Below are positions 1-64,000 of a stretch of 64,000 nucleotides of DNA, piece by piece. Within the stretch, counting starts at the first letter, position 1. Every line of letters begins with the position of its first letter. The notes below the pieces were generated by a model. The model was not told the DNA's origin and did not search any database. It saw nothing but the letters and a program-made list of their open reading frames with translations. The position numbers were made by a program, and so were the translations under genes. Source of the DNA: Ramlibacter sp. (lineage in GTDB: Bacteria > Pseudomonadota > Gammaproteobacteria > Burkholderiales > Burkholderiaceae_C). The stretch lies in NCBI GenBank assembly GCA_030695945.1, contig JAUYOG010000064.1:1-64000 (forward strand). The letters are read 5' to 3'.

Positions 1-98
1 CCGCGGGCGTCTGTGCTTTATTCGCGCCGCGGCCCAGCCGTACGCGGCGTTGCAGTGAGAGCGTGACGTGCCACCCGGTGGCGTGCATTGATGGTCTT

Positions 99-201
99 GC
101 AAAGCTGTGCGTGGGCGGGCTACGGCGTTCGGTGTCGCTGCGAAGCAGCCACACCGAACGCCGTAGCCATCGCGCCGCAGCCCGCCCGCGCACAGCTTTG
201 C
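99..201. repeat. Nested palindromic repeat, about 103 bp
   Basis: The outer arms GCAAAGCTGTGCG (99-111) and CGCACAGCTTTGC (189-201) are exact inverted copies. Inside them GGGCGGGCT (113-121) pairs with AGCCCGCCC (179-187), then TACGGCGTTCGGTGT (121-135) pairs exactly with 151-165, and the centre GCTGC-GAA-GCAGC is itself a hairpin. The right arm carries about 14 extra bases (166-178). No T-tract follows on either strand, so it is not a standard intrinsic terminator. It lies downstream of the hydrolase gene. It resembles the dispersed palindromic elements common in this bacterial group; that family assignment is inference. Confidence 0.75.
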
Positions 202-270
202 CGCGAGGTCCAGGAGCGCACTACTGCAATCCACGCCGATACGGCGCCTTCGAACTTGCGGGCACCAAAC

Positions 271-1149
271 TCAAGCCACCGCCGGCTCGTGCTGGTCGAT
301 GAAGGCCGTCACCAGGTCGAGCTGGTCTGGCACGTTGAGTGCGGGAGCGTGGCCGCAGCCGGCGATATCGACGATGCGGGTCAAGCCCTTCAGGCCGGGG
401 CCGCGGCGCATCATCTCGTCGGTCGTCTCGCGCAAGACCAGGTCCGATTCGGCGCCGTGCAGGCAGAGCACGGGAATGGTGATTGCGTCATAGTGCTTCC
501 ACAGCTCGTAGTCGTTCGGATGGTCGATGAACTGCCGGACCATTGCGGGGTCGTAGTGCGGCGTCACGCGGCCGTCCGGAAGGCGGCGCGTGGATGTCTC
601 CGTCAGGCGCAGCCACTGCGCATCGCTCAACCAGCCGAACGGCTTGTACACCTGGCGGTAGAACGCCTCCAGCTGCGCGATCGTGTCGAAGGCCGGGGGA
701 TTGCCCGCGTACGCGCGGATGCGCTCCAGCGCCGGCTCGGCCAGGCGCGGCGCGTTGTCGTTGAGTACCAGGCTGCGGATCCGGCCCTTGAGCTGCGGCT
801 GGAGCAGGCCCGCCGCGCAGACGGTGCCGATGGCGCCGCCCATGGACGTGCCGACCCAGTGCGCGTCGGCGATCCCGAGCCGCTCGAACATGTCCGCGGC
901 CAGCTTCGCGTAGAACGCGAGCGTGTACTCGTTGTGCGGATCCGGGCTCCATTGGCTGAAGCCCCGGCCCAGCGTGTCGGGACAGATCACGCGGAAGCGC
1001 CCGGACAGGTGCTCGGCCAGTTCGTCCATGTCCCGCCCCGTGCGCGCCAGTCCATGCCACGCGATCACGGTGGAGCTATGCTGCGCGCCCCACTCGGTGT
1101 AATGAATCTCGCGGCCCGCGCAGGTGACATAACGTGAGCTGTATGGCAT
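271..1149 (-). CDS. Alpha/beta-fold hydrolase
   Basis: A 292-residue single-domain alpha/beta hydrolase without a signal peptide, so probably cytoplasmic. The oxyanion-region HG is at about 32-33, the nucleophile elbow GTSMG at 100-104 (Ser102), the acid is probably Asp236 in HGAESD and the catalytic base His267 in GCGHAP. This is a complete triad at normal spacing. Such enzymes cleave esters, lactones or C-C bonds, and the substrate cannot be read from the sequence. It is the last gene of the minus-strand run that starts with livK, 33 bp after the carboxylesterase stop, so it is probably co-transcribed with the transporter. The context suggests it processes the imported compound or a product of the neighbouring esterase. 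Confidence 0.85.
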   Translation of the reverse strand: MPYSSRYVTCAGREIHYTEWGAQHSSTVIAWHGLARTGRDMDELAEHLSGRFRVICPDTLGRGFSQWSPDPHNEYTLAFYAKLAADMFERLGIADAHWVGTSMGGAIGTVCAAGLLQPQLKGRIRSLVLNDNAPRLAEPALERIRAYAGNPPAFDTIAQLEAFYRQVYKPFGWLSDAQWLRLTETSTRRLPDGRVTPHYDPAMVRQFIDHPNDYELWKHYDAITIPVLCLHGAESDLVLRETTDEMMRRGPGLKGLTRIVDIAGCGHAPALNVPDQLDLVTAFIDQHEPAVA

Positions 1150-1182
1150 GGGTGACCTCTCTGCTGTGTTACCCCTGCGGCA

Positions 1183-2910
1183 TCACTCCGCGCGGATCGA
1201 CTTGGCCGTGGGACTGGCGTCGAACACCAGCGTTCGCGGCCAGGTGGACCAGGTGGCGCCCAGGGCGGCGTTGTTCGGGTCACCGTTGCGCGCGAAGCTG
1301 GAGACCGCCTGCATCATCGCGGTCGACAGTTCGACGCGGCCGGGCTTGTTCGCACTGCTGAACCAGACATTTCCGAACAGCGACGGGCCGAAGTTCCCGA
1401 ACAGGAACGGGAGGTCGACGACGTGCACGGCCCCGTAGATGTCGTTCCACGGTGCCGGCTGCTCGTCCCAGTCGAAGCGGTAGTACCAGACGTTGTCCTG
1501 TTTCGCCTTGAGCGCGTTGAGCACGTTGTCGCGGCTGTTCAGGAAGAAGATCCGGTTCAGCGCCTCGGCGCGGGCCGTGAAGCCCGTGGTCGGCGCGGAC
1601 ACCGGCAGGTACGACGGCGCGATCCACTGTTCGACCGTGGTTTGCGCGGCAGCGTTCGGGTTGTACGTGAAGTGGTTGGCGAAGAGCTGCGCGTCGGTCA
1701 CGACCCGTGCGTTGCCGGAGCCGCCCACGAACGGCAGGAACGACGGGAACAGCTTGCCCTCGTCACGTGTATTGCCCGCCAGCACCGGCACCTTCACGTA
1801 GTTCCCGGCATTGATCGCGCCGATCGGGTCCGCGGCGACGACGCTGCCGTCGGGAATCGGGCCGGAGCCGGCCAGGCCCAGCAGCGCAAGCTTGGTCAGC
1901 AGCGTCGTGAACACTTGCGAGGCGGTCTTGCTTCGCATGTACTCGGCGATCTGGGCGTTGGTGCGGCCGGCGATGTACGCCTGCGCGGATGCGGCGTCGG
2001 TGGCGAGACCGTCGCCGATCACCAGGTTCTGCAGCAGCGCATTGCCCTGCGCCAGGTAGGTGGATGCCGGGCTGAGCGTCGGGATGCTGCCGGCCGGCAG
2101 GTTGCTGGCCAGCGAAATGCCGCCGGACAGCGGCATCACGCGGTGGAACAGCTTCGGGTTGGCGGCGGCCATCATGGGCGACGTCTGCAACGCCCAGACG
2201 TTGATCGCACCGGCGGACTGGCCCACCACCGTGACGCTTTCCGGGTTGCCGCCGAATGCCTGGGCGTTGCTGCGGACGAATTGCAGCGCCTTGATGCTGT
2301 CGAGCATCGTGAAATTGCCCGAGTCGGTGGCGGCGTCGCCGGTCTTGAGCTGCGGCAGGTTCATGAACCCCAGCACGCCCAGGCGGAAATTGGGCGTGAC
2401 CACGATCGCGTTGGCCGTCTTCGCGAGCGCGGCCCCGTCGTACACCGGGTCGGCCGTATAGCCGGAGACGTTGCTGCCGCCGTGCAGGAACACGATGACC
2501 GGCAGGTTGCCCTCGTTGGTTGCGGGTCGCCAGACGTTCAGGTACAGGCAATCCTCGCTGCCCACGGCCTGGTTCAGCGTGGTGCCGATGGTCTCGTCGA
2601 ACCTGTTGTTCGCACCCGGGCCGTAGACGCGCCCGTACTGCGCGCACGCATTGCCGAAGGCAGTGGTGGTGCGGGGCGCCGTCCAGGCGTCCGGCTCCTG
2701 CGGCGGCTGCCAGCGCAGCGCGCCGACCGGCGGCTTGGCGTAGGGAAGGCCTTTCCAGGACCAGGTGCCGGAGGCGCTGTCTTCCGCGCCGCGCACCTCG
2801 CCCAGGTGCGTCTTGCGCAGCAGCGGGTCATCGCTGCTGCCGCCGCATGCGCCGAGCATGAGCGGGATGCAAAGTAACGCAGCGCGACAGATAATTGATG
2901 TTGTCTTCAC
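1183..2910 (-). CDS. Lipoprotein type-B carboxylesterase
   Basis: About 575 residues when started at the GTG at 2910, which has AGGAGA about 5 bases upstream; longer readings run into livM. The N-terminus is a lipoprotein signal with lipobox LGAC (Cys22), so the enzyme is probably anchored in an envelope membrane facing the periplasm or exterior. Carboxylesterase family hallmarks: SEDCLYLNVW at 118-127, HGGS oxyanion hole at about 143-146, and GQSAG with nucleophile Ser232 (230-234); a DEG acid region and GAVHVVD (probable catalytic His) lie in the C-terminal third. It follows livM by 32 bp and precedes the alpha/beta hydrolase. Hydrolysis of an ester before or during uptake by the adjacent ABC transporter is a reasonable inference; the substrate is unknown. 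Confidence 0.88.
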   Translation of the reverse strand: MKTTSIICRAALLCIPLMLGACGGSSDDPLLRKTHLGEVRGAEDSASGTWSWKGLPYAKPPVGALRWQPPQEPDAWTAPRTTTAFGNACAQYGRVYGPGANNRFDETIGTTLNQAVGSEDCLYLNVWRPATNEGNLPVIVFLHGGSNVSGYTADPVYDGAALAKTANAIVVTPNFRLGVLGFMNLPQLKTGDAATDSGNFTMLDSIKALQFVRSNAQAFGGNPESVTVVGQSAGAINVWALQTSPMMAAANPKLFHRVMPLSGGISLASNLPAGSIPTLSPASTYLAQGNALLQNLVIGDGLATDAASAQAYIAGRTNAQIAEYMRSKTASQVFTTLLTKLALLGLAGSGPIPDGSVVAADPIGAINAGNYVKVPVLAGNTRDEGKLFPSFLPFVGGSGNARVVTDAQLFANHFTYNPNAAAQTTVEQWIAPSYLPVSAPTTGFTARAEALNRIFFLNSRDNVLNALKAKQDNVWYYRFDWDEQPAPWNDIYGAVHVVDLPFLFGNFGPSLFGNVWFSSANKPGRVELSTAMMQAVSSFARNGDPNNAALGATWSTWPRTLVFDASPTAKSIRAE

Positions 2911-2942
2911 TTCGGTCTCCTTTTGGTTGTCAGCGTCAAGAT

Positions 2943-4010
2943 TCAGGGCCGGGCGCGCAGAGCCCGAAGCTTCCCGACGACGCCCGTGGGGAAGTAATAA
3001 ACCGATAACACGAACAGCAGCCCCAGCCACAGCAGCCAGCGGTCCGGCGACAGCAGCGCGGAGAGCCACGGCAGGCCCGACGTTGCGTCGCTGGCCAGCT
3101 TGAGCAGGTCCTGCAGGTAGCTCTGGGCGATCACGAAGACGCCCGAGCCGATGGCGGCGCCGTAGATCGTTCCCATGCCGCCGATGACGACGATGAGCAG
3201 CACGTCCAGCATGATCTCGAACGACAGCGAGGTGTCCGGCCCGTTGTAGCGCAGCCAGATCGCCAGCATCGCGCCGGCCATCGTGGCGAACAGCGCCGAA
3301 AGGATGCTCGACGTCGTGCGGTAGACGACCACGCGATAACCGATGGCTTCGGCTCGGAACTCGTTTTCGCGGATCGCCTGCAGTACGCGGCCGAAAGGGG
3401 AGTTGACGATGCGCAGCAAGGCGAGCAGCAGCACCAGCGCGGCGACGAACAGCAGGTAGTAGCAGATCAGGCGCCCGTCGAGCGACACGCCGAGGAACGG
3501 CTCCTCGGCCAGCTGGAAGCCGGGCGACAGCAGTTCGGGCATCTTGAAACTGAGGCCGTCCTCACCGCCGGTGATGTCGGATAGCTGCGACGCCAGTGTC
3601 TGGAACGCCGCGGCCACCGCGAGCGTGATCATGGAAAAGAAGATCGCGCGCACGCGCAGCGAGAACAGGCCGACGGCCAGCGCCAGCACGAACGAGAGCG
3701 CCAGCGCGATCGCGATGCCGACGACCAGCGAGCCCCAGCCCGGGCCCAGGCGCGTGGATGCGATCGCCACGCCATAGGCGCCGATGCCGAAGAACATGGT
3801 GTGCGCGAAGCTCACGATGCCGGTGTAGCCCAGCAGCAGGTCGAAGCTGGCGACGAGCACGATGAAGACGAGGATCTTCGCGGCGACGTTGAGCGCTTTC
3901 ACCCCGGGGAAGATGAACGGCATGAACGCCAGGCCGACTAGCAGCACGACGAGCACCACCGCGAGGATGCGGTTGCGCGGAAAGTCATTCGAGAGGATAC
4001 GGTTCAGCAT
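2943..4010 (-). CDS. livM: Branched-chain-type ABC transporter permease LivM
   Basis: A LivM-family inner-membrane permease of about 355 residues, built from many hydrophobic helices, with the family core 'LGYTGIVSFAHTMFFGIGAY' near residues 60-80 and the conserved EAIGY/ATMAGA segments in the second half. It pairs with LivH to form the membrane channel of a HAAT-type importer. The start used is ATG 4010, 7 bp after the livH stop; an upstream in-frame ATG at 4034 would overlap livH by 17 bp. The real substrate may not be a branched-chain amino acid: this family also imports aromatic acids, amides and urea, and here the operon continues into two hydrolase genes. Confidence 0.9.
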   Translation of the reverse strand: MLNRILSNDFPRNRILAVVLVVLLVGLAFMPFIFPGVKALNVAAKILVFIVLVASFDLLLGYTGIVSFAHTMFFGIGAYGVAIASTRLGPGWGSLVVGIAIALALSFVLALAVGLFSLRVRAIFFSMITLAVAAAFQTLASQLSDITGGEDGLSFKMPELLSPGFQLAEEPFLGVSLDGRLICYYLLFVAALVLLLALLRIVNSPFGRVLQAIRENEFRAEAIGYRVVVYRTTSSILSALFATMAGAMLAIWLRYNGPDTSLSFEIMLDVLLIVVIGGMGTIYGAAIGSGVFVIAQSYLQDLLKLASDATSGLPWLSALLSPDRWLLWLGLLFVLSVYYFPTGVVGKLRALRARP

Positions 4011-4017
4011 GGCGGGC

Positions 4018-4998
4018 CTACTTGCTGAGCGCATAGACGCCCTGGGGCCGCCAGAGCAGGACGGCCATCATCAGTGCGATGTTCGAGAACAGCGCGGCCT
4101 TCGGCACCAGGAACCCGGTGTAGTTGGCCATCAGGCCGACCAGCAGCGCGCCCACGAGCGCGCCCGTGGTGGAGCCCAGGCCCCCGATGATCAGCACGAT
4201 GAAGATCAGCACCGTGACCTGCGCGCCCATCTGCGGCGTGACGCTTTGCTGGTAGAGGCCCCACATGACGCCGCCGAGCCCGGCCAGCGCGCTGCCCACG
4301 ATGAACACCCCGATGAACAGCACACGGATGCGGTAACCGAGCGATTCCACCATTTCGCGGTCCTGCACGCCCGCGCGGATCAGCAGGCCGATCTTGGTGC
4401 GGTTGAGGATCCACAGCAGGACCCCAAAGACAAGGAGGCCCACCAGCACCGCGAACAGCCGGTATTTCTCGATGGCCGCATCGCCCAGCAACAACGAACC
4501 GCGCATGCCCTCGGGCAGCGGCAGCGGGATCTGCAGCGGTCCCCAGATCACCTTGATCAGCTCCTCGCCGATGATCATCCCGCCCATGGTGATGAGGATC
4601 TGCTTGAGGTGATTCCCGTAGACAGGCCGCACGATGAAGCGCTCGAAAACGATGCCGATCGCTCCGGCCACCAGCATCGCCACGAGCATCGCCGGCAGGA
4701 CCGCGAGCAGGTTGACCCAGAAACTGCCGGAGGCCGTGTAGTCGCCCATGGACCCGAGCACGCTGGCGGCAACGAACGCGCCGAGTGCGATGAACACGCC
4801 ATGGCCGAAGTTCAGCACGTCCATCAGGCCGAAAACCAGCGTGAGCCCCGAGGCGATGATGAAGATGATCATGCCCATGGCCAGGCCCGCAACGGTCAGG
4901 GTCACCCAGCTGGACGTCGAGCCGATGAAAGGCATTACCAGCAGGGCCAGCAGCGGTGCCAGCGCAAGCGGCTTCCAGTCGAAGTCGATGTTCTTCAC
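4018..4998 (-). CDS. livH: Branched-chain-type ABC transporter permease LivH
   Basis: A 326-residue LivH-family permease beginning at a GTG (4998) that overlaps the livF stop as GTGA, a sign of translational coupling. The family segment 'GLTLVFGLMDVLNFGHGVFI' lies near residues 48-67, and a C-terminal 'GGLGSTTGALVGALLVGL' stretch is typical. About eight membrane helices are apparent. It forms the transmembrane pair with LivM. The longer reading that starts at 5826 in the same frame passes through livF in another frame and is not credible. Confidence 0.92.
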   Translation of the reverse strand: MKNIDFDWKPLALAPLLALLVMPFIGSTSSWVTLTVAGLAMGMIIFIIASGLTLVFGLMDVLNFGHGVFIALGAFVAASVLGSMGDYTASGSFWVNLLAVLPAMLVAMLVAGAIGIVFERFIVRPVYGNHLKQILITMGGMIIGEELIKVIWGPLQIPLPLPEGMRGSLLLGDAAIEKYRLFAVLVGLLVFGVLLWILNRTKIGLLIRAGVQDREMVESLGYRIRVLFIGVFIVGSALAGLGGVMWGLYQQSVTPQMGAQVTVLIFIVLIIGGLGSTTGALVGALLVGLMANYTGFLVPKAALFSNIALMMAVLLWRPQGVYALSK

Positions 4999-5720
4999 AA
5001 TGCCAGCCCCAGCAGCGAATGCTGCAGTTCCTCGTCCTCGGCGAGCTGCTTCATGGAGCCGGCGTGGACGACGATGCCGTTGTCCATCACCGCCACGGTG
5101 TCGCCGAGCCGCTTGGCGAAGTTGATGTTCTGCTCCACGAGCAGGATGGTCACGCCGCTGGCCTTCAGCTCGGCGAAGGCATCGATCATGTTGTTGATGA
5201 TGGCGGGCGCCAGGCCCTTGCTGGGCTCGTCGATCAGCAGCAGTTCGCGCGGCTCGATGATGGCGCGCGCCACGGCGAGCATCTGCTTCTGGCCGCCGGA
5301 AAGCTTGCCCGCCGGGTGGTTCCAGAACTTCTCCACCGGCGGGAACAGCTTGAAGATCCACTGCAGGCGCCGGCTGTCCATCTGCTGCGCCGTCCGGGCG
5401 CCGCGCGCGGCCAGCAGCATGTTCTCCTTGACCGTGAGGTCGGCGAAGATGCCCATGTTCTCGGGGACGTAGGCGACGTTCATGCCGGCGATCCGCGGCG
5501 TGGGCAGTGCCGTGATGTCCTGGCCATTGAATTCGATGCTTCCGGCGGACGCGCGCCACAGGCCCATGATGGTGCGCAAGGTCGTCGTCTTGCCCGCGCC
5601 ATTGCGCCCCAGCAGCAGCGTGAGCTTGCCGCGCGGCACCGCAAGGTCGACGCCGTGCAGGATGTGGTACGCGCCGATGTGCGTTTGAACGCCCTTGAGC
5701 GTGAGCAGATTTTCGTTCAT
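4995..5720 (-). CDS. livF: Branched-chain-type ABC transporter ATP-binding protein LivF
   Basis: A 241-residue ATPase with Walker A GRNGAGKT (38-45), signature LSGGQKQML, Walker B LLLIDEPSKGLAP and the switch His in LLVEQNINFA-type context. This is the standard LivF layout and length. Its ATG overlaps the livG stop (ATGA) and its own stop overlaps the livH GTG, so four transport genes are translated in a coupled chain. It energises import with LivG on the cytoplasmic face of LivHM. Confidence 0.94.
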   Translation of the reverse strand: MNENLLTLKGVQTHIGAYHILHGVDLAVPRGKLTLLLGRNGAGKTTTLRTIMGLWRASAGSIEFNGQDITALPTPRIAGMNVAYVPENMGIFADLTVKENMLLAARGARTAQQMDSRRLQWIFKLFPPVEKFWNHPAGKLSGGQKQMLAVARAIIEPRELLLIDEPSKGLAPAIINNMIDAFAELKASGVTILLVEQNINFAKRLGDTVAVMDNGIVVHAGSMKQLAEDEELQHSLLGLAL

Positions 5721-6553
5721 GGCTGTTCGCTCCTTCCCCCTCGAGGGGGAAGGCCGGGATGGGGGGGCGTCTCATGTTGCGCGGAGGCGTCCTGGGGCGC
5801 GAGCCCCAGGTATGCCTCCTGGACAATGGGCGAGGCGATGACCGTCGCGGGGTCGCCGTCCGCCACCAAGGTGCCGTTGTGCAGCACGATGATGCGGTCC
5901 GCCAGTTCGCGCACCACGTCCATCTTGTGTTCCACCAGCAGGATCGTCTTGCTCTTGTCCGCCTTCAGGTTGCGGATCAGGTCGAGGATCACCGGAGCCT
6001 CGGCCGCGTTCATGCCGGCCGTGGGCTCGTCGAACATGAAGACCTCCGGCTGGAGCGCCATCAGCAGCGCCACCTCCAGCTTGCGCTGGTCGCCGTGCGG
6101 CAGGTTCGCCACTACTTCCTCCTGCTTGGCCGCCATCGCCACGGCTTCCAGGATTTCGTGAGCGCGCAGTGTCAGGCCTTCGTGATCGCTCCAGATACTC
6201 CACAGGTTGAAGCCGCGCCGGTGCGCGCCGCCGCGCGCGGCCTGGACCGCCAGGCGCACGTTCTCCAGCACAGTCAGTCGCGGAAAGAGATTGGTGAGCT
6301 GGAAGGCGCGGCCCAGGCCCGCGCGCGTGCGCTCCGACGCCGAAAGGCCCGACAGGTCGCGCCCGTCGAGCGTGACCGTGCCGGCCGAGGCCTTGAGCTG
6401 CCCCGAGATCAGGTTGAAATAGGTGGTCTTGCCGGCCCCGTTGGGGCCCACGATGGCCGTCAGCGTGCCCGGCTGGAAGGCACAGGTCACACCGTTGACC
6501 GCCACGTGGCCGCCGAAGCGGATCGTCAGGTCCTGGGTGGCGAGAAGGCTCAT
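5717..6553 (-). CDS. livG: Branched-chain-type ABC transporter ATP-binding protein LivG
   Basis: A 278-residue LivG-type ATPase: Walker A GPNGAGKT (36-43), a degenerate signature LPHGDQRKLE where LivG proteins usually have L(S/A)YGxQRxLE, Walker B VFMFDEPTAGM and a downstream LLVEHKMD switch region. The C-terminus is about 20 residues longer than usual (proline/glycine-rich PPHPGLPPRGGR). That tail is encoded by a GC-rich palindrome (CCCCCTCGAGGGGG, about 5737-5750) related to dispersed repeats elsewhere in the window, so the repeat has probably become coding sequence. It overlaps livF by 4 bp. Confidence 0.93.
   Translation of the reverse strand: MSLLATQDLTIRFGGHVAVNGVTCAFQPGTLTAIVGPNGAGKTTYFNLISGQLKASAGTVTLDGRDLSGLSASERTRAGLGRAFQLTNLFPRLTVLENVRLAVQAARGGAHRRGFNLWSIWSDHEGLTLRAHEILEAVAMAAKQEEVVANLPHGDQRKLEVALLMALQPEVFMFDEPTAGMNAAEAPVILDLIRNLKADKSKTILLVEHKMDVVRELADRIIVLHNGTLVADGDPATVIASPIVQEAYLGLAPQDASAQHETPPHPGLPPRGGRSEQP
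5725..5770. repeat. GC-rich palindromic repeat fused to the livG 3' end
   Basis: The core TTCCCCCTCGAGGGGGAA is a perfect palindrome (about 5735-5752), followed by GGCCGGGATGGGGGGG. It lies inside the reading frame of the livG C-terminus and just before the livF start. It shares the CCCCCTCG(A)GGGGG core with copies at about 15.45, 33.85 and 59.5 kb, but is the most diverged of the four and may belong to a related subfamily. Confidence 0.5.
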
Positions 6554-6651
6554 GGATCTCCTGCGGGAAGCTCGTGTCGCACCCGGCCGCCCTGCTGCAG
6601 GGCGGGTCGGGGGAGGCTGGATGCAGCGGCCTGCGCTGCGCCGGCCGGCGG

Positions 6652-7848
6652 CTAGCGCTTGTTGCGCACCGGGATCTGCAGTTCTTCGGCCTTGATGACG
6701 CGCACCAGTTCAGGCACACCCCAGGCAAACGCCGGGTCGCTCTTGATCCGGAAGTGATACATGTCCTGCATCGCCTGGTGGTCCTCCTTGCGGAAGGTCA
6801 TCTTGCCCTTGGGGGTGTCGAAGCTCATCCCCTCCATGGCGGCGATCATCTTGTCGGAGGTCGTGTCGCCGTTGGTCTTCTTCAGGGCCTCGACGATCGC
6901 CATCGCCGCGCTCATGCCGCCGGCGGTGAAGAAGTCCGGCGGCTCCTTGAACTTGCTGTAGTGGTTGGCGACGAGCCACTCGTTGGCCTTGTTCTGCGGG
7001 ATGCCGAAGTAGTAGTACAGCGCGCCCTCCATGCCCGGGAACTGCTTGTATGCCACCATGGCCGGCAGGATGTTGCCGCCGGTGGCCAGCTCGATGCCGA
7101 AGCGCCGCTTCAGGTCGAGATCGGCGATTTTCGGGAACGGCGTCGGGCTGCCCGACCAGCCCACCGCGATGAATTTGCGGCCCGGCTGGTCCTTCAGCTT
7201 GTCGATGATGCGCTGCAGGCCCGCCGTGAAATCGGTCGTCCCGACCGGCAGGTACTCCTCGTGGACCACCTTGGCTTTCTTGGTGAATTCCTTGGAGGCC
7301 TTGACACCGTCGCGCCCGAAGGCGTTGTCGTTCGCCAGGAAGGCGATCACGTTGCCCGGCTGGTCCAGCGCGGCGGCGTTGGCGGCTGCGTCCTGGCTGC
7401 TGTTTCGGCCGGTGCGGAAGATGTACTTGTTCCACTTGTCGCCTGTGATCGAGTCCGCCACCGCGGGCTCCACCAGCAGGATCTTCTTGTACTCCTCGGC
7501 CACCGGCAGCATGGCCAGGGCGACCGGGCTCGCGGTGGGGCCGACCGCAATGTCGACCTTGTCGTCGGCATACGCGGCCGCCAGCAGCGACTTGCCCACG
7601 TCGGGCTTGCCCTGGTCGTCCTTCTCGATCACCACCAGCTTGCGGCCGGCGACGGCCATGGTGCCCCCCGTCGCGTACTGCAGGCCGAGGTTGAAGCCGA
7701 CGATGGTCTGCTTGGCATAGGCCTCGAGCGGTCCGGTCTTGCTGGCGATCAGTGCGATCTTGATGTCCTTGGCCTGTGCCAGGGCCATCTGCGAAACCAT
7801 CGCGCTGGCTGCCAAGGCGGCGAGCGCGACCCATGTACGACGTTGCAT
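6652..7848 (-). CDS. livK: Periplasmic substrate-binding protein of a branched-chain-type ABC transporter
   Basis: 398 residues from the ATG at 7848, chosen because AGGAGA lies 8 bases upstream and the protein then opens with a clean Sec signal (MQRR, then Ala/Leu-rich, cleavage near ALA-QA at about 24). An earlier ATG at 7884 would add 12 residues before the signal and lies at the predicted transcription start. The mature part is a type I periplasmic-binding fold (Peripla_BP_6) with the typical IKIALIASKTGPLEAY opening. It delivers substrate to LivHM. It is first in the operon, directly behind a strong -24/-12 promoter, so expression probably depends on the neighbouring sigma54 activator. 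The ligand class is not determinable from sequence alone. Confidence 0.92.
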   Translation of the reverse strand: MQRRTWVALAALAASAMVSQMALAQAKDIKIALIASKTGPLEAYAKQTIVGFNLGLQYATGGTMAVAGRKLVVIEKDDQGKPDVGKSLLAAAYADDKVDIAVGPTASPVALAMLPVAEEYKKILLVEPAVADSITGDKWNKYIFRTGRNSSQDAAANAAALDQPGNVIAFLANDNAFGRDGVKASKEFTKKAKVVHEEYLPVGTTDFTAGLQRIIDKLKDQPGRKFIAVGWSGSPTPFPKIADLDLKRRFGIELATGGNILPAMVAYKQFPGMEGALYYYFGIPQNKANEWLVANHYSKFKEPPDFFTAGGMSAAMAIVEALKKTNGDTTSDKMIAAMEGMSFDTPKGKMTFRKEDHQAMQDMYHFRIKSDPAFAWGVPELVRVIKAEELQIPVRNKR

Positions 7849-7892
7849 TGGAAGATCTCCTGTGTGTACTCTAAAGCGATGCACCGTTGGAA

Positions 7893-7908
7893 TGCACGAG
7901 CCGTGCCA
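7893..7908 (-). promoter_or_regulatory. Sigma54 (-24/-12) promoter of the liv/esterase operon
   Basis: On the minus strand TGGCACGGCTCGTGCA matches the RpoN consensus TGGCACG-N4-TTGC(A/T) at every defined position except one (G for the first T of TTGC). The invariant GG and GC are correctly spaced. Predicted transcription start is near 7882, giving a leader of about 34 bases with AGGAGA before the livK ATG. The gene just upstream encodes a sigma54 activator, which supports function. Confidence 0.8.
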
Positions 7909-7913
7909 GCCGC

Positions 7914-7926
7914 CAAACCATTGATT
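7914..7926 (-). promoter_or_regulatory. Possible IHF-binding site
   Basis: AATCAATGGTTTG on the minus strand is an exact match to the IHF consensus WATCAANNNNTTR. It lies between the putative activator site and the -24 element, as expected if DNA bending brings the activator to the polymerase. Its centre (about -38) is closer to the promoter than usual, so the match could be fortuitous. Confidence 0.4.
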
Positions 7927-7995
7927 CCATTGACCTTATCGGTATAAACCCGCGCACATTTGGCTGATACGCAGACACTCTACATTGCCTGATTA

Positions 7996-9486
<1,491 letters not shown>

Positions 9487-9524
9487 GGAAAGATTATCGT
9501 TGGCGCTCGCCGCGGATTGCCCGC

Positions 9525-10268
9525 TCAGTGCCCCAGGATCTTGGCGAGGAAATCGCGGCTGCGGTCGGTCTGGGGATGGCTGAAGAAGTCATGCGGGTTG
9601 TTCTGCTCGACGATCTGGCCCTCGTCCATGAAGATGACCCTGTCCGCCACGGCCTTGGCGAAGCCCATTTCGTGCGTCACGCAGACCATGGTGATGCCCT
9701 GGCCGGCCAGCTCGATCATCACGTCCAGCACTTCCTTGATCATCTCCGGGTCCAGCGCGGAAGTCGGCTCGTCGAACAGCATGATCTTGGGCGTGAGGCA
9801 CAGTGCGCGCGCGATCGCCACGCGCTGCTGCTGGCCGCCCGAAAGCTGCAGCGGGTACTTGGCTGCCTGCTCCGCGATGCGCACGCGCTCGAGCTGCTGC
9901 ATCGCCTTCTCCTCGGCCTGCTTCCTGGGCAGCTTGCCCACCCAGATCGGCGACAGCGTCAGGTTCTCCAGCACCGTGAGGTGGGGGAACAGGTTGAATT
10001 GCTGGAACACCATGCCGACTTTCTTGCGCACGTCATCCACGACGCGGACGTCGTCGCCCAGTTCGACGCCATCGACCACCAGCCGGCCCTGCTGGTGCTC
10101 CTCGAGGCGGTTGATGCAGCGGATCAGCGTGGACTTGCCCGAGCCGGACGGGCCGCACACGACGATCCTCTCGCCCCGGCCGACCTGCAGGTCGATGTCG
10201 CGCAGCACGTGGAAATCGTTGCCGTACCACTTGTTGACCTTGTCGAAGACGACGATGGGATCGGACAT
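9525..10268 (-). CDS. aapP: General L-amino-acid ABC transporter ATP-binding protein AapP
   Basis: A 247-residue polar-amino-acid-type ATPase starting at ATG 10268: Walker A GPSGSGKS (39-46), Q-loop [10 protein letters not shown], signature LSGGQQQR, Walker [14 protein letters not shown] and VTHEMGFAK switch. Sequence and position after two permeases and a binding protein identify it as the ATPase of an Aap/Bzt-type importer with broad L-amino-acid specificity. The longer same-frame reading to 12209 crosses both permease genes in another frame and is an artefact. Confidence 0.93.
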
Positions 10269-10282
10269 GGCTTGGGGGCGCC

Positions 10283-11389
10283 TCAGCGCATCCTGCTCTT
10301 GTTGACCTGCCGCTCGACCCAGCGGCTGTACCGCGACATCGAGAAGCAGAAGATGAAATAGATCGCCGCGATGAAGACGTAGCCTTGCAGCTTGAACGGC
10401 TTCCAGTCGGCGTCCGCGTTGATCGCCATGTCTAGCGCGCCGGTCAGCTCGTACAGGCTGACGATGCTGACCAGCGAGGTGTCCTTGAAAACGGAGATGA
10501 AGCTGTTCATGATGCTCGGCACCACCATCGCCAGCGCCTGCGGCAGGACGATCTTGCGCTGCGTCTGCCAGTACGACAGGCCCAGGGTGGCGGCGGCCTC
10601 CAGCTGGCCCTTGGGGATGGCCTGCAGGCCGCCGCGGATGACCTCCGCGAGGTAGGCGGCGGTGAACAGCGTGATGCCCACAAGCACGCGGATCAGCACG
10701 TCGATCGTCAGGCCCTGCGGCATGAACAGCGGGAACATGAACGACGCCATGAACAGCAGCGAGATGAGAGGCACGCCGCGGATCAGCTCCACGTACAGCG
10801 TGCAGAACGCGCGGATCGCGGGCAGGTCGGAGCGCCGGCCCAGGGCGACCACGAGCGCGATGGGAAACGCCATCACGATCGACAGCGTCGCCAGCAGGAT
10901 CGTGAGCGGCAGGCCGCCCCAGCGGTCGGTCTCCACCCTGGCCAGGCCCAGGGCGTTGCCGTACATCAGCAAGAAGAAAACGGTCAGCACCACGACCCAA
11001 AGCACCGCCAGCCAGGGGCGCCAGAACGCCCGGGTGCAGCTGGCAATCAGCATCGCGAGCATCAGCACGGTGGCCACGAGGGGTCGCCACTGCTGCTCGA
11101 ACGGGTAGCGCCCGAAGACGATGATGCGGTATTTCTCGGTGATCACCCCCCAGCATGCGCCAACGCCTTCGGCCGCGCGGCACGCCTTCAGGTCGGCCGA
11201 CCACACCGCGCTGAGCACCGCCCAGTCGAACAGCCGCGGCACGAACCACAGCAGCAGGCCGCCGAGCACCAGCGTGGACGTCGCGGTCCTCCAGTCGGCG
11301 AACAGGTTGGCGCGCAGCCACGCCACGGCGCCCTGCGTGTCCACAGGGGCCGCACGGGCCGGGATCGGTTGGCAGGTGGCGCTGTTCAT
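10283..11389 (-). CDS. aapM: General L-amino-acid ABC transporter permease AapM
   Basis: A 368-residue inner-membrane permease of the His/Glu/Gln/Arg/opine family. It has an N-terminal extension with several helices before the conserved '[20 protein letters not shown]' core (about 240-260) and the EAA-like [18 protein letters not shown] loop, as AapM/BztC proteins do. It forms the channel with AapQ. It lies 12 bp after aapQ and 14 bp before aapP. Confidence 0.92.
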
Positions 11390-11401
11390 GGCGGGCCCGG
11401 G

Positions 11402-12565
11402 TCACCGTTCCTTGATCGCGACACGGGCGTTGTACCAGTTCATCAGCGCCGAGGTGAGCAGCGAGATCGTCAGGTACACGGCCATGAGGATGGCGATGCA
11501 TTCCACGGCCCGCCCGGTCTGGTTCATGGCCGTGTTGGCGATGGATACGATGTCGGGGTAGCCGATGGCCACGGCCAGCGACGAGTTCTTGGTGAGGTTC
11601 AGGTACTGGTTGGTCAGCGGCGGGATGATCACGCGCAGGGCCTGCGGCATCATCACCAGCCGGATCTCCAGGCGCCGGTCCAGGCCCAGGGCCGCGGCCG
11701 CCTCGCCCTGCCCCACCGGCACGGACGCGATGCCCGAGCGCACCACCTCCGCGATGAAGGCAGCGGTGTACGTGGACAGGCCCAGCAGCAGCGCGAGGAA
11801 CTCGGGCGTCAGCGCGCCGCCGTTTTCCACCGCGAACTCGCCCTTGACCGGGCTGTCCACCAGCGACGGGGCGCCGCCGGCCAGCCAGCCCAGCGCCACG
11901 CAGGCGAGCACCAGCAGCGACGGCACCCAGAACATGCTGCGGGCGATGCCCGTCTCCTCGAAGCGCCGCCGCGCCCATGCGCGGTAGAGCCATGCGGCCG
12001 CGATGCCGGCGAACACTCCGCCGACCGCCCATGCCAGGCCGGGGTGCCAGACGGGCACGGGGAAGTTCACGCCGCCCTTGCTCAGGAAGAACGGGCCGAC
12101 ATGCCAGGCGTCCTGGATCGCGGGCAGCAGGTCGGTGAGCACCAGGTACCACATCAGCAGGTGCAGCAGCACCGGGATGTTGCGGAAGCACTCCACGTAG
12201 CCGTAGCACAGGCCGCGCACCAGCGCATTGCGCGAAAAGCGGCCGACGCCCACGAGCGTGCCGAGGATCGTCGACAGGAAGATGCCGGCCACGGCCACGC
12301 GAAGCGTGTTGCTCACCCCCACGAGGAAAGCCCGCCAGTACGACTCGGCCGAGTCGAACGGGAACAGGCTTTCGCCGATGGAGAAGCCGGCCGGCTGCGA
12401 GAGGAAGTCGAAGCCGCTCTGGATGCCCCGCACCCGCATGTTGTGCAGCGTGTTGGAGGCAAGGAACCAGACGATCATCGCGATCACGGCGATCGCGACG
12501 ACCTGGTAGGCCAGGCCCCTGGCGGCGCGGCTGCGCCAGGACCAGTTGCTCTTCTTCGGTGGCAC
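11402..12565 (-). CDS. aapQ: General L-amino-acid ABC transporter permease AapQ
   Basis: A 387-residue permease of the AapQ/BztB type with two halves of membrane helices separated by a periplasmic segment. Family cores '[20 protein letters not shown]' and an EAA loop [20 protein letters not shown] are visible. It lies 11 bp downstream of aapJ and forms a heterodimer with AapM. Its length is close to the usual ~400 residues. Confidence 0.92.
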
Positions 12566-12576
12566 GCGTCAGCGCG

Positions 12577-13611
12577 TCAGCGCACGGGGTAGGCGTACAT
12601 CAGGCCGCCCTTGTTCCACTGGTTGTTGATACCCCGCGGCAGGCCCAGCGCCGACTTGGGGCCGACGTTGCGCTCGAATATCTCGCCGTAGTTGCCGGTG
12701 GCCTTGAGCGCGCGCACCATCCAGTCCTTGTCCAGGCCCAGCAGCTTGCCGGCATCTTCGCCCGTGCCCAGGATGCGCTTGACCACCGGGTCCTGGCTGC
12801 TGCCCTTCAGCTCGTCCACCTTGGCTTGCGTGATGCCGTATTCCTCGGCTTCGATCAGGCCGTAGATCACCCACTTGACGATGGCGAACCACTCGTCGTC
12901 GCCACGGCGCACCATCGGGCCCAGCGGCTCCTTGGACACCAGGTCGGGCAGGATGACATGGTCGGCCGGGTTGGTGGCGACCTTGTTGCGGATCGAGGCG
13001 AGGCCGGACGCGTCCGTGGTGTAGGAGATGCAGCGGCCCGAGAAGTAGGCGGCCGTGGCGGCCTCTTCCTTTTCGAACACCACGGTCTTGATGTTCAGGT
13101 TGTTGGCCTTGGAGTAATCCGTGAGGTTCTTCTCGGTCGTGGTGCCGGACTGCACGCAGACCGTCTGGTTCTTCAACTGCTTCGGGCTCTTGATGTTGCT
13201 CTTCTTCGGCACGATGAAGCCCTGGCCGTCGTAGTACGTCACCACCGTGTCGTGCAGGCCGAGCGACGCGTCGCGGGTGAGCGTGAAGGTGGTGTTGCGC
13301 GAGAGGACGTCGATCTCGCCGGACTGCAGCGCGGTGAAGCGCTGTTGCGCGGTCAGCGGCACCCACTTGATCTTCTCCGCGTCGCCCAGGACGGCGGCGG
13401 CGACGGCCCGGCAGATGTCCACGTCCAGGCCCGACCACTTGCCGCTGGAGTCCGCGGCGGAGAATCCGGCGAGGCCCGTGTGCACGCCGCACACGACCTG
13501 CCCTCGCGATTTGATGCCGTCCAGAGTCTTGCCTGCCATGGCCGGCGCGGACGACAGGAAAGCGAGGGCCGCGATCCCCGCCGGAAGCCAATGGGGGGTG
13601 AGTCTGCTCAT
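12577..13611 (-). CDS. aapJ: General L-amino-acid ABC transporter periplasmic binding protein AapJ
   Basis: A 344-residue SBP_bac_3 protein with a Sec signal ending at AMA-GK (about 26) and the typical [22 protein letters not shown] opening of AapJ/BztA. It binds L-amino acids, broadly in characterised members, and passes them to AapQM-P. It is first in the operon; AAGGAGA lies shortly before the ATG at 13611. Upstream is a 0.3 kb non-coding stretch with a tctC fossil. Confidence 0.93.
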
Positions 13612-13772
13612 GGGTTATCTCCTTGGTGTCTGTGGAAGTGCCGTGGACGACCTTGTTGTTGATTCCACCGGTCACGGCGGGACAGCATACAGCCGCCGGG
13701 CGCGCGGATACCCTCCGCGCCGCCGTCATGCGGGTTTGTCCCGAGACCCCACGAAGCCCGTGACAGCGAACC

Positions 13773-13883
13773 GGCAGCGTGAAGTGGGGCGGCGGCTCGC
13801 GCGGCTCCACCGAGCACATCTCCACCTGAATGCTCGCGCGCAACGTGGGCGTGGACCCGAAGAAGGTCAACTATGTCGCCTTC
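13773..13883 (+). pseudogene. Fossil fragment of a tctC/Bug receptor gene
   Basis: One plus-strand frame reads about 37 codons that match residues around the middle of the intact TctC at 16.1-17.0 kb: GSVKWGGGSRGSTEHI is identical, then a TGA stop replaces an alanine-region codon, then MLARNVGVDPKKVNYVAF against MIAREVGVDPAKINYVAF. Similarity stops abruptly at both ends. The fragment is on the opposite strand to the nearby tctA and aapJ. It is the only coding-like content of the 13612-13925 gap and appears to be a relic of a duplicated or lost receptor gene. A T8 run (13907-13914) follows it. Confidence 0.75.
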
Positions 13884-13925
13884 GCCAGGCCTCGGACCTG
13901 CCGGCTTTTTTTTCTTGCCTGCCGT

Positions 13926-15434
13926 TCAGCCGGCGGTGCGCAACCGGCGCGCAGCCCGCGCCCGCGCCAGCCTCGGCAGCACCAGGATGGCGACCACCAG
14001 CACCAGCAGCCCCAGCGACATCGGCCGCTGCAGGAACACCGTGAAGCTGCCCTCGCCGATCGACACCGAGTTGCGCAGCTGCGCCTCGGCGAGCGGGCCG
14101 AGGATCATGCCCACGACCACCGGCGCCGTCGGAAAGTCGTAGCGGCGCATCAGCACGCCAAACACGCCAATGCCATACAGCAGCACCAGGTCGAAGGCGC
14201 TCTGGCGCATGCCGTACGCGCCCACGGTCGCGAAGATCAGGATGCCGGCGTACAGCTGCGGCTTGGGGATCTTCAGCAGCTGCACCCAGAGCTTGACCAT
14301 CGGCAGGTTCAGGATCAGCAGCATGACGTTGCCGATGTACAGCGACGCGATCAGCGCCCACACCAGCGCGGCGGAACTGGTGAACAGCTGCGGGCCGGGC
14401 TGGATGCCGTAGTTCTGGAACGCACCCAGCATGATGGCCGTCGTGTTGGAGGTGGGAATGCCCAGCGTGAGCAGCGGGATCAGCGCCGCCGTCACGCTGG
14501 CGTTGTTGGCGGCTTCGGGCCCGGCAACGCCTTCGATGGCGCCCTTGGTGCCGAACTCCGCCAGGTTCTCGCCCTTGGCCAGCTTCTTCTCGGTCGCGTA
14601 GCTGAGGAAAGTCGGGATCTCCGTGCCACCCGCCGGGATGCAGCCGAAAGGCGTGCCGATGGCGGTGCCGCGCAGCCATGCCGGGATCGAACGGCGCCAG
14701 TCCTTGCCCGTCATGTACACCTTGCTCATGGGGTTCTGGGCCTCGGTCGAGCGGCCCTCGTACATTGCCGCGTACAGCACCTCGGCGACGGCGAACAACC
14801 CGACCGCGACCAGCACGATCTCGATGCCGTCCAGCAATTCCGGCTTGCCCATCGTGTAGCGGGGCTGGCCGGAGATCTGGTCGAGCCCGATGCAGCCGAC
14901 AGCCAGCCCGATCAGCAGCGCCGTCATGCCGCGCAGTGTGCTCTTGCCCAGCACGGCGCTGACGGTGGTGAAGGCCAGCACCATCAGCATGAAGTACTCG
15001 GGCGGCCCGAGCTTCACGGCGAAGTCGGCCACCACGGGCGCGAACAGCGTCACGATCACTGTCGCGATGGTGCCGGCCACAAACGAGCCGATGGCGGCCG
15101 TGGCCAGAGCCGCGCCCGCGCGCCCGCTCTTGGCCATCTTGTTGCCCTCCATGGCCGTGACCATGGTCGCGGTCTCGCCGGGCGTGTTCAGCAGGATCGA
15201 CGTCGTCGAGCCGCCGTACATCGCGCCGTAGTAGATGCCCGCGAAGAAGATCATCGATGCCGTGACGTCGACCTTGGCCGTGATCGGCAGCAGCATGGCG
15301 ACCGCGACGGCGGGACCGATGCCGGGCAGTACGCCGACGGCCGTGCCCAGCACGCAGCCGACGAAGGCCCACAGCAGGTTGACCGGGCTGATCGCCGTCG
15401 CGAAGCCCTGCAGCAGCGCGTTCAGGATGTCCAT
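13926..15434 (-). CDS. tctA: Tripartite tricarboxylate transporter large membrane subunit TctA
   Basis: A 502-residue TctA-family permease with about 11-12 membrane helices and the signature [19 protein letters not shown] near residues 35-53, plus the internally repeated [20 protein letters not shown] element at about 345-364. It is the main channel of a Tct system and imports citrate or related carboxylates with a periplasmic Bug receptor and TctB. It is third in tctCBA and separated from tctB by 78 bp containing a palindromic repeat. Confidence 0.93.
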
Positions 15435-15443
15435 GTCAGTCTC

Positions 15444-15511
15444 CGCCGAGCCGCCTCAAGGAGGCTGAGGCCCCCTCGGGGGGCAGCGATCGAAAGTGAG
15501 CGTGGGGGCAG
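15444..15511. repeat. Dispersed palindromic repeat between tctB and tctA
   Basis: The sequence runs from GCCGAGCCGCCTCAAGG through the core GGCCCCCTCGGGGGGCAGCG to AGCGTGGGGGC. It aligns end to end with the copy inside ybgC (about 59525-59608) and, in inverse orientation, with the copy at 33.85 kb. The core can form a strong hairpin in the tctB-tctA transcript. Confidence 0.7.
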
Positions 15512-15512
15512 T

Positions 15513-16016
15513 TCATAACCATCCCGTCGAAGTGAGGCCCGGCAGGTTGATGCCGAGGAACTGCGTGAAGGCCCAGAACACGGGGGCGGAAATCGCGGCG
15601 CCGGTGAAGACGTCGATCGCCATCCCGAGCGGCGCGCCCGCGGCCTGGCCGCCGGCGCGGCGCAGCCCCTGCACGGCCAGCACGTAGCACAGCGTGCAGC
15701 TGAGGATGAAGCCGATGGTGGTGATCAAGGCCGCATTGGCGAGCAGGCCCGCCGACACCCACGCGAATGCCGGCCAGTAGGCGTGCTCGGCGCCCGAGGG
15801 CTCCTCCATCGCGCGAAAGCCGCCCGTGAGCGCCTCGCGGATGATCAGCGCGCCGCAGCCGATGAGGGAAATCGCCACGACCCACGGCAGGAAGTTGGGG
15901 CCGACGCCGCCGTAGCCCGCGGCCGACGGGATGGAGATCGCGCCACCCGCCAGGGCCAGCCCGATCGCCAGGACGCCGCCGCCCACCGCCGTCTGCATTT
16001 TTCGAGTCTGTGTCAT
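15513..16016 (-). CDS. tctB: Tripartite tricarboxylate transporter small membrane subunit TctB
   Basis: A 167-residue small membrane protein with four hydrophobic segments, as usual for TctB. The start used is ATG 16016 (MTQTRKMQ); the longer reading to 16127 would overlap the tctC 3' end and its terminator. TctB partners TctA in the membrane. It begins only about 20 bp after an intrinsic terminator that follows tctC, so its expression relies on read-through or an internal promoter. Confidence 0.85.
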   Translation of the reverse strand: MTQTRKMQTAVGGGVLAIGLALAGGAISIPSAAGYGGVGPNFLPWVVAISLIGCGALIIREALTGGFRAMEEPSGAEHAYWPAFAWVSAGLLANAALITTIGFILSCTLCYVLAVQGLRRAGGQAAGAPLGMAIDVFTGAAISAPVFWAFTQFLGINLPGLTSTGWL

Positions 16017-16035
16017 AGGGTTTCCCGGAGCGCCC

Positions 16036-16061
16036 AAAAAAACGCCCGGCCAGGCCGGGCG
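16036..16061 (-). terminator. Intrinsic terminator between tctC and tctB
   Basis: On the minus strand a 9-bp perfect stem CGCCCGGCC/GGCCGGGCG (16043-16061, one-base loop) is followed by seven T residues (16042-16036). It stands 22 bp after the tctC stop and before tctB, so it should make the binding protein more abundant than the membrane subunits. Confidence 0.85.
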
Positions 16062-16083
16062 AGCTGTCTGTCGCAGGTCCGGC

Positions 16084-17046
16084 TCAGACCATGCCGGATT
16101 TGACCATGGTCGCCCGCAGGCTGGCAAAGTCGTCGTCCACGAACTTCTCGAACGCGTCGCCGGCCAGGACGGCGGGGGTCCAGTTGTTCTTTTCGAGCGC
16201 CTCGGCCCAGGACTTGGACTTGAGGGCCGCCAGCACCATGTCGGTGAGCGCCTTGCGCTGGGCCGGGGTGATGCCGGGCGCGCCGTAGACGCCGCGCCAG
16301 TTGCCGATCTCGACGTTGATGCCCTGCTCCTTCAGCGTGGGCACGGCGATGCCCTTCAGTCGCGTGCCCGAAGTGACGCCGATGGCCTTCATCTTGCCGG
16401 TGTTGATGTACTCGGCGAATTCGCTGTAGCCGCTGCCGCCCACGGTGACGTTGCCGCCCAGGATGGCCGCGGTGGCCTCTCCGCCCCCACGGAAGGCGAC
16501 ATAGTTGATCTTGGCCGGGTCGACGCCGACTTCGCGCGCGATCATGGCCGCGGCGATGTGCTCGGTCGAGCCGCGCGAGCCGCCCCCCCACTTCACGCTG
16601 CCCGGGTCCTTCTTCAGCTGCGCGACCACGTCCGCCATGGACTTCAGCGGCGAATTGGCGGGCAGCACGAACACGTTGTACTCGCTCGTCAGCCGCGCGA
16701 TGGGCGTGGCCTGCGAGAGGTTCACCGGCGGCTTGCCGGTGATGATGCCGCCCAGCATGACGGCGCCCATCACCATCAGCGCATTCGGGTCGCCCTTGCT
16801 GCCGTTGACGAACTGCGCCAGCCCCAGCGCGCCGGCGGCGCCGCCCTTGTTCTCGAAGCTCACGCTGTCGGCCACCTTGGCGTCCTGCAGCGCCTTGCCC
16901 AGCGCCCGGCCCGTGGTGTCCCAGCCGCCGCCCGGGTTGGCGGGGATCATCATCTTGACGTTGGCGGCCGCGCGGGCCGACAGGGGCAAGGCCCCGGCGG
17001 CTGCGAGGGCAGCCAGGGACCTGAGGAATGTGTCTCGGCGCATCAT
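16084..17046 (-). CDS. tctC: Tripartite tricarboxylate transporter substrate-binding protein (Bug family)
   Basis: A 320-residue Bug/TctC receptor with an N-terminal signal (MMRRDTFLRS, then Ala-rich, ending near ARA-AA) and the conserved family blocks IPANPGGGWDTTGRALG, KWGGGSRGSTEHI and YVAFRGGGEA. These periplasmic proteins bind carboxylates and load TctAB. AAGGAGA precedes the double ATG (17046/17043). It is divergent from tctDE, the likely regulators. A strong terminator follows. Confidence 0.93.
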   Translation of the reverse strand: MMRRDTFLRSLAALAAAGALPLSARAAANVKMMIPANPGGGWDTTGRALGKALQDAKVADSVSFENKGGAAGALGLAQFVNGSKGDPNALMVMGAVMLGGIITGKPPVNLSQATPIARLTSEYNVFVLPANSPLKSMADVVAQLKKDPGSVKWGGGSRGSTEHIAAAMIAREVGVDPAKINYVAFRGGGEATAAILGGNVTVGGSGYSEFAEYINTGKMKAIGVTSGTRLKGIAVPTLKEQGINVEIGNWRGVYGAPGITPAQRKALTDMVLAALKSKSWAEALEKNNWTPAVLAGDAFEKFVDDDFASLRATMVKSGMV

Positions 17047-17179
17047 CTGTTCTCCTTGGTATTTCGAACCAGCGCCATCATGCGCCGACTCCCTGTCATT
17101 CGGCTGTCCGGGGCATTGGGGAAACTACTGAAGGCCCGGTGCGGGAGACGCATCGCCCCGGCGCTAACCTCGACAGGCC

Positions 17180-17857
17180 ATGAAACTGCTCCTGGTTGAA
17201 GACGATCCCTCGATGCAAGCGGCGCTGCAGCGGTCGCTCGGCCGGCGTTCGATGGAGATCACCCCCTGCACCGATGGGGCACAGGCGCTGGCCACATGGC
17301 GCGCCACATCGCCCGACGTGGTGCTGCTGGACCTCACCCTGCCCGGGCTGGACGGGCTGCACGTGCTGGAGCAGGCCCGCCAGGCGGGATTGGCCACACC
17401 CGTGCTGATCCTCACCGCCCGCGGCACCGTGGGGGACCGGATCATCGGCCTGAACACCGGCGCGGACGACTACCTCGCCAAGCCGTTCGACCTCGACGAG
17501 CTGGAAGCCCGCTTGCGGGCCCTGCACCGGCGCCGGCCCGCGGCCGCAGGCGCATCGACACCTTCGTACACAGTCGGATCCCTTCGGTACGACCGCGACA
17601 GCGGCGCGATCTACCACGGAGACGACGTGCTGGAGCTGACGCCGCGCGAACTCGCCTTGCTGCAGGCCCTGATGGCCAAGCCCGGCCACGCGGTGAGCAA
17701 GGAGCGGCTGTTCGAGCTCGTCTTTCCGGGTGAAGCCGATGTGCAATACGAAGCAGTCGAAGTCGTGGTCTACCGGCTGCGCAAGAAGCTCGCCACGACC
17801 GGCGTGAAGCTCATGACCTTGCGCGGGCTCGGCTACCTCCTCAAGGCCGAGGGATGA
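17180..17857 (+). CDS. tctD: OmpR-family response regulator TctD
   Basis: A 225-residue two-domain regulator. The receiver domain has the acidic pair ED at 7-8, phospho-acceptor Asp51 (VVLLDLTLPG), Thr and Lys conserved at ILTA and LAKPFD. The C-terminal winged helix (about 125-222) has the usual ELTPRELALLQALM opening. It is divergent from tctC, 133 bp apart, and overlaps the kinase gene by 4 bp, so it most probably activates the tctCBA genes in response to the transported carboxylate, as TctD does in enteric bacteria. Confidence 0.92.
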   Translation: MKLLLVEDDPSMQAALQRSLGRRSMEITPCTDGAQALATWRATSPDVVLLDLTLPGLDGLHVLEQARQAGLATPVLILTARGTVGDRIIGLNTGADDYLAKPFDLDELEARLRALHRRRPAAAGASTPSYTVGSLRYDRDSGAIYHGDDVLELTPRELALLQALMAKPGHAVSKERLFELVFPGEADVQYEAVEVVVYRLRKKLATTGVKLMTLRGLGYLLKAEG

Positions 17858-19266
17858 CCACCAGGGCCATGTCCCTGCGGCGCTACCTGCTGCTGGGCAT
17901 CCTGCTGCCGGTCGGCCTGTTCGTCGTGGTGAACGCGGTGAGCTTGTATGGCCAGACGCTCGCGGCGGTCAACGTCGCCTATGACCGCACGCTGCTCGCA
18001 TCGGCCAAGTCCATCGGTGAATTGCTGGACGTGAAAGGTTTCGACGACGCGGCCGAGCTTCGCGTCACTGTTCCGTACGCCGCGCTCGAGGCCTTCGAGG
18101 CCGACAACCAGAGCCGCATGTTCTATCGCGTCTCCACGCTCAAGGGCGAGATGGTTTCGGGCTTCGCCGAATTGCCGTTCTGGCGCGGCCGCCTGCCCGA
18201 CCGCAGCACCTACGCGGCGCTGGTGGATTTCTACGATGACCGCTTCCGTGACGAGCCGGTGCGCGTCGCGGTGCTGCTGCAGCCGGTCGCGGCGCAGGAC
18301 GGCCGCGGCATGGCCGTGATCCAGGTGGCCGAGACGCTGGAACTGCGCCGCACGCTGACGCGCAAGATCCTGATCGACACGCTCTGGCGCCAGGCAGTGC
18401 TGGTGGCGGTGATCGCGCTCGTGGCGGTGATCGTGATCCAGCGGGCGACCCGCCCCGTGCGCCGCCTCAGCGGCGAACTGCAGGCCCGGCCCGAGGGCGA
18501 CCTCACCCCCATCGAGGCCCACGACGCCCCGCGCGAACTGCTGCCGCTGGTGGACGCCACCAACCACGTCATGACCCGGCTGCAGCACCTGCTGGACAAC
18601 CAGAAGCGTTTCGTGCGCGACACCTCGCACCAGTTGCGCACGCCGCTCGCCGTGCTCAAGACGCAGGTGCAATCCGCCTTGCGCGGCGACGTGGACCCGC
18701 GCCAGGCGCTGCTGGAAATCCAGGATACGGTCGAGCGGGCCACCATGCTGGCCAACCAGATGCTGTCGCTCGCGAAGGTCGAGCAGCTGAGGCAGCAGGC
18801 CGATGCGTCCGTCAACGACCTGGCGGAGGTGGTTCGATCGGTGGCGCTGGACCTGTCCGCGCTGATCGCCGACAAGGACCTCGACTTCGAGATCTCCACC
18901 GTGGCCGCACCCGTGCGCTCGCACGACTGGATGCTGCGCGAGCTCACGCGCAACCTGCTTCACAACGCCATCCGGCACAACCCGCCGGGCGGGACGCTGT
19001 CGGTGCGAGTGATCGCCGATGCCAACTCGGTGGCGCTCACCATCGCCGATGCCGGCCCGGGCATCCCCGCCGAGCTTCGGGCACGGCTGTTCCAGCCGTT
19101 CTCGCCGGGCAATGCCCGCAGCGGCTCCGGCCTGGGGCTGGCGATCTGCCACGAGATCGTGCGCGCGCTCGGCGGCACGATCACGCTTGAAAACCGTGAA
19201 ACACATGGGCACATCGAGGGCCTAGACGCCACGGTGCGGCTGCCGCTGGCAGACAATGGTCCCTGA
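17854..19266 (+). CDS. tctE: Sensor histidine kinase TctE
   Basis: A 470-residue membrane kinase with transmembrane helices near residues 10-32 and about 180-200 and a periplasmic sensor region between them. A HAMP-like linker is followed by HisKA with the phospho-accepting His in FVRDTSHQLRTPLAVLKTQ, then the ATPase domain with N box NLLHNAIRHNPPGG, G1 IADAGPGIP and G2 GSGLGLAICHEIV. It overlaps tctD at ATGA and ends with TGATG onto hslR. It probably senses a tricarboxylate and phosphorylates TctD. Confidence 0.92.
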   Translation: MTTRAMSLRRYLLLGILLPVGLFVVVNAVSLYGQTLAAVNVAYDRTLLASAKSIGELLDVKGFDDAAELRVTVPYAALEAFEADNQSRMFYRVSTLKGEMVSGFAELPFWRGRLPDRSTYAALVDFYDDRFRDEPVRVAVLLQPVAAQDGRGMAVIQVAETLELRRTLTRKILIDTLWRQAVLVAVIALVAVIVIQRATRPVRRLSGELQARPEGDLTPIEAHDAPRELLPLVDATNHVMTRLQHLLDNQKRFVRDTSHQLRTPLAVLKTQVQSALRGDVDPRQALLEIQDTVERATMLANQMLSLAKVEQLRQQADASVNDLAEVVRSVALDLSALIADKDLDFEISTVAAPVRSHDWMLRELTRNLLHNAIRHNPPGGTLSVRVIADANSVALTIADAGPGIPAELRARLFQPFSPGNARSGSGLGLAICHEIVRALGGTITLENRETHGHIEGLDATVRLPLADNGP

Positions 19267-19691
19267 TGGAAAAACTGCGAATCGACAAATGGCTCTGGGC
19301 GGCGAGGTTCTACAAGACCCGCACGCTGGCGAACGAAGAAGTTGTGAAGGGCCGCATCGAAGTCAACGGCCAAGAGGTCAAGCCCGCGCGCGAGCTGAAG
19401 GTCGGCGATACGGTGTCGCTGCGCCAGGGCACCGTAACGCGGACGGTCGTCGTCAAGGGCCTGTCCGGCATGCGCGGCCCCGCCCCGGTGGCCCAGCAGC
19501 TCTACGAGGAAACGCCCGAGAGCCTGAAGTCGCGCGAGCAGGCCGCTGAGCAACGGCGCCTGGCGCCGGAGCCGGCCCATTCGATCGAGCAGGGACGGCC
19601 CACCAAACGTGGCCGCCGCGAGCTCGACGATGCGCACCGCGGCTGGGGCGATCGCTGGAGCGCGTCGGTCGACGACGAGGGGAAAAGCTAG
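19266..19691 (+). CDS. hslR: S4-domain RNA-binding protein (Hsp15/HslR family)
   Basis: A 141-residue protein with an N-terminal S4 RNA-binding domain (about 3-65: LRIDKWLWAARFYKTRTLA, then GRIEVNGQEVKPARELKVGD) and a basic C-terminal tail, the Hsp15 layout. Hsp15 binds stalled 50S subunits carrying nascent chains after heat shock. Its ATG shares a base with the tctE stop (TGATG), so it is translated with the two-component genes although its function is unrelated. Confidence 0.9.
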   Translation: MEKLRIDKWLWAARFYKTRTLANEEVVKGRIEVNGQEVKPARELKVGDTVSLRQGTVTRTVVVKGLSGMRGPAPVAQQLYEETPESLKSREQAAEQRRLAPEPAHSIEQGRPTKRGRRELDDAHRGWGDRWSASVDDEGKS

Positions 19692-20005
19692 AAGTCTGGG
19701 CGGCAAAAGCAAAGTGGGCGCTGGTCAAGGACGCCGGGCGGCCAACTCCGCGAATGTCCCCCGGCGCGGGCACGCCCGCTTCCTCCGCCTTTATTTCGCT
19801 GCGTTGGCCACCCGACGCCCTCGACCCGGGGCGCGACTCTCGAACGCCCATGAAGACCGCAGGGCTGGACGGTGGGGCGCTCTGCGCAGCGAAATCAAGG
19901 CGGAGGTAGCCCGCAAGGGCGACGGGGGACATTCGCGCAGCAGAGTGCCCCACCGGCCCGGTCCCGCCAAGGCTGCTGGCACACCCACTTCCGCCGCCCA
20001 GCCTC
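19692..20005. repeat. Intergenic nested inverted-repeat element, about 310 bp
   Basis: This gap between convergent genes is almost entirely an imperfect inverted repeat. The arms at 19750-19803 and 19885-19936 share GCGAATGTCCCCCG, then CCTCCGCCTT and ATTTCGCTGCG (about 80% identical over about 53 bp). The outermost CTGGGCGGC (19696-19704) pairs with GCCGCCCAG (19996-20004), and a further pair GGTGGGGC.GCTCTGCGC / GCGCAG.AGTGCCCCACC brackets the right arm. No coding signal was found. The structure suggests a miniature mobile or repetitive element that inserted, then partly duplicated in inverse orientation; this is inference. Confidence 0.7.
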
Positions 20006-20644
20006 CTAGCCTAACCGCCGCTTGAGTTCGGCCACTGCGCTGTCCACCGTCGTGAGCACAGGCAGGCCGGTCCGTGCCGCGACCGCCTCCCTCGCCCGCG
20101 CCATGCTGAACTGTGCGAGCGCGATCACGCCGCAACCGCGCTGCTTGAGTTCCACCGATGCCTGGGCGATGAGGGTGTCGTGCGATATCGCGTCCCCGGC
20201 ATTCAGGGCCGCGAGCGCGCCGTCGGCGAGCTTGCCTAGGACCTGCACGCCGGCCGGAAACTCCGCCGGCATGGACTGCAATGTCGGTGCGAACGTGGCG
20301 AGGAGGCCCACCCGCACGCCCATCACGCCGGCTTCGGCCACCATCGCCTCGTTCGGCTTGAGCACCGGCAACGGCGCGTAACGCTGCGCCACCCGCTCGA
20401 TGCAGGGGCCGAAGGCGGAGCAGGTGAACAGGATCGCATCGCTGCCGCAATCCACGGCATATTGCGCGAGGCGCTCGAAGCGAAGGTGCATGGCCTCATC
20501 CAGCCCGCCGCCGGCGGCCAGGTCGGCAGAGAGGCTGTCGTCCAGCAGGTTCATGCGGCTGGCTTCGGGCCAGTCGCGCGCCATCGCGTCGTTGATGGGC
20601 GCAACCGAATGCGCCAGGGCGTGGATCAGCGCAATGCGTGTCAC
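20006..20644 (-). CDS. Aspartate/glutamate/hydantoin racemase-family protein
   Basis: 212 residues from a GTG at 20644 that overlaps the TRAP permease stop (GTGA). The fold family is Asp/Glu/hydantoin racemase: the first catalytic-cysteine region is ILFTCSAFGPCIE (about 74-86) and the second conserved segment is RGCGVIALAQFSMA (about 168-181), where the second cysteine of true racemases would be expected near GCG rather than in the AQF motif. It could be a racemase, a decarboxylase-like or an isomerase-like member. The partners (TRAP importer, aminotransferase, DadA-like oxidase) point to metabolism of an amino acid or a D-isomer. Confidence 0.75.
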   Translation of the reverse strand: MTRIALIHALAHSVAPINDAMARDWPEASRMNLLDDSLSADLAAGGGLDEAMHLRFERLAQYAVDCGSDAILFTCSAFGPCIERVAQRYAPLPVLKPNEAMVAEAGVMGVRVGLLATFAPTLQSMPAEFPAGVQVLGKLADGALAALNAGDAISHDTLIAQASVELKQRGCGVIALAQFSMARAREAVAARTGLPVLTTVDSAVAELKRRLG

Positions 20645-23217
20645 GCCGGCACCGCCCGCGCCCGCATGCGCAAACCCTGGGTGAACCAGACGAAGCCGAT
20701 CAACAGCAAGCCGGGCAGGTAGAACCAGTGCGACGTGGGTCGGTCGGTCGGCACCTTCAGGGCCTGGACGTCCCAACCTTGCTCGACCCCGGCCTTCTTG
20801 GCCCGCGAGCCGAACTTCACGGCGCCGATCTGCACCTGGCCGCCCAGCGGCACCAGCTGCACGCCCGCGTCGGCGAGGCGCTTGCGACCCTCCGCGCCCA
20901 CTGGGCCGAGCTGCACCGCCACGGTCTTGGAGATGTCCTCGCCCTCCAGCGTCGTGCCTTTGATGACCATCACCACCGACTCGTCCTCGCCTGCCGCCTT
21001 GGCGACTTCGAAGACCTGCGAGGCCGGCACTTCGCGAAACTCCGGCGTGACCCGGTCCATGAAGAAGTCGGGCCGGAACAGCAGCGCCACGGCAATGGCC
21101 AGCAGCACGTTCTCCCACCAGCGGGTCTTGATGCGGAACCAGTTCATCGTGATGGCCGCGAAGATCAGCGTGGCGATCGTGCAGGCGACGACCACCCGAA
21201 CCAGCTCCGCGGTGCCATGCACGCCGATCAGCAGCAGCTGCGGGTTGAAGATCCAGATGAAGGGCAGGATCACCGTGCGCAGCGCGTAGAGCGAACCCTG
21301 GATGCCGGTTTCGATCGCGTCCTCGCCGGAGATCGCGGCCGCCGCGAAAGTGGCCAGCCCCACCGGCGGCGTGATGTCGCCCATGATCCCGTAATAGAAG
21401 ACGAAGAGGTGCACCGCGATGAGGGGGATGATCAGGCCCGACTGCGCGCCGAGCTCCACGACCACGGGCGCCATCAAGGTGGCGACGAGCACGTAATTCG
21501 CCGTGGTCGGCACGCCCAGGCCCAGCACGAGGCAGACGAACGCGATGAACAGCAGCATGACGACCACATTGCCCTGCGACACGAACTCGACGAAGTCCGT
21601 CATGCGCAGGCCCAGGCCCGTGAGCGTGATACCGCCGACGATGATGCCCGCCGTCGCGGTGGCGATGCCGATCCCGATCATGTTGCGCGAGCCGTCGTTG
21701 AAGCCGTCGATGACCTCGCGCCAGCCGCGGGCCCAGTGCCCGCCCGCCGGCGCCTTGCGGAACATCGCGACCAGCGGATGCTGCGTCAGCATCAGCACGA
21801 TCAGCACCACGATCGCCCAGAAGGCCGACAGCGATGGCGAGAACTCCTCGACCATCAGGCACCAGATCAGGGTGCCGACGGGCAGCAGGAAGTGCAGCCC
21901 CGCCCTGACCGTGGGCCACGTCAGCAGCGGCTTCGGGTTTTCGACGTCGATGTCGTCCGGCAGGTCGGGGCTCAGCGCTGCCTCGCGAACCGAATAGAGG
22001 TAGAGCAGCAGGACCACGACCCCGATGGCATAGGGCGCGCCTTCCCCCAGCAGGGCCTTGGCCGCGGCGAAAAGGTAGTACAGCGCGGCCACGACGATGA
22101 TGCTGCCCGACAGGCCCAGGCCCCACGCCATCGCGCCGGCACGCCAGGTCCGCGGCTCGCGCGCGACGATCGGGTTCATTCCCATCTTCACCGCCTCGAG
22201 GTGCACGATGTAGAACAGGCCGATGTACGACAGCACGGCCGGAAGCAATGCGTGCTTCACGATGTCCGAATACGGGATGCCGACGTACTCGACCATCAGG
22301 AACGCCGCCGCGCCCATCACCGGAGGCATGATCTGGCCGTTGACCGACGACATGGTCTCGATGGCGCCGGCCTTGACGCCGCCGTAGCCGGACTTCTTCA
22401 TGAGCGGGATCGTGAAGATGCCGCCGGAGACGACGTTCGACACCGACGAGCCCGAGATCATGCCGTTCAGCGCCGACGACACCACGGCCACCTTGGCCGG
22501 GCCGCCGCGCAGGTGCCCCAGCGCGGCGAAGCTGACCTGCATCATGTAATTGCCGCCGCCCGCGCGATCGAGCAGCGCGCCGAACAGCACATAGACGAAG
22601 ATCGCGCCCGTCGACACGCCCAGCGCGATACCGTACACGCCTTCCGTCGTCAGCCACAGGTGCGAGATCAGCCGATTGAGCGACGCCCCCTTGTGCTGAA
22701 GCACCTCCGGCATGTAGGGCCCCGCCATCGCGTAGACGATGAACAGGATGGCGAGCAGGGCCATCGGCCAGCCGACCGCGCGGCGGGTCGCTTCCAGCAG
22801 CAGCACCAGCCCCACCGTCGCCGTGACGACGTCGAACAGCGTCGGCTGGCCGGGACGGGTGGCGAGCTGTGCGTAGAACAGCAGCAGGTAGGCGCCCGCG
22901 AAGGCGCCTGCCAGCGCCAGCACCCAATCGAGCACCGGCACGCGATGGCGCGGCGAGCGGCTCGAGGCCGGCCAGGCGAGGAACGCGAGGAACATCGAGA
23001 ACGCCAGGTGGATCGCGCGTGCCTCCGTGTCGTTGAGCACGCCGAAGCGCAGCAGGAACGGCAAGGGCGACGCATACCAGAACTGGAACACCGCCCAGGC
23101 CAGCGCCGTCGCGAAGACGATCGTGGCGGTCGCGCCGACCGGCTTGCGCGCGCCGGTGTCGACCTGCGCCACCAGCTCCTGCAGCGCCTCGGGTGCTTTC
23201 TCGATGTCAGTTGCCAT
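20641..23217 (-). CDS. Fused TRAP transporter permease (DctQM type, TAXI partner)
   Basis: An 858-residue membrane protein fusing the small (4-helix) and large (12-helix) TRAP subunits. DctM-like motifs include LFGALLDRAGGGNYMM, SGSSVSNVVSGG, INGQIMPPVMGAAAF-type and LGLGVPTTANYVLVA. After the last helices a soluble stretch of about 130 residues (VPASQVFEVAKAAGED onward) is followed by a final helix, like the DUF3394 extension of TAXI-TRAP permeases. It is driven by ion gradients and works with the TAXI binding protein encoded 79 bp upstream. AGGAGCAGGC precedes the ATG. It overlaps the racemase-like gene. Confidence 0.93.
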   Translation of the reverse strand: MATDIEKAPEALQELVAQVDTGARKPVGATATIVFATALAWAVFQFWYASPLPFLLRFGVLNDTEARAIHLAFSMFLAFLAWPASSRSPRHRVPVLDWVLALAGAFAGAYLLLFYAQLATRPGQPTLFDVVTATVGLVLLLEATRRAVGWPMALLAILFIVYAMAGPYMPEVLQHKGASLNRLISHLWLTTEGVYGIALGVSTGAIFVYVLFGALLDRAGGGNYMMQVSFAALGHLRGGPAKVAVVSSALNGMISGSSVSNVVSGGIFTIPLMKKSGYGGVKAGAIETMSSVNGQIMPPVMGAAAFLMVEYVGIPYSDIVKHALLPAVLSYIGLFYIVHLEAVKMGMNPIVAREPRTWRAGAMAWGLGLSGSIIVVAALYYLFAAAKALLGEGAPYAIGVVVLLLYLYSVREAALSPDLPDDIDVENPKPLLTWPTVRAGLHFLLPVGTLIWCLMVEEFSPSLSAFWAIVVLIVLMLTQHPLVAMFRKAPAGGHWARGWREVIDGFNDGSRNMIGIGIATATAGIIVGGITLTGLGLRMTDFVEFVSQGNVVVMLLFIAFVCLVLGLGVPTTANYVLVATLMAPVVVELGAQSGLIIPLIAVHLFVFYYGIMGDITPPVGLATFAAAAISGEDAIETGIQGSLYALRTVILPFIWIFNPQLLLIGVHGTAELVRVVVACTIATLIFAAITMNWFRIKTRWWENVLLAIAVALLFRPDFFMDRVTPEFREVPASQVFEVAKAAGEDESVVMVIKGTTLEGEDISKTVAVQLGPVGAEGRKRLADAGVQLVPLGGQVQIGAVKFGSRAKKAGVEQGWDVQALKVPTDRPTSHWFYLPGLLLIGFVWFTQGLRMRARAVPA

Positions 23218-23247
23218 GCCTGCTCCTCGTCATCGTTCCGTCGATAT

Positions 23248-23276
23248 AAAAAAAGGGCGAAGCCGCCTTCGCCCTT
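23248..23276 (-). terminator. Intrinsic terminator after the TAXI gene
   Basis: On the minus strand AAGGGCGAAGGC-GG-CTTCGCCCTT is followed by a run of seven T residues. It lies 20 bp after the TAXI stop and before the TRAP permease, so the binding protein is probably produced in excess over the permease, as in the tctC/tctB case. Confidence 0.85.
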
Positions 23277-23295
23277 GTTCGCGGAGCCGGCCGGT

Positions 23296-24276
23296 TTACT
23301 TGATCCAGCCCTTTTCCTTGTAGTAGCGCGCAGCCCCTTCATGCAGCGGCGCCGACAGGCCGTCCTTGACCATGTTCTCGGGCTTCAGGTGGCCGAGGGC
23401 CGGGTGCAGCTTCTTGAATTCCTCGAAGTTGTCGAACACGGCCTTCACCACCTGGTAGACGGTCTCGGGCGAAGTCTTGGTGGACGCGACCACCGTGGCC
23501 AGCACACCATAGGTGGTGGTTGCGTCGGGGTTGTTCGGGTACAGGCCGCCGGGGATCACGGCCTTGGCGTAATACGGCTTGTCGGCGATCAGCTTGTCCA
23601 CGGCCGGGCCAGTGACGGACACGAGCTTGGCGCCGCAGCTGGTGGTCGGGTCCTGGATGTTGGCGCTGGGGTGGCCCACCCCGTAGAAGAAGCCGTCGAT
23701 CTTGCCGTCGCACAGCGCGGGGCCGTGCTCGTCGGCCTTGAGCTCGGAAGCCAGCGCGAAATCGCCGAGCTTCCAGCCCATGGCGGCCAGCAGTTCCTCC
23801 ATCGAGGCGCGCGTGCCGGAACCTGGGTTGCCGACGTTGAAGCGCTTGCCCTTGAAGTCGGTGAAAGCCTTGATGTTGGCCTCCTTGCGGGCCACGACAG
23901 TGAACGGCTCCGGGTGCACGGAGAACACCGCGCGCTGGTCGCCCCAGGCGCCGGCATCCTTGAACTGGCCCAGGCCCTTGGTGGCGTTGTACTGAACGTC
24001 GGATTGCGAGAAACCCAGGTCGAGCTCGCCGGCCTTGATCGTGTTGACGTTGAACACCGAGCCGCCGGTGGATTCCACCGAACAGCGGATGCCGTGCTTG
24101 GCGCGGTCCTTGTTGACGAGGCGGCAGATCGCTCCGCCCGCGGCGTAGTACACGCCCGTGACGCCCCCCGTGCCGATCGTCACGAATTTTTGCTGTGCGA
24201 ACGCGGGGGCGCTGGCCAGCGCACCTGCGACGGCGGCCGCGGCGGCCAGGGTCTGGAACACGAATTTGCGGGACAT
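23296..24276 (-). CDS. TAXI-family TRAP transporter substrate-binding protein
   Basis: A 326-residue periplasmic protein with a Sec signal (cleavage near AFA-QQ, about 27) and the TAXI-family opening [25 protein letters not shown], the [14 protein letters not shown] block and [19 protein letters not shown] proteins bind glutamate, 2-oxoglutarate or other small acids and feed fused TRAP permeases. A GAGGAG ribosome site precedes the ATG. It follows the aminotransferase by 24 bp. Confidence 0.93.
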
Positions 24277-24300
24277 GGGGACGACTCCTCGGTTGATGAT

Positions 24301-25635
24301 TCAGGTGGATTGGATGGCGGCGGCTATCGCGGCATCGAGCCGCTCGGCGATCAGGGCCAGGTCGGCTTCGGCCGCTATGAAGGGCGGCGCCAGTAACACG
24401 TGGTCACCATAGCGGCCATCCACGGTGCCGCCCATCGGGTAAACCATCAAGCCCCGGGCCATGGCCTCTTTCTTGATGCGCGCGTGCAGCCGAAGCGAGG
24501 GGTCGAACGGCGCCTTGCTGCCCTTGTCCTTGACCAGCTCGATGCCCCAGAACAGGCCCCGGCCCCGGATGTCGCCGATATGGGGGTGGTTCGCGAAAAC
24601 GCTGCGCAGCAGCCCCTGCAACGTGGCGCCGCCCTCGCGCACCCGTGCCAGCAGGCCGTCGCGCTCGATCACTTTCTGCACGGCCAGCGCCGCCGCACAG
24701 GCGACCGCGTGGCCGAGGTAGGTATGGCCGTGCTGGAAGAAGCCGGAGCCCCTGGACATCGCATCGACGATCCGGCCCTGAGCGAGAACCGCGCCGATCG
24801 GCTGGTAGCCGCCGCCCAGGCCCTTGGCAATGACCAGCAGGTCGGGCACGACGCCCTCCTGCTCGCACGCATGCAAGGTGCCGGTGCGCCCCATGCCGCA
24901 CATCACCTCGTCGAGGATGAGCAGCACGCCGTGCCGGTCACAGACCTCACGCACGGCCTTGAAGTAACCGGGGACGGCCGTGATGACACCCGCCGTCGCG
25001 CCACCGACGGTCTCGGCGATGAACGCGATCACCTTGTCGCTGCCCAGCCGCTCGATCGCGGCCTCGAGCTCGCGCGCCAGACGCTGGCCATATTGCCCGG
25101 GCGATTCGTCCTCGCGCTGCTCGCGGTACGGATAACAGGGCGAGACATGCGTGGCCGGAATCAGCAGGGGGGCGAAGGGTTCGCGCCGCCACTGGTTGCC
25201 GCCCACCGACAGCGCGCCCAGCGTGTTGCCGTGGTAGCTCTGCCTGCGCGCGATGAAGTGGCTGCGCTGCGGCTGGCCCGTTTCCACGAAGTACTGGCGC
25301 GCCATCTTCATCGCGGCTTCCACCGCCTCGGAGCCGCCGCTCACGAAATAGACGTTGCTCATGCCCGCGGGCGCTCGCTGGATCAGGTGGCTGGCGAGTT
25401 CCTCGGCGACTTCGGTGGTGAAGAAACTGGTGTGGGCGTAGGCGAGCTGGTCGATCTGCGCGTGCATCGCGGCCAGCACGTCGGGGTGCCCATGGCCCAG
25501 GCAAGACACGGCGGCCCCGCCCGAGGCATCGAGGTAGTGCCTGCCGCTGCTGTCGGTGAGGTACATGCCCTTGCCTGCCGTGGCGACGGGAGGCACGGAA
25601 TGCAGGTGGCGGTGGAAGACTCGGGTATCTGTCAT
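24301..25635 (-). CDS. Class III (omega-type) PLP aminotransferase
   Basis: A 444-residue fold-type I enzyme. The PLP-binding GSEA (101-104), LDEVMCGMGRTG with Asp242, and the Schiff-base Lys271 in LLVIAKGLGGGYQPIGA are all present, so it should be catalytically competent. Class III members act on omega-amino groups (beta-alanine, GABA, diamines, ornithine) or D-amino acids; the exact amine donor is unknown. The start is ATG 25635; upstream in-frame starts to 25968 overlap the divergent oxidoreductase region. It leads the minus-strand TRAP cluster and is divergent from the DadA-like gene across 208 bp that contain an inverted repeat. Confidence 0.88.
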   Translation of the reverse strand: MTDTRVFHRHLHSVPPVATAGKGMYLTDSSGRHYLDASGGAAVSCLGHGHPDVLAAMHAQIDQLAYAHTSFFTTEVAEELASHLIQRAPAGMSNVYFVSGGSEAVEAAMKMARQYFVETGQPQRSHFIARRQSYHGNTLGALSVGGNQWRREPFAPLLIPATHVSPCYPYREQREDESPGQYGQRLARELEAAIERLGSDKVIAFIAETVGGATAGVITAVPGYFKAVREVCDRHGVLLILDEVMCGMGRTGTLHACEQEGVVPDLLVIAKGLGGGYQPIGAVLAQGRIVDAMSRGSGFFQHGHTYLGHAVACAAALAVQKVIERDGLLARVREGGATLQGLLRSVFANHPHIGDIRGRGLFWGIELVKDKGSKAPFDPSLRLHARIKKEAMARGLMVYPMGGTVDGRYGDHVLLAPPFIAAEADLALIAERLDAAIAAAIQST

Positions 25636-25714
25636 GGGGAGGGCCTCGATGCCGCGCAGTTTAAGCACAAGTTCCCGCGGCTGCGATGCCGAATCCTCGC
25701 AATCCCATAACCGG

Positions 25715-25753
25715 AACTCATGGATCCCGGCGCCTCGCGGCGCGCCATGAGTT
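25715..25753. promoter_or_regulatory. Inverted repeat in a divergent promoter region
   Basis: AACTCATGG (25715-25723) and CCATGAGTT (25745-25753) are perfect 9-bp inverted copies with centres about three helical turns apart, and a smaller palindrome GCATGGCCCATGC lies just to the right. They sit between the divergent aminotransferase and DadA-like genes, a good place for a shared operator. The regulator is unknown; the LysR protein at 27-28 kb is a candidate. Confidence 0.4.
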
Positions 25754-25843
25754 TGCGGCATGGCCCATGCGGCTGAAAGCATTTCCCAGGCCCGGCGCGG
25801 GCCTCTACATTCAATGCCGACAAGACTCAACGGGAAACGACAA

Positions 25844-27100
25844 ATGCAGATCTGCGTCATGGGGGCCGGCATCGCGGGATTAGCCGCCGCCTGGCAATTG
25901 CAGTCCGAGGGGCATGACGTCACCATCATCGACCGCGCCGGTGCCGGGGCCGGCGCGAGTGGCGCCAACGGGGCGCAACTGAGCTACGCGTACGTGCAGC
26001 CGCTGGCCGACCCTGGCATCTGGGCCCAGTTGCCCGGCCTGCTGTTTTCCAGGAACTCACCCCTCACGCTGCGGCCACGCTGGGACATCGACCAATGGCG
26101 ATGGGGAGCCTCCTTCCTGGCGGCCTGCCGCGCCCGGGTTTCCCGCGAAAGCACCGTGCAACTGCTGGCGCTGGCGGCCGACAGCCGGCGCGCCTTCGAG
26201 CGGCTGCTGGCCGAGCAGGCGATCGAATGCGACTTTTCGGCCACCGGCAAGCTGGTCTTGTATTCGGACGAACGCAGCTTCGCCCATGCGCGGCGGCAGC
26301 TCGCACTGCAGCAAGGCCTGGGCGTGCAACAGCGCGCCGCGAACGCCGCCGAATGCGTGGAGATCGAGCCCGCCCTCGCCGGCTACCAGCGCAACATCTC
26401 GGGCGCCATCTACACGCCGGGCGAATGCGCGGCCGATTGCTACAAGGTCTGCCTGGAGCTGCTGCGCCTGCTGCGCGCGCGCGGCGCCCGCACGATCTTC
26501 GATACCGAGGTGGGCGGCCTCGTCATGCGAAGCGGCCGCGTGGCCGCCGTGCGGACGGCGGCTGGCCTGGTGGAAGCCGATGCCTTCGTGGTCGCGCTCG
26601 GTTCCGCGTCGGCGCGGCTGGCGCGCTCGCAGGGGCTGTACCTGCCGGTGTACCCGCTCAAGGGCTACAGCCTCACGCTGCCGGCCAACGACTCGGCCCC
26701 TCGCGTCAACGTCACCGATGCCGCACGCAAGGTGGTGTTCGCGCGCATCGGCCAACGGCTGCGGATCGCGGGCATGGCGGAACTCGTCGGCGACGACCTG
26801 TCCATCCCCGCGACGCGCACGCGCAACCTCGCCGCGGCAGCGCGCGATCTCTTCGGCGATTGCGGCGACCTGTCGCAATGCGAGCCGTGGGCCGGCCTGC
26901 GGCCGGCCACGCCCACCGGGCTGCCGGTGATCGGGCCGCATCCGAAGGGCCCGCCGAACCTGGTCTTCAACACCGGCCACGGTGCGCTCGGCTTCACGCT
27001 CGCGTTCGGCAGCGCGCAGCGCGTCGCCGCGCTGCTGCGCGCGCCACGGGCGCACCGGCTCAGGCCAGCTGCTGCAACGCCTGTGCCATACAGCGCGTGA
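25844..27100 (+). CDS. DadA-like FAD-dependent amino-acid dehydrogenase/oxidase
   Basis: 418 residues from ATG 25844. The N-terminus is a Rossmann FAD site (ICVMGAGIAGLAAAWQL, GxGxxG at 7-12) followed by IIDRAG; the C-terminal WAGLRPATPTGLPVIG and NTGHGALGFTLAFGSA segments are the DAO/DadA family signature. Such enzymes oxidatively deaminate D-amino acids, or secondary amines such as sarcosine, probably passing electrons to the respiratory chain. Its 3' end overlaps the convergent LysR gene by 41 bp. Opposite the aminotransferase and TRAP genes it fits an amino-acid catabolic cluster. It may be D-specific, but this is not proven by sequence. Confidence 0.87.
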   Translation: MQICVMGAGIAGLAAAWQLQSEGHDVTIIDRAGAGAGASGANGAQLSYAYVQPLADPGIWAQLPGLLFSRNSPLTLRPRWDIDQWRWGASFLAACRARVSRESTVQLLALAADSRRAFERLLAEQAIECDFSATGKLVLYSDERSFAHARRQLALQQGLGVQQRAANAAECVEIEPALAGYQRNISGAIYTPGECAADCYKVCLELLRLLRARGARTIFDTEVGGLVMRSGRVAAVRTAAGLVEADAFVVALGSASARLARSQGLYLPVYPLKGYSLTLPANDSAPRVNVTDAARKVVFARIGQRLRIAGMAELVGDDLSIPATRTRNLAAAARDLFGDCGDLSQCEPWAGLRPATPTGLPVIGPHPKGPPNLVFNTGHGALGFTLAFGSAQRVAALLRAPRAHRLRPAAATPVPYSA

Positions 27101-27962
27101 ACGCGCGGGTGACGAGCGAATGGGGGCGCGCCGTGGGACGCAGGGCCTTGACGGTGACGGGGATCGCCGGCTCGAGCGCCAGCACGTCCACCTTCGAGCG
27201 GTCCGCCGAAGCGGCCGTGCACCCCTCGACCATGGCCACACCCACGCCATGGTGCGCGAGCGCCAACGCCACGTGGTAGGTCTGCACAGTGATGACGGGC
27301 TTCTGGCCGGGATCGTGCTCGCGCAGCACATGCGCGAGCGTCACGCCCAGCGGGTCGCGGTTGTCCAGGGCGATGAGCGGCAGCCCCGCCAGCTGCGCGA
27401 GCGTCACCTTGGCGCTGCGTGACTGGCGCGCACCCAGCAGGCCCTTGGGCACGATGCACATCACCTGGCGCTCGCCGATCTGCTCCTGTGCCAGCGCGGG
27501 ATGGCTGATGGCGCTGAAGACGTAGCCGACGTCAGCTTCCTGCAGCACCAGCGACGAGACGATCTGCGGCGAGTGCAGCGCCTCGTGGATCACGGCCACC
27601 TCCGGGTACTTCTGCCGGAACAGGTGCATGGCGCGCGGGAACACCTCGTAGCTCAGGGCCAGCACCGTGAGCACCCGCAGCTGCCCCTGGCTCACCCGGC
27701 CGCTCTTGAGATTGGCTGCGAGCCGCTGCACTTCGTCGAGCTGCGCGAACAGGCGCTCGATGTGCGGGTAAAGCGTCTGCGCCTCGGCGGTGGGCGTCAG
27801 CCGCCCGCGCACCCGCTGGAACAACGCGAACCCCAGCTGGATCTCCGCGTGCTGCAGCGTGCGGCTGACCGCGGGCTGGGTCACGTTGATCAGGCGCGCG
27901 GCGGCGCTGACGCTGCCGGTGAGCATCACGGCGTTGAAGACCTCGATGTGGCGCAGGCGCAT
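27060..27962 (-). CDS. LysR-family transcriptional regulator
   Basis: A 300-residue LysR regulator with the N-terminal winged HTH (MRLRHIEVFNAVMLTGSVSAAARLINVTQPAVSRTL, residues 1-36 and on) and a type 2 periplasmic-binding effector domain from about 90. It ends inside the convergent DadA-like gene. Two inverted repeats lie just upstream, in the classic position for autoregulation and control of a divergent gene, but the divergent frame is only a 55-codon stub. It may control the nearby amino-acid cluster instead. Confidence 0.9.
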   Translation of the reverse strand: MRLRHIEVFNAVMLTGSVSAAARLINVTQPAVSRTLQHAEIQLGFALFQRVRGRLTPTAEAQTLYPHIERLFAQLDEVQRLAANLKSGRVSQGQLRVLTVLALSYEVFPRAMHLFRQKYPEVAVIHEALHSPQIVSSLVLQEADVGYVFSAISHPALAQEQIGERQVMCIVPKGLLGARQSRSAKVTLAQLAGLPLIALDNRDPLGVTLAHVLREHDPGQKPVITVQTYHVALALAHHGVGVAMVEGCTAASADRSKVDVLALEPAIPVTVKALRPTARPHSLVTRAFTRCMAQALQQLA

Positions 27963-27971
27963 GGGCGTTTC

Positions 27972-27993
27972 CTCGCCGCATTATGGCGGCGAG
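27972..27993. promoter_or_regulatory. Palindrome just upstream of the LysR start
   Basis: CTCGCCGC (27972-27979) and GCGGCGAG (27986-27993) form a perfect 8-bp inverted repeat around ATTATG, 10 bp before the LysR ATG. The position suits autorepression, or a leader hairpin. No direct evidence of binding. Confidence 0.4.
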
Positions 27994-28003
27994 CCCATCC
28001 ATT

Positions 28004-28019
28004 GTCGGACTCATCCGAC
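28004..28019. promoter_or_regulatory. Probable LysR-type operator
   Basis: GTCGGA-CTCA-TCCGAC is a perfect inverted repeat inside a T-N11-A-like context, 42 bp from the LysR start and 90 bp before the divergent stub ORF. This is the typical geometry of a LysR recognition site. Confidence 0.5.
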
Positions 28020-28108
28020 CACGATTGGCGGGGGCATCCGTCACAAGCCAGCCACATTCGGCGCCGATACTTTCGCGCTGTAGCAAGTCCAGACCACGGA
28101 GACCCTCA

Positions 28109-28276
28109 ATGAATGAACGCCGCACCACTTCGATCCTGCAGCGGTTGCCGGTCATCCTCGCGGTGACGGCGGCGTCGTACGGCCTGCGGCCGCAAGGCAA
28201 GACAAAGCCGCCCGAAGGCGGCTCCGTTCCCTCCGGGAAGCGGCAACCTCAGTTGCAGGTTGCGGGCGGGGTGTAG
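28109..28276 (+). pseudogene. Truncated N-terminal stub of the LysR-divergent gene
   Basis: A 55-codon frame with a good start context (GGAGACCCTCAATG) and a signal-peptide-like N-terminus (MNERRTTSILQRLPVILAVT, then Ala/Ser). From about codon 28 the sequence changes to the terminator and 3' end of the metallopeptidase gene on the other strand, and hydrophobicity and family likeness are lost. The simplest reading is a deletion that removed the body of a secreted or binding-protein gene once controlled by the adjacent LysR. It could instead be a small gene; no family is recognised. Confidence 0.45.
28199..28223 (-). terminator. Terminator of the metallopeptidase gene
   Basis: On the minus strand AGCCGCC-TTCG-GGCGGCT (28223-28206), a stem closed by a stable TTCG tetraloop, is followed by TTGTCTT. 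It lies 26 bp after the peptidase stop codon. Confidence 0.65.
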
Positions 28277-30399
28277 GAAGGCGTGATCGTCACCGCCCCG
28301 GAACCGCTCACGACCCCCGAAGCGCCGACGCCAACGCCAAACTGCGCGAACGCCTGCCAGACCAGCATGCAATCCGCCGGCGTCGAACCGGCGCTCACCG
28401 AAGCCAGGATGCCGTCGCGCATCTGCTCGTACGCGGGCGTCGCCGGCGTGTAGTTCATGCCGTCCACGACGTAGCGGAACAGCTCGGCCCGCCTGCTCTC
28501 GCCGAACAGCCCCATCATCTTCCAGATGATGGCCGCGTAGATCTCGCCGTCGTTGTGCACTTCGGCTCCATCCACATTGGCGTACGTCAGCGGATAGCCC
28601 TCGTAGCGATAGCGCCGGATGCCCACCGGGTTGCTGAAGGAGTACTCGCCGATCACGTCGTCGCCGTTGACGAGCATCGAGATGGCGTCGGAGGTTCCTT
28701 CGCCGACGGCGCCGGCGAGGGGTCCGCTCATGCCGCCGATCATGCGCCAGGTGAGGCCGTGGCCGTACTCATGGAACACGATGTCGGAGTCGACCGACCC
28801 GTCGAGCTGCAGCGGCTGGACGGCCAGCTTGCGCACGGTGGCGTTCGGCGACGCGAGGCCCTTGAGGCTGGCGCCGTCGTTCTGGCTGATCATCGCGGCC
28901 GGGATCCGCACCCTGCGCTCCGTGCCGCCCATCGTGAAGATGTCGGTGCCGCCCTGGTTGTTGGCGATGATCACGGCGTCGGCGCCCGCGGTTTGCGCGT
29001 TCAGCGCCTTGATCGAGAAGTTGCACGCGCCGCGATCGATCACCGCGACCTTGCCGGTCAGCACGGTGCTGATCGTGGTGCAGCCATCGGCCGGGGTGGT
29101 CGTGACGACGTTCCCGGTGACGCCGGTGCTCGTCAATGCGGGGCCGAACTCGGCGCCCTTGGCGGCATAGCTGGTGGAGACCGGCGAGTTGACGCGCACC
29201 TCGTGCGTCGGCCCCGCGCCCGTCCACAGGTACATCTGCATGCGCGGCTTCTTGCCGTCGGTGGGCGTCGCGAAGTTGGCGTTGTCGGTGCCGCCGCCGT
29301 CCTGGGCCTCGGCCAGCACCGGGTCACCGGACGCCCCACCCTTGCCGAAATTGTCGACCTGGAAGTTGCCGGCCGCCTCGTTGAACCCGTGGGAATACAA
29401 CACGTCATGGATGATGTTGTTCAGGTAGAAGAGGTTCTGCACGGACACGGCCTTGTTGCCCGTGGTCGAGGGCGACGCGGCCAAGTCCGCGGCCGTCAGG
29501 AAGTCGCCCGTCGCGACGGCCGTGCCGCTGCGGTCGGAACGGTTGTTGTTGTCGGTGTCCAGGTAGGCATTGACGTTGTTGCCGCTGATGCTGTTCGTGG
29601 TTTGGGCCCCCGTGCCCAGCCAGCCGGCCGGCGACAACGCGTTGCCCGGGCTCGGGCCGTTGACGACGGTCTGCGGTCCCTTCGACGGGTCTTCGACGAA
29701 CACGTTGTAGCGGTCGGAGGCCGTCCGGTTCTCGACATCGAGCACGCGGCCGTCGCCGCCGACCAGGGTGTGGTGGAGCTGGTTGCTCTTCTCCGTCCAG
29801 GTCTGGACGAGCCAGCCGCGGTCCAGGGCTCCATTGCCCATCGGAACGGCGACGGCCGTGACCGTCGCGGCCGTATGGAAGAAGGCCCCGCCATCGAAGG
29901 TCGCGGTGTTGCCCTGCGCGCCCGCGGCGCGGAACGCGATCGATTGCCCCGGATGCACGCGCGCCATCGCGGCGTTCAGCGCGGCGGCCGCATCGACGCG
30001 GCTGGGAGTCGGTGCCGCGGCCACCTCGACCAGACGGTCGACGACGTGCACCAGTTCGCCGCGCCCATTGACGGCGGCCTTGGCATAGGCGCCGTACACG
30101 TTCAGCCCATCCACCACCTGTTCCATGCGCAGGTGCGTGACCCCATGCGCGCCAAGGCTGCTACGGGTGATGCGAAGCGAAGACAGGACCGCCGCCGAGC
30201 GGCCGCGGTTGCGCAGGTAGCCGGAGACGATGTCGGCCGGGGCGGCCTTGCTGGCGGCCGTCAAGGGCCGGCCTGCTTCCGCACGGATGACCTGGGCCCG
30301 CTCCAGCCCGGGGGCCTGCGCCGCAACCGCCATCCCGGGCGACATCAATACGGTCGCGACCGCGGAAAGTGTGAGAACCGAAATACGACGTGACGCCAT
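28249..30399 (-). CDS. Secreted M36 (fungalysin-like) zinc metallopeptidase with PA domain
   Basis: A 716-residue preproprotein. A Sec signal (1-27, MAVAA) and an N-terminal propeptide (about 30-225; VDGLNVYGAYAKAAVNGRGELVHV is typical of FTP/PepSY propeptides) precede the catalytic region. The zinc site is HEYGH (543-547) with the third ligand Glu in GEGTSD (568), the M36 pattern. A PA (protease-associated) domain of about 110 residues (about 410-525) is inserted before the zinc motif. It is probably exported and self-activating, used for extracellular protein or peptide degradation. It is monocistronic with its own terminator. The family is best known in fungi and in scattered bacteria. Confidence 0.88.
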   Translation of the reverse strand: MASRRISVLTLSAVATVLMSPGMAVAAQAPGLERAQVIRAEAGRPLTAASKAAPADIVSGYLRNRGRSAAVLSSLRITRSSLGAHGVTHLRMEQVVDGLNVYGAYAKAAVNGRGELVHVVDRLVEVAAAPTPSRVDAAAALNAAMARVHPGQSIAFRAAGAQGNTATFDGGAFFHTAATVTAVAVPMGNGALDRGWLVQTWTEKSNQLHHTLVGGDGRVLDVENRTASDRYNVFVEDPSKGPQTVVNGPSPGNALSPAGWLGTGAQTTNSISGNNVNAYLDTDNNNRSDRSGTAVATGDFLTAADLAASPSTTGNKAVSVQNLFYLNNIIHDVLYSHGFNEAAGNFQVDNFGKGGASGDPVLAEAQDGGGTDNANFATPTDGKKPRMQMYLWTGAGPTHEVRVNSPVSTSYAAKGAEFGPALTSTGVTGNVVTTTPADGCTTISTVLTGKVAVIDRGACNFSIKALNAQTAGADAVIIANNQGGTDIFTMGGTERRVRIPAAMISQNDGASLKGLASPNATVRKLAVQPLQLDGSVDSDIVFHEYGHGLTWRMIGGMSGPLAGAVGEGTSDAISMLVNGDDVIGEYSFSNPVGIRRYRYEGYPLTYANVDGAEVHNDGEIYAAIIWKMMGLFGESRRAELFRYVVDGMNYTPATPAYEQMRDGILASVSAGSTPADCMLVWQAFAQFGVGVGASGVVSGSGAVTITPSYTPPATCN

Positions 30400-30513
30400 G
30401 TTGCCTCCGGTAATAAAGTCCGGCGATTCTGTGGGGGCTGCCTCGGCAACCGCGTTACCAGTTGTGGGGTTTTGTAGCGAGCGCCTGCTTGCTCGTCACG
30501 GAAGAGCAGAAAG

Positions 30514-30537
30514 CAAAAACGCCCCGATGGGGGCGTT
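30514..30537 (-). terminator. Terminator of the tRNA-Ser gene
   Basis: On the minus strand AACGCCCC-CATC-GGGGCGTT is an 8-bp stem followed by TTTGC. It begins 9 bp after the tRNA 3' end. Confidence 0.8.
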
Positions 30538-30545
30538 GGTGCTCT

Positions 30546-30638
30546 TGGCGGAAACGGAGGGATTCGAACCCTCGATGAGGCTCTACACCCCATACTCCCT
30601 TAGCAGGGGAGCACCTTCGGCCACTCGGTCACGTTTCC
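30546..30638 (-). tRNA. tRNA-Ser (anticodon GCU)
   Basis: A 93-base class II tRNA with acceptor stem GGAAACG/CGTTTCC, discriminator G and encoded CCA. The anticodon arm CCCCTGCTAAGGG carries GCT (plus-strand complement at 30602-30604), reading AGC/AGU serine codons. A long variable arm and the T-loop GGTTCGAATCC are present. It stands between lysC and the metallopeptidase gene, with its own terminator. Confidence 0.96.
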
Positions 30639-30699
30639 TGGCGCATGCAATTATGCCCGAAACGGGCCTCGAGCCCGGCTGCGGACTGGGGAAACCAGC

Positions 30700-31968
30700 T
30701 CAGGCGGCGGGCTGGTCCAGGTCGAAGGCGCGGTGCAGGGCCCGCACCGCGAGCTCCATGTACTTCTCGTCGATCACGACCGACGTCTTGATCTCGCTGG
30801 TGGAGATCATCTGGATGTTGATGCCTTCCTCGGACAGCGCCCGGAACATCTTGCTCGCGATGCCGACATGGCTGCGCATGCCGATGCCGACGATGCTGAC
30901 CTTGCAGATGCGCGTGTCGCCCACCAGCACATCCGTGCCCAGGGCCGGCAACACCTTGGTCTTGAGCAGGTCCACGGTTCGCGCGTAATCGTTGCGGTGC
31001 ACAGTGAAGCTGAAGTCGGTCTTGCCGTCCTTGGAGATGTTCTGGATGATGACGTCGACCTCGATGTTGGCGTCGGCCACTGCGCCCAGGATGTTGTAGG
31101 CGATCCCAGGCCTGTCGGGCACGCTCAGGATCGAAATCTTGGCCTCGTCGCGGTTGAAGGCGATGCCGGAAACGACGGCTTGTTCCATTTTTGCGTCTTC
31201 CTCAAATGTGATCAGGGTGCCGGAGGCGGCCTCCTCTTCGATGGCGATATCCCACGGGGTGAAGCTGGAGAGCACGCGCAGCGGGACCTTGTACTTGCCC
31301 GCGAATTCCACGGAGCGGATCTGCAGGACCTTGGAGCCCAGGGAGGCCATCTCGAGCATTTCCTCGAAGCTCACCGTATGCAGGCGACGGGCTTCGGGCA
31401 CCACGCGCGGATCGGTCGTGTACACGCCGTCCACGTCGGTATAGATCAGGCACTCGTCGGCCTTCATGGCCGCCGCCACGGCCACTGCCGAGGTGTCGCT
31501 GCCGCCACGCCCGAGCGTCGTGATGTGGCCCTCTTCGTCCACGCCCTGGAAGCCGGTGATGATCACGACGCGCCCGGCCGCGAGGTCCTCGCGCACCCGC
31601 TTGTCGTCGATCGACTCGATGCGGGCCTTGGTGTACGCGCTGTTGGTCTTGACGGGCACCTGCCAGCCGGCGTAGCTCACGGCTTCCAGGCCCTCGGCTT
31701 GCAACGCGAGCGCCAGCAGCGCCGATGAAGCCTGCTCGCCGGTGGCGGCCAGCATGTCGAGTTCCCGGCACATCGCATCGGTCTGCTTGGCCGGCGCCAG
31801 TTCCTTGGCCAGGGCCAGCAGGCGGTTGGTCTCGCCGCTCATGGCGCTGGGCACCACCACCATCTGGTGGCCCGCGCGCTGCCACTTGGCCACGCGCTTG
31901 GCGACGTTGCGGATGCGCTCGGTCGAGCCCATCGACGTGCCGCCGTATTTGTGAACGATCAATGCCAT
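30700..31968 (-). CDS. lysC: Aspartate kinase
   Basis: A 422-residue aspartokinase: kinase domain with KYGGTSMG (7-14), the ATP/Asp-binding GRGGSDTSAVA and TDVDGVYTTDPR, then two ACT regulatory domains from about residue 265 (ISILSVPDRPGIAYNILG; VSIVGIGMRSHVGIASKMF). It makes aspartyl phosphate, the first step to lysine, threonine and methionine, with lysine/threonine feedback at the ACT pair in relatives. AAGGAAGGAGAG-type purines precede the ATG and a TATAAT box lies about 80 bp upstream. Confidence 0.96.
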   Translation of the reverse strand: MALIVHKYGGTSMGSTERIRNVAKRVAKWQRAGHQMVVVPSAMSGETNRLLALAKELAPAKQTDAMCRELDMLAATGEQASSALLALALQAEGLEAVSYAGWQVPVKTNSAYTKARIESIDDKRVREDLAAGRVVIITGFQGVDEEGHITTLGRGGSDTSAVAVAAAMKADECLIYTDVDGVYTTDPRVVPEARRLHTVSFEEMLEMASLGSKVLQIRSVEFAGKYKVPLRVLSSFTPWDIAIEEEAASGTLITFEEDAKMEQAVVSGIAFNRDEAKISILSVPDRPGIAYNILGAVADANIEVDVIIQNISKDGKTDFSFTVHRNDYARTVDLLKTKVLPALGTDVLVGDTRICKVSIVGIGMRSHVGIASKMFRALSEEGINIQMISTSEIKTSVVIDEKYMELAVRALHRAFDLDQPAA

Positions 31969-32048
31969 CGGAAGGAAGGAGAGTGAGGTGAGGCGCGATG
32001 GTTGCGGGGCAACCGATGAGGCGGGCGGGACCGCCGGGAACCCTCGGG

Positions 32049-32054
32049 ATTATA
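32049..32054 (-). promoter_or_regulatory. Likely lysC promoter -10 element
   Basis: The minus strand reads TAGGTATAATCCC, a perfect TATAAT box, between the tilS stop and lysC, predicting a leader of about 75 bases. No good -35 hexamer is seen 16-18 bases upstream, so this is offered with moderate confidence. Confidence 0.45.
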
Positions 32055-32055
32055 C

Positions 32056-33003
32056 CTACGCGTCCCGGTGCGGCCGGAAGAGCAGGCACTCCCCGTCGCG
32101 CTCGACGAAGCCCGTTGCGGCCTTGATGCGGATGTCGTGCCCCCGGGTCGAGCACGCCGCCACCTGGTTCATCAGTTCTTCCAGCTGCGCAGCGTTCGCG
32201 CGCACCTTGTGCGTCGCCAGCAGCCAGTGCCTCAACAGGTTGGCCTGGCGCTCCCGGTCGAGCGCGCGCAGCCCGGCGATCGAGGGCGGGTCGCCCACGC
32301 GGGAAAGGTCCTCGGCGGCGATCGCCGAAAGCACCCTTTGCGCCTGCGCCGCGTGGCGCGCGGAGCGGGCGAAGGTGTCGCGGAACTGGGGGAACGCCCG
32401 TTCCAGTGCGGGCAGCAGCTCATGCCGGATGCGGTTGCGAGTGAAGCTGCGGTCCTGGTTGGTCGGGTCCTCGACGAAGTCCACGCCCTCTCCGCGCAGC
32501 CACTCGCGGATGGCCGGGCCGCTCACGCCCAGCAACGGGCGCTCGAACCGCATGCCATGCCGATCGAACGAGGCCGGCATGGCCGCGAGGCCCGGCAAAC
32601 CGGCGCCGCGGCTCAGGGCCAGCAGCATGGTTTCCACCTGGTCATCGGCGTGCTGGGCGAGCCACACGGCGTGCAGGCCCAGCGCCAGTGCCGCCTGCGC
32701 CAGCGCCGCGTAGCGCGCCTTGCGCGCGGCGTCTTCCGGGCTCTCCCCGCTTTGGTGACGCGCATCCACGTTGACTTGGTGCAGCGGAACGCCCAACCCG
32801 TCGCAGAATCCCTGGCAGTACCGGGCGAAATCGTCGGCCGCGGCCTGCAGCCCGTGGTTCACGTGCACGGCATGGATTCGGCCCGGCCAGGCCCGCGCGG
32901 CAGCCACGAGCAAGGCGGTGGAGTCCGCGCCGCCGCTATAGGCGACGGCCGCGGGCAACGCCGGCGCGAAAGCCCGCAGGGCCGCGGGGACGGTCAGGCC
33001 CAT
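32056..33003 (-). CDS. tilS: tRNA(Ile)-lysidine synthase TilS
   Basis: A 315-residue PP-loop ATPase: AYSGGADSTALL with the SGGxDS motif at 23-28, followed by HVNHGLQ, the DDQVETMLL/SRGAG block and R-rich segment SFTRNRIRHELLP, all TilS hallmarks. It converts the wobble C of the AUA-reading tRNA-Ile to lysidine and is essential. Start is ATG 33003. It lacks some of the C-terminal domain length seen in E. coli TilS, as is common in this group. Confidence 0.94.
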   Translation of the reverse strand: MGLTVPAALRAFAPALPAAVAYSGGADSTALLVAAARAWPGRIHAVHVNHGLQAAADDFARYCQGFCDGLGVPLHQVNVDARHQSGESPEDAARKARYAALAQAALALGLHAVWLAQHADDQVETMLLALSRGAGLPGLAAMPASFDRHGMRFERPLLGVSGPAIREWLRGEGVDFVEDPTNQDRSFTRNRIRHELLPALERAFPQFRDTFARSARHAAQAQRVLSAIAAEDLSRVGDPPSIAGLRALDRERQANLLRHWLLATHKVRANAAQLEELMNQVAACSTRGHDIRIKAATGFVERDGECLLFRPHRDA

Positions 33004-33146
33004 GGCGCAGCCCCCCCGGGGACGGACCGGTGAACGTCGAGGCAAGGCGGCATCGGGAGATTATCGGGGGCGTCAGTGGCATCCTCATTTACCCGGAGAA
33101 GGTAACCGGCCGCGTACCCTAGAATCCGGCGCACAAGAGGTTACAC

Positions 33147-33824
33147 ATGGATACGTGCTCGATCGGCGCGCCGGCCCACAAGGCTTGCCGCGCCTGGGCC
33201 CTGATCGCAGGGCTGGCCATCGCAACCGGCGGGTTCCTGGCAGGAAGCCCGGCTTTCGGCCAAGCGGGACCGCCCATGGCCGCCGCAGCAGCCGGCGACG
33301 CGCCGAGCGAGGCGTTGCGCCGCCAGGCGCTCAGCCCTTATCGGTTCATTCTCCAGCACGCCAACGCGCCTGCGCGGGCCAAGCCGGCCCCAGCGCCGGA
33401 GGCCAAGGCAGAACCCAAGCGGCCCGCCGCGCCGGCGCCGGTGGAGCACGCGGCCGTCCAGCCGCGCGCCGTACCGCCTGCGCCCGCCCCCGCGGCCCAG
33501 CCGCAGCCCGCCGCGGAACCCGTCGCGGCCTTGGCGCCGAAAGCGGTAGAGCCCGTACCCATCGCCGCCATTCGCCGCGAGATCATCCCGGTCAGGACCG
33601 ACGAGCCACGGTTGCCCATGGCGCTGCTGCGCGAGCGGCCATCGGGGGTGGTGAAGGTTTCGTTCGAAGTCAACCCGGACGGCTCCACCGGGGCCGTGAA
33701 AGTTGTCACGAGCACCAACCGGTCGCTCAACAAGGCTTCGGTCGAAGCCGTGTCAGGCTGGAAGTTCCAGCCCGTGGACGAGGTGATGCTGGTCGAGACC
33801 GAGCTCGCCTACAAATACGACTAG
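33147..33824 (+). CDS. TonB C-terminal-domain protein, periplasmic
   Basis: A 225-residue protein with a hydrophobic N-terminus (about 15-38) ending in a cleavable-looking site (AFG-QA), a long Pro/Ala/Lys/Glu-rich linker (about 73-130) and a C-terminal TonB-like fold (about 145-225: PSGVVKVSFEVNPDGSTGAVKVV, then SLNKASVEAVSGWKFQP). It resembles an energy-transducer C-domain without an obvious cytoplasmic N-terminus or neighbouring exbBD, so it may act as a free or weakly anchored periplasmic partner. The receptor or envelope partner is unknown. TAGAAT at about 33119 could be its -10 box. Confidence 0.7.
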   Translation: MDTCSIGAPAHKACRAWALIAGLAIATGGFLAGSPAFGQAGPPMAAAAAGDAPSEALRRQALSPYRFILQHANAPARAKPAPAPEAKAEPKRPAAPAPVEHAAVQPRAVPPAPAPAAQPQPAAEPVAALAPKAVEPVPIAAIRREIIPVRTDEPRLPMALLRERPSGVVKVSFEVNPDGSTGAVKVVTSTNRSLNKASVEAVSGWKFQPVDEVMLVETELAYKYD

Positions 33825-33840
33825 CGCGCCCATGGGCTGA

Positions 33841-33892
33841 CGCCCTGCCCCCGAGGGGGGCGAAGCCGGCTGGAAGCGGCTCGGCGCCGGCT
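33841..33892. repeat. Dispersed palindromic repeat between convergent genes
   Basis: CTGCCCCCGAGGGGGGCG followed by AAGCCGGCTGGAAGCGGCTCGG is, in reverse complement, the same element as at 15444-15511 (GCCGAGCCGCCT..., CCCCCTCGGGGGGCAG). It occupies the whole gap between the convergent TonB-like and accA genes and may also serve as a bidirectional terminator-like hairpin. Confidence 0.6.
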
Positions 33893-34868
33893 AGCGCGCT
33901 TCGGCCTTGGTGTCCGTGAAACGGCCGTAACTTTGCAGGCGCTCGTAGCGCCGCTCCAGGAGCTCACGCACCTTCAGGTCGGCCAATTGCCGCCAGGCGT
34001 CGTTGAGCGCGCGCTTGAGGAAGGCTGCCATCTGCTTGTGGTCGCGGTGCGCGCCGCCGACCGGCTCGCTCACGATCTTGTCGATCAATCCCAGCGCCTT
34101 CAGCCGGTGCGCCGTGATGCCCATGGCATCCGCGGCGTCCTGCGCCTTCTCGGACGTCTTCCAGAGGATCGACGCGCAGCCTTCCGGGCTGATCACGGAG
34201 TAGATCGAGTACTGGAGCATGAGCACCTGGTCGGCCACAGAGATGGCGAGCGCGCCGCCCGAGCCGCCCTCGCCGATGACGGTGGTGATGATCGGCACTT
34301 CCAGCTGCGCCATCTCGAAGATGTTGCGGCCGATGGCCTCCGACTGGCCGCGCTCTTCCGCGTCGATACCCGGGTACGCGCCCGGCGTGTCCACGAAGGT
34401 GAAGACCGGCAGCTTGAACTTCTCGGCGGTCTTCATCAGGCGCAGCGCCTTGCGGTAGCCCTCGGGCCGGCTCATGCCGAAGTTGCGCAGCGCGCGCTCC
34501 CTGGTATCGCGGCCCTTCTGGTGGCCCAGCACCATGCAGGCGTTGCCGTTGAAGCGCGCGAGCCCGCCGACGATGGACAGGTCATCCGAGAAATGGCGGT
34601 CGCCGTGCAGTTCGATGAAATCGGTGAAGATCTCGTTGACATAGTCGAGCGTGTACGGGCGCTCGGGGTGCCGGGCGATCTTGGTGATCTGCCAGGGCGT
34701 GAGGTCGCTGTAGATGTCCTTGGTGAGCTGCTGGCTCTTCTTGGACAGCTGGTCGATCTCCTCCGAGATGTCGACCGCCGACTCCGTCTGCACGTAGCGC
34801 AATTCTTCGATCTTCGTCTCGAGCTCCGCAATGGGCTGCTCGAAATCGAGGAATGTCTTCTTGGCCAA
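33891..34868 (-). CDS. accA: Acetyl-CoA carboxylase carboxyltransferase subunit alpha
   Basis: A 325-residue AccA of normal length: N-terminal coiled segment [19 protein letters not shown], then the carboxyltransferase core with [36 protein letters not shown] and [11 protein letters not shown]. With AccD it transfers CO2 from biotin to acetyl-CoA to make malonyl-CoA. It follows the glycosylase gene by 36 bp with AAGGAGCAAACC before the ATG. Confidence 0.97.
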
Positions 34869-34904
34869 GGTTTGCTCCTTGTCTTGTGGTCGCGGGGGCG
34901 CCGG

Positions 34905-35549
34905 CTAATACTCGACCGGCAAGGGGTCCAGCGAGCGCCAAATATACCAAGTCGCGACACTGCAATATGGAACCCAGGCGGCTGCGACCTCGCGCGCGTC
35001 GCTGCGGCTGACCGGGTCGCCCGAGAAGTAGTTGCGGCTGATGCCGTTGAGCAGGCCGATGTCGTCCAGCGGCAGCACGTTGGGCCGCATCAGGTGGAAG
35101 ATGAGGAACATCTCGGCCGTCCAGCGGCCGATGCCGCGGATGCCGACCAGCTCCGCGATGATCTCGTCGTCCGTCATGTCCGTCCACGCATCGGCATGGA
35201 TGGCGCCGGAATCGAAATGCAGCGCGAGGTCCACCAGGTATTCGATCTTGCGGGCAGACAGGCCCGCCGCCTGCATGTCGTCGACCTTGAGCTTGAGCAC
35301 GTTGCCCGCGCTCATGCGCCGCGGCAGTTTCGCGAAGCGGTCCCACACCGTCTGCGCCGCCTTCACCGAGATCTGCTGGCCGACGATGCTGCGAGCGAGC
35401 GTGGTGAACGCGTCGCCGCGCGACTGCAGGCAGGCGTCCCCAAACTGGGGGATCAGCCGCTTCATCACGCGGTCCTTGCGTGCCAGGTGGCGGCAGGCCT
35501 CATCCCAGTACCCGGGCGTGGCTTGCACGATCTGCAGGGAGGCGCTCAA
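34905..35549 (-). CDS. alkA: DNA-3-methyladenine glycosylase II (AlkA-like, HhH-GPD)
   Basis: A 214-residue HhH-GPD DNA glycosylase: hairpin [16 protein letters not shown] and catalytic-Asp region VLPLDDIGL. It removes alkylated bases in base-excision repair. The most likely start is a TTG at 35549 that overlaps the cysS stop (TTGA), since no ATG or GTG exists nearby before the conserved sequence; otherwise a start at the internal ATG (MKRLIPQFG) would remove about 29 residues. The coupling to cysS fits the other overlaps in this window. Confidence 0.85.
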
Positions 35550-36922
35550 GACGCGGCCTCCCAGGTCGTGCCGGCGGGCGAATCCTTCAGCACGATGCCC
35601 TGCGCCAACAGCTCGTTGCGGATACGGTCGGCCTCGGCGAAGTCCTTCGCCTGCTTGGCCGCCGCGCGCTGCGCGATGAGGCCGGCGATGGTGGCTTCGT
35701 CGAGCTGCGTTCCGGCGCGCAGGAAGGCCTTCGGCTCGCCCTGCAGGATGCCCAGGCAGCCGCCCAATGCCTTGAGCAGGCCCGCGAGTTCCGCGGACTT
35801 GCCGCGGTTCACTTCCGCCGCCAGGTCGAACAGCACCGCCATCGCCTCGGATGTCGCGAAGTCGTTGTCCATCGCCGCCTTGAACCGCGCCGCGTAGGGC
35901 TGCGACCAGTCGATCGCCACCGGCGCGGGCGCGACCAGGTCGAGCGCGGTGTACAGGCGCTTCAGTGCGCCGCGCGCATCCTCGAGGTGAACGTCGCTGT
36001 AGTTCAGCGGGCTGCGGTAGTGCGAGCGCACGACGAAGAAGCGCACGGTTTCCGCGTCGAACTTCCGGAGCACGTCGCGGATGGTGAAGAAGTTGCCGAG
36101 CGACTTCGACATCTTCTCGTTGTCGATGTTCAGGAAGCCGTTGTGCATCCAGTAATGGGCCAGCGGCTTGCCGAACGCGCCCTCGCTCTGCGCGATCTCG
36201 TTCTCGTGGTGGGGGAACTGGAGGTCCGCCCCGCCGCCGTGGATGTCGAACGTTTCGCCCAGGAGCGCGCGGGCCATGGCGGAGCACTCGATGTGCCAGC
36301 CGGGGCGGCCCTTGCCATAGCTGCTGTCCCATTTGGCATCGTCCGGCTCGCTCGGCTTGGCGGTCTTCCAGAGCACGAAGTCCAGCGGGTCTTCCTTGCC
36401 GTCCAGCACGGCGACACGCTCGCCTGCGTGCAGCTCGTCTAGCGACTTGCCGGAAAGCTTGCCGTATCCGGGGAAGCGGCGCACCGCGTAGTTCACGTCG
36501 CCGCCTTCGGCCGTGTATGCGAGGCCCTTGCCCTCCAGCTTCTTCACGATGTCCAGCATCTGCGGCACGTAGTCGGTCGCGCGCGGGTCATGCGTGGGGC
36601 GCTCGATGCCCAGCGCGTCGAAGTCGACATACATCTCGGCGATCATTCGGTCCGTGAGCGCGCGGACGGTCTCGCCGTTCTCCACGGCGCGGCGGATGAT
36701 CTTGTCCTCGATGTCGGTGATGTTGCGCACGAACGTGACCTTGTAGCCGCTGGCCTTGAGCCATCGCTGGACGACATCGAAGGCGATGTTGGCGCGGGCG
36801 TGGCCGACATGGCACAGGTCGTAGACGGTGATGCCGCACACGTACATCCGTACGCGGCCCGGCTCGATCGGGGAAAAGTCTTCCAGGGCACGCGACAGCG
36901 TGTTGTAGATGCGCAGGCTCAT
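35546..36922 (-). CDS. cysS: Cysteinyl-tRNA synthetase
   Basis: A 458-residue class I synthetase with the zinc/HIGH region [18 protein letters not shown], catalytic zinc ligands, the GWHIECSAM block and KMSKS ([10 protein letters not shown]), followed by the helical anticodon-binding end. It charges tRNA-Cys. The ATG at 36922 begins [11 protein letters not shown], the usual N-terminus; longer readings are upstream noise. Confidence 0.97.
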
Positions 36923-37092
36923 GGATGGTCGGGGCCGCTGGCGTGGATACGTTTCGCTCGCGGCGCTGTTCGAATCGTCTGGGGGTTCGTTACTTGCCGG
37001 GGCTGCGCACACAGAGCCGGCGGCTACAATCCAGCGCAGTATATAGCCCCCCGTCCGGGCTTGTCACACGCGCGAGAATCCACCGAGCCCTT

Positions 37093-37662
37093 ATGACGCA
37101 CGCCCGCTTCGCCTTGCCCCGCGCCCTGCGCCTGCTGGCCCTGCTTGCGGCGGCGGCGTTGCCCCCGGCCGCGCTGGCCGACGACCAGGCCGACGTCACG
37201 CAGCTGATGCGCTCGGGCCAGTACGCGCAGGCCCTGGCGAAGGCGGACCAGTTCCTGGCGGCCAGGCCGCGCGATCCGCAGATGCGGTTCCTGAGGGGCG
37301 TGGTGCAGACCGAGATGGGCCGCAGTGCCGATGCGATCGCGACGTTCACGCGCCTCACGGAAGACTACCCCGAGCTGCCCGAACCGTACAACAACCTCGC
37401 GGTGCTGTACGCCGCGCAGAGCCAGTTCGACAAGGCGCGCGCGGCGCTGGAGGTGGCCATCCGCGCCAACCCGGGCTACGCCATCGCGCACGAGAACCTG
37501 GGCGACGTGTATGCACGCCTCGCAAGCCAGTCTTACGGCCGGGCCCAGCAGCTGGACGCCGCGAACACCACCGCCGCACCCAAGCTCGCGCTGATCCGCC
37601 AACTTTTCCCGGCCGCAGCCAGAGGCGCGGCACAGCCTGGCGCCAAGGCCGCGGGGTCCTGA
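37093..37662 (+). CDS. Periplasmic TPR-repeat protein
   Basis: A 189-residue protein with a Sec signal (MTHARFALPRALRLLALLAA, cleaved near ALA-DD) and about three tetratricopeptide repeats (VTQLMRSGQYAQALAKADQF; PYNNLAVLYAAQSQFDKARA; AIAHENLGDVYARLASQSY). It is probably a periplasmic scaffold. It precedes two cyclophilins and may be transcribed with them; a specific role is not evident. Confidence 0.83.
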   Translation: MTHARFALPRALRLLALLAAAALPPAALADDQADVTQLMRSGQYAQALAKADQFLAARPRDPQMRFLRGVVQTEMGRSADAIATFTRLTEDYPELPEPYNNLAVLYAAQSQFDKARAALEVAIRANPGYAIAHENLGDVYARLASQSYGRAQQLDAANTTAAPKLALIRQLFPAAARGAAQPGAKAAGS

Positions 37663-37733
37663 CTGAGCCGTCCCACGCCGGCCCGCGTGCCGGTACCATG
37701 GGCAAACCAAATCCAAGAAGGAGTAATCAGCCG

Positions 37734-38414
37734 ATGACAGCCATCACACGCCGCGCTGCGGCCCTCGCGCTCGCCGCGGCCGCGACGCTCGCCGCGCTTC
37801 CCTCGGCCGCGCAGGAAGCGCCCCGGGTGAAGTTCACCACGTCCGCCGGCGATTTCGTCGTCGAGGTCTATCCGGACAAGGCGCCCAAGACGGTGGCCAA
37901 CTTCCTGCAGTACGTGAAGGACAAGCACTACGACGGCACCGTGTTCCACCGCGTCATCGACAACTTCATGGTGCAGGGCGGCGGCTTCGACGCCAGCTAC
38001 GTTCAGAAGCCCACGCGCCCGCCGATCCAGCACGAAGGCCAGGAGGCGCTGGCCAAGGGCGGCCCGAAGAACGTCGTGGGTACCCTGGCGATGGCCCGCA
38101 CGAGCGAGCCGCACTCCGCGAGTTCCCAGTTCTTCATCAACGTGAAGGACAACGCCTTCCTCGACCCGGTCGTGATCCCGCCCGGCGACCCCGTGCCGCG
38201 CTTCGAGCACAAGGGCCGCGTCTATGAAAACGTGCCGCGCGCGCAGCTGGTGAACTCGCCGCAGCTGTACGGCTACACCGTGTTCGGCAAGGTCGTGAGC
38301 GGCATGGACGTGGTCAACAAGATCAAGGTCACTCCCACCGGCGCCGCGGGGCCGTTCCCCAGCGACGTGCCCAAGACGCCGATCGTCATCCGCTCGGCCG
38401 AACTCGTCAAATAG
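37734..38414 (+). CDS. ppiA: Periplasmic peptidyl-prolyl cis-trans isomerase (cyclophilin)
   Basis: 226 residues from ATG 37734, with AAGGAG 11 bases upstream. Signal peptide (cleavage near SAA-QE, about 26) followed by a cyclophilin domain with catalytic [16 protein letters not shown] and [12 protein letters not shown]. It should speed proline isomerisation of periplasmic proteins. An insertion between the two core motifs is longer than in the cytoplasmic paralogue next door, with which it shares the [11 protein letters not shown] segment, so the two arose by duplication. Confidence 0.92.
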
Positions 38415-38427
38415 AAAAGGATTTCCC

Positions 38428-38937
38428 ATGAGCAACCCCAAAGTCGAACTCCACATCGCCGGCTACGGCCTCATCACCCTCGAGCTGGACCAGGACAAGG
38501 CGCCCAAGACGGTGGCCAATTTCCTGTCCTACGTCAACAAGGGCCACTACGACAACACCATCTTCCACCGGGTGATCCCCGGTTTCATGGTGCAGGGCGG
38601 CGGCTTCGAGCCCGGCATGAAGCAAAAGCCCACCGACGCGCAGATCGAGAACGAGGCCAACAACGGCCTGAAGAACAACAAGTACACCGTCGCCATGGCG
38701 CGCACACAGGCGCCGCATTCGGCCAGCGCCCAGTTCTTCATCAACGTGGCCAACAACGACTTCCTCAACCACACCGCGCCCAGCATGCAGGGCTGGGGCT
38801 ATGCCGTGTTCGGCAAGGTCGTGGCCGGCACCGACGTGGTGGACCGCATCGCGGGCGTGAAGACGGGCAACAAGGGCGGCCATGGCGATGTGCCCGCCGA
38901 GGACGTCGTGATCGAAAAGGCCGTCGCGCTGCAGTGA
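38428..38937 (+). CDS. ppiB: Cytoplasmic peptidyl-prolyl cis-trans isomerase B (cyclophilin)
   Basis: A 169-residue cyclophilin without a signal peptide: [36 protein letters not shown] and [14 protein letters not shown] are typical PpiB. AAAGGA precedes the ATG, 13 bp after ppiA. It overlaps lpxH at GTGA. Confidence 0.95.
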
Positions 38938-39704
38938 CCCATCCGGCCGTGCCCCCCATCGCGGAGCTGCTCGCGCCCGCCCCGTGGCGCACGGTCGACT
39001 TCATCTCGGACCTGCACCTGCAGGCCGCGGAGCCCGGGACCTTCGAGGCGTGGCGCCGCTACATGGCGCAGACGCCGGCGGATGCGATCTTCATCCTCGG
39101 GGACCTGTTCGAGGTCTGGGTCGGTGACGACGCGGCCGGCGAGCCCGGCTTCCTGGCCGATTGCGCCTCGGTGTTGCAGGCCGCCGCAAGCCGGGCGCCT
39201 GTGTTCTTCATGCACGGCAACCGCGATTTCCTGGTGGGTGAAGGCTTTCTCCAGGCATGCCGAACCACGCTGCTGCCCGACCCGACCGTGCTGGACTTCG
39301 CGGGCAAGCGCTGGCTGCTCACGCACGGGGACGCCCTGTGCCTGGACGATACCGAATACATGCGCTTTCGCGAGCAGGTGCGCTCGCGCGAGTGGCAGCG
39401 CGAGTTCCTCGCCAGGCCGCTGGCGCAGCGCCAGGCGATCGCCCGGCAGCTGCGCGAACAAAGCGAGTCACGCAAACGCTCGGGCATCGACTACGCCGAT
39501 GTGGACGGCCCCGCGACGCTTGCATGGCTGGAGGCGGCGGACGCGCACGCGATGATCCACGGCCACACCCACAAACCCGCCGACCACCCCCTGGCCGGGC
39601 GGCTGCGCACGGTACTGAGCGATTGGGACGCGGTCGCCGCGCCGCCCCGGCTGGAAGCACTGCGCCTCACGGCGGACGGTGCGCGCCGGATTCCGCTGGC
39701 GTGA
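38934..39704 (+). CDS. lpxH: UDP-2,3-diacylglucosamine diphosphatase LpxH
   Basis: A 256-residue metallophosphoesterase beginning with GTG 38934 that overlaps the ppiB stop. All metal-binding motifs are present: [38 protein letters not shown] and IHGHTHKP. It hydrolyses UDP-2,3-diacyl-GlcN to lipid X in lipid A synthesis at the inner-membrane surface. Confidence 0.95.
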
Positions 39705-40483
39705 TGTTCGGCTGGCTCCGCAAGCGCCTCCCGGCGCCGGCCATCCCGGATGCCCTCTGGCACGGCGTGATGGCGCGCTATCCCTTCCTTGCGCAGCGAT
39801 CGTCGCAGGAGTTGGTGAGGCTGCGTGAGTTGGCTTCGCGCTTTCTCGCCGGCAAGGAGTTCCATGGCGCGCATGGCTTCGAGATCACCGACGCCGTCGC
39901 GCTGTCGATCGCGGCGCAGGCGGTGCTGCCGGTGCTGAACCTGGGCCTGGATTGGTACGACGACTTCGTCGGCATCGTCGTGCACGCGGACGAGGTGCTC
40001 GCGCGCCGCACCCTCACCGACGAAACCGGCGTCGTCCACGATTACGGCGAAGTGCTCGCGGGCGAGGCGATGGACGGCGGGCCGGTCATGCTGAACTGGC
40101 GCGACGTGGACAACGCGGGGGACACCGCCGACGCGGGCTACAACGTGGTGATCCACGAGTTCATCCACAAGATCGACATGCGCGACGGCCAGCCCGACGG
40201 CTGCCCGCCCCTGCGATCGCGCGAGCTGCGGCAGGCCTGGCTGGCCGTCATGCAGGCAGAGTACGCGGGCTTTCGCGAGAAGGCCATCATCGCGGAGCGC
40301 TTCGGCGGCGAGCCGACGTGGCTCGACCCGTACGGCGCGACCGCGATCGACGAATTCTTCGCCGTTGCCTGCGAAGCCTACTTCGTCAACCGCGAGCGCT
40401 TCTCGCGCGAGTTCGCGCCGCTGCGGTCGCTCTTCGACAGTTTCTTCGGCCCGCCGGCGGTCAACGGCGCAGCAGCGTCTTGA
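39704..40483 (+). CDS. MtfA-like M90 zinc-dependent peptidase
   Basis: 259 residues from ATG 39704, sharing a base with the lpxH stop (TGATG). The zinc-binding HEFIHKID (HExxH) at about 149-156 and the downstream DEFFAVACEAYF segment match the MtfA/YeeI family, which in E. coli is a peptidase that also binds the Mlc repressor. No signal peptide, so cytoplasmic. Its 3' end overlaps the convergent DUF349 gene by 23 bp. Confidence 0.9.
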   Translation: MFGWLRKRLPAPAIPDALWHGVMARYPFLAQRSSQELVRLRELASRFLAGKEFHGAHGFEITDAVALSIAAQAVLPVLNLGLDWYDDFVGIVVHADEVLARRTLTDETGVVHDYGEVLAGEAMDGGPVMLNWRDVDNAGDTADAGYNVVIHEFIHKIDMRDGQPDGCPPLRSRELRQAWLAVMQAEYAGFREKAIIAERFGGEPTWLDPYGATAIDEFFAVACEAYFVNRERFSREFAPLRSLFDSFFGPPAVNGAAAS

Positions 40484-43199
40484 GCACGCCCTGCAGGCGG
40501 CGCGCCAGCGCGTCGTCATAGGCGGCGGCCAGCACCTTGGCCGTGTCCTGGCCCCAGGTCTGGGCCGGTGACGGGTCGTTGCGGCGGGTCAGCAGGTGAA
40601 GCTGCAACTGGCGCCGGGCGCCGATGTGTTCGGCGGGCGTCGGCGCTTCGCCGGCGATCTCCAGCCGCAGCATCGCTTCGGACGGGTCGCCCGAAGGCGG
40701 CGCGCCGATCGCCTGGACCCAGCTGCTGCGCACCGCCGGCGCCACACCCTTGCCCAGCTCCTGCTGGTTCGGCACCTGGTCGGCGGAGCGCTGCTCCCAT
40801 GCCGTCATCAATTGCGCCAGTGCCTCGCCGTGCGCCTGCGCAGCTAACTTTTTCAGTGTGGATTGCGCGTGCTCCAGCGCTTCGCGCTGGGCGCGGAAGG
40901 CGACGTCACCCAGGCGGGGGCCCCGGTCTTCCATCGCCGGCCGGTCGCCGAAACGGCCGCCACCGAAGCGCCCGTCGCCGCGTGCATCGCGCGGAGCGCC
41001 CCGGTCGTCGCGCCTCTCGCCAAACTTCCCCGGCGCGCCCTTGCGGTCGCCGAACTTGCCGCCGCGGCCGGCCGGCATCGGCTCCGACTTCTTCATGCCG
41101 GGGCGATCGTCGCCACGCATCGCGATGACGGGCTTCGGCAAAGCCTTGGGCGGTGGCGCGGGTTCGGCGGCTGGTGCTTCGGCCGGCGCCTCGGTCGGTC
41201 CCTCACCCTGGGTTTCACCTGCGGTGGCTTCGGCCGGCTCCGTGGCCGGCGCGAGATCGGTCGGGGCTTCCGACGGCGGCGCCACCAGTGCCGGGCCGGC
41301 CGCGGCCACGGCCGCGGCGGCTTGCGCCTGGCCGTGCAACGCCGCTTCCAGCGAGGCCATCGCGGCCTTGATCTTCTGCGCGTCGCCCGTCGCGTTCGCG
41401 GCCTCGAGCGCCTTGGAGGCCTCGAGTACCACGCGATCCCGGTCGCTGAGCGCAGCGGCGGCCCTCTCGCGCTCCTCGCCCTTGCGGTTGAACGCCTCGT
41501 CGATGGGCTTGCGGAAGGCATCCCACAGCTTCTGTTCGTGCTTGCGGTCCAGGGGGATCCCCTGTGCCTCCGCCTGCCAGCGCTGCTGCAGGGCCTTGAC
41601 GGCATCGACGCGCAGCATCGGCGCGGCTCCCAGCGCCTTCGCCTCCTCGATCATCGCGTGGCGGCGCTCCAGGCTCTGCTTTTGCACCGCCTCGAGCGGG
41701 GCCGCGGCGGCCTGGATGGCCTCCTTCCAGAGCGGCTGCATCTCGGCGAAAGCCTTCTCGCTCAGGTGGCCGGCCTCGCGCCAGCGGCTTTCGAACTGGT
41801 TCAGGATCCGGTTGAACCCCTTCCAGTCGCCGTCGCGCGCGGTGGCGTTCTCCGCCGCCCAGGCCTTCACTTCCTCGATCAGTGCCAGCCGCTGCGCCTT
41901 GTGCTCCGCGGATTCGGCCTTGACCTTGTCGAGCCAGGCTTCCACGACCTTGTAGGCTTGGTTGCAGGCGTCGTCGAAGCGCTTCCACAGCGCGTGATTC
42001 GGCACGCCGCCCTGGTCGGTCTGCTTCCACTGCTCGCGCAATGCGCGAAGCTGCTCCTGCATCTTGCGCCCGCCATAGCGGGGCTTGGGCGGCTGCGGCT
42101 CCTGGCCCTCCACCGGCGCGGGGTGCTCGAACAGCCCCTCGGCCTTGGCAACCAGTTCCTGCCGCAGCTGGTCCGCACGCCAGCGCTGCCAGCCTTCCAG
42201 CTCGCCGGCCGCGGCCAGCGCGGCATGGGCCTGGTTCTCGAGCTTGTCGTCGATCAGCTTGCCATGTTCCTTGAGCGCGTTGCGCAGGGCCGCCGCGGCA
42301 CCGGCGCTGGCCTTGCCATGCCCTTCCGCGATTTCCTGCTCCAGTTTGGCCAGCACTTCCCGCACGACCTCGTTGGCGCGCGATCGCACTTCCGGGTCGA
42401 CCTTGGGTTTGGACGGCTTGGCCGGGACTTCGACCGCGACACCCCGGGCGGCGCGCAGCTCGTCGGCCCACACCGGCACCGGAGGCAAAGGGGCGGCCGG
42501 ATCCTGCGCGGCGGCCACCGCTTGGGACAACGCGCTCTGGAAAGCGTCCCAGACCATCTGGAGCTGGGTGCGCGACGCCTCGAGCAGGGGCGGGAACTTG
42601 GTGTCCACGCTGCCCCAGTTGGCATCCTCCAGCAGCGCCTGGGCTTGGCCCTGCCAGGCCGGCACGTCGCCGGCCAGCGCATCGGCCGCCGCTTGCGCGT
42701 CGCGCCAGGATTTGGTGGAAAGCACCTCGATGCGCTGGGCCAGCAACACGGCGGCTTCGCGCTGGACCTGCACCCGGTGCTGCAGGTCCTCGATGCCGCG
42801 AATGCGGTCGGCCAGTTGTCCTTTCAGCCCGGCAAGCGGCTCACGGCTGAGCGGCGCGCCGGCCTTGGCCGCATCGCGCTGCCAGGCCATCGCGTCGGCG
42901 ATGTTCAGCTTGGACTGCCCCAGCAGCACGCGGGCTTTCTCGGCCCATTCGGCGGCGATGGCCTCCTGGCCGCGGCTGCGCCTGATCTCGTCCAGCCTCT
43001 CGCGCAGCAGCTTGGCGGCGCCCTTGTCCCGGCCGCTGAGTTCGCGAAAAACCTCCTGCATCTGCTCGAGGCTCGGGTCGGCGGCCAGCCATTCGCGAAC
43101 GCGCGCGGCGCGCTCGCCGGACGTGGGCGCCGAGAATGCGCCACCCGTCAGTGTGTCGAGCGAGTGGGTGTCGGTGGGTTTCAGGGTAGCTTGGGTCAC
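40461..43199 (-). CDS. Large DUF349 repeat protein with a Gly/Arg-rich segment
   Basis: About 912 residues from GTG 43199 (MTQATLKPTDTHSLDTL). It is built of repeated acidic/basic helical DUF349 units in the central half (for example REQWKQTDQGGVPNHALWKRFD and LNQFESRWREAGHLSEKAFAEM). An Ala/Pro/Glu-rich linker follows, then a Gly/Arg/Asp-rich stretch (about 735-790; repeats of the type GKFGDRKG, GRFGGGRFGDRP) that resembles an RGG RNA-binding segment, and a conserved C-terminus. DUF349 proteins have no firm function. It has no membrane segment or signal. It is convergent with mtfA, overlapping 23 bp. Confidence 0.8.
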   Translation of the reverse strand: MTQATLKPTDTHSLDTLTGGAFSAPTSGERAARVREWLAADPSLEQMQEVFRELSGRDKGAAKLLRERLDEIRRSRGQEAIAAEWAEKARVLLGQSKLNIADAMAWQRDAAKAGAPLSREPLAGLKGQLADRIRGIEDLQHRVQVQREAAVLLAQRIEVLSTKSWRDAQAAADALAGDVPAWQGQAQALLEDANWGSVDTKFPPLLEASRTQLQMVWDAFQSALSQAVAAAQDPAAPLPPVPVWADELRAARGVAVEVPAKPSKPKVDPEVRSRANEVVREVLAKLEQEIAEGHGKASAGAAAALRNALKEHGKLIDDKLENQAHAALAAAGELEGWQRWRADQLRQELVAKAEGLFEHPAPVEGQEPQPPKPRYGGRKMQEQLRALREQWKQTDQGGVPNHALWKRFDDACNQAYKVVEAWLDKVKAESAEHKAQRLALIEEVKAWAAENATARDGDWKGFNRILNQFESRWREAGHLSEKAFAEMQPLWKEAIQAAAAPLEAVQKQSLERRHAMIEEAKALGAAPMLRVDAVKALQQRWQAEAQGIPLDRKHEQKLWDAFRKPIDEAFNRKGEERERAAAALSDRDRVVLEASKALEAANATGDAQKIKAAMASLEAALHGQAQAAAAVAAAGPALVAPPSEAPTDLAPATEPAEATAGETQGEGPTEAPAEAPAAEPAPPPKALPKPVIAMRGDDRPGMKKSEPMPAGRGGKFGDRKGAPGKFGERRDDRGAPRDARGDGRFGGGRFGDRPAMEDRGPRLGDVAFRAQREALEHAQSTLKKLAAQAHGEALAQLMTAWEQRSADQVPNQQELGKGVAPAVRSSWVQAIGAPPSGDPSEAMLRLEIAGEAPTPAEHIGARRQLQLHLLTRRNDPSPAQTWGQDTAKVLAAAYDDALARRLQGVLKTLLRR

Positions 43200-44174
43200 T
43201 GCGTTTCTTGGGTGCGTTGGAAAGCCCTCGCGAAGAGGGCAAACCGCTATTCTCGCCGCGAAACGCAGTCCGGCGTTGCCGGCCGTAACTGAGCTGGCGC
43301 AAGGCGAACGGAAAAGGAGCACAAATGAGAAAGCCCGGACAGGTAGCAAAACCGCCTGCCGGGCTTGACGGCTGACCTATCGTCTTTCGCCGCCTGGGTT
43401 CGCAAACAGGGAGTTCGAAGTCCCCGGTTGCGCCGGAAGCAAGAGATTGCTTCCAAGTGGGGCCGGGGCTACCGCCGAAGCGGCCCTACCGGCTGAATGC
43501 CCGATCACTCGGACACCTTCAAGGTAGTGCAGCGCACAACGCTTTTCAAGGCGGCGTTTTCAATGGCGAGCTCCCCCATGATTGCGGATATTGCCTTGAC
43601 AAGGTGCCGCAGCGGGAGCATGGAACCCAACCAGTGCCCCGGCCGCGCTAGAGCCGCCAAACTCTGTTACTCGCCCCGTTCCGCAAGAGCGGTTGCCTCC
43701 CGGATTATTTTCATGACATGGAAAGCGTGCAATGGCGCCTCCGCCGCCGGAGCGATACGGTTTGGCGCCTGGACCGCTCCAATCCAGGACATGCCGCTAT
43801 GGTTTTTGCAGCAAACCAGCGCGCGACCCCCGTACTGTCGGGGAGTTCCCACGCTGGAAGGGGACGATTTCCGACAGGAAATAGTGCCCGGATGGGAGTA
43901 AATTGATCTGTCATTATGTAATATGTACATATCAAAGGTGTTTGATATTCTTGACCTGTTATTAGGTCGGCCCCTAGAATTCGCCGTCCCCAGCAAAAGT
44001 ACTAGGGACAACCCGAATCCGCTGCCGACCCCGGCTAAGTCGAATTCGCTGCGACGAGCCCTGCCAAGGGCTCCCGGCAATTTGATGGCGTACCAATCCA
44101 AACGAGGAGCCTGACGGTGTGATGCTGCCAAGAGCAGTGTCGCGGTGCAGGCCCGCGCGTAGAAAGGAAGTGCT
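43200..44174. other. Gene-free kilobase with strong RNA secondary structure
   Basis: No frame here has coding character or recognisable homology. On the left, 43385-43500 holds several hairpins, including GGAAGCAA-GAGA-TTGCTTCC (43435-43454, perfect) and GGGCCG/CGGCCC. CTGTCGG (43835-43841) pairs with CCGACAG (43871-43877). An AT-rich patch follows (43900-43960), then a sigma70-type promoter and a leader of about 190 bases to the transglycosylase ATG. In the leader an imperfect tandem unit (CGAATCCGCTGCCGAC / CGAATTCGCTGCGAC) and the stem AGCCCT-GCCA-AGGGCT occur. A small RNA or leader regulation is possible but unproven. Confidence 0.5.
43951..43980 (+). promoter_or_regulatory. Sigma70-type promoter for the lytic transglycosylase
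   Basis: TTGACC (43951-43956), an 18-bp spacer and TAGAAT (43975-43980) make a good vegetative promoter in the only AT-rich patch of the region. The predicted start near 43987 gives a leader of about 188 bases. Confidence 0.6.
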
Positions 44175-44987
44175 ATGACAGCGTTAGGAAAAACTGGCCG
44201 CGCCTTGAGGACCTTCACGTCCGATATCGCCGACGGCTTTTTTGAGATCACCCACAACGGCTTTGCCCTCGTCGGCCTGGCCACCGTGTTTTGCGTGATC
44301 ACCCTGACAGCCCGGCCTGACCTGCGTCAAGCCGGCGAAACCAAGTTGATGAGCTGGCTGCAGGCCCGCCAGTCGGCTGCCGTGGGCATGCCGATCCAGC
44401 TCGACGCGATCGACCGCGCGACGGCCGTGAACCCGACCGACCTGCCCAAGCAGCAGGCCGCCGTGGCGTATTGGCTCAGCAAGAAGTACCGCGTGGCGCC
44501 GGAGCCGCTCGGCGCCCTGGTGGCCGAAGCGTACGAGATCGGCAATCGCGACAAGCTCGACCCGACCCTGATCCTGGCCATCATGGCCATCGAGTCGGGC
44601 TTCAACCCGTTCGCCCAGAGTTCGGTGGGCGCCCAGGGCCTCATGCAGGTCATGACGGGCGTTCACAGCGACAAGTACGAGTATTTCGGCGGCAAGCTCG
44701 CCGCGTTCGACCCCGTCACCAACCTGCGGGTGGGCGTCAAGGTGCTGCAGGAGTGCATCCGGCGTGCGGGTTCGCTGCAGGCCGGGCTCAAGTTCTACGT
44801 CGGCGCGGCGAACCTCGAAGACGACAACGGCTACGCCGACAAGGTGCTGGCCGAACACGCCCGCCTGAAGCTGGTGGCCGCCGGCCGGTCGGTGCCGCTG
44901 CTCCCGCCGCAGCCGCCCGTGGTGCGCACGGTGGCACCCGTCGAGCCGCAGCCCCTGGTCGAGGACAAGGTCGCCACGATCTCTTGA
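44175..44987 (+). CDS. Membrane-anchored lytic transglycosylase (SLT domain)
   Basis: A 270-residue protein with one N-terminal membrane helix (about 29-46) that is not followed by a cleavage site, so probably an inner-membrane anchor. The SLT domain (about 115-235) has catalytic Glu140 in AIMAIESGFNPFAQSSVGAQ and GLMQVM. It cleaves peptidoglycan glycan strands with 1,6-anhydro ring formation. The tail is proline-rich. AAAGGAAG precedes the ATG. It has its own promoter and a long leader and is followed by the glyA riboswitch, so it is probably monocistronic. Confidence 0.9.
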   Translation: MTALGKTGRALRTFTSDIADGFFEITHNGFALVGLATVFCVITLTARPDLRQAGETKLMSWLQARQSAAVGMPIQLDAIDRATAVNPTDLPKQQAAVAYWLSKKYRVAPEPLGALVAEAYEIGNRDKLDPTLILAIMAIESGFNPFAQSSVGAQGLMQVMTGVHSDKYEYFGGKLAAFDPVTNLRVGVKVLQECIRRAGSLQAGLKFYVGAANLEDDNGYADKVLAEHARLKLVAAGRSVPLLPPQPPVVRTVAPVEPQPLVEDKVATIS

Positions 44988-45017
44988 ACGGGACTTTGCC
45001 CGTCCGCTACACTTGCG

Positions 45018-45162
45018 GTGTACGCGACTGGCGATAGGCGCGGCGACCCTCGCGGGGACGGCCGGCGCTGACGTGGAGATCACCGCAGGGTTCACCTGCG
45101 CCAACCACTGGGGAGCGTGCCGCGGGCCCAATCCCGCGATCAGCCGTTCGCCTGGGCAGCCC
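45018..45162 (+). promoter_or_regulatory. ZTP (pfl) riboswitch upstream of glyA
   Basis: The conserved aptamer elements occur in order: CGCGACTGGCGA (45024-45035), ACGTGGAGATCACC (45071-45084), CCAACCACTGGGGAGCG (45101-45117) and GCCGTTCGCCTGGGC (45143-45157). These are hallmarks of the pfl motif, which senses ZMP/ZTP when 10-formyl-THF is short and controls one-carbon genes such as glyA. A stem CCCTTGTTC-CAT-GAACAGGG (45160-45179) follows, without a T-run, then the AAGGA ribosome site, so control may act at translation. Confidence 0.85.
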
Positions 45163-45202
45163 TTGTTCCATGAACAGGGACCACCGTCTTAAGGACTGCC
45201 GC

Positions 45203-46447
45203 ATGTACCACCGCAATATCCTCGTCGAGCAAACCGATCCCGAACTGTGGGCCGCCATCCTGGCCGAGAACAAGCGCCAGGAAGAGCACATCGAGCTGAT
45301 CGCCAGCGAGAACTACGCCTCTCCCGCCGTCATGGCGGCGCAAGGGACCCAGCTCACCAACAAATACGCCGAGGGCTATCCCGGCAAGCGGTATTACGGC
45401 GGCTGCGAGAACGTGGACATCGCCGAGCAGCTGGCCCTCTCGCGCATCAAGCAGATCTTCGGCTCCGACGCCGCCAACGTGCAGCCGCACTCCGGTGCCC
45501 AGGCCAACGAAGCCGTATTCCTGGCGTTCCTCAAGCCCGGCGACACCATCATGGGCATGAGCCTGGCCGAAGGCGGGCACCTGACGCATGGCATGGCTCT
45601 TAATATGAGCGGCAAGTGGTTCAACGTCGTCTCCTACGGCCTGAACGAGAAGGAAGAGATCGACTACGACGCGATGGAGCGCAAGGCGCTCGAGACGCGC
45701 CCCAAGCTGATCATCGCGGGCGCCTCCGCCTATGCCCTGCGCATCGACTTCGAGCGCTTCGCCAAGGTGGCCAGGGCCGTGGGCGCGATCTTCATGGTCG
45801 ACATGGCGCACTACGCCGGCCTGATCGCCGCGGGCGTCTACCCCAACCCGGTCCCGCACGCCGACGTCGTGACCTCGACCACGCACAAGAGCCTGCGCGG
45901 CCCGCGCGGCGGCTTCATCCTGATGAAGGCCGAGCACGAGAAAGCCATCAACAGCGCGATCTTCCCCGGCCTGCAGGGCGGCCCGCTGATGCACGTGATC
46001 GCCGCCAAGGCCGTGGCCTTCAAGGAGGCGCTGGCCCCCGAATTCAAGCTCTACCAGCAGCAGGTCGCCAAGAACGCCCAGGTCGTGGCCGAAACCCTGG
46101 TGCAGCGCGGCCTGCGCATCGTGAGCGGCCGCACCGAAAGCCACGTGATGCTGGTCGACCTGCGCGCCAAGGGCATCACCGGCAAGGAGGCCGAGGCCGT
46201 CCTGGGCAACGCCCACATGACCATCAACAAGAACGCGATTCCGAACGATCCGGAAAAGCCGATGGTCACCAGCGGCGTGCGCATCGGCACTCCGGCCATG
46301 ACCACCCGCGGCTTCAAGGAAGAGGAAGCGCGCCTGACGGCCAACCTGGTCGCCGACGTGCTGGACAACCCGCGCGACGCGAACAACGTCGCGGCCGTGC
46401 GCGAGAAGGTCAACGCCCTCACCCGGCGCTTCCCCGTCTACGGCTGA
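45203..46447 (+). CDS. glyA: Serine hydroxymethyltransferase
   Basis: A 414-residue SHMT with [20 protein letters not shown] and the PLP lysine in [15 protein letters not shown]. It interconverts serine and glycine with tetrahydrofolate, the main one-carbon source. The start is ATG 45203 ([16 protein letters not shown]), the normal N-terminus, with AAGGAC 11 bases before; an ATG at 45170 lies in the riboswitch expression region. Its control by a ZTP riboswitch fits its role in folate metabolism. Confidence 0.97.
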
Positions 46448-46459
46448 TGGAATGACGCC

Positions 46460-46909
46460 ATGAAGTGTCCGTTCTGCGGCAACGCCGACACCCAGGTGGT
46501 GGAAACGCGTGTGTCGGAGGACGGGGACTTCATCCGCCGCCGGCGCCAGTGCGCAAGCTGCGAAAAGCGCTTCACCACCTACGAGCGGCCGGATGTCACC
46601 TTCCCGGCCGTCGTCAAGAAGGACGGCCGGCGCATCGACTACCAGCGCGCCAAGCTGCTCGGCTCTTTCAACCTGGCGCTGCGCAAACGTCCGGTAAGCA
46701 CCGAGCAGATCGATAGCGCCGTGGAGCGCATCGAGGAAAAGCTGCTGAACCTGGGTGTGAGGGAAATACCTTCTGCGCGCATCGGCGAGCTGGTGATGCG
46801 CGAGCTGAAGAAGCTCGACAAGGTGGCGTACGTCCGCTTCGCCAGCGTTTACCGCAGCTTCGAGGACATCGACGAGTTCAAGACGCTGGTGGACGAGGTG
46901 CGGCGGTAA
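46460..46909 (+). CDS. nrdR: Transcriptional repressor NrdR
   Basis: A 149-residue NrdR of standard length: zinc ribbon with CPFC (3-6) and CASC (31-34), then an ATP-cone (about 49-139). It represses ribonucleotide reductase genes according to ATP/dATP. It follows glyA by 12 bp, the usual order in this group. Confidence 0.97.
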
Positions 46910-46912
46910 CGT

Positions 46913-47488
46913 TCAGGCGCAGTCCGGAAGGATCGCTCGCTGCACCCGGGGGCGGCCGACCGCGTTGAGGATCACCTGCCGCGCTTCTGCCGCTTCCGTC
47001 GAGTACCTGCAGATCGTCAACGTGCCCGCCTGGAAGGCCCCGCTGGAAAGCTTGGTGGCCCCGTTCGGCGCGAAGGACACGTACCGGGCAACGTTCAGGT
47101 TGCCGGTCAGCCTCAACACCCCGGGCAGCCGGTCTTCGCGGGCGAGGAGCGTCTCCGAAGCCTCTCTTTGGCCATTGCCGTTGGTGTCGTCGAAGACGAT
47201 CCAGCCCTGGTCCCAGCCACCCGTCGAAGAACACCCCCGCCCGTCGGCCGATTTGCAGAGTACGACTCGCCCATTGCGCTTGATCGCCTCGCTGCGCGCG
47301 AAATGGAAGTGCGACACCAGGCCGTTCGACGCTGCCGTGAGCTTGAGCGAGTCCAGGACGCCGTTCAACTGCGAAATGCCCATCGGCATCAGGATGACCA
47401 GGACAGCCATCACGATCAGCATCTCGATGAGGGTGAAACCCTGCTGCGTGGCACGGCCGCGGGCTCCGGGGGTGTGGGGCTTGTTCAT
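46913..47488 (-). CDS. Type IV pilus minor pseudopilin (FimT/GspH type)
   Basis: A 191-residue prepilin: leader of about 17 residues ending RATQQG, then the class III signal FTLIEMLIVMAVLVILMPMG with Glu at +5, and a GspH-type globular domain (ARSEAIKRNGRVVLCKS, WDQGWIVFDDTNGNG). It should be processed by PilD and incorporated at the pilus tip or initiation complex. It is convergent with nrdR, 3 bp apart, and the last gene of the pilin operon. Confidence 0.88.
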   Translation of the reverse strand: MNKPHTPGARGRATQQGFTLIEMLIVMAVLVILMPMGISQLNGVLDSLKLTAASNGLVSHFHFARSEAIKRNGRVVLCKSADGRGCSSTGGWDQGWIVFDDTNGNGQREASETLLAREDRLPGVLRLTGNLNVARYVSFAPNGATKLSSGAFQAGTLTICRYSTEAAEARQVILNAVGRPRVQRAILPDCA

Positions 47489-47566
47489 GCCCCCACTCTA
47501 GTGACGACGTGTTAGCCGTGCAGTGGATTGCTAAAACTTAAGGATGTGAAAAAAAACCAGAAGCCG

Positions 47567-48172
47567 TCAGGGGCAGGTGCCGTTGCGGTTGGTCGCCACC
47601 GAGACGCGGCCGGTCGCGCTGATGGTAATCGTCCGCCCCTGGGTCCCGGGGGACGGCGTGAGGCGGCACAGAACCAGCTCCACGGGGTACCCGGTATCCG
47701 GAAGCAATCCGGTGGGCTGGTACTTCAGCGTATAGGCGTTCGCGTCTGCCGCGGTATTCGTGAACGAGTAATCGGCAGAAAGGGCCTGGTGATAGAGGAT
47801 GCGGGTCTCGTCAGCGTCCAGCACGCCGTTGCGCTTGTTCGCCCCTGCCCCGGTGTCGCCGAACACGATCCATCCCTGCTGCCAGCCGCCGCTGGTGGCG
47901 CAGCTGGTCCCGTTGGACGACCTGCACATGATCACCTGCCCGCCATTCCCCGCCCGATTGATGGCCTCGCTTCGGGCCATCGTCGTGCTGGCCAGGAAAG
48001 AGTTGCTGTACGACGCCAGTCGATTGCTGAGGAACGCCTCGTTGAAGGAGGGGACGGCGATGGCGGCCAGGATGCCCAGAAGCGTGAGCGTCACGAGCAT
48101 CTCGACCAGGGTGAAGCCGCCGGCGTTGCCGGCGCCCGCACGTCGGCTGGCCAAGGGGAGGTCGGCTGTCAT
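47567..48172 (-). CDS. Type IV pilus minor pseudopilin (FimT/FimU type)
   Basis: A 201-residue prepilin with leader ending RAGAGNAGG, then FTLVEMLVTLTLLGILAAIA and a GspH-like body (ARSEAINRAGNGGQVIMCRS, WQQGWIVFGDTGAGANKRNG). It is a paralogue of the next gene (46913-47488), with the same ARSEAI and QGWIVFxDT blocks, so the operon ends in two related pseudopilins. Its ATG overlaps the pilY1 stop (ATGA). A T8 run follows about 12 bp after its stop. Confidence 0.88.
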   Translation of the reverse strand: MTADLPLASRRAGAGNAGGFTLVEMLVTLTLLGILAAIAVPSFNEAFLSNRLASYSNSFLASTTMARSEAINRAGNGGQVIMCRSSNGTSCATSGGWQQGWIVFGDTGAGANKRNGVLDADETRILYHQALSADYSFTNTAADANAYTLKYQPTGLLPDTGYPVELVLCRLTPSPGTQGRTITISATGRVSVATNRNGTCP

Positions 48173-51100
48173 TTCTTTTCGAGGTACCAGTAGAGTCGCC
48201 CCTTGGGCATGACCGAAGACGAAGATGCCGTCGGCCTCTTGGACTCCAGCGGGGAGTCGCCGGAACAGCCGATGCAGAAAGGAACTGTCTCGCCCGTATC
48301 CAGGGTGACCAGGCCGGCGGTGGCCGTGGGCGGCAGGCCGTCGCCGGCAACGTCCTCGTAGCGCGTGTCCGCCACCGGCTTGCCGAACTCATAGCCCACG
48401 TTGTACACCCGGGTGGTTCCCAGGTTGCTGCAGGTGCCGGCGGTTCTGACGTCGGAGGAGACTGCGGGCTCATGGGTGCTGAAGGTGACGACGCTGAAGA
48501 TCGTCAATGCCTGGGTCACCACCTGCTCCGTCGAATTCAGGCCGAGGTACCAGCCCTTGTACGTGCCGAGGCTGGTCGGGGAGGCGCCGTCGCGCGGGAT
48601 CTCGAGGAGCGAGTTCAGGCAGATGACCGCGGCGCCGCAACCGGCCGTCCCGGGGTAAGTGGCGTCGTCAGGCTTGTCCTTGAACATGAAGAAGTAGTTC
48701 GTCACCGCCGTGGCGGCCGCGTAGCCGGTGATCGGCTTTTCGCGATCGCCGGAGCCGACCAGCAGCGTGTACTCGCCGGTGGCAGTCTTGATGACGCTGG
48801 GCGCGAACATGAACTTGCGGTTCGCGTCGCAGGAAGTGTTCGCCGAGGAGCACCCCAGAGATGCGATCTGCTTCATGGTCCATGCCGAAGGAGCGCCCGT
48901 CATGGTGACGCGGAAGACATTTCCGCCCAGGTCCACGACGTACGCATACTTCGCGTGGCCGTCGCCACCTCGCACGAGCGCAATGTCAGCGATGATGCCG
49001 CGATACTTGTTGGTGCTGGTCGTCATCTCCGACGACGTATCGAAGCTCTTCACCAGGGCCCCTGTGTCGGCATCGACGAAATAAAGATAATGGCCGGTAG
49101 CGCTGGAAGTGCAGTTGTGGTTTGCACCGGAGGCGCTGAGGGAATCGTAGTCGTCGCAGGTGTCGTAGCCGCCGCCGACGATCAGCAGCGGGGTCGACCC
49201 GGAGCTGTAGCTGCCGTGCGTCATCGTCCTGACGGCGCCCCAGGTCTGGCCGATCCCGGTCATGCCGCTGGTGCAATCCCCGGCCGCCGTGCACCCGATG
49301 CGCCACTTGAAGGTGGGGCTGGACGGCGACGTGGCCGCGTTGGTCACGTCAAAAGCGTATACGGAACGCCCGCCCCTGCGCATCGTCGCGTAGATCACGG
49401 TCTTGGTGGCTCCCCCGATGGAGCCCTGGAATGCGGTGATCGGGCCGTCGATGCCGTAGTCCTTCTTGGTAGCGGTGGCCACGGGCGTATTGAGGTAATG
49501 GACGAACGGGCTCTGGGCACGCAGCCGCGCGAATTTCGAATGGAACTCCGGCGGAGCGAAGGCCCAGAGTTCGGAGCCCGCGGCGAACGCGCCGATGGCA
49601 TCCGAGCGGTTGCCGTTCACCGCGCGCAGCCATCCGTCGTTGCCGCCGTAGAACACGACCACCTTCGGCGCCAGGGCGGTGCCGAAGTTCACGGCGACGG
49701 GCCGCGAATGCACCACGTCGCCATGCATCGAAAGCCGGCTGTCCGTGCTCGACCCGTCGATGTCCTCGTCCTGGTAGTTGTCCACCCCCTTGGCCCAGCT
49801 GATCAGGCTCGCCTGGTCCGCGGCAGTGGTGCCGAGCTGCGCGGCCGAGACGTTCGAGGTATCGAAGGTGACCATGCTCGTGCACGATGCATCGCTGCAG
49901 GTCAGCGCGGTTCTCGAGGTGGCGGCGCGCAGCTTGTACGCCTGGGCCCCCTTCGCCACCACGTTGCCGTCCGGGTAGTTGGAGGATTCAGCGCCGGTGA
50001 TCGTCAGGCAATCGCTCTCCTGCGCGGCGTTCCACTCGGTGTCGACCGTGCCCGGCGTCCAGAAACTTCGCGCGCATTCCGTGATGAAGCCCGTCTGGTT
50101 GTTGATGGCCGCGGCACTGTTCGCATCCACGAGCTTGAGCTCGTTGTTCAGCAGGGCCATCTTGTATTGCTTGAGGTTGCCCTTCCACCGCGGCGAGCCG
50201 TCGCCGTCGGGCCGGAACATCCCGATGAAGACCTGGTTCAGGTACGTTCCCTGGGTGTTCACGCTTACCGGCAAGCTGACTGATGCGAACACGCTGTTGA
50301 CCGACTGGATTTCCGACAGGATCGAATTGATGGCGTCCTGGATGCCGGTTCCCGAGCTCGTCACATCGAAGTAGCGCCCGCCGCTCTGAGACGCCATGCT
50401 CTTCAGCACCGCGCTCCAGCCGGGGCCCTGGCCGGTCGTAGTCTTGTCCACATCGAGGGTGTAGACCGCCCCTTTGATGGAACTCTTCTTGATGAACCGG
50501 GCCCATTCGTCGGCCGGGTTGTCCTGCGATCCGCTCGGGTTCAGCGCGATGGTCGTGGTCTTGCCTCCGGCGCTCGCCAGCGCCGTGGTTGCGGTGCTCA
50601 TGTCCTGTTGGGGATCCTGCGGCGGGCCATTGCTGATGTAGATGATGTAGTTCTTGATGCAGTCGGCTGAACCTGGCTTGGTGTATGTTGTTGCCGTCCT
50701 GCTGGTGAGTGCGTTGCCCGACAAGGCGTGGACGACGTCGTCCGCGGCGTTGCCGGCGGTATTGCCGGCGTAGTCCGTCTTGTTCTTGTAATTTCCCGCA
50801 TACACGGCTCCGCCGCTGAGGTATCGGTAGGCCTCCACCATCGACATGGCGGACCTGCCGGCATTGGCCTTGTCGCCCGAGGTGCCCGAGTCTTCAAGGC
50901 TGTTGATCACAGCGGCGTACTGGCTCTTGTTGGTTGCCGTGATGGTTCGGGCGGCCAAGCGCACATACCCTCCTCCCTCACCGGAGTCGCCGGGCTGGGT
51001 TTGGGAAAACATCATCACCCCGACGCGGAACTTGTCGACAGGCATTCCATTGAACACCGACACGAGCGCAGCCTTTTCATTGGCAAACCTGGGAGTCCAG

Positions 51101-51255
51101 TTGCCGGTGTTGTCCAGGACGATCAGGATGTTGGGGATCTCGGTCGTGGTCGGCGGCACCCCCACGAAAAGCTCGATGTCCTCCGCCATGCTGGGGGAGA
51201 TGTAGGCCAGCAGCACGAGCAAGCCCGCGATCAGCTGGCAGATCTTCTGTTTCAT
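48169..51255 (-). CDS. pilY1: PilY1/PilC-type pilus tip adhesin
   Basis: 1028 residues from ATG 51255 (AGGAGAG site; signal MKQKICQLIAGLLVLLAYIS, cleavage near SMA-ED). The N-terminal third is a von Willebrand A-like domain (about 35-330; ILIVLDNTGNW replaces the canonical DxSxS metal site, so metal binding may be altered), with ISNGPPQDPQ and SQSGGRYFDVTS. The C-terminal half is the PilC beta-propeller (FYGGNDGWLRAVNG, GRSVYAFDVTNA, LVGSGDREKP). It is likely the pilus-associated adhesin and retraction regulator. It sits between pilX and two pseudopilins, all overlapping or close. Confidence 0.93.
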   Translation of the reverse strand: MKQKICQLIAGLLVLLAYISPSMAEDIELFVGVPPTTTEIPNILIVLDNTGNWTPRFANEKAALVSVFNGMPVDKFRVGVMMFSQTQPGDSGEGGGYVRLAARTITATNKSQYAAVINSLEDSGTSGDKANAGRSAMSMVEAYRYLSGGAVYAGNYKNKTDYAGNTAGNAADDVVHALSGNALTSRTATTYTKPGSADCIKNYIIYISNGPPQDPQQDMSTATTALASAGGKTTTIALNPSGSQDNPADEWARFIKKSSIKGAVYTLDVDKTTTGQGPGWSAVLKSMASQSGGRYFDVTSSGTGIQDAINSILSEIQSVNSVFASVSLPVSVNTQGTYLNQVFIGMFRPDGDGSPRWKGNLKQYKMALLNNELKLVDANSAAAINNQTGFITECARSFWTPGTVDTEWNAAQESDCLTITGAESSNYPDGNVVAKGAQAYKLRAATSRTALTCSDASCTSMVTFDTSNVSAAQLGTTAADQASLISWAKGVDNYQDEDIDGSSTDSRLSMHGDVVHSRPVAVNFGTALAPKVVVFYGGNDGWLRAVNGNRSDAIGAFAAGSELWAFAPPEFHSKFARLRAQSPFVHYLNTPVATATKKDYGIDGPITAFQGSIGGATKTVIYATMRRGGRSVYAFDVTNAATSPSSPTFKWRIGCTAAGDCTSGMTGIGQTWGAVRTMTHGSYSSGSTPLLIVGGGYDTCDDYDSLSASGANHNCTSSATGHYLYFVDADTGALVKSFDTSSEMTTSTNKYRGIIADIALVRGGDGHAKYAYVVDLGGNVFRVTMTGAPSAWTMKQIASLGCSSANTSCDANRKFMFAPSVIKTATGEYTLLVGSGDREKPITGYAAATAVTNYFFMFKDKPDDATYPGTAGCGAAVICLNSLLEIPRDGASPTSLGTYKGWYLGLNSTEQVVTQALTIFSVVTFSTHEPAVSSDVRTAGTCSNLGTTRVYNVGYEFGKPVADTRYEDVAGDGLPPTATAGLVTLDTGETVPFCIGCSGDSPLESKRPTASSSSVMPKGRLYWYLEKK

Positions 51256-51272
51256 CGTTCTCTCCTGTGTTC

Positions 51273-51785
51273 TCAAAGCGTCGGCGTCGCGCACACGGAT
51301 GCCTTCTGGCTGCTGCTCAGCTTGACCCGCACCCCCTGGTGCACCGTGACGGCCGCGCCGCTGGCGGCATCAGCCACCTCGGCCTTCAGGTCCCACTCGG
51401 TGTGCCAGTCGGGGGAGGCGCACAGTTCGGGGTGGTCCTCGTCGCATTTGTCGGGGTTGGGCACTTCGGTCGCCTTGATGCACTTCGGCACCGAGACAGC
51501 CACCGTGTAGTCGGTCGTGCCGTCCTTGTTGATATCCACGTTCACTTCCTGGGCCACGGGGGCGTCCGTGAAGGCGGAGCTCACGACCAGTTCGAGGGCC
51601 TGGTTCGCGGCCGCGACCGACTCGTCCCGAACCTGCATGTTGCCGACGGCCTTCAGGTTGGACGAACTGAGCGTGAAGGCGTTGAGCACCAGCAGCGTGA
51701 TCAGGGCCAGCATGATCAACGCCACGACGAGCGTGGCACCGGCCTGCCCGGCAGGCCCTCGTGCGCGCATGTCGACCATGTTCAT
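51273..51785 (-). CDS. pilX: Type IV pilus assembly protein PilX
   Basis: A 170-residue PilX-type minor pilin. The short N-terminus (MNMVDMRARGPAGQAG) precedes ATLVVALIMLALITLLVLNA, which lacks the Glu+5 of canonical pilins, as usual for PilX. The LSSSNLKAVGNMQVRDESVAAANQALE region is typical. ATG 51785 overlaps the pilW stop (ATGA). Confidence 0.87.
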   Translation of the reverse strand: MNMVDMRARGPAGQAGATLVVALIMLALITLLVLNAFTLSSSNLKAVGNMQVRDESVAAANQALELVVSSAFTDAPVAQEVNVDINKDGTTDYTVAVSVPKCIKATEVPNPDKCDEDHPELCASPDWHTEWDLKAEVADAASGAAVTVHQGVRVKLSSSQKASVCATPTL

Positions 51786-52990
51786 GATGCCGTCTCCCGC
51801 CTCGTCGCCACGTTGGTGAGCCGGATCGTCTGGGTGAACAGGTGGCGCTTGTAGCTGTCGTTGAACGGCCCCATGTAGTCGGCAGGCACCGTGCAGGTGC
51901 TGGCCAGGCAGTATTTTTTCGTGTCCGTGTGGGCGGTGGATGCCTTTTCCCCCCGGACCAGGACGTACAGCTTCACGGTCGTGACGTTCACCATCTGGTC
52001 GGCGGTGCATGCGGCGCCCTGCGTGCAGCGTACATAGCGGTCCGGAAGGCCATCGCCACGGTTGACTGGCGTATTCAGGATGGCCGTGGTCAGCCAGTTG
52101 ATGGCCGTGCCGAGCGCAGCCAGGTCCACCGTGGCGCCCGTATCGCTCCTGTCGTCGATGCCGTATTCCACCCGGAAGCCCTCGACGCCCTCGACCAGCG
52201 CCTGGGCGGGCAGGAACGCCGGGTCGTTGCCGGCCGCGGCGGTGTTGCTCACGCCGAATCGCGCACGCACGAGAGTCGGGATTCCATCGCCCACGGCATT
52301 CGCGTAATTGCGCACGTAATAGATGCTGGACGCGAAACGCCGGATCGGCGCGTCGGCGGCGCAATCGCCCGCCTTGAGGGTGAACGTGGAGGTGTTCAGG
52401 ATAAAGGCCGACGTGTCGGTGCTGCAGCGCGACGGCTGGAAATACAGGTGGGGCGAGGCCGCTGTGCGGGTGTCCGCGCAGTCGTCGGTGCCGCTGCCGA
52501 CCAGGCAGGGCTCGAGGTGCCTCACCACCAGCACGTCGGTGGACGGCTGCGGGTTCGTGATCGCGCTGGCGCAAAAGGGCGATGTCGGCGACGGCACGGG
52601 GCTGGGGACGTCCGTGCCCTGCACGGCGATCCCGACCAGGTTGTTCTTGTGGTTGGGCGTGACGGCAGGGTCCCAGCTCGAAAAGGCGAGGCACGGGTCC
52701 GGCACCGCCGTGGGTACGTCCGCCGGGGCCGCGGTCGTCGAAGCGATCAGGCTGTCGAATTCGGGGACATGGCCGCCCCAATAACCTGAGTGCGAGATAT
52801 CGGTCGCGAGCAGTTGCACGGCGAACCGGCCGTTCTCGATCACCCGGTTGACCGTGCTCATCTCCGTGTTGGTCCGGCTGGTATTGACCAGCATGGTCAG
52901 CAGCGCCAGGATGATGAAAAGGCCCAGCACCATGGAGATCATCAGCTCCACCAGCGTGAAGCCCTGCTGGAAGCGACTCGGCGTTTTCAT
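51782..52990 (-). CDS. pilW: Type IV pilus assembly protein PilW
   Basis: A 402-residue minor pilin beginning MKTPSRFQQG, then FTLVELMISMVLGLFIILAL (G-1, Glu+5) and NGRFAVQLLATDISHSGYWG, a PilW signature. It joins PilV, PilX and PilE in the initiation subcomplex. It overlaps both neighbours by 4 bp. Confidence 0.92.
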   Translation of the reverse strand: MKTPSRFQQGFTLVELMISMVLGLFIILALLTMLVNTSRTNTEMSTVNRVIENGRFAVQLLATDISHSGYWGGHVPEFDSLIASTTAAPADVPTAVPDPCLAFSSWDPAVTPNHKNNLVGIAVQGTDVPSPVPSPTSPFCASAITNPQPSTDVLVVRHLEPCLVGSGTDDCADTRTAASPHLYFQPSRCSTDTSAFILNTSTFTLKAGDCAADAPIRRFASSIYYVRNYANAVGDGIPTLVRARFGVSNTAAAGNDPAFLPAQALVEGVEGFRVEYGIDDRSDTGATVDLAALGTAINWLTTAILNTPVNRGDGLPDRYVRCTQGAACTADQMVNVTTVKLYVLVRGEKASTAHTDTKKYCLASTCTVPADYMGPFNDSYKRHLFTQTIRLTNVATRRETAS

Positions 52991-53544
52991 AGCGTTGCGA
53001 TCCGGACGAGGGTGGTGACGACGCGCCGGCACAGGTCGTTGACGCAACTGGTGCCGCTCGCGCCGTTGTATTCGTTGAGGCCGCAAGTGACGGACGCGGG
53101 CGGCGCGGAAATGGGGGCGAATCCCTGCCACGCGACGGTGACCAGGTAATCGCCGCTGGCCGCCTGGACGCACCCGCGGCCGCCGACCATCGCACCGACC
53201 TTGGCGTCCGAAGACGACAGCTCCGCGGCGCCCTGCAGGGCTTCGCACCACTGCTTCAGGTCCTGGTCGACGGTGGTGGCAGTCGCACTCGGGCAGGTCA
53301 TCCCGCTGCCGTAGGTCGTTCCGGTCACGTACGAGGCCGCGTTGTTACGGTTGGCCGCGATCCGGTTGGCCATGTCGTTCAGCAGCAGCAGGGCCTGGCT
53401 GCGCTGGTACGACTCCATCTCGGAGCTCTGCATGCGCATCTGCAGTCCGGCCATGCCAAGCAGCCCGAAGGCGATGATGACCATCGTCACCAGCACCTCG
53501 ATCATCGATGCGCCTCGCTGCGCCAGGGGTTTCACGGCCATCAC
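52987..53544 (-). CDS. pilV: Type IV pilus modification protein PilV
   Basis: A 185-residue minor pilin with leader MMAVKPLAQRG, then ASMIEVLVTMVIIAFGLLGM (Glu+5) and LQMRMQSSEMESYQRSQALLLLNDMANRI, typical PilV. Overlaps pilW (ATGA) and starts 1 bp after the pilE stop. Confidence 0.92.
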   Translation of the reverse strand: MMAVKPLAQRGASMIEVLVTMVIIAFGLLGMAGLQMRMQSSEMESYQRSQALLLLNDMANRIAANRNNAASYVTGTTYGSGMTCPSATATTVDQDLKQWCEALQGAAELSSSDAKVGAMVGGRGCVQAASGDYLVTVAWQGFAPISAPPASVTCGLNEYNGASGTSCVNDLCRRVVTTLVRIATL

Positions 53545-53545
53545 G

Positions 53546-53959
53546 TCACCACTTCAGCGATACCGGGTTGCACGCCGGGACGCAGCCCTTCACGCCGTCG
53601 CTCGTGTAGGTGAGCGAGCCATCGTCCGCCTGCACGCCCGTGGCCCTGAATGTGATCGTGTACGACGGAACCGTGCCGCTTCCGACAGTGATCCCGGGTT
53701 CGTACTTGGCAGCCAGGTCGGCGGGGAACGAATATCCGGCGGTCCTGAGCGCGTCGTAGGAGGCGTAGGTCTTGTTGGGAATCAGGTATTGCTGCTGCCG
53801 GTTGGCCAGATCGAGCATCTGCGCCTGGGCGGCCCGCCGCGCCCCCTTCTTCACGTACGACGTGTACGACGGGTATGCGATCCCCGCGAGAATCGCCACG
53901 ATCGCCACCGTGATCATCAACTCGATCAGCGTGAACCCGCGTTGCCGGCTCGTCCTCAT
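53546..53959 (-). CDS. pilE: PilE-type minor pilin
   Basis: A 137-residue pilin: MRTSRQRG, then [20 protein letters not shown] and [21 protein letters not shown]; a C-terminal CVPAC cysteine pair probably forms the disulfide loop. It is first in the minus-strand pilin operon, with an AGGAG site 5 bp before ATG 53959. The order pilE-V-W-X-Y1-fimT-fimT makes it the PilE-like member of the minor pilin cluster rather than the major subunit. Confidence 0.9.
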
Positions 53960-54100
53960 GTCATCTCCTCGTTCGTGTCGCCATGGACCGAGCTGAACCA
54001 TAACCGAAGGGTCCGGGAGCGCCCGCCTCGGCCCGACAACCGGTCGCACTGCAGCGCCGAGTGGCTCGGGTGTGGATGGAATGCCGCAAAATAGCCCGCG

Positions 54101-55210
54101 ATGGAACCTCTTTCCCCTTTCATGCAGCTGGCGCTGGCGCAGGCGGCGCGGGCCGCTGGCCTTTCCGAGCCCAATCCCCGTGTCGGGTGCGTGATCGTGT
54201 CCGCCGACGGTGCGCGGGTGCTCGGCGAGGGGCACACCCAGGCCGCCGGCCAGGCCCATGCCGAAATCATGGCACTGCGAGATGCGGGGGCCAAGGGGCA
54301 CTCCGTGGCGGGCGCCACGGCCTACGTGACGCTGGAGCCCTGCGCCCACCAGGGGCGCACCGGCCCCTGCTGCGACGCCTTGGCCCAGGCCGGCATCGCC
54401 CGGGTGGTGGCCGCCCTGCGCGACCCCAACCCCCTCGTTGCCGGCCAGGGCCTGGCACGCCTGCAAGCCGCGGGCGTGCAGGTGGACGTCGGGCCGGGCG
54501 CCGGGCCCTCGCGGGAGCTCAATATCGGATTCTTCAGCCGCATGGTGCGGGGCACGCCGTGGCTGCGGATGAAAGTCGCGGCGACGTTGGACGGCAAGAC
54601 GGCGCTGGACAACGGCGCCAGCCAGTGGATCACGTCGGAGGCCGCGCGGGCCGACGGCCACGCGTGGCGGGCCCGGGCGGGAGCCGTGCTGACCGGCATC
54701 GGGACCCTGCTGGAGGACGATCCCCGGCTCGACGTGCGGCTGGCCCCTGCCGCGCGCCAGCCCGATGCCGTGGTCGTGGACAGCCGGCTGGAAACCCCGA
54801 CGGACGCGCGGATCTTCCTGCCTGGGCGCAGGCTTTTCATCTATGGCGCCGCGGAAGACGCAGGGCGCCGGGCCGCCCTGGAGGCCCGTGGCGCGGCGGT
54901 CGTGATGCTCCCGGGCCCTGGCGGCAAGGTGGACCTCGCCGCGATGCTGCGCGACCTGGCCCGGCGCGAGGTCAACGAGTTGCATGTCGAGGCCGGCCAC
55001 AAGCTCAATGGCTCCCTGATCCGCGAGGGGCTGGTCGATGAGCTCCTGGTCTACATGGCACCGAAACTCGTGGGCCAGGGCCGCGAAATGGCCCATTTCG
55101 GCCCCCTGGCCGACTTGGCGCAGGCGGTGGCCTTCGAATTCCTCTCCAGCGACAGGGTCGGCGCGGACCTGCGCCTGATCGCCCGCATCCCGGGCCGCGA
55201 CAGGTTCTAG
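54101..55210 (+). CDS. ribD: Bifunctional riboflavin deaminase/reductase RibD
   Basis: A 369-residue fusion: N-terminal cytidine-deaminase-like zinc domain (HAEIMAL at 53-59, [13 protein letters not shown]) and a C-terminal reductase domain from about 155 ([14 protein letters not shown]). It performs the second and third steps of riboflavin synthesis. It opens the plus-strand run ribD-ribE-ribB-ribH-nusB and is divergent from pilE. Confidence 0.96.
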
Positions 55211-55225
55211 GCGAAAATAGCGCCC

Positions 55226-55867
55226 ATGTTCACCGGAATCATCACCGGCGTGGGGCGCATCGCCGCCGTCCACGACCTGGGAAGCTCTTTACAGCACGGC
55301 AAGCGCCTCACCATCACGGCGCCTGCCGGGTACCTCGACGACGTCGGCCCCGGCGACAGCATTGCCCTGAACGGCGCCTGCATGACGGTGACGCAGCTGG
55401 ACGCCGCCAGCGGCTGCTTCGACATCGAGATTTCCGCCGAATCGCTGGACAAGACCGCCGGGCTCGCCGAACCCGGCCCCGTCAACCTCGAAAAAGCACT
55501 TCGCGCGAACGAACGGCTGGGCGGCCACATCGTCTCCGGCCACGTGGACGGCATCGGCGCCGTCACCCGCTTCGAGCAGGTCGGGGAGAGCTGGGAGCTG
55601 CGCATCCTGGCGCCGCGCGACATCGGCAGGTTCCTGGCGTACAAGGGCTCCATCACGGTCAACGGCGTCAGCCTGACCGTCAACACGATCGCCGACGGCG
55701 CCCAGGGCTGCGAGGTCAGCATCAACCTGATTCCCCACACCGTGCAGAACACCGCGCTGGGCGGCCTGAAGGCCGGCAGCCGCGTGAACCTCGAGATCGA
55801 CCTGATCGCCCGCTACGTCGAGCGCATGCTCACCGCGCAGTCCCCTACCCTGAAAGCCAGTGCATGA
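55226..55867 (+). CDS. ribE: Riboflavin synthase alpha subunit
   Basis: A 213-residue protein with the invariant [10 protein letters not shown] start and two lumazine-binding repeats (about 1-97 and 98-195, second with [12 protein letters not shown] and [14 protein letters not shown]). It makes riboflavin from two lumazine molecules. The stop overlaps ribB by 4 bp. Confidence 0.96.
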
Positions 55868-57006
55868 ACTCACGCACCCCCCACATCGTCCCGGTCGCGA
55901 TCTCCCCCGTCGAGGAGATCGTCGCCGACATGCGGGCCGGCCGCATCGTGATCCTGGTCGACGAGGAAGACCGGGAGAACGAAGGCGACCTCGTGCTCGC
56001 CGCCGAGCACGTCACGCCCGAGGCCATCAACTTCATGGCGCGCTTCGGCCGCGGCCTGATCTGCCTCACGCTCACCCGGGACCGCTGTGAGCAGCTGAAC
56101 CTGCCGCCCATGGTCGCGCGCAACGGCGACAAGAAGGGAACGGCCTTCACCGTCTCGATCGAGGCCGCCGAAGGCGTGACCACCGGCATCTCGGCCGCGG
56201 ACCGTGCCCGCACCGTGCAGGCCGCCGTCGCGAAGACCGCGAGGGCTGCCGACCTCGTGCAGCCGGGGCATATCTTTCCCCTGCAGGCGGTGGAAGGCGG
56301 CGTGCTGATGCGCGCCGGCCACACCGAAGCCGGCTGCGACCTCGCCTCGATGGCGGGGCTGACGCCTGCCGCCGTGATCTGCGAGATCATGAAGGACGAC
56401 GGCACCATGGCCCGCCTGCCGGACCTGCAGCTGTTCGCCGCCGAACACGGCCTGAAGATCGGCACCATCGCCGACCTGATCCACCACCGCAGCCGCAACG
56501 AATCGCTGATCGAGCTGGTCGGGACCCGCCCGATGCGCACCGCCTACGGCGAGTTCATCGCCCATGCCTTCAAGGACAAACCCAGCCAGGGCCTGCACCT
56601 GGCCCTGGTCAAAGGCCAGTGGCAGGAGACCGACACGGTGCCGGTGCGCGTGCACGAGCCGCTGTCGGTGCTCGACGCGCTGGAGGTCGACCGGTCCATG
56701 CACTCCTGGAACCTGGACGCCAGCCTGAAGCACATCGCCCACGTAGGCCGGGGCGTGGCCGTGCTGCTGAATTGCGGCGAGGACGCCCGGCAGTTGCTGG
56801 CGCAGTTCGAAGGCACCGCCAGGTCGTCGCACGCCCCCGAGCGCGGACGCATGGACCTGCGCAGCTACGGCGTCGGCGCGCAGATCCTGCGCGAATGCGG
56901 TGTGCACCGGATGAACCTCATGGGCAACCCCAGGCGCATGCCGAGCATGGCCGGCTACGGTCTGGAGATCGCCTCCCACGTCGCGCCCGACACGGCATCC
57001 CGATAA
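55864..57006 (+). CDS. ribBA: 3,4-dihydroxy-2-butanone-4-phosphate synthase fused to a degenerate GTP cyclohydrolase II domain
   Basis: 380 residues. The N-terminal RibB domain (1-215) is complete, with [20 protein letters not shown] and [17 protein letters not shown]. The C-terminal part is a GTP cyclohydrolase II homologue by overall shape ([39 protein letters not shown]), but the zinc cysteines and the RCDCG and EGRGIG motifs are missing: the matching places read [21 protein letters not shown] and [13 protein letters not shown]. It is therefore better seen as RibB plus an inactive GCHII-like domain (a RibBX hybrid). A separate RibA is expected elsewhere. Confidence 0.93.
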
Positions 57007-57028
57007 GAAACACACGAAAGAACCAACA

Positions 57029-57490
57029 ATGTTTGGCGCAGAAAAAGGAAAGGCCGGCAAGCTGGACGGCAAGGGGCTTTGCATCGGCATCGTGCAGGCC
57101 CGCTTCAACGAGAGCGTCACCAACGCGCTGGCCGAAGCGTGCCTCGCGGAACTCGCCGCGCTCGGCGTGGCCGGCGACAACATCGACCACGTTCGCGTGC
57201 CGGGTGCGCTGGAAGTGCCGATGGCGCTGCAGGCGATGGCGGACAAGGGCGGCTACGACGCGCTGGTCGCGCTCGGCTGCATCATCCGCGGCGAGACCTA
57301 CCACTTCGAGCTGGTGGCCAACGAGTCGGCCGCCGGCGTCACCCGCGTGTCGCTGGACTACCAGCTGCCCATCGCCAACGTGATCCTGACCACGGAGAAC
57401 GTCGAGCAGGCCGTGGCCCGCCAGATCGAGAAGGGGCGCGACGGCGCCCGCGTCGTGGTCGAGATGTGCAACCTGCTGGACGAACTTTGA
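57029..57490 (+). CDS. ribH: 6,7-dimethyl-8-ribityllumazine synthase
   Basis: A 153-residue RibH with [27 protein letters not shown] and [14 protein letters not shown]. It forms the icosahedral or pentameric lumazine synthase. The stop shares a base with the nusB ATG (TGATG). Confidence 0.96.
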
Positions 57491-58023
57491 TGAGCGAAGA
57501 CAACAAGCCCGTCCCCGAGCGCACGCCTCGGCAGAGCCGCACCGGCCCGACTTCCACCGGCGCCCGCAAGGCCTCGGCCAAGTCGGCGCGCAGCCGGGCG
57601 CGTGAGTTCGCGCTGCAGGCCCTCTACCAGCACCTGGTCGGCCACAACGACGCCCAGTCCATCGACGTGTTCACGCGCGACCTGGCCGGCTTCCACAAGG
57701 CCGATTCGGTCCATTACGACGCGCTGCTGCATGGCTGCGTGAAGGAGGCGGAGGCACTCGATGCGCTGATCGTGCCGCTGCTGGACCGCAAGCTGGCCGA
57801 GATCTCGCCCATCGAGCACGCGATCATGTGGATAGGCGCGTACGAGTTCCAGCACTGCCTGGACGTCCCCTGGCGCGTCGTGCTGAACGAGTGCATCGAG
57901 CTGGCCAAGGAGTTCGGCGGCACCGACGGCCACAAGTACGTCAACGCCGTGCTCAACGGCATCGCGCCCCGGCTGCGTGCGGCGGAGGTGGAGGCGGACA
58001 AGGCCTCCGGGAAAGCGAGATGA
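57490..58023 (+). CDS. nusB: Transcription antitermination factor NusB
   Basis: A 177-residue NusB. A basic, disordered N-terminal tail of about 30 residues is followed by the RNA-binding helical core ([55 protein letters not shown]). It acts with NusA/E/G in rRNA antitermination. Overlaps the aminotransferase gene by 4 bp. Confidence 0.95.
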
Positions 58024-59216
58024 GCCGCACGATGCGCATCGCCAGCCTGATCGACAGGATCGAGCCCTTCTACGTGATGGAAGTGGCGAAGGCGGCATCG
58101 AAACTCGCACGCGAGGTGGCCCACACCGACCGGCCGATGATCTTCCTGAACATCGGCGAGCCGGATTTCACGGCGCCGCCGCTGGTGCAGGAAGCCGCGG
58201 CCCGCGCCATCCGCGACGGCAAGACCCAGTACACGCAGGCCACCGGGCTGGAGCCGCTGCGCGAGCGCATCAGCCACTGGTACATGCAGCGCTTCGGCGT
58301 GAACGTTCCGCCCGGCCGGATCGTCATCACGGCCGGCGCTTCGGCGGCCCTGCAGCTGGCCTGCCTGACGCTGATCGAGGCGGGCGAGCAGATCCTGATG
58401 CCCGACCCGAGCTATCCCTGCAACTGCCACTTCGTCACGGTGGCGCACGGCGAACCGGTGCGCCTGCCCGCCACGGCGACCGAGCGCTTCCAGCTCACGG
58501 CAGGCAAGATCGAGGAGCACTGGGGGCCGAAGTCGCGCGGCGTCCTCCTGGCGTCGCCTTCCAACCCCACGGGCACGTCGATCCACCCCGACGAGCTGCG
58601 CCGCATCCACGACTTCGTGGGCGGCAAGGGCGGCATCACCCTGCTCGACGAAATCTACCTGGGCCTGAGTTACGACGAGACGTTCGGGCACACGGGCCTG
58701 GCAATCGACGACCAGGTGATCAGCATCAACAGCTTTTCCAAGTACTTCAACATGACGGGGTGGCGCCTGGGCTGGATCGTCGCGCCGGAACCGGTCGTGC
58801 ATGCCGTCGAAAAGCTGGCGCAGAACCTCTTCATCTGCCCGAGCGCGGTCGCGCAGCACGCGGCCCTCGCCTGCTTCGAGCCGGAAAGCCTGGCCGAATA
58901 CGAGCGCCGCCGCGCGGAATTCAAGGCGCGCCGCGACTGGTTCATCCCGCAGCTCGAATCCATCGGGCTGCCGGTGCCGGTGGTGCCGGACGGCGCCTTC
59001 TACGCCTGGGCGGACTGCTCCGACGCCTGCCGCCGGCTGGGCGTGAAGGACAGCTGGGAATTCACTTTCGAGATCATGAAGCGCGCCCATGTGGCCGTGA
59101 CGCCGGGCCGCGACTTCGGCGTCGCGCAGACGCACAACTTCATCCGCTTTTCGACGGCCAGCTCCATGGAACACCTGCAGGAGGCCGTGGCGCGGCTGCG
59201 GGCAGTCCTCGCATGA
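58020..59216 (+). CDS. Class I PLP-dependent aminotransferase
   Basis: A 398-residue fold-type I enzyme with NIGEPDF, SNPTG ([10 protein letters not shown]), [11 protein letters not shown] and Schiff-base Lys in [16 protein letters not shown]. It is related to the aspartate/alanine aminotransferase family; the donor and acceptor are not clear. It starts in the nusB stop (ATGA) and ends in the ybgC start (ATGA), so it is part of the same translation-coupled run. Confidence 0.92.
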
Positions 59217-59701
59217 AGGTTTTCTCCTGGCCCGTCCGCGTCTACTGGGAGGACACCGATGCCGGCGGCATCGTCTTCTACGCCAACTACCTGAAGTTCT
59301 TCGAACGGGCCCGCACCGAGTGGCTGCGCTCGCTCGGCATCGAGCAAAGCCGCCTGCGCGAGACCACTGGCGGCATCTTCGTCGTGGGCCAAACCTCGGT
59401 GCGCTTTCACCGCGCGGCCCGGCTGGACGATGAACTTCTTGTTACGGCCGCCGCCCAGGAAACGGGCCGCGCGTCTCTCATAATTGCCCAGCAGGCTTTT
59501 TTGAAGAGCAGCCAGGAGCCGTTGAGCGCCGCCGGGCCGCCCCAAGGCGCGAAGGCCCCCTCGGGGGGCAGCGCAGCGGCCTTGGCCGCAAGCGTGGGGG
59601 CCACACTCTGCGAAGGAACGATCCGCATCGGCTGGGTCGAGGCTGCTACCCTGAAGCCTGCGAGAATCCCGCCCATCATCCTGGAAGCCCTCAAACAATG
59701 A
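59213..59701 (+). CDS. ybgC: Acyl-CoA thioesterase YbgC (Tol-Pal associated) with an in-frame repeat insertion
   Basis: A hotdog thioesterase with catalytic-Asp motif YWEDTDAGGIVFYANYLKFF (11-30) and FVVGQTSVRFHRAARLDD. At 162 residues it is longer than the usual ~135. The extra 28 residues (codons at 59525-59608, Ala/Gly/Pro-rich) sit exactly between conserved QAFLKSSQEPL and CEGTIRIGWVEA and are encoded by a dispersed palindromic repeat. Removing them gives a normal-length protein. The gene is upstream of tolQRA, as in most proteobacteria, with 4-bp overlaps at both ends. Whether the insertion is tolerated in a surface loop is unknown. Confidence 0.93.
   Translation: MKVFSWPVRVYWEDTDAGGIVFYANYLKFFERARTEWLRSLGIEQSRLRETTGGIFVVGQTSVRFHRAARLDDELLVTAAAQETGRASLIIAQQAFLKSSQEPLSAAGPPQGAKAPSGGSAAALAASVGATLCEGTIRIGWVEAATLKPARIPPIILEALKQ
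59525..59608 (+). repeat. Palindromic repeat inserted in frame inside ybgC
   Basis: The segment contains GAAGGCCCCCTCGGGGGGCAGCG and ends AGCGTGGGGGCCACACTC; it aligns with the intergenic copy at 15444-15511 from GCCGCCG to GTGGGGGC. Its length, 84 bases, is a multiple of three and it has no stop in the frame used. Confidence 0.75.
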
Positions 59702-60393
59702 ACCAACCCGACCTGTCGATCCTCCAGCTGGTGCTCAACGCCAGCTGGGTGGTGCAGCTCGTCATGCTTCTGCTGGTTGCGGTGTCGATCGCCAGCTGGG
59801 CGGCGATATTCCGCAAGCTGTTCGCGCTGAACCGAGTGAATACGCTCAACGACGACTTCGAAAAGGACTTCTGGTCCGGCACCAGCCTCAACGACCTGTT
59901 CGCCGCGGCCGCCCAGAACGCCAAGCTCGCCGGCCCCATGGAACGCATCTTCGCCTCCGGCATGCGCGAATACCAGAAGCTGCGCGAGCGCCGCGTCAGT
60001 GACGCCAGCGCCCTGCTCGACGGGGCGCGCCGCGCCATGCGCGCCAGCTACCAGCGCGAGCTGGATGCCGTCGAAACCAACCTGTCCTTCCTGGCGTCGG
60101 TCGGTTCGGTGTCGCCCTATGTCGGCCTGTTCGGCACCGTGTGGGGCATCATGCACGCCTTCACCGGCCTGGCCAGCCTGCAGACCGTGACGCTCGCTTC
60201 CGTCGCCCCCGGTATCGCCGAGGCGCTGGTGGCCACGGCCATCGGCCTGTTCGCCGCCATCCCCGCCGTGGTCGCCTACAACCGCTTCGCGCGCGACATC
60301 GACCGGGTCGCGATCAAGCTGGAGACCTTCATCGAGGAGTTCTCCAACATCCTGCAGCGCAACCTGGGCGCCCACTCCGCCTCGGGCCACTGA
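59698..60393 (+). CDS. tolQ: Tol-Pal system proton channel subunit TolQ
   Basis: A 231-residue TolQ/ExbB protein with three membrane helices (about 12-35, 140-160, 172-195), the ANLSFLASVGSVSPYVGLFGTVWG-type block split as 'SVGSVSPYVGLFGTVWG' and 'APGIAEALVATAIGLFAAIP'. With TolR it uses the proton gradient to power TolA. Overlaps ybgC at ATGA. Confidence 0.96.
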   Translation: MNQPDLSILQLVLNASWVVQLVMLLLVAVSIASWAAIFRKLFALNRVNTLNDDFEKDFWSGTSLNDLFAAAAQNAKLAGPMERIFASGMREYQKLRERRVSDASALLDGARRAMRASYQRELDAVETNLSFLASVGSVSPYVGLFGTVWGIMHAFTGLASLQTVTLASVAPGIAEALVATAIGLFAAIPAVVAYNRFARDIDRVAIKLETFIEEFSNILQRNLGAHSASGH

Positions 60394-60394
60394 C

Positions 60395-60820
60395 ATGCCC
60401 GCCATGGTCCATCGCGGCCGCGGCCGCCGCACCATCAGCGAGATCAACATGGTCCCGTTCATCGACGTGATGCTGGTCCTGCTGATCATCTTCATGGTGA
60501 CGGCCCCGCTGATCGCGCCGAGCGTGATCGACCTGCCCAGCGTCGGCAAGGCGGCGCGCCCACCCGACGAGAAGGTGGAAATCGTGATCGGCAAGGATGA
60601 ATCGCTGGACCTCCGGATCAAGGACAAGACCACCCGCCTGCCCATGGACGCCATCCTGGTCGAGGTGGCGCGGGCCCAGGTCGACAAGCCGCTCGGCTCC
60701 GTCGCGGTGGTCATCAGCGCCGACCGGAACGTGAAATACGAAAACGTGGTCAAGGTGATGGACTCGCTGCAGAAGGCCGGCATCCAGCGCGTCGGCCTGT
60801 CCGTGGTCCTGGCGAAATAG
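60395..60820 (+). CDS. tolR: Tol-Pal system protein TolR
   Basis: A 141-residue ExbD/TolR protein: a basic cytoplasmic N-terminus, one helix with the proton-carrying Asp24 (VPFIDVMLVLLIIFMV) and a periplasmic domain. It starts 1 bp after the tolQ stop. Confidence 0.96.
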   Translation: MPAMVHRGRGRRTISEINMVPFIDVMLVLLIIFMVTAPLIAPSVIDLPSVGKAARPPDEKVEIVIGKDESLDLRIKDKTTRLPMDAILVEVARAQVDKPLGSVAVVISADRNVKYENVVKVMDSLQKAGIQRVGLSVVLAK

Positions 60821-60828
60821 GCGAGACC

Positions 60829-61704
60829 ATGAACGCCAGCGCCGACCGACTCGAGTTCGCGCCCCCGCCGCAGCCGGGCACTGCGCGCGCCTTCGTGCTG
60901 GCCGTCATCGCCCACGTGCTGCTGATGGTCGCCCTCACCTGGGGCATCAACTGGAACCGCGAATCCGAGAACGTGGCCGCCGAAGCCGAGCTCTGGTCGG
61001 CCGTGCCGCAGCAGGCCGCGCCCAAGCTGGTGGAGGCGCCGCCGCCCCCGCCGCCGCAGCCGGTGGAGCAGAAGAAAGTCGAGGCCCCGCCGCCGCCCGC
61101 GCCCACCGTGAAGGAGCCGGACATCGCCCAGGAGCGCGAGAAGAAGAAGCAGGAGCTCGCGAAGCAGCGCGCGGAAGAGCTGGAGCGCAACAGGAAGCTC
61201 GAGGCCAAGCGCAAGCTCGAAGAGCAAAAGCGCGAGCAGCTGGCCGCGAAGAAGGCCGCGGAGGACCGCAAGAAGCAGGAAGAGCTTGCCAAGGCAGCGA
61301 AGGAGAAAACCAGGCAGCTGGCGGACGCGAAGCGCGTCGACGCCCTGCGCCAGGAAAACCTCAAGCGCATGCAGGGCCTGGCCGGCGCAACGGGCACCCC
61401 CACCTCCACGGGCACCGCGCTGAGGTCAGCCGGCCCATCCGACAGCTACGCCGGCCGGATCAGGGCCCGCGTGCGGCCCAACATCGTCTTCACCGACGAC
61501 ATCGCCGGCAACCCGACGGCCGAGGTCGAGGTGCGCATGGCTCCCGACGGCACGATCACGAGCAGCAAGATCGTGAAGTCCAGTGGCGTGAAGTCATGGG
61601 ACAACGCCGTGCTGCGCGCGCTGGACAAGACCGAAACCCTGCCCCGCGACGCGGATGGCCGCGTCCACACGCCGCTGATCATCGAGTTCAAGCCGAAGGG
61701 TTGA
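60829..61704 (+). CDS. tolA: Tol-Pal system inner-membrane anchor TolA
   Basis: A 291-residue TolA: an N-terminal anchor helix (about 22-42), a proline-rich patch (about 65-90), a long Lys/Glu/Ala-rich coiled segment (about 95-175) and a TonB-like C-terminal domain (about 200-291). It links the inner-membrane motor to Pal and the outer membrane in cell division and barrier function. It ends 3 bp before the dnaE stop on the other strand, with no terminator between. Confidence 0.95.
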   Translation: MNASADRLEFAPPPQPGTARAFVLAVIAHVLLMVALTWGINWNRESENVAAEAELWSAVPQQAAPKLVEAPPPPPPQPVEQKKVEAPPPPAPTVKEPDIAQEREKKKQELAKQRAEELERNRKLEAKRKLEEQKREQLAAKKAAEDRKKQEELAKAAKEKTRQLADAKRVDALRQENLKRMQGLAGATGTPTSTGTALRSAGPSDSYAGRIRARVRPNIVFTDDIAGNPTAEVEVRMAPDGTITSSKIVKSSGVKSWDNAVLRALDKTETLPRDADGRVHTPLIIEFKPKG

Positions 61705-61707
61705 ACC

Positions 61708-64000
61708 TCACTCGTAGACGATCTGCGCCTGCCCCTGGTCGGCCTGCGCCATCCAGCTCGCCAGCGCGGCGTCGCTGGGAAAGAACTTCGCTTCCTCGCC
61801 CAGCTGCAATTCGGCCACCGCCTCCTCGCGCTTCACCGCCAGCCGGACGCCGAGGCCGCGCACCAGCTCACCCTGCTCCGACATCTCACGCCGGGGCGGA
61901 AAATCACGCACCAGGCGGCGGATGTCGGGTGCCTTGCCGTTGACGGCCACGCGCAGGAACTTGCCGAACCGGCAGCGCGCCGTGGCGAGGTCCCACACCT
62001 GGTTCACGCTCAGGCGGAAGCCACCCGTGAAGCGGTCGGGCTGCAGCCGCGCCATCACGACGATCAGCTCGTCGTCCTTGAGCAGGTTGCGGTGGGCATT
62101 GATCACGCTCTCGTCCGCCGTCGCCTCGATCGTGCCGCTCTTGTCGTCGAGCTTGAACAGCGCGAGCTTGCCGCGCTGGCCGTTGATCACGCGGAAATCG
62201 CCCACGATGCCGGCCAGCAACTGCGGCTCGCGGCTGTCGATGAGGTCCTCGACCTGGCGCTTGACGAAGCGCCGCACCTCGTGCGCGACCTCGTCGAAAA
62301 GGTGGCCCGAGAGGTAGAAGCCGATCGCCGTCTTCTCGAAGGTCAGGCGCTCCTTCACGCCCCAGGGCGTCGCCTCGACCAGCGGCGGCTCCTGCGTGCT
62401 GGCCGCATGCGAGTCGCCCATGTCGAACAGGCCGCCCTGGTTGGCGTTGGCCGCGGTGGCGTTCGCGAAGTCGAAGGCGCGGTCTACCGATGCGATGAGC
62501 GACGCCCGGTTGAGCTGCAGCGAATCGAAGGCGCCGGCCTTGATCAGCGCCTCCAACGTCCGCTTGTTGATGCGGGTGCGGTCGACCCGGACGCAGAAGT
62601 CATAGAGGCTGGTGAAGGCGCCGCCCTCTTCCCGGGCCTTGACGATGGCGTCGATCGCCTGGTGGCCGGTGCCTTTCACGGCGCCGAGGCCGTAGCGGAT
62701 CACCTTGCCCGAAATCGGCTCGAACCGGTACACGCCGCGGTTGACGTCCGGCGGCTCGAACGTCAACCCGAAATTCTTCTGCGCGTCCTCGAACAGGGCC
62801 TTGAGCTTGTCCGTGTCGTCCATTTCCACGGTCATGTTGGCGCAGTAGAACTCCGCCGTGTAGTGCACCTTGCACCAGCCCGTGTGGTACGCCAGCAGCG
62901 AGTAGGCGGCGGCGTGCGACTTGTTGAAGCCGTAGCCCGCGAACTTCTCCATCAGGTCGAAAATCTCGTCGGCCTTTTCCTCGCCGATCCCCTTCTTCGC
63001 GCCGCCGTCGCGGAAGATCTGCCGGTGTTCGGCCATTTCCTCGGCCTTCTTCTTGCCCATGGCGCGGCGCAGCAGGTCGGCGCCGCCGAGCGAGTAGCCC
63101 CCCAGCAGCTGGGCGGCCTGCATCACCTGCTCCTGGTACACCATGATTCCGTACGTCTCGGACAGCACGGGTTCCAGCAGCGGGTGCGGGTAGTGCACTT
63201 CCTCGCGCCCGTTCTTGCGCGCGCAGAAGCTCGGGATGTTCTCCATCGGGCCCGGCCGGAACATGGCGTTCAGCGCGATCAGGTCTTCCAGCCGCGACGG
63301 CCGCGCGTCGCGCAGCATGCCCTGCATGCCGCGGCTTTCGAACTGGAACACGGCCTCGGTCTTGCCGTCGGCAAACAGCCGGTACGTGTGCGGGTCGTCG
63401 AGCGGGATATTCTCGAACGCGAAGCCTTCCTGGCCGGGGTGGCGCTCGCGGATGAAATCCTTGGCGATCTCCAGGATCGTCAGCGTGGCCAGGCCCAGAA
63501 AGTCGAACTTCACCAGGCCGGCGGCCTCCACGTCGTCCTTGTCGTACTGGCTTACGGCCGAATCGCTGCCCGGCTGCTGGTACAGCGGCGTGAAGTCGGT
63601 GAGCTTGCCTGGAGCGATCAACACGCCGCCCGCGTGCATGCCGACGTTGCGCGTGAGGCCCTCGAGCTTTTGCGCGAGGCCCAGCAGCGTCTTGACTTCG
63701 TCCTCCCTGGCCAGGCGCTCCGCGAGCAGCGGCTCGACCTCGAGCGCGCCCGCGATCGTGATGTGCTGGCCCGGCTTGTTGGGGATCAGCTTGCTGATGC
63801 CGTCGCAGAACGTGTAGCTCATATCCAGCACCCGGCCCACGTCGCGAATGGCCGCGCGCGCCGCCATGGTGCCGAAAGTCGCGATCTGGCTCACGGCGTC
63901 CTTGCCGTACTTGTCCTTCACGTAGTCGATGACGCGGTCGCGGTTGGACTGGCAGAAGTCGATGTCGAAGTCGGGCATCGACACCCGCTCGGGGTTCAGG
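61708..64000 (-). CDS. dnaE: DNA polymerase III alpha subunit (5' part beyond the window)
   Basis: The C-terminal two thirds (about 764 residues) of the replicative polymerase. The frame is open to the window edge and the upstream portion (PHP domain and first palm part) is outside. The catalytic Asp pair is in MPDFDIDFC near the right edge, followed by GTMAARAAIRDVGRVL and GMHAGGVLIAPGKL. The fingers (FNKSHAAAYSLLAYHTGW), the HhH region, an OB-fold (LAGIVGDFRVINGQRGKLA) and the tau-binding end follow. It is the main replicase subunit. An apparent internal start at 63984 is only an artefact of the edge. Confidence 0.97.
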   Translation of the reverse strand, partial: LNPERVSMPDFDIDFCQSNRDRVIDYVKDKYGKDAVSQIATFGTMAARAAIRDVGRVLDMSYTFCDGISKLIPNKPGQHITIAGALEVEPLLAERLAREDEVKTLLGLAQKLEGLTRNVGMHAGGVLIAPGKLTDFTPLYQQPGSDSAVSQYDKDDVEAAGLVKFDFLGLATLTILEIAKDFIRERHPGQEGFAFENIPLDDPHTYRLFADGKTEAVFQFESRGMQGMLRDARPSRLEDLIALNAMFRPGPMENIPSFCARKNGREEVHYPHPLLEPVLSETYGIMVYQEQVMQAAQLLGGYSLGGADLLRRAMGKKKAEEMAEHRQIFRDGGAKKGIGEEKADEIFDLMEKFAGYGFNKSHAAAYSLLAYHTGWCKVHYTAEFYCANMTVEMDDTDKLKALFEDAQKNFGLTFEPPDVNRGVYRFEPISGKVIRYGLGAVKGTGHQAIDAIVKAREEGGAFTSLYDFCVRVDRTRINKRTLEALIKAGAFDSLQLNRASLIASVDRAFDFANATAANANQGGLFDMGDSHAASTQEPPLVEATPWGVKERLTFEKTAIGFYLSGHLFDEVAHEVRRFVKRQVEDLIDSREPQLLAGIVGDFRVINGQRGKLALFKLDDKSGTIEATADESVINAHRNLLKDDELIVVMARLQPDRFTGGFRLSVNQVWDLATARCRFGKFLRVAVNGKAPDIRRLVRDFPPRREMSEQGELVRGLGVRLAVKREEAVAELQLGEEAKFFPSDAALASWMAQADQGQAQIVYE

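Follow-up and report, generated by a model that had tools for sequence, protein, structure and literature searches.

A block of 28 additional residues in the YbgC protein of a Ramlibacter sp. is very probably a copy of a palindromic element, itself probably the Beta-proteobacterial repeat element (BRE), that lies in a loop of the protein, is translated as a disordered linker and has been kept by a purifying filter. According to this explanation, a palindromic element that is or once was mobile would have inserted into the variable loop of the C-terminal beta-hairpin of YbgC, where it would be translated as approximately 28 residues rich in Pro, Gly, Ala and Ser that remain disordered outside the hotdog fold. 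Insertion would occur in many places and frames and would be followed by the purifying filter, the intragenic survivors being copies that keep the frame, contain no stop, occupy a loop-tolerant position and are read in one of two frames encoding bland linkers. The window, i.e. the whole stretch of 64,000 nucleotides that was analysed (contig JAUYOG010000064.1, here C44), belongs to a 3.7 Mb genome, termed G000, whose assembly is 79% complete. Its relevant features are as follows.

59213..59698, plus strand: ybgC, tol-pal acyl-CoA thioesterase, 4HBT/hotdog, 162 aa, carrying the in-frame element (4HBT_2 match 10-160; top fold matches 5v10 and 1s5u)
59522..59605, plus strand: palindromic element (BRE-like), TGAGC subfamily, +PSGG frame (identical genomic copy; profile match; core-pattern count)
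59523..59530, plus strand: left hairpin 5' arm TGAGCGCC, of which 6/8 positions pair with the 3' arm (arm-pair comparison)
59531..59545, plus strand: 15-nt loop region GCCGGGCCGCCCCAA with an apical NNN-CCGC-NNN that covaries from copy to copy (copy comparison)
59546..59553, plus strand: left hairpin 3' arm GGCGCGAA (arm-pair comparison)
59555..59569, plus strand: central hairpin GCCCCCTCGGGGGGC (core pattern, copy comparison)
59576..59589, plus strand: third hairpin, variable, GCGGCCTTGGCCGC (sequence)
59590..59603, plus strand: right end, conserved, AAGCGTGGGGGCCA (profile search, copy list)
15440..15510, plus strand: second window copy, with a CTCC-type stem, intergenic and flanked by two minus-strand genes (profile match, 41.7 bits)

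Counted from the YWED motif, YbgC is 152 residues long in the window, 153 in the genome G042 and 124 in the sister genome G003. The excess of 28 residues over G003 (84 nt) agrees with the initial annotation, which had found the protein 28 residues too long. The block does interrupt conserved sequence, as proposed there, sitting between AQQA and C(E/D)GTIRIGW in the YbgC alignment, and the claim that the gene is unbroken holds as well, the frame being open up to the stop codon. The ORFs that come after ybgC are, judging from their sequences, presumably tolQ-, tolR- and tolA-like, in line with the suggested position upstream of tolQRA. The insert had been placed at 59525-59608; its length of 84 bp stands whereas its ends were off by approximately 3 nt, the identity to another copy covering 59522-59605. 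Over this segment 84/84 bases are identical to G000:C38:47916-47999, and a copy on contig C19 of the same genome is 99% identical over 87 bp to the one in ybgC. The nhmmer profile match extends from 59523 to 59603 (65.1 bits), the exact left end of the element in ybgC being uncertain because the loop is naturally variable. The similar repeat noticed at 15.45 kb is real (15440-15510), though a more distant member of the family. These comparisons support the view that a palindromic repeat of dispersed type now serves as in-frame coding sequence in an unbroken ybgC.

With up to 2 mismatches allowed, a 19-base core was counted 57 times in the G000 genome and its reversed control 0 times. By iterated nhmmer, 62 copies were detected in G000, 102 in G042 and 39 in G003 (203 in sum), these counts covering the stretches retrieved around copies; with at least 62 copies in G000, the possibility raised against the annotation, that no similar repeat exists elsewhere in the genome, fails. 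The element has a median length of 80 bp (5-95% range 65-83) and a mean G+C of 76%. Neighbouring copies in G042 and G003 lie 78-87 bp apart and form tandem arrays, which at four G042 loci (L276, L246, L285 and L269) consist of 3-4 copies each. Copies were also detected in Polaromonas, Variovorax and Hydrogenophaga loci and on plasmids of Variovorax, Azoarcus and Rhodoferax, and the core pattern is present in 18/200 genomes of the order; the nearest named relatives of the host are Comamonadaceae. A search of G000 with PF01797 alone yielded no transposase of the element. The sole Y1_Tnp domain match of this genome (L094, G000:C52:56443-56772) lies in a 3.3-kb locus without any element copy, and a copy next to this transposase was therefore rejected. 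Membership in an Rfam family at gathering level was likewise rejected: none reached the gathering score in the scanned stretches, each scan giving one sub-threshold match.

The left hairpin consists of an 8-bp stem around GCCGGGCCGCCCCAA. Outside the TGAGC subfamily its arms vary between copies and yet pair with their own partner: among distinct arm pairs, 222/264 positions pair in G000, 412/544 in G042 and 177/216 in G003, as compared to 121 (sd 8), 235 (sd 10) and 96 (sd 7) with arms re-dealt, and the observed pairing was reached by 0/5000 shuffles in each genome, although kinship among copies inflates pairing and covariation counts. In G000 the stem ends after position 8, with 25-32 of 33 paired at positions 1-8 and 15 at position 9. 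In the TGAGC subfamily, to which the ybgC copy of the window belongs, 6/8 stem positions pair, positions 6 and 7 do so in 0/19 G000 copies, and the remaining positions covary (108 vs 97, sd 1.8). The apical part of the loop covaries as well (GGG/CCC, GAG/CTC, GAA/TTC). Stem mismatches of the A.C and G.T types are even in number (46 and 42, neither being the commonest type) and hence give no sign of a single folded RNA strand; the pattern would be compatible with a DNA hairpin or with correction at the DNA level, e.g. by template switching. When both strands of the two window copies were folded as RNA, the result was ordinary as compared to shuffles (z -0.69 to -1.50), which speaks against one strong RNA structure. 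We also considered whether the variable stem arm could be copied host flank and rejected this, since the empty ksgA and yaeQ alleles that were read lack the arm, which is thus part of the element; six bases at the pheS junction resemble the host, a likeness taken as chance. A long target-site duplication was rejected: the longest common stretch reached at least 6 in 16/151 copies, against a mean of 9.5 and a maximum of 18 in shuffles, and its mean length of 4.31 vs 3.98 (sd 0.07) is a slight excess. In four genomes, copies are found directly before the same start codon, that of a gene we take to be yaeQ (L204, L205, L207 and L208); there G009 and G015 have a common, nearly self-paired stem, the stem of G000 is different and the G022 copy is degenerate.

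The distribution of the ybgC insertion was surveyed in 59 genomes of the genus including G000. The loop was read in 30 of these and in G054 (31 in all), absence elsewhere being judged from alignments that break off ahead of the loop and continue beyond it; for G033 this survey yielded no close match to the N-terminal part. Whole-protein matches including the loop were obtained with G000, G042, G044 and G037, and a search of 60 genomes with the loop fragment returned the same four. The element itself was found in ybgC of G000 and G042 only. The blocks of 28-30 residues that G044 (L011) and G037 (L012) carry in the same loop were rejected as recognizable copies, having no significant similarity to the element (profile E 0.5 and 1.2). 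Long YbgC loops occur likewise in Hydrogenophaga and Serpentinimonas loci. The initial annotation had left it open whether the insertion is recent or a stable lineage trait; what is seen is a patchy distribution in which G000 and G042 are filled and the sister G003 has the canonical short loop. Beyond the genus, 79/80 named loci gave a ybgC ORF, and nhmmer placed the element inside 2 of them, both from Polaromonas (L124, from Polaromonas sp. CF318, and L137); in L137 (Polaromonas sp. P2-4) the ybgC frame is broken ahead of the element, which indicates that intact coding is not universal. The presence of the same residues in unrelated genera had been named as evidence against an insertion: the two Polaromonas genes are indeed filled in the same loop, but their copies differ from that of the window in stem and spacer. 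We therefore read the ybgC loop as a site repeatedly used or repeatedly emptied by a mobile element and not as a fixed domain. Further copies lie at or beside the ybgC start (L134, L178, L170, L138, L130 and, weakly, L127, E 8.5e-4).

Three other genes could be compared in the same manner. A gcvT match was found in 57/59 genomes and the site was read in 17, being filled in G000, G042, G019 and G022, occupied by a short unrelated insert in G031 and empty in 12; in the other 40 genomes the alignments are broken at the site. The empty site of G003 reads RGED directly followed by IFVIV. For ksgA, G042 is filled and 12 are empty among the 13 genomes matched, and for pheS (13 matched genomes) G042 is filled, 11 are empty and G003 is cut by a contig end at the site. 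A yaeQ-region tree (1109 columns) makes G000 and G003 sisters (100/100) and puts G042 into another clade (98/98). The sites shared in ybgC and gcvT could thus reflect either repeated hits, precise loss or passage by short recombination. Inheritance of a single ancient insertion at ybgC (and at gcvT), followed by many precise losses, is a genuine competitor of repeated insertion, although we consider it somewhat improbable. It accounts for the unusual stem GCTTC/GAAGC and right part common to the gcvT copies of G000, G042 and G019, a combination found at no other locus in the G000 and G042 copy lists and favouring a common origin of these three copies, and for the right junction of ybgC, which is equal in the genus of the window and in Polaromonas (SVGA before and (T)LLCEG after it). 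Against it, G003 is empty at both genes with no visible scar, as are the other empty sites read, and G022 has the usual stem of the family at the same gcvT site. Furthermore, since the copy in ybgC of G000 is identical to a sibling in its own genome, a recent insertion or conversion is favoured there. The transfer of short allele segments is a third possibility.

YbgC of the window belongs to the 4HBT thioesterases by family profile and hotdog fold, matching the YbgC structures 5v10 and 1s5u. In an AlphaFold2 model built from 49 sequences (mean pLDDT 80.3), residues 102-124 have pLDDT below 50 and are flanked by strands formed by residues 88-98 and 128-143. The model that had been suggested as a check thus places the block in a disordered loop of a beta-hairpin, where it is predicted to lie at the surface, and the enzyme presumably still works despite the loop.

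The ybgC insertion is one of many. At least 22/203 copies are read in frame inside genes of G000, G042 and G003, which corresponds to 19 sites as three sites occur in two genomes each. Coding calls were based on G+C phase, open frames and Pfam, and the counts are lower bounds, since the coding filter overlooked the ligase of G003 as well as ybgC in both G000 and G042. G000 has 6 in-frame copies, in ybgC, an AidB-like acyl-CoA dehydrogenase, an ATP-dependent DNA ligase, an alpha/beta hydrolase, gcvT and an amidohydrolase-like protein that gave no Pfam match. The 14 copies of G042 are found in xdhA-like, thrC, a MeaB/methylmalonyl-CoA mutase fusion, gcvT, two RND pumps, ksgA, a T2SS ATPase, fdhD, pheS, recQ, an alpha/beta hydrolase, aceK and ybgC, and the 2 of G003 in glnE (a partial copy at a domain edge) and in the DNA ligase, at the same site as in G000. 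Where Pfam gives no support, the names of these genes are putative and based on sequence motifs. A single Pfam match spans the element in 12/20 scanned proteins, and in 5/20 the same family appears in two stretches, the listed stretch ending or starting at the element; as for the remaining three, the element lies between two ligase domains (L040) or at a domain edge (L306), and L077 has no Pfam match. We infer that the other insertions likewise lie in loops. In the T2SS ATPase of G042 (L290) the copy sits between the CVHC and CSEC cysteine clusters, and in RecQ (L274) just ahead of the CGNCDNC motif.

Frames are named here by the residues read through the central hairpin. The 19 in-frame ORFs of the coding-filter list comprise 11 in +PSGG, 7 in -PPEG and 1 in +PLGG, with 0 in the other three frames, and three further in-frame copies, not on that list, all use +PSGG. 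Of 201 copies examined, 149-171 are open in each of five frames and 101 in +PPRG. The binomial probability of at least 18/19 ORFs falling in the two frames is 2.8e-7, and that of 17/18, multiplied by the 15 choices of two frames, is 1.1e-5, both values being approximate because copies are related. The preferred frames are the poorest of the six in Arg and Cys: the window copy reads LSAAGPPQGAKAPSGGSAAALAASVGA and VAPTLAAKAAALPPEGAFAPWGGPAAL in the +PSGG and -PPEG frames, with one Arg/Lys each and no Cys, and has 4-9 Arg/Lys in its other four frames. We read this bias as the survival of bland linkers, produced by a filter, as we infer, and not by an insertion preference.

Co-option of the in-frame copies for a function of the host protein, as a regulatory or binding loop, appears improbable. 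The gcvT copies of G000 and G042 do look well conserved, and different clades have an element at one and the same position in both ybgC and gcvT; however, presence differs between sister genomes, the YbgC loop is predicted to be disordered and unrelated enzymes carry similar peptides. It is still less probable that the mRNA loses the element or the ribosome bypasses it, leaving a normal protein, given that the frame, stop and codon filters are those expected under translation and that no Rfam family was found at gathering score in the scanned stretches; the mRNA is probably translated through the element and YbgC active. Finally, an ordinary variable linker grown by slippage and repeat-like in composition only, which could appeal to the wide variation of loop length in Comamonadaceae without the element and to the G044 and G037 blocks that fail the element profile, for which this origin may hold, is scarcely credible for the window in view of the full identity to a distant genomic copy, the profile score and the empty reversed control.

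Copies between genes lead to a broader but doubtful proposal, which we put forward tentatively: the BRE may be a translation-compatible mobile hairpin, able to enter without abolishing translation by means of linker frames, a relay ORF and a Shine-Dalgarno-like stem. One orientation (+PSGG) would provide a bland linker; the other (-PPEG) would provide either a linker or, at intergenic sites, a short relay ORF that opens with its own start close to one end and terminates next to the start of the following gene. The subset with a CTCC arm would carry a Shine-Dalgarno-like GGAG in its stem, and such a hairpin could enter genes, operons and even leaderless promoters with translation kept. CTCC is present in the 5' arm of 35/197 distinct copies, and CAT, the start codon of the other strand, lies 6-20 nt from the loop in 32/35 of them, vs 39/113 other and 10/49 TGAGC copies. 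Before a gene that we take to be of LysR type, a (C/G)ATAAT box stands shortly before the start in the 28 empty relatives read; in G000 (L084) and G020 (L413) the element lies between the box (CATAAT) and the start and supplies GGAG. In 33/181 copies the -PPEG frame has an ATG at one end and meets a stop close to the opposite end, vs 21 and 11 for the two other reverse frames, a count only moderately above these and to be regarded as a lead. The second window copy, 15440-15510, is among the 33 and illustrates the relay reading: on the minus strand the upstream ORF ends TTATGA, the overlapping ATG opens 26 codons through the element, and this ORF ends TGAC ahead of the next ATG, the next gene starting ATGGACATC. 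The two minus-strand genes flanking this copy are presumably tctB- and tctA-like.

The pairs of filled and empty natural alleles in sister genomes are ready material for tests of loop tolerance and would also test the selection behind the frame bias, and the copy-specific self-complementary stem offers a test of DNA-hairpin upkeep in such elements. Several known systems resemble the element in part, as far as the available portions of their descriptions go. Enterobacterial RU/ERIC elements with ORFs are small mobile repeats with read-through at gene loci, but they are other elements, of 103-168 bp, in other bacteria (Delihas 2007, PMC2759123). GTAG/CGTC REPs, associated with RAYTs, are dispersed palindromes that are sometimes intragenic; they differ in their size of 20-40 bp, their tetranucleotide tags and their RAYT link, a link not found here (Di Nocera 2013, PMC3733652). 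The coding palindromes of nematomorph mitochondria show that inverted repeats are tolerated in coding sequence, but these are perfect repeats in animal mitochondria (PMC6649704).

The element is probably the BRE, an assignment made by description and not by sequence, on the grounds of its host taxa, its length, its arrangement in tandem and its presence within genes. In the portion of the 2011 report available, which assigns no role to it, the BRE is a multi-copy element of 75-91 bp in Bordetella, with partial copies of 40-60 and tandem arrays, a G+C mean of 69% (range 63.7-78.9), a distribution in Comamonadaceae including Polaromonas with some copies in other families, and some copies wholly within coding sequences (Hot et al. 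2011, PMC3110155). Tandem arrays, occurrence in Comamonadaceae and Polaromonas as well as other families, and intragenic copies are all found here; the lengths given above compare with 75-91 under acceptance bounds that we set ourselves, and our G+C falls within the published range and above its mean. Frame analysis, protein consequences and the variable-stem structure, which that portion does not contain, are added here. In a literature search of papers outside subscription, PMC3110155 alone names the BRE among the matches listed, its one sentence is all that the literature searched offered, in the portions available, on in-frame copies, and the literal core string of the element did not occur in any of the papers searched. 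A repeat probably known since 2011 appears here in frame at no fewer than 19 gene sites of three Burkholderiales genomes, including the core genes pheS, ksgA and thrC.

In-frame palindromes are best known from Rickettsia. A review describes the Rickettsia palindromic elements (RPE) as peptide-encoding palindromes in frame in many unrelated genes and, in the portion available, Rickettsia as unusually frequent for them (PMC10969869). In-frame insertion in many unrelated genes is found here too, but the RPE is of approximately 150 bp and belongs to intracellular alphaproteobacteria, whereas the present element occurs in free-living Burkholderiales, measures approximately 65-83 bp and uses two frames. 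Compared by description, the element would work like an RPE and is not one.
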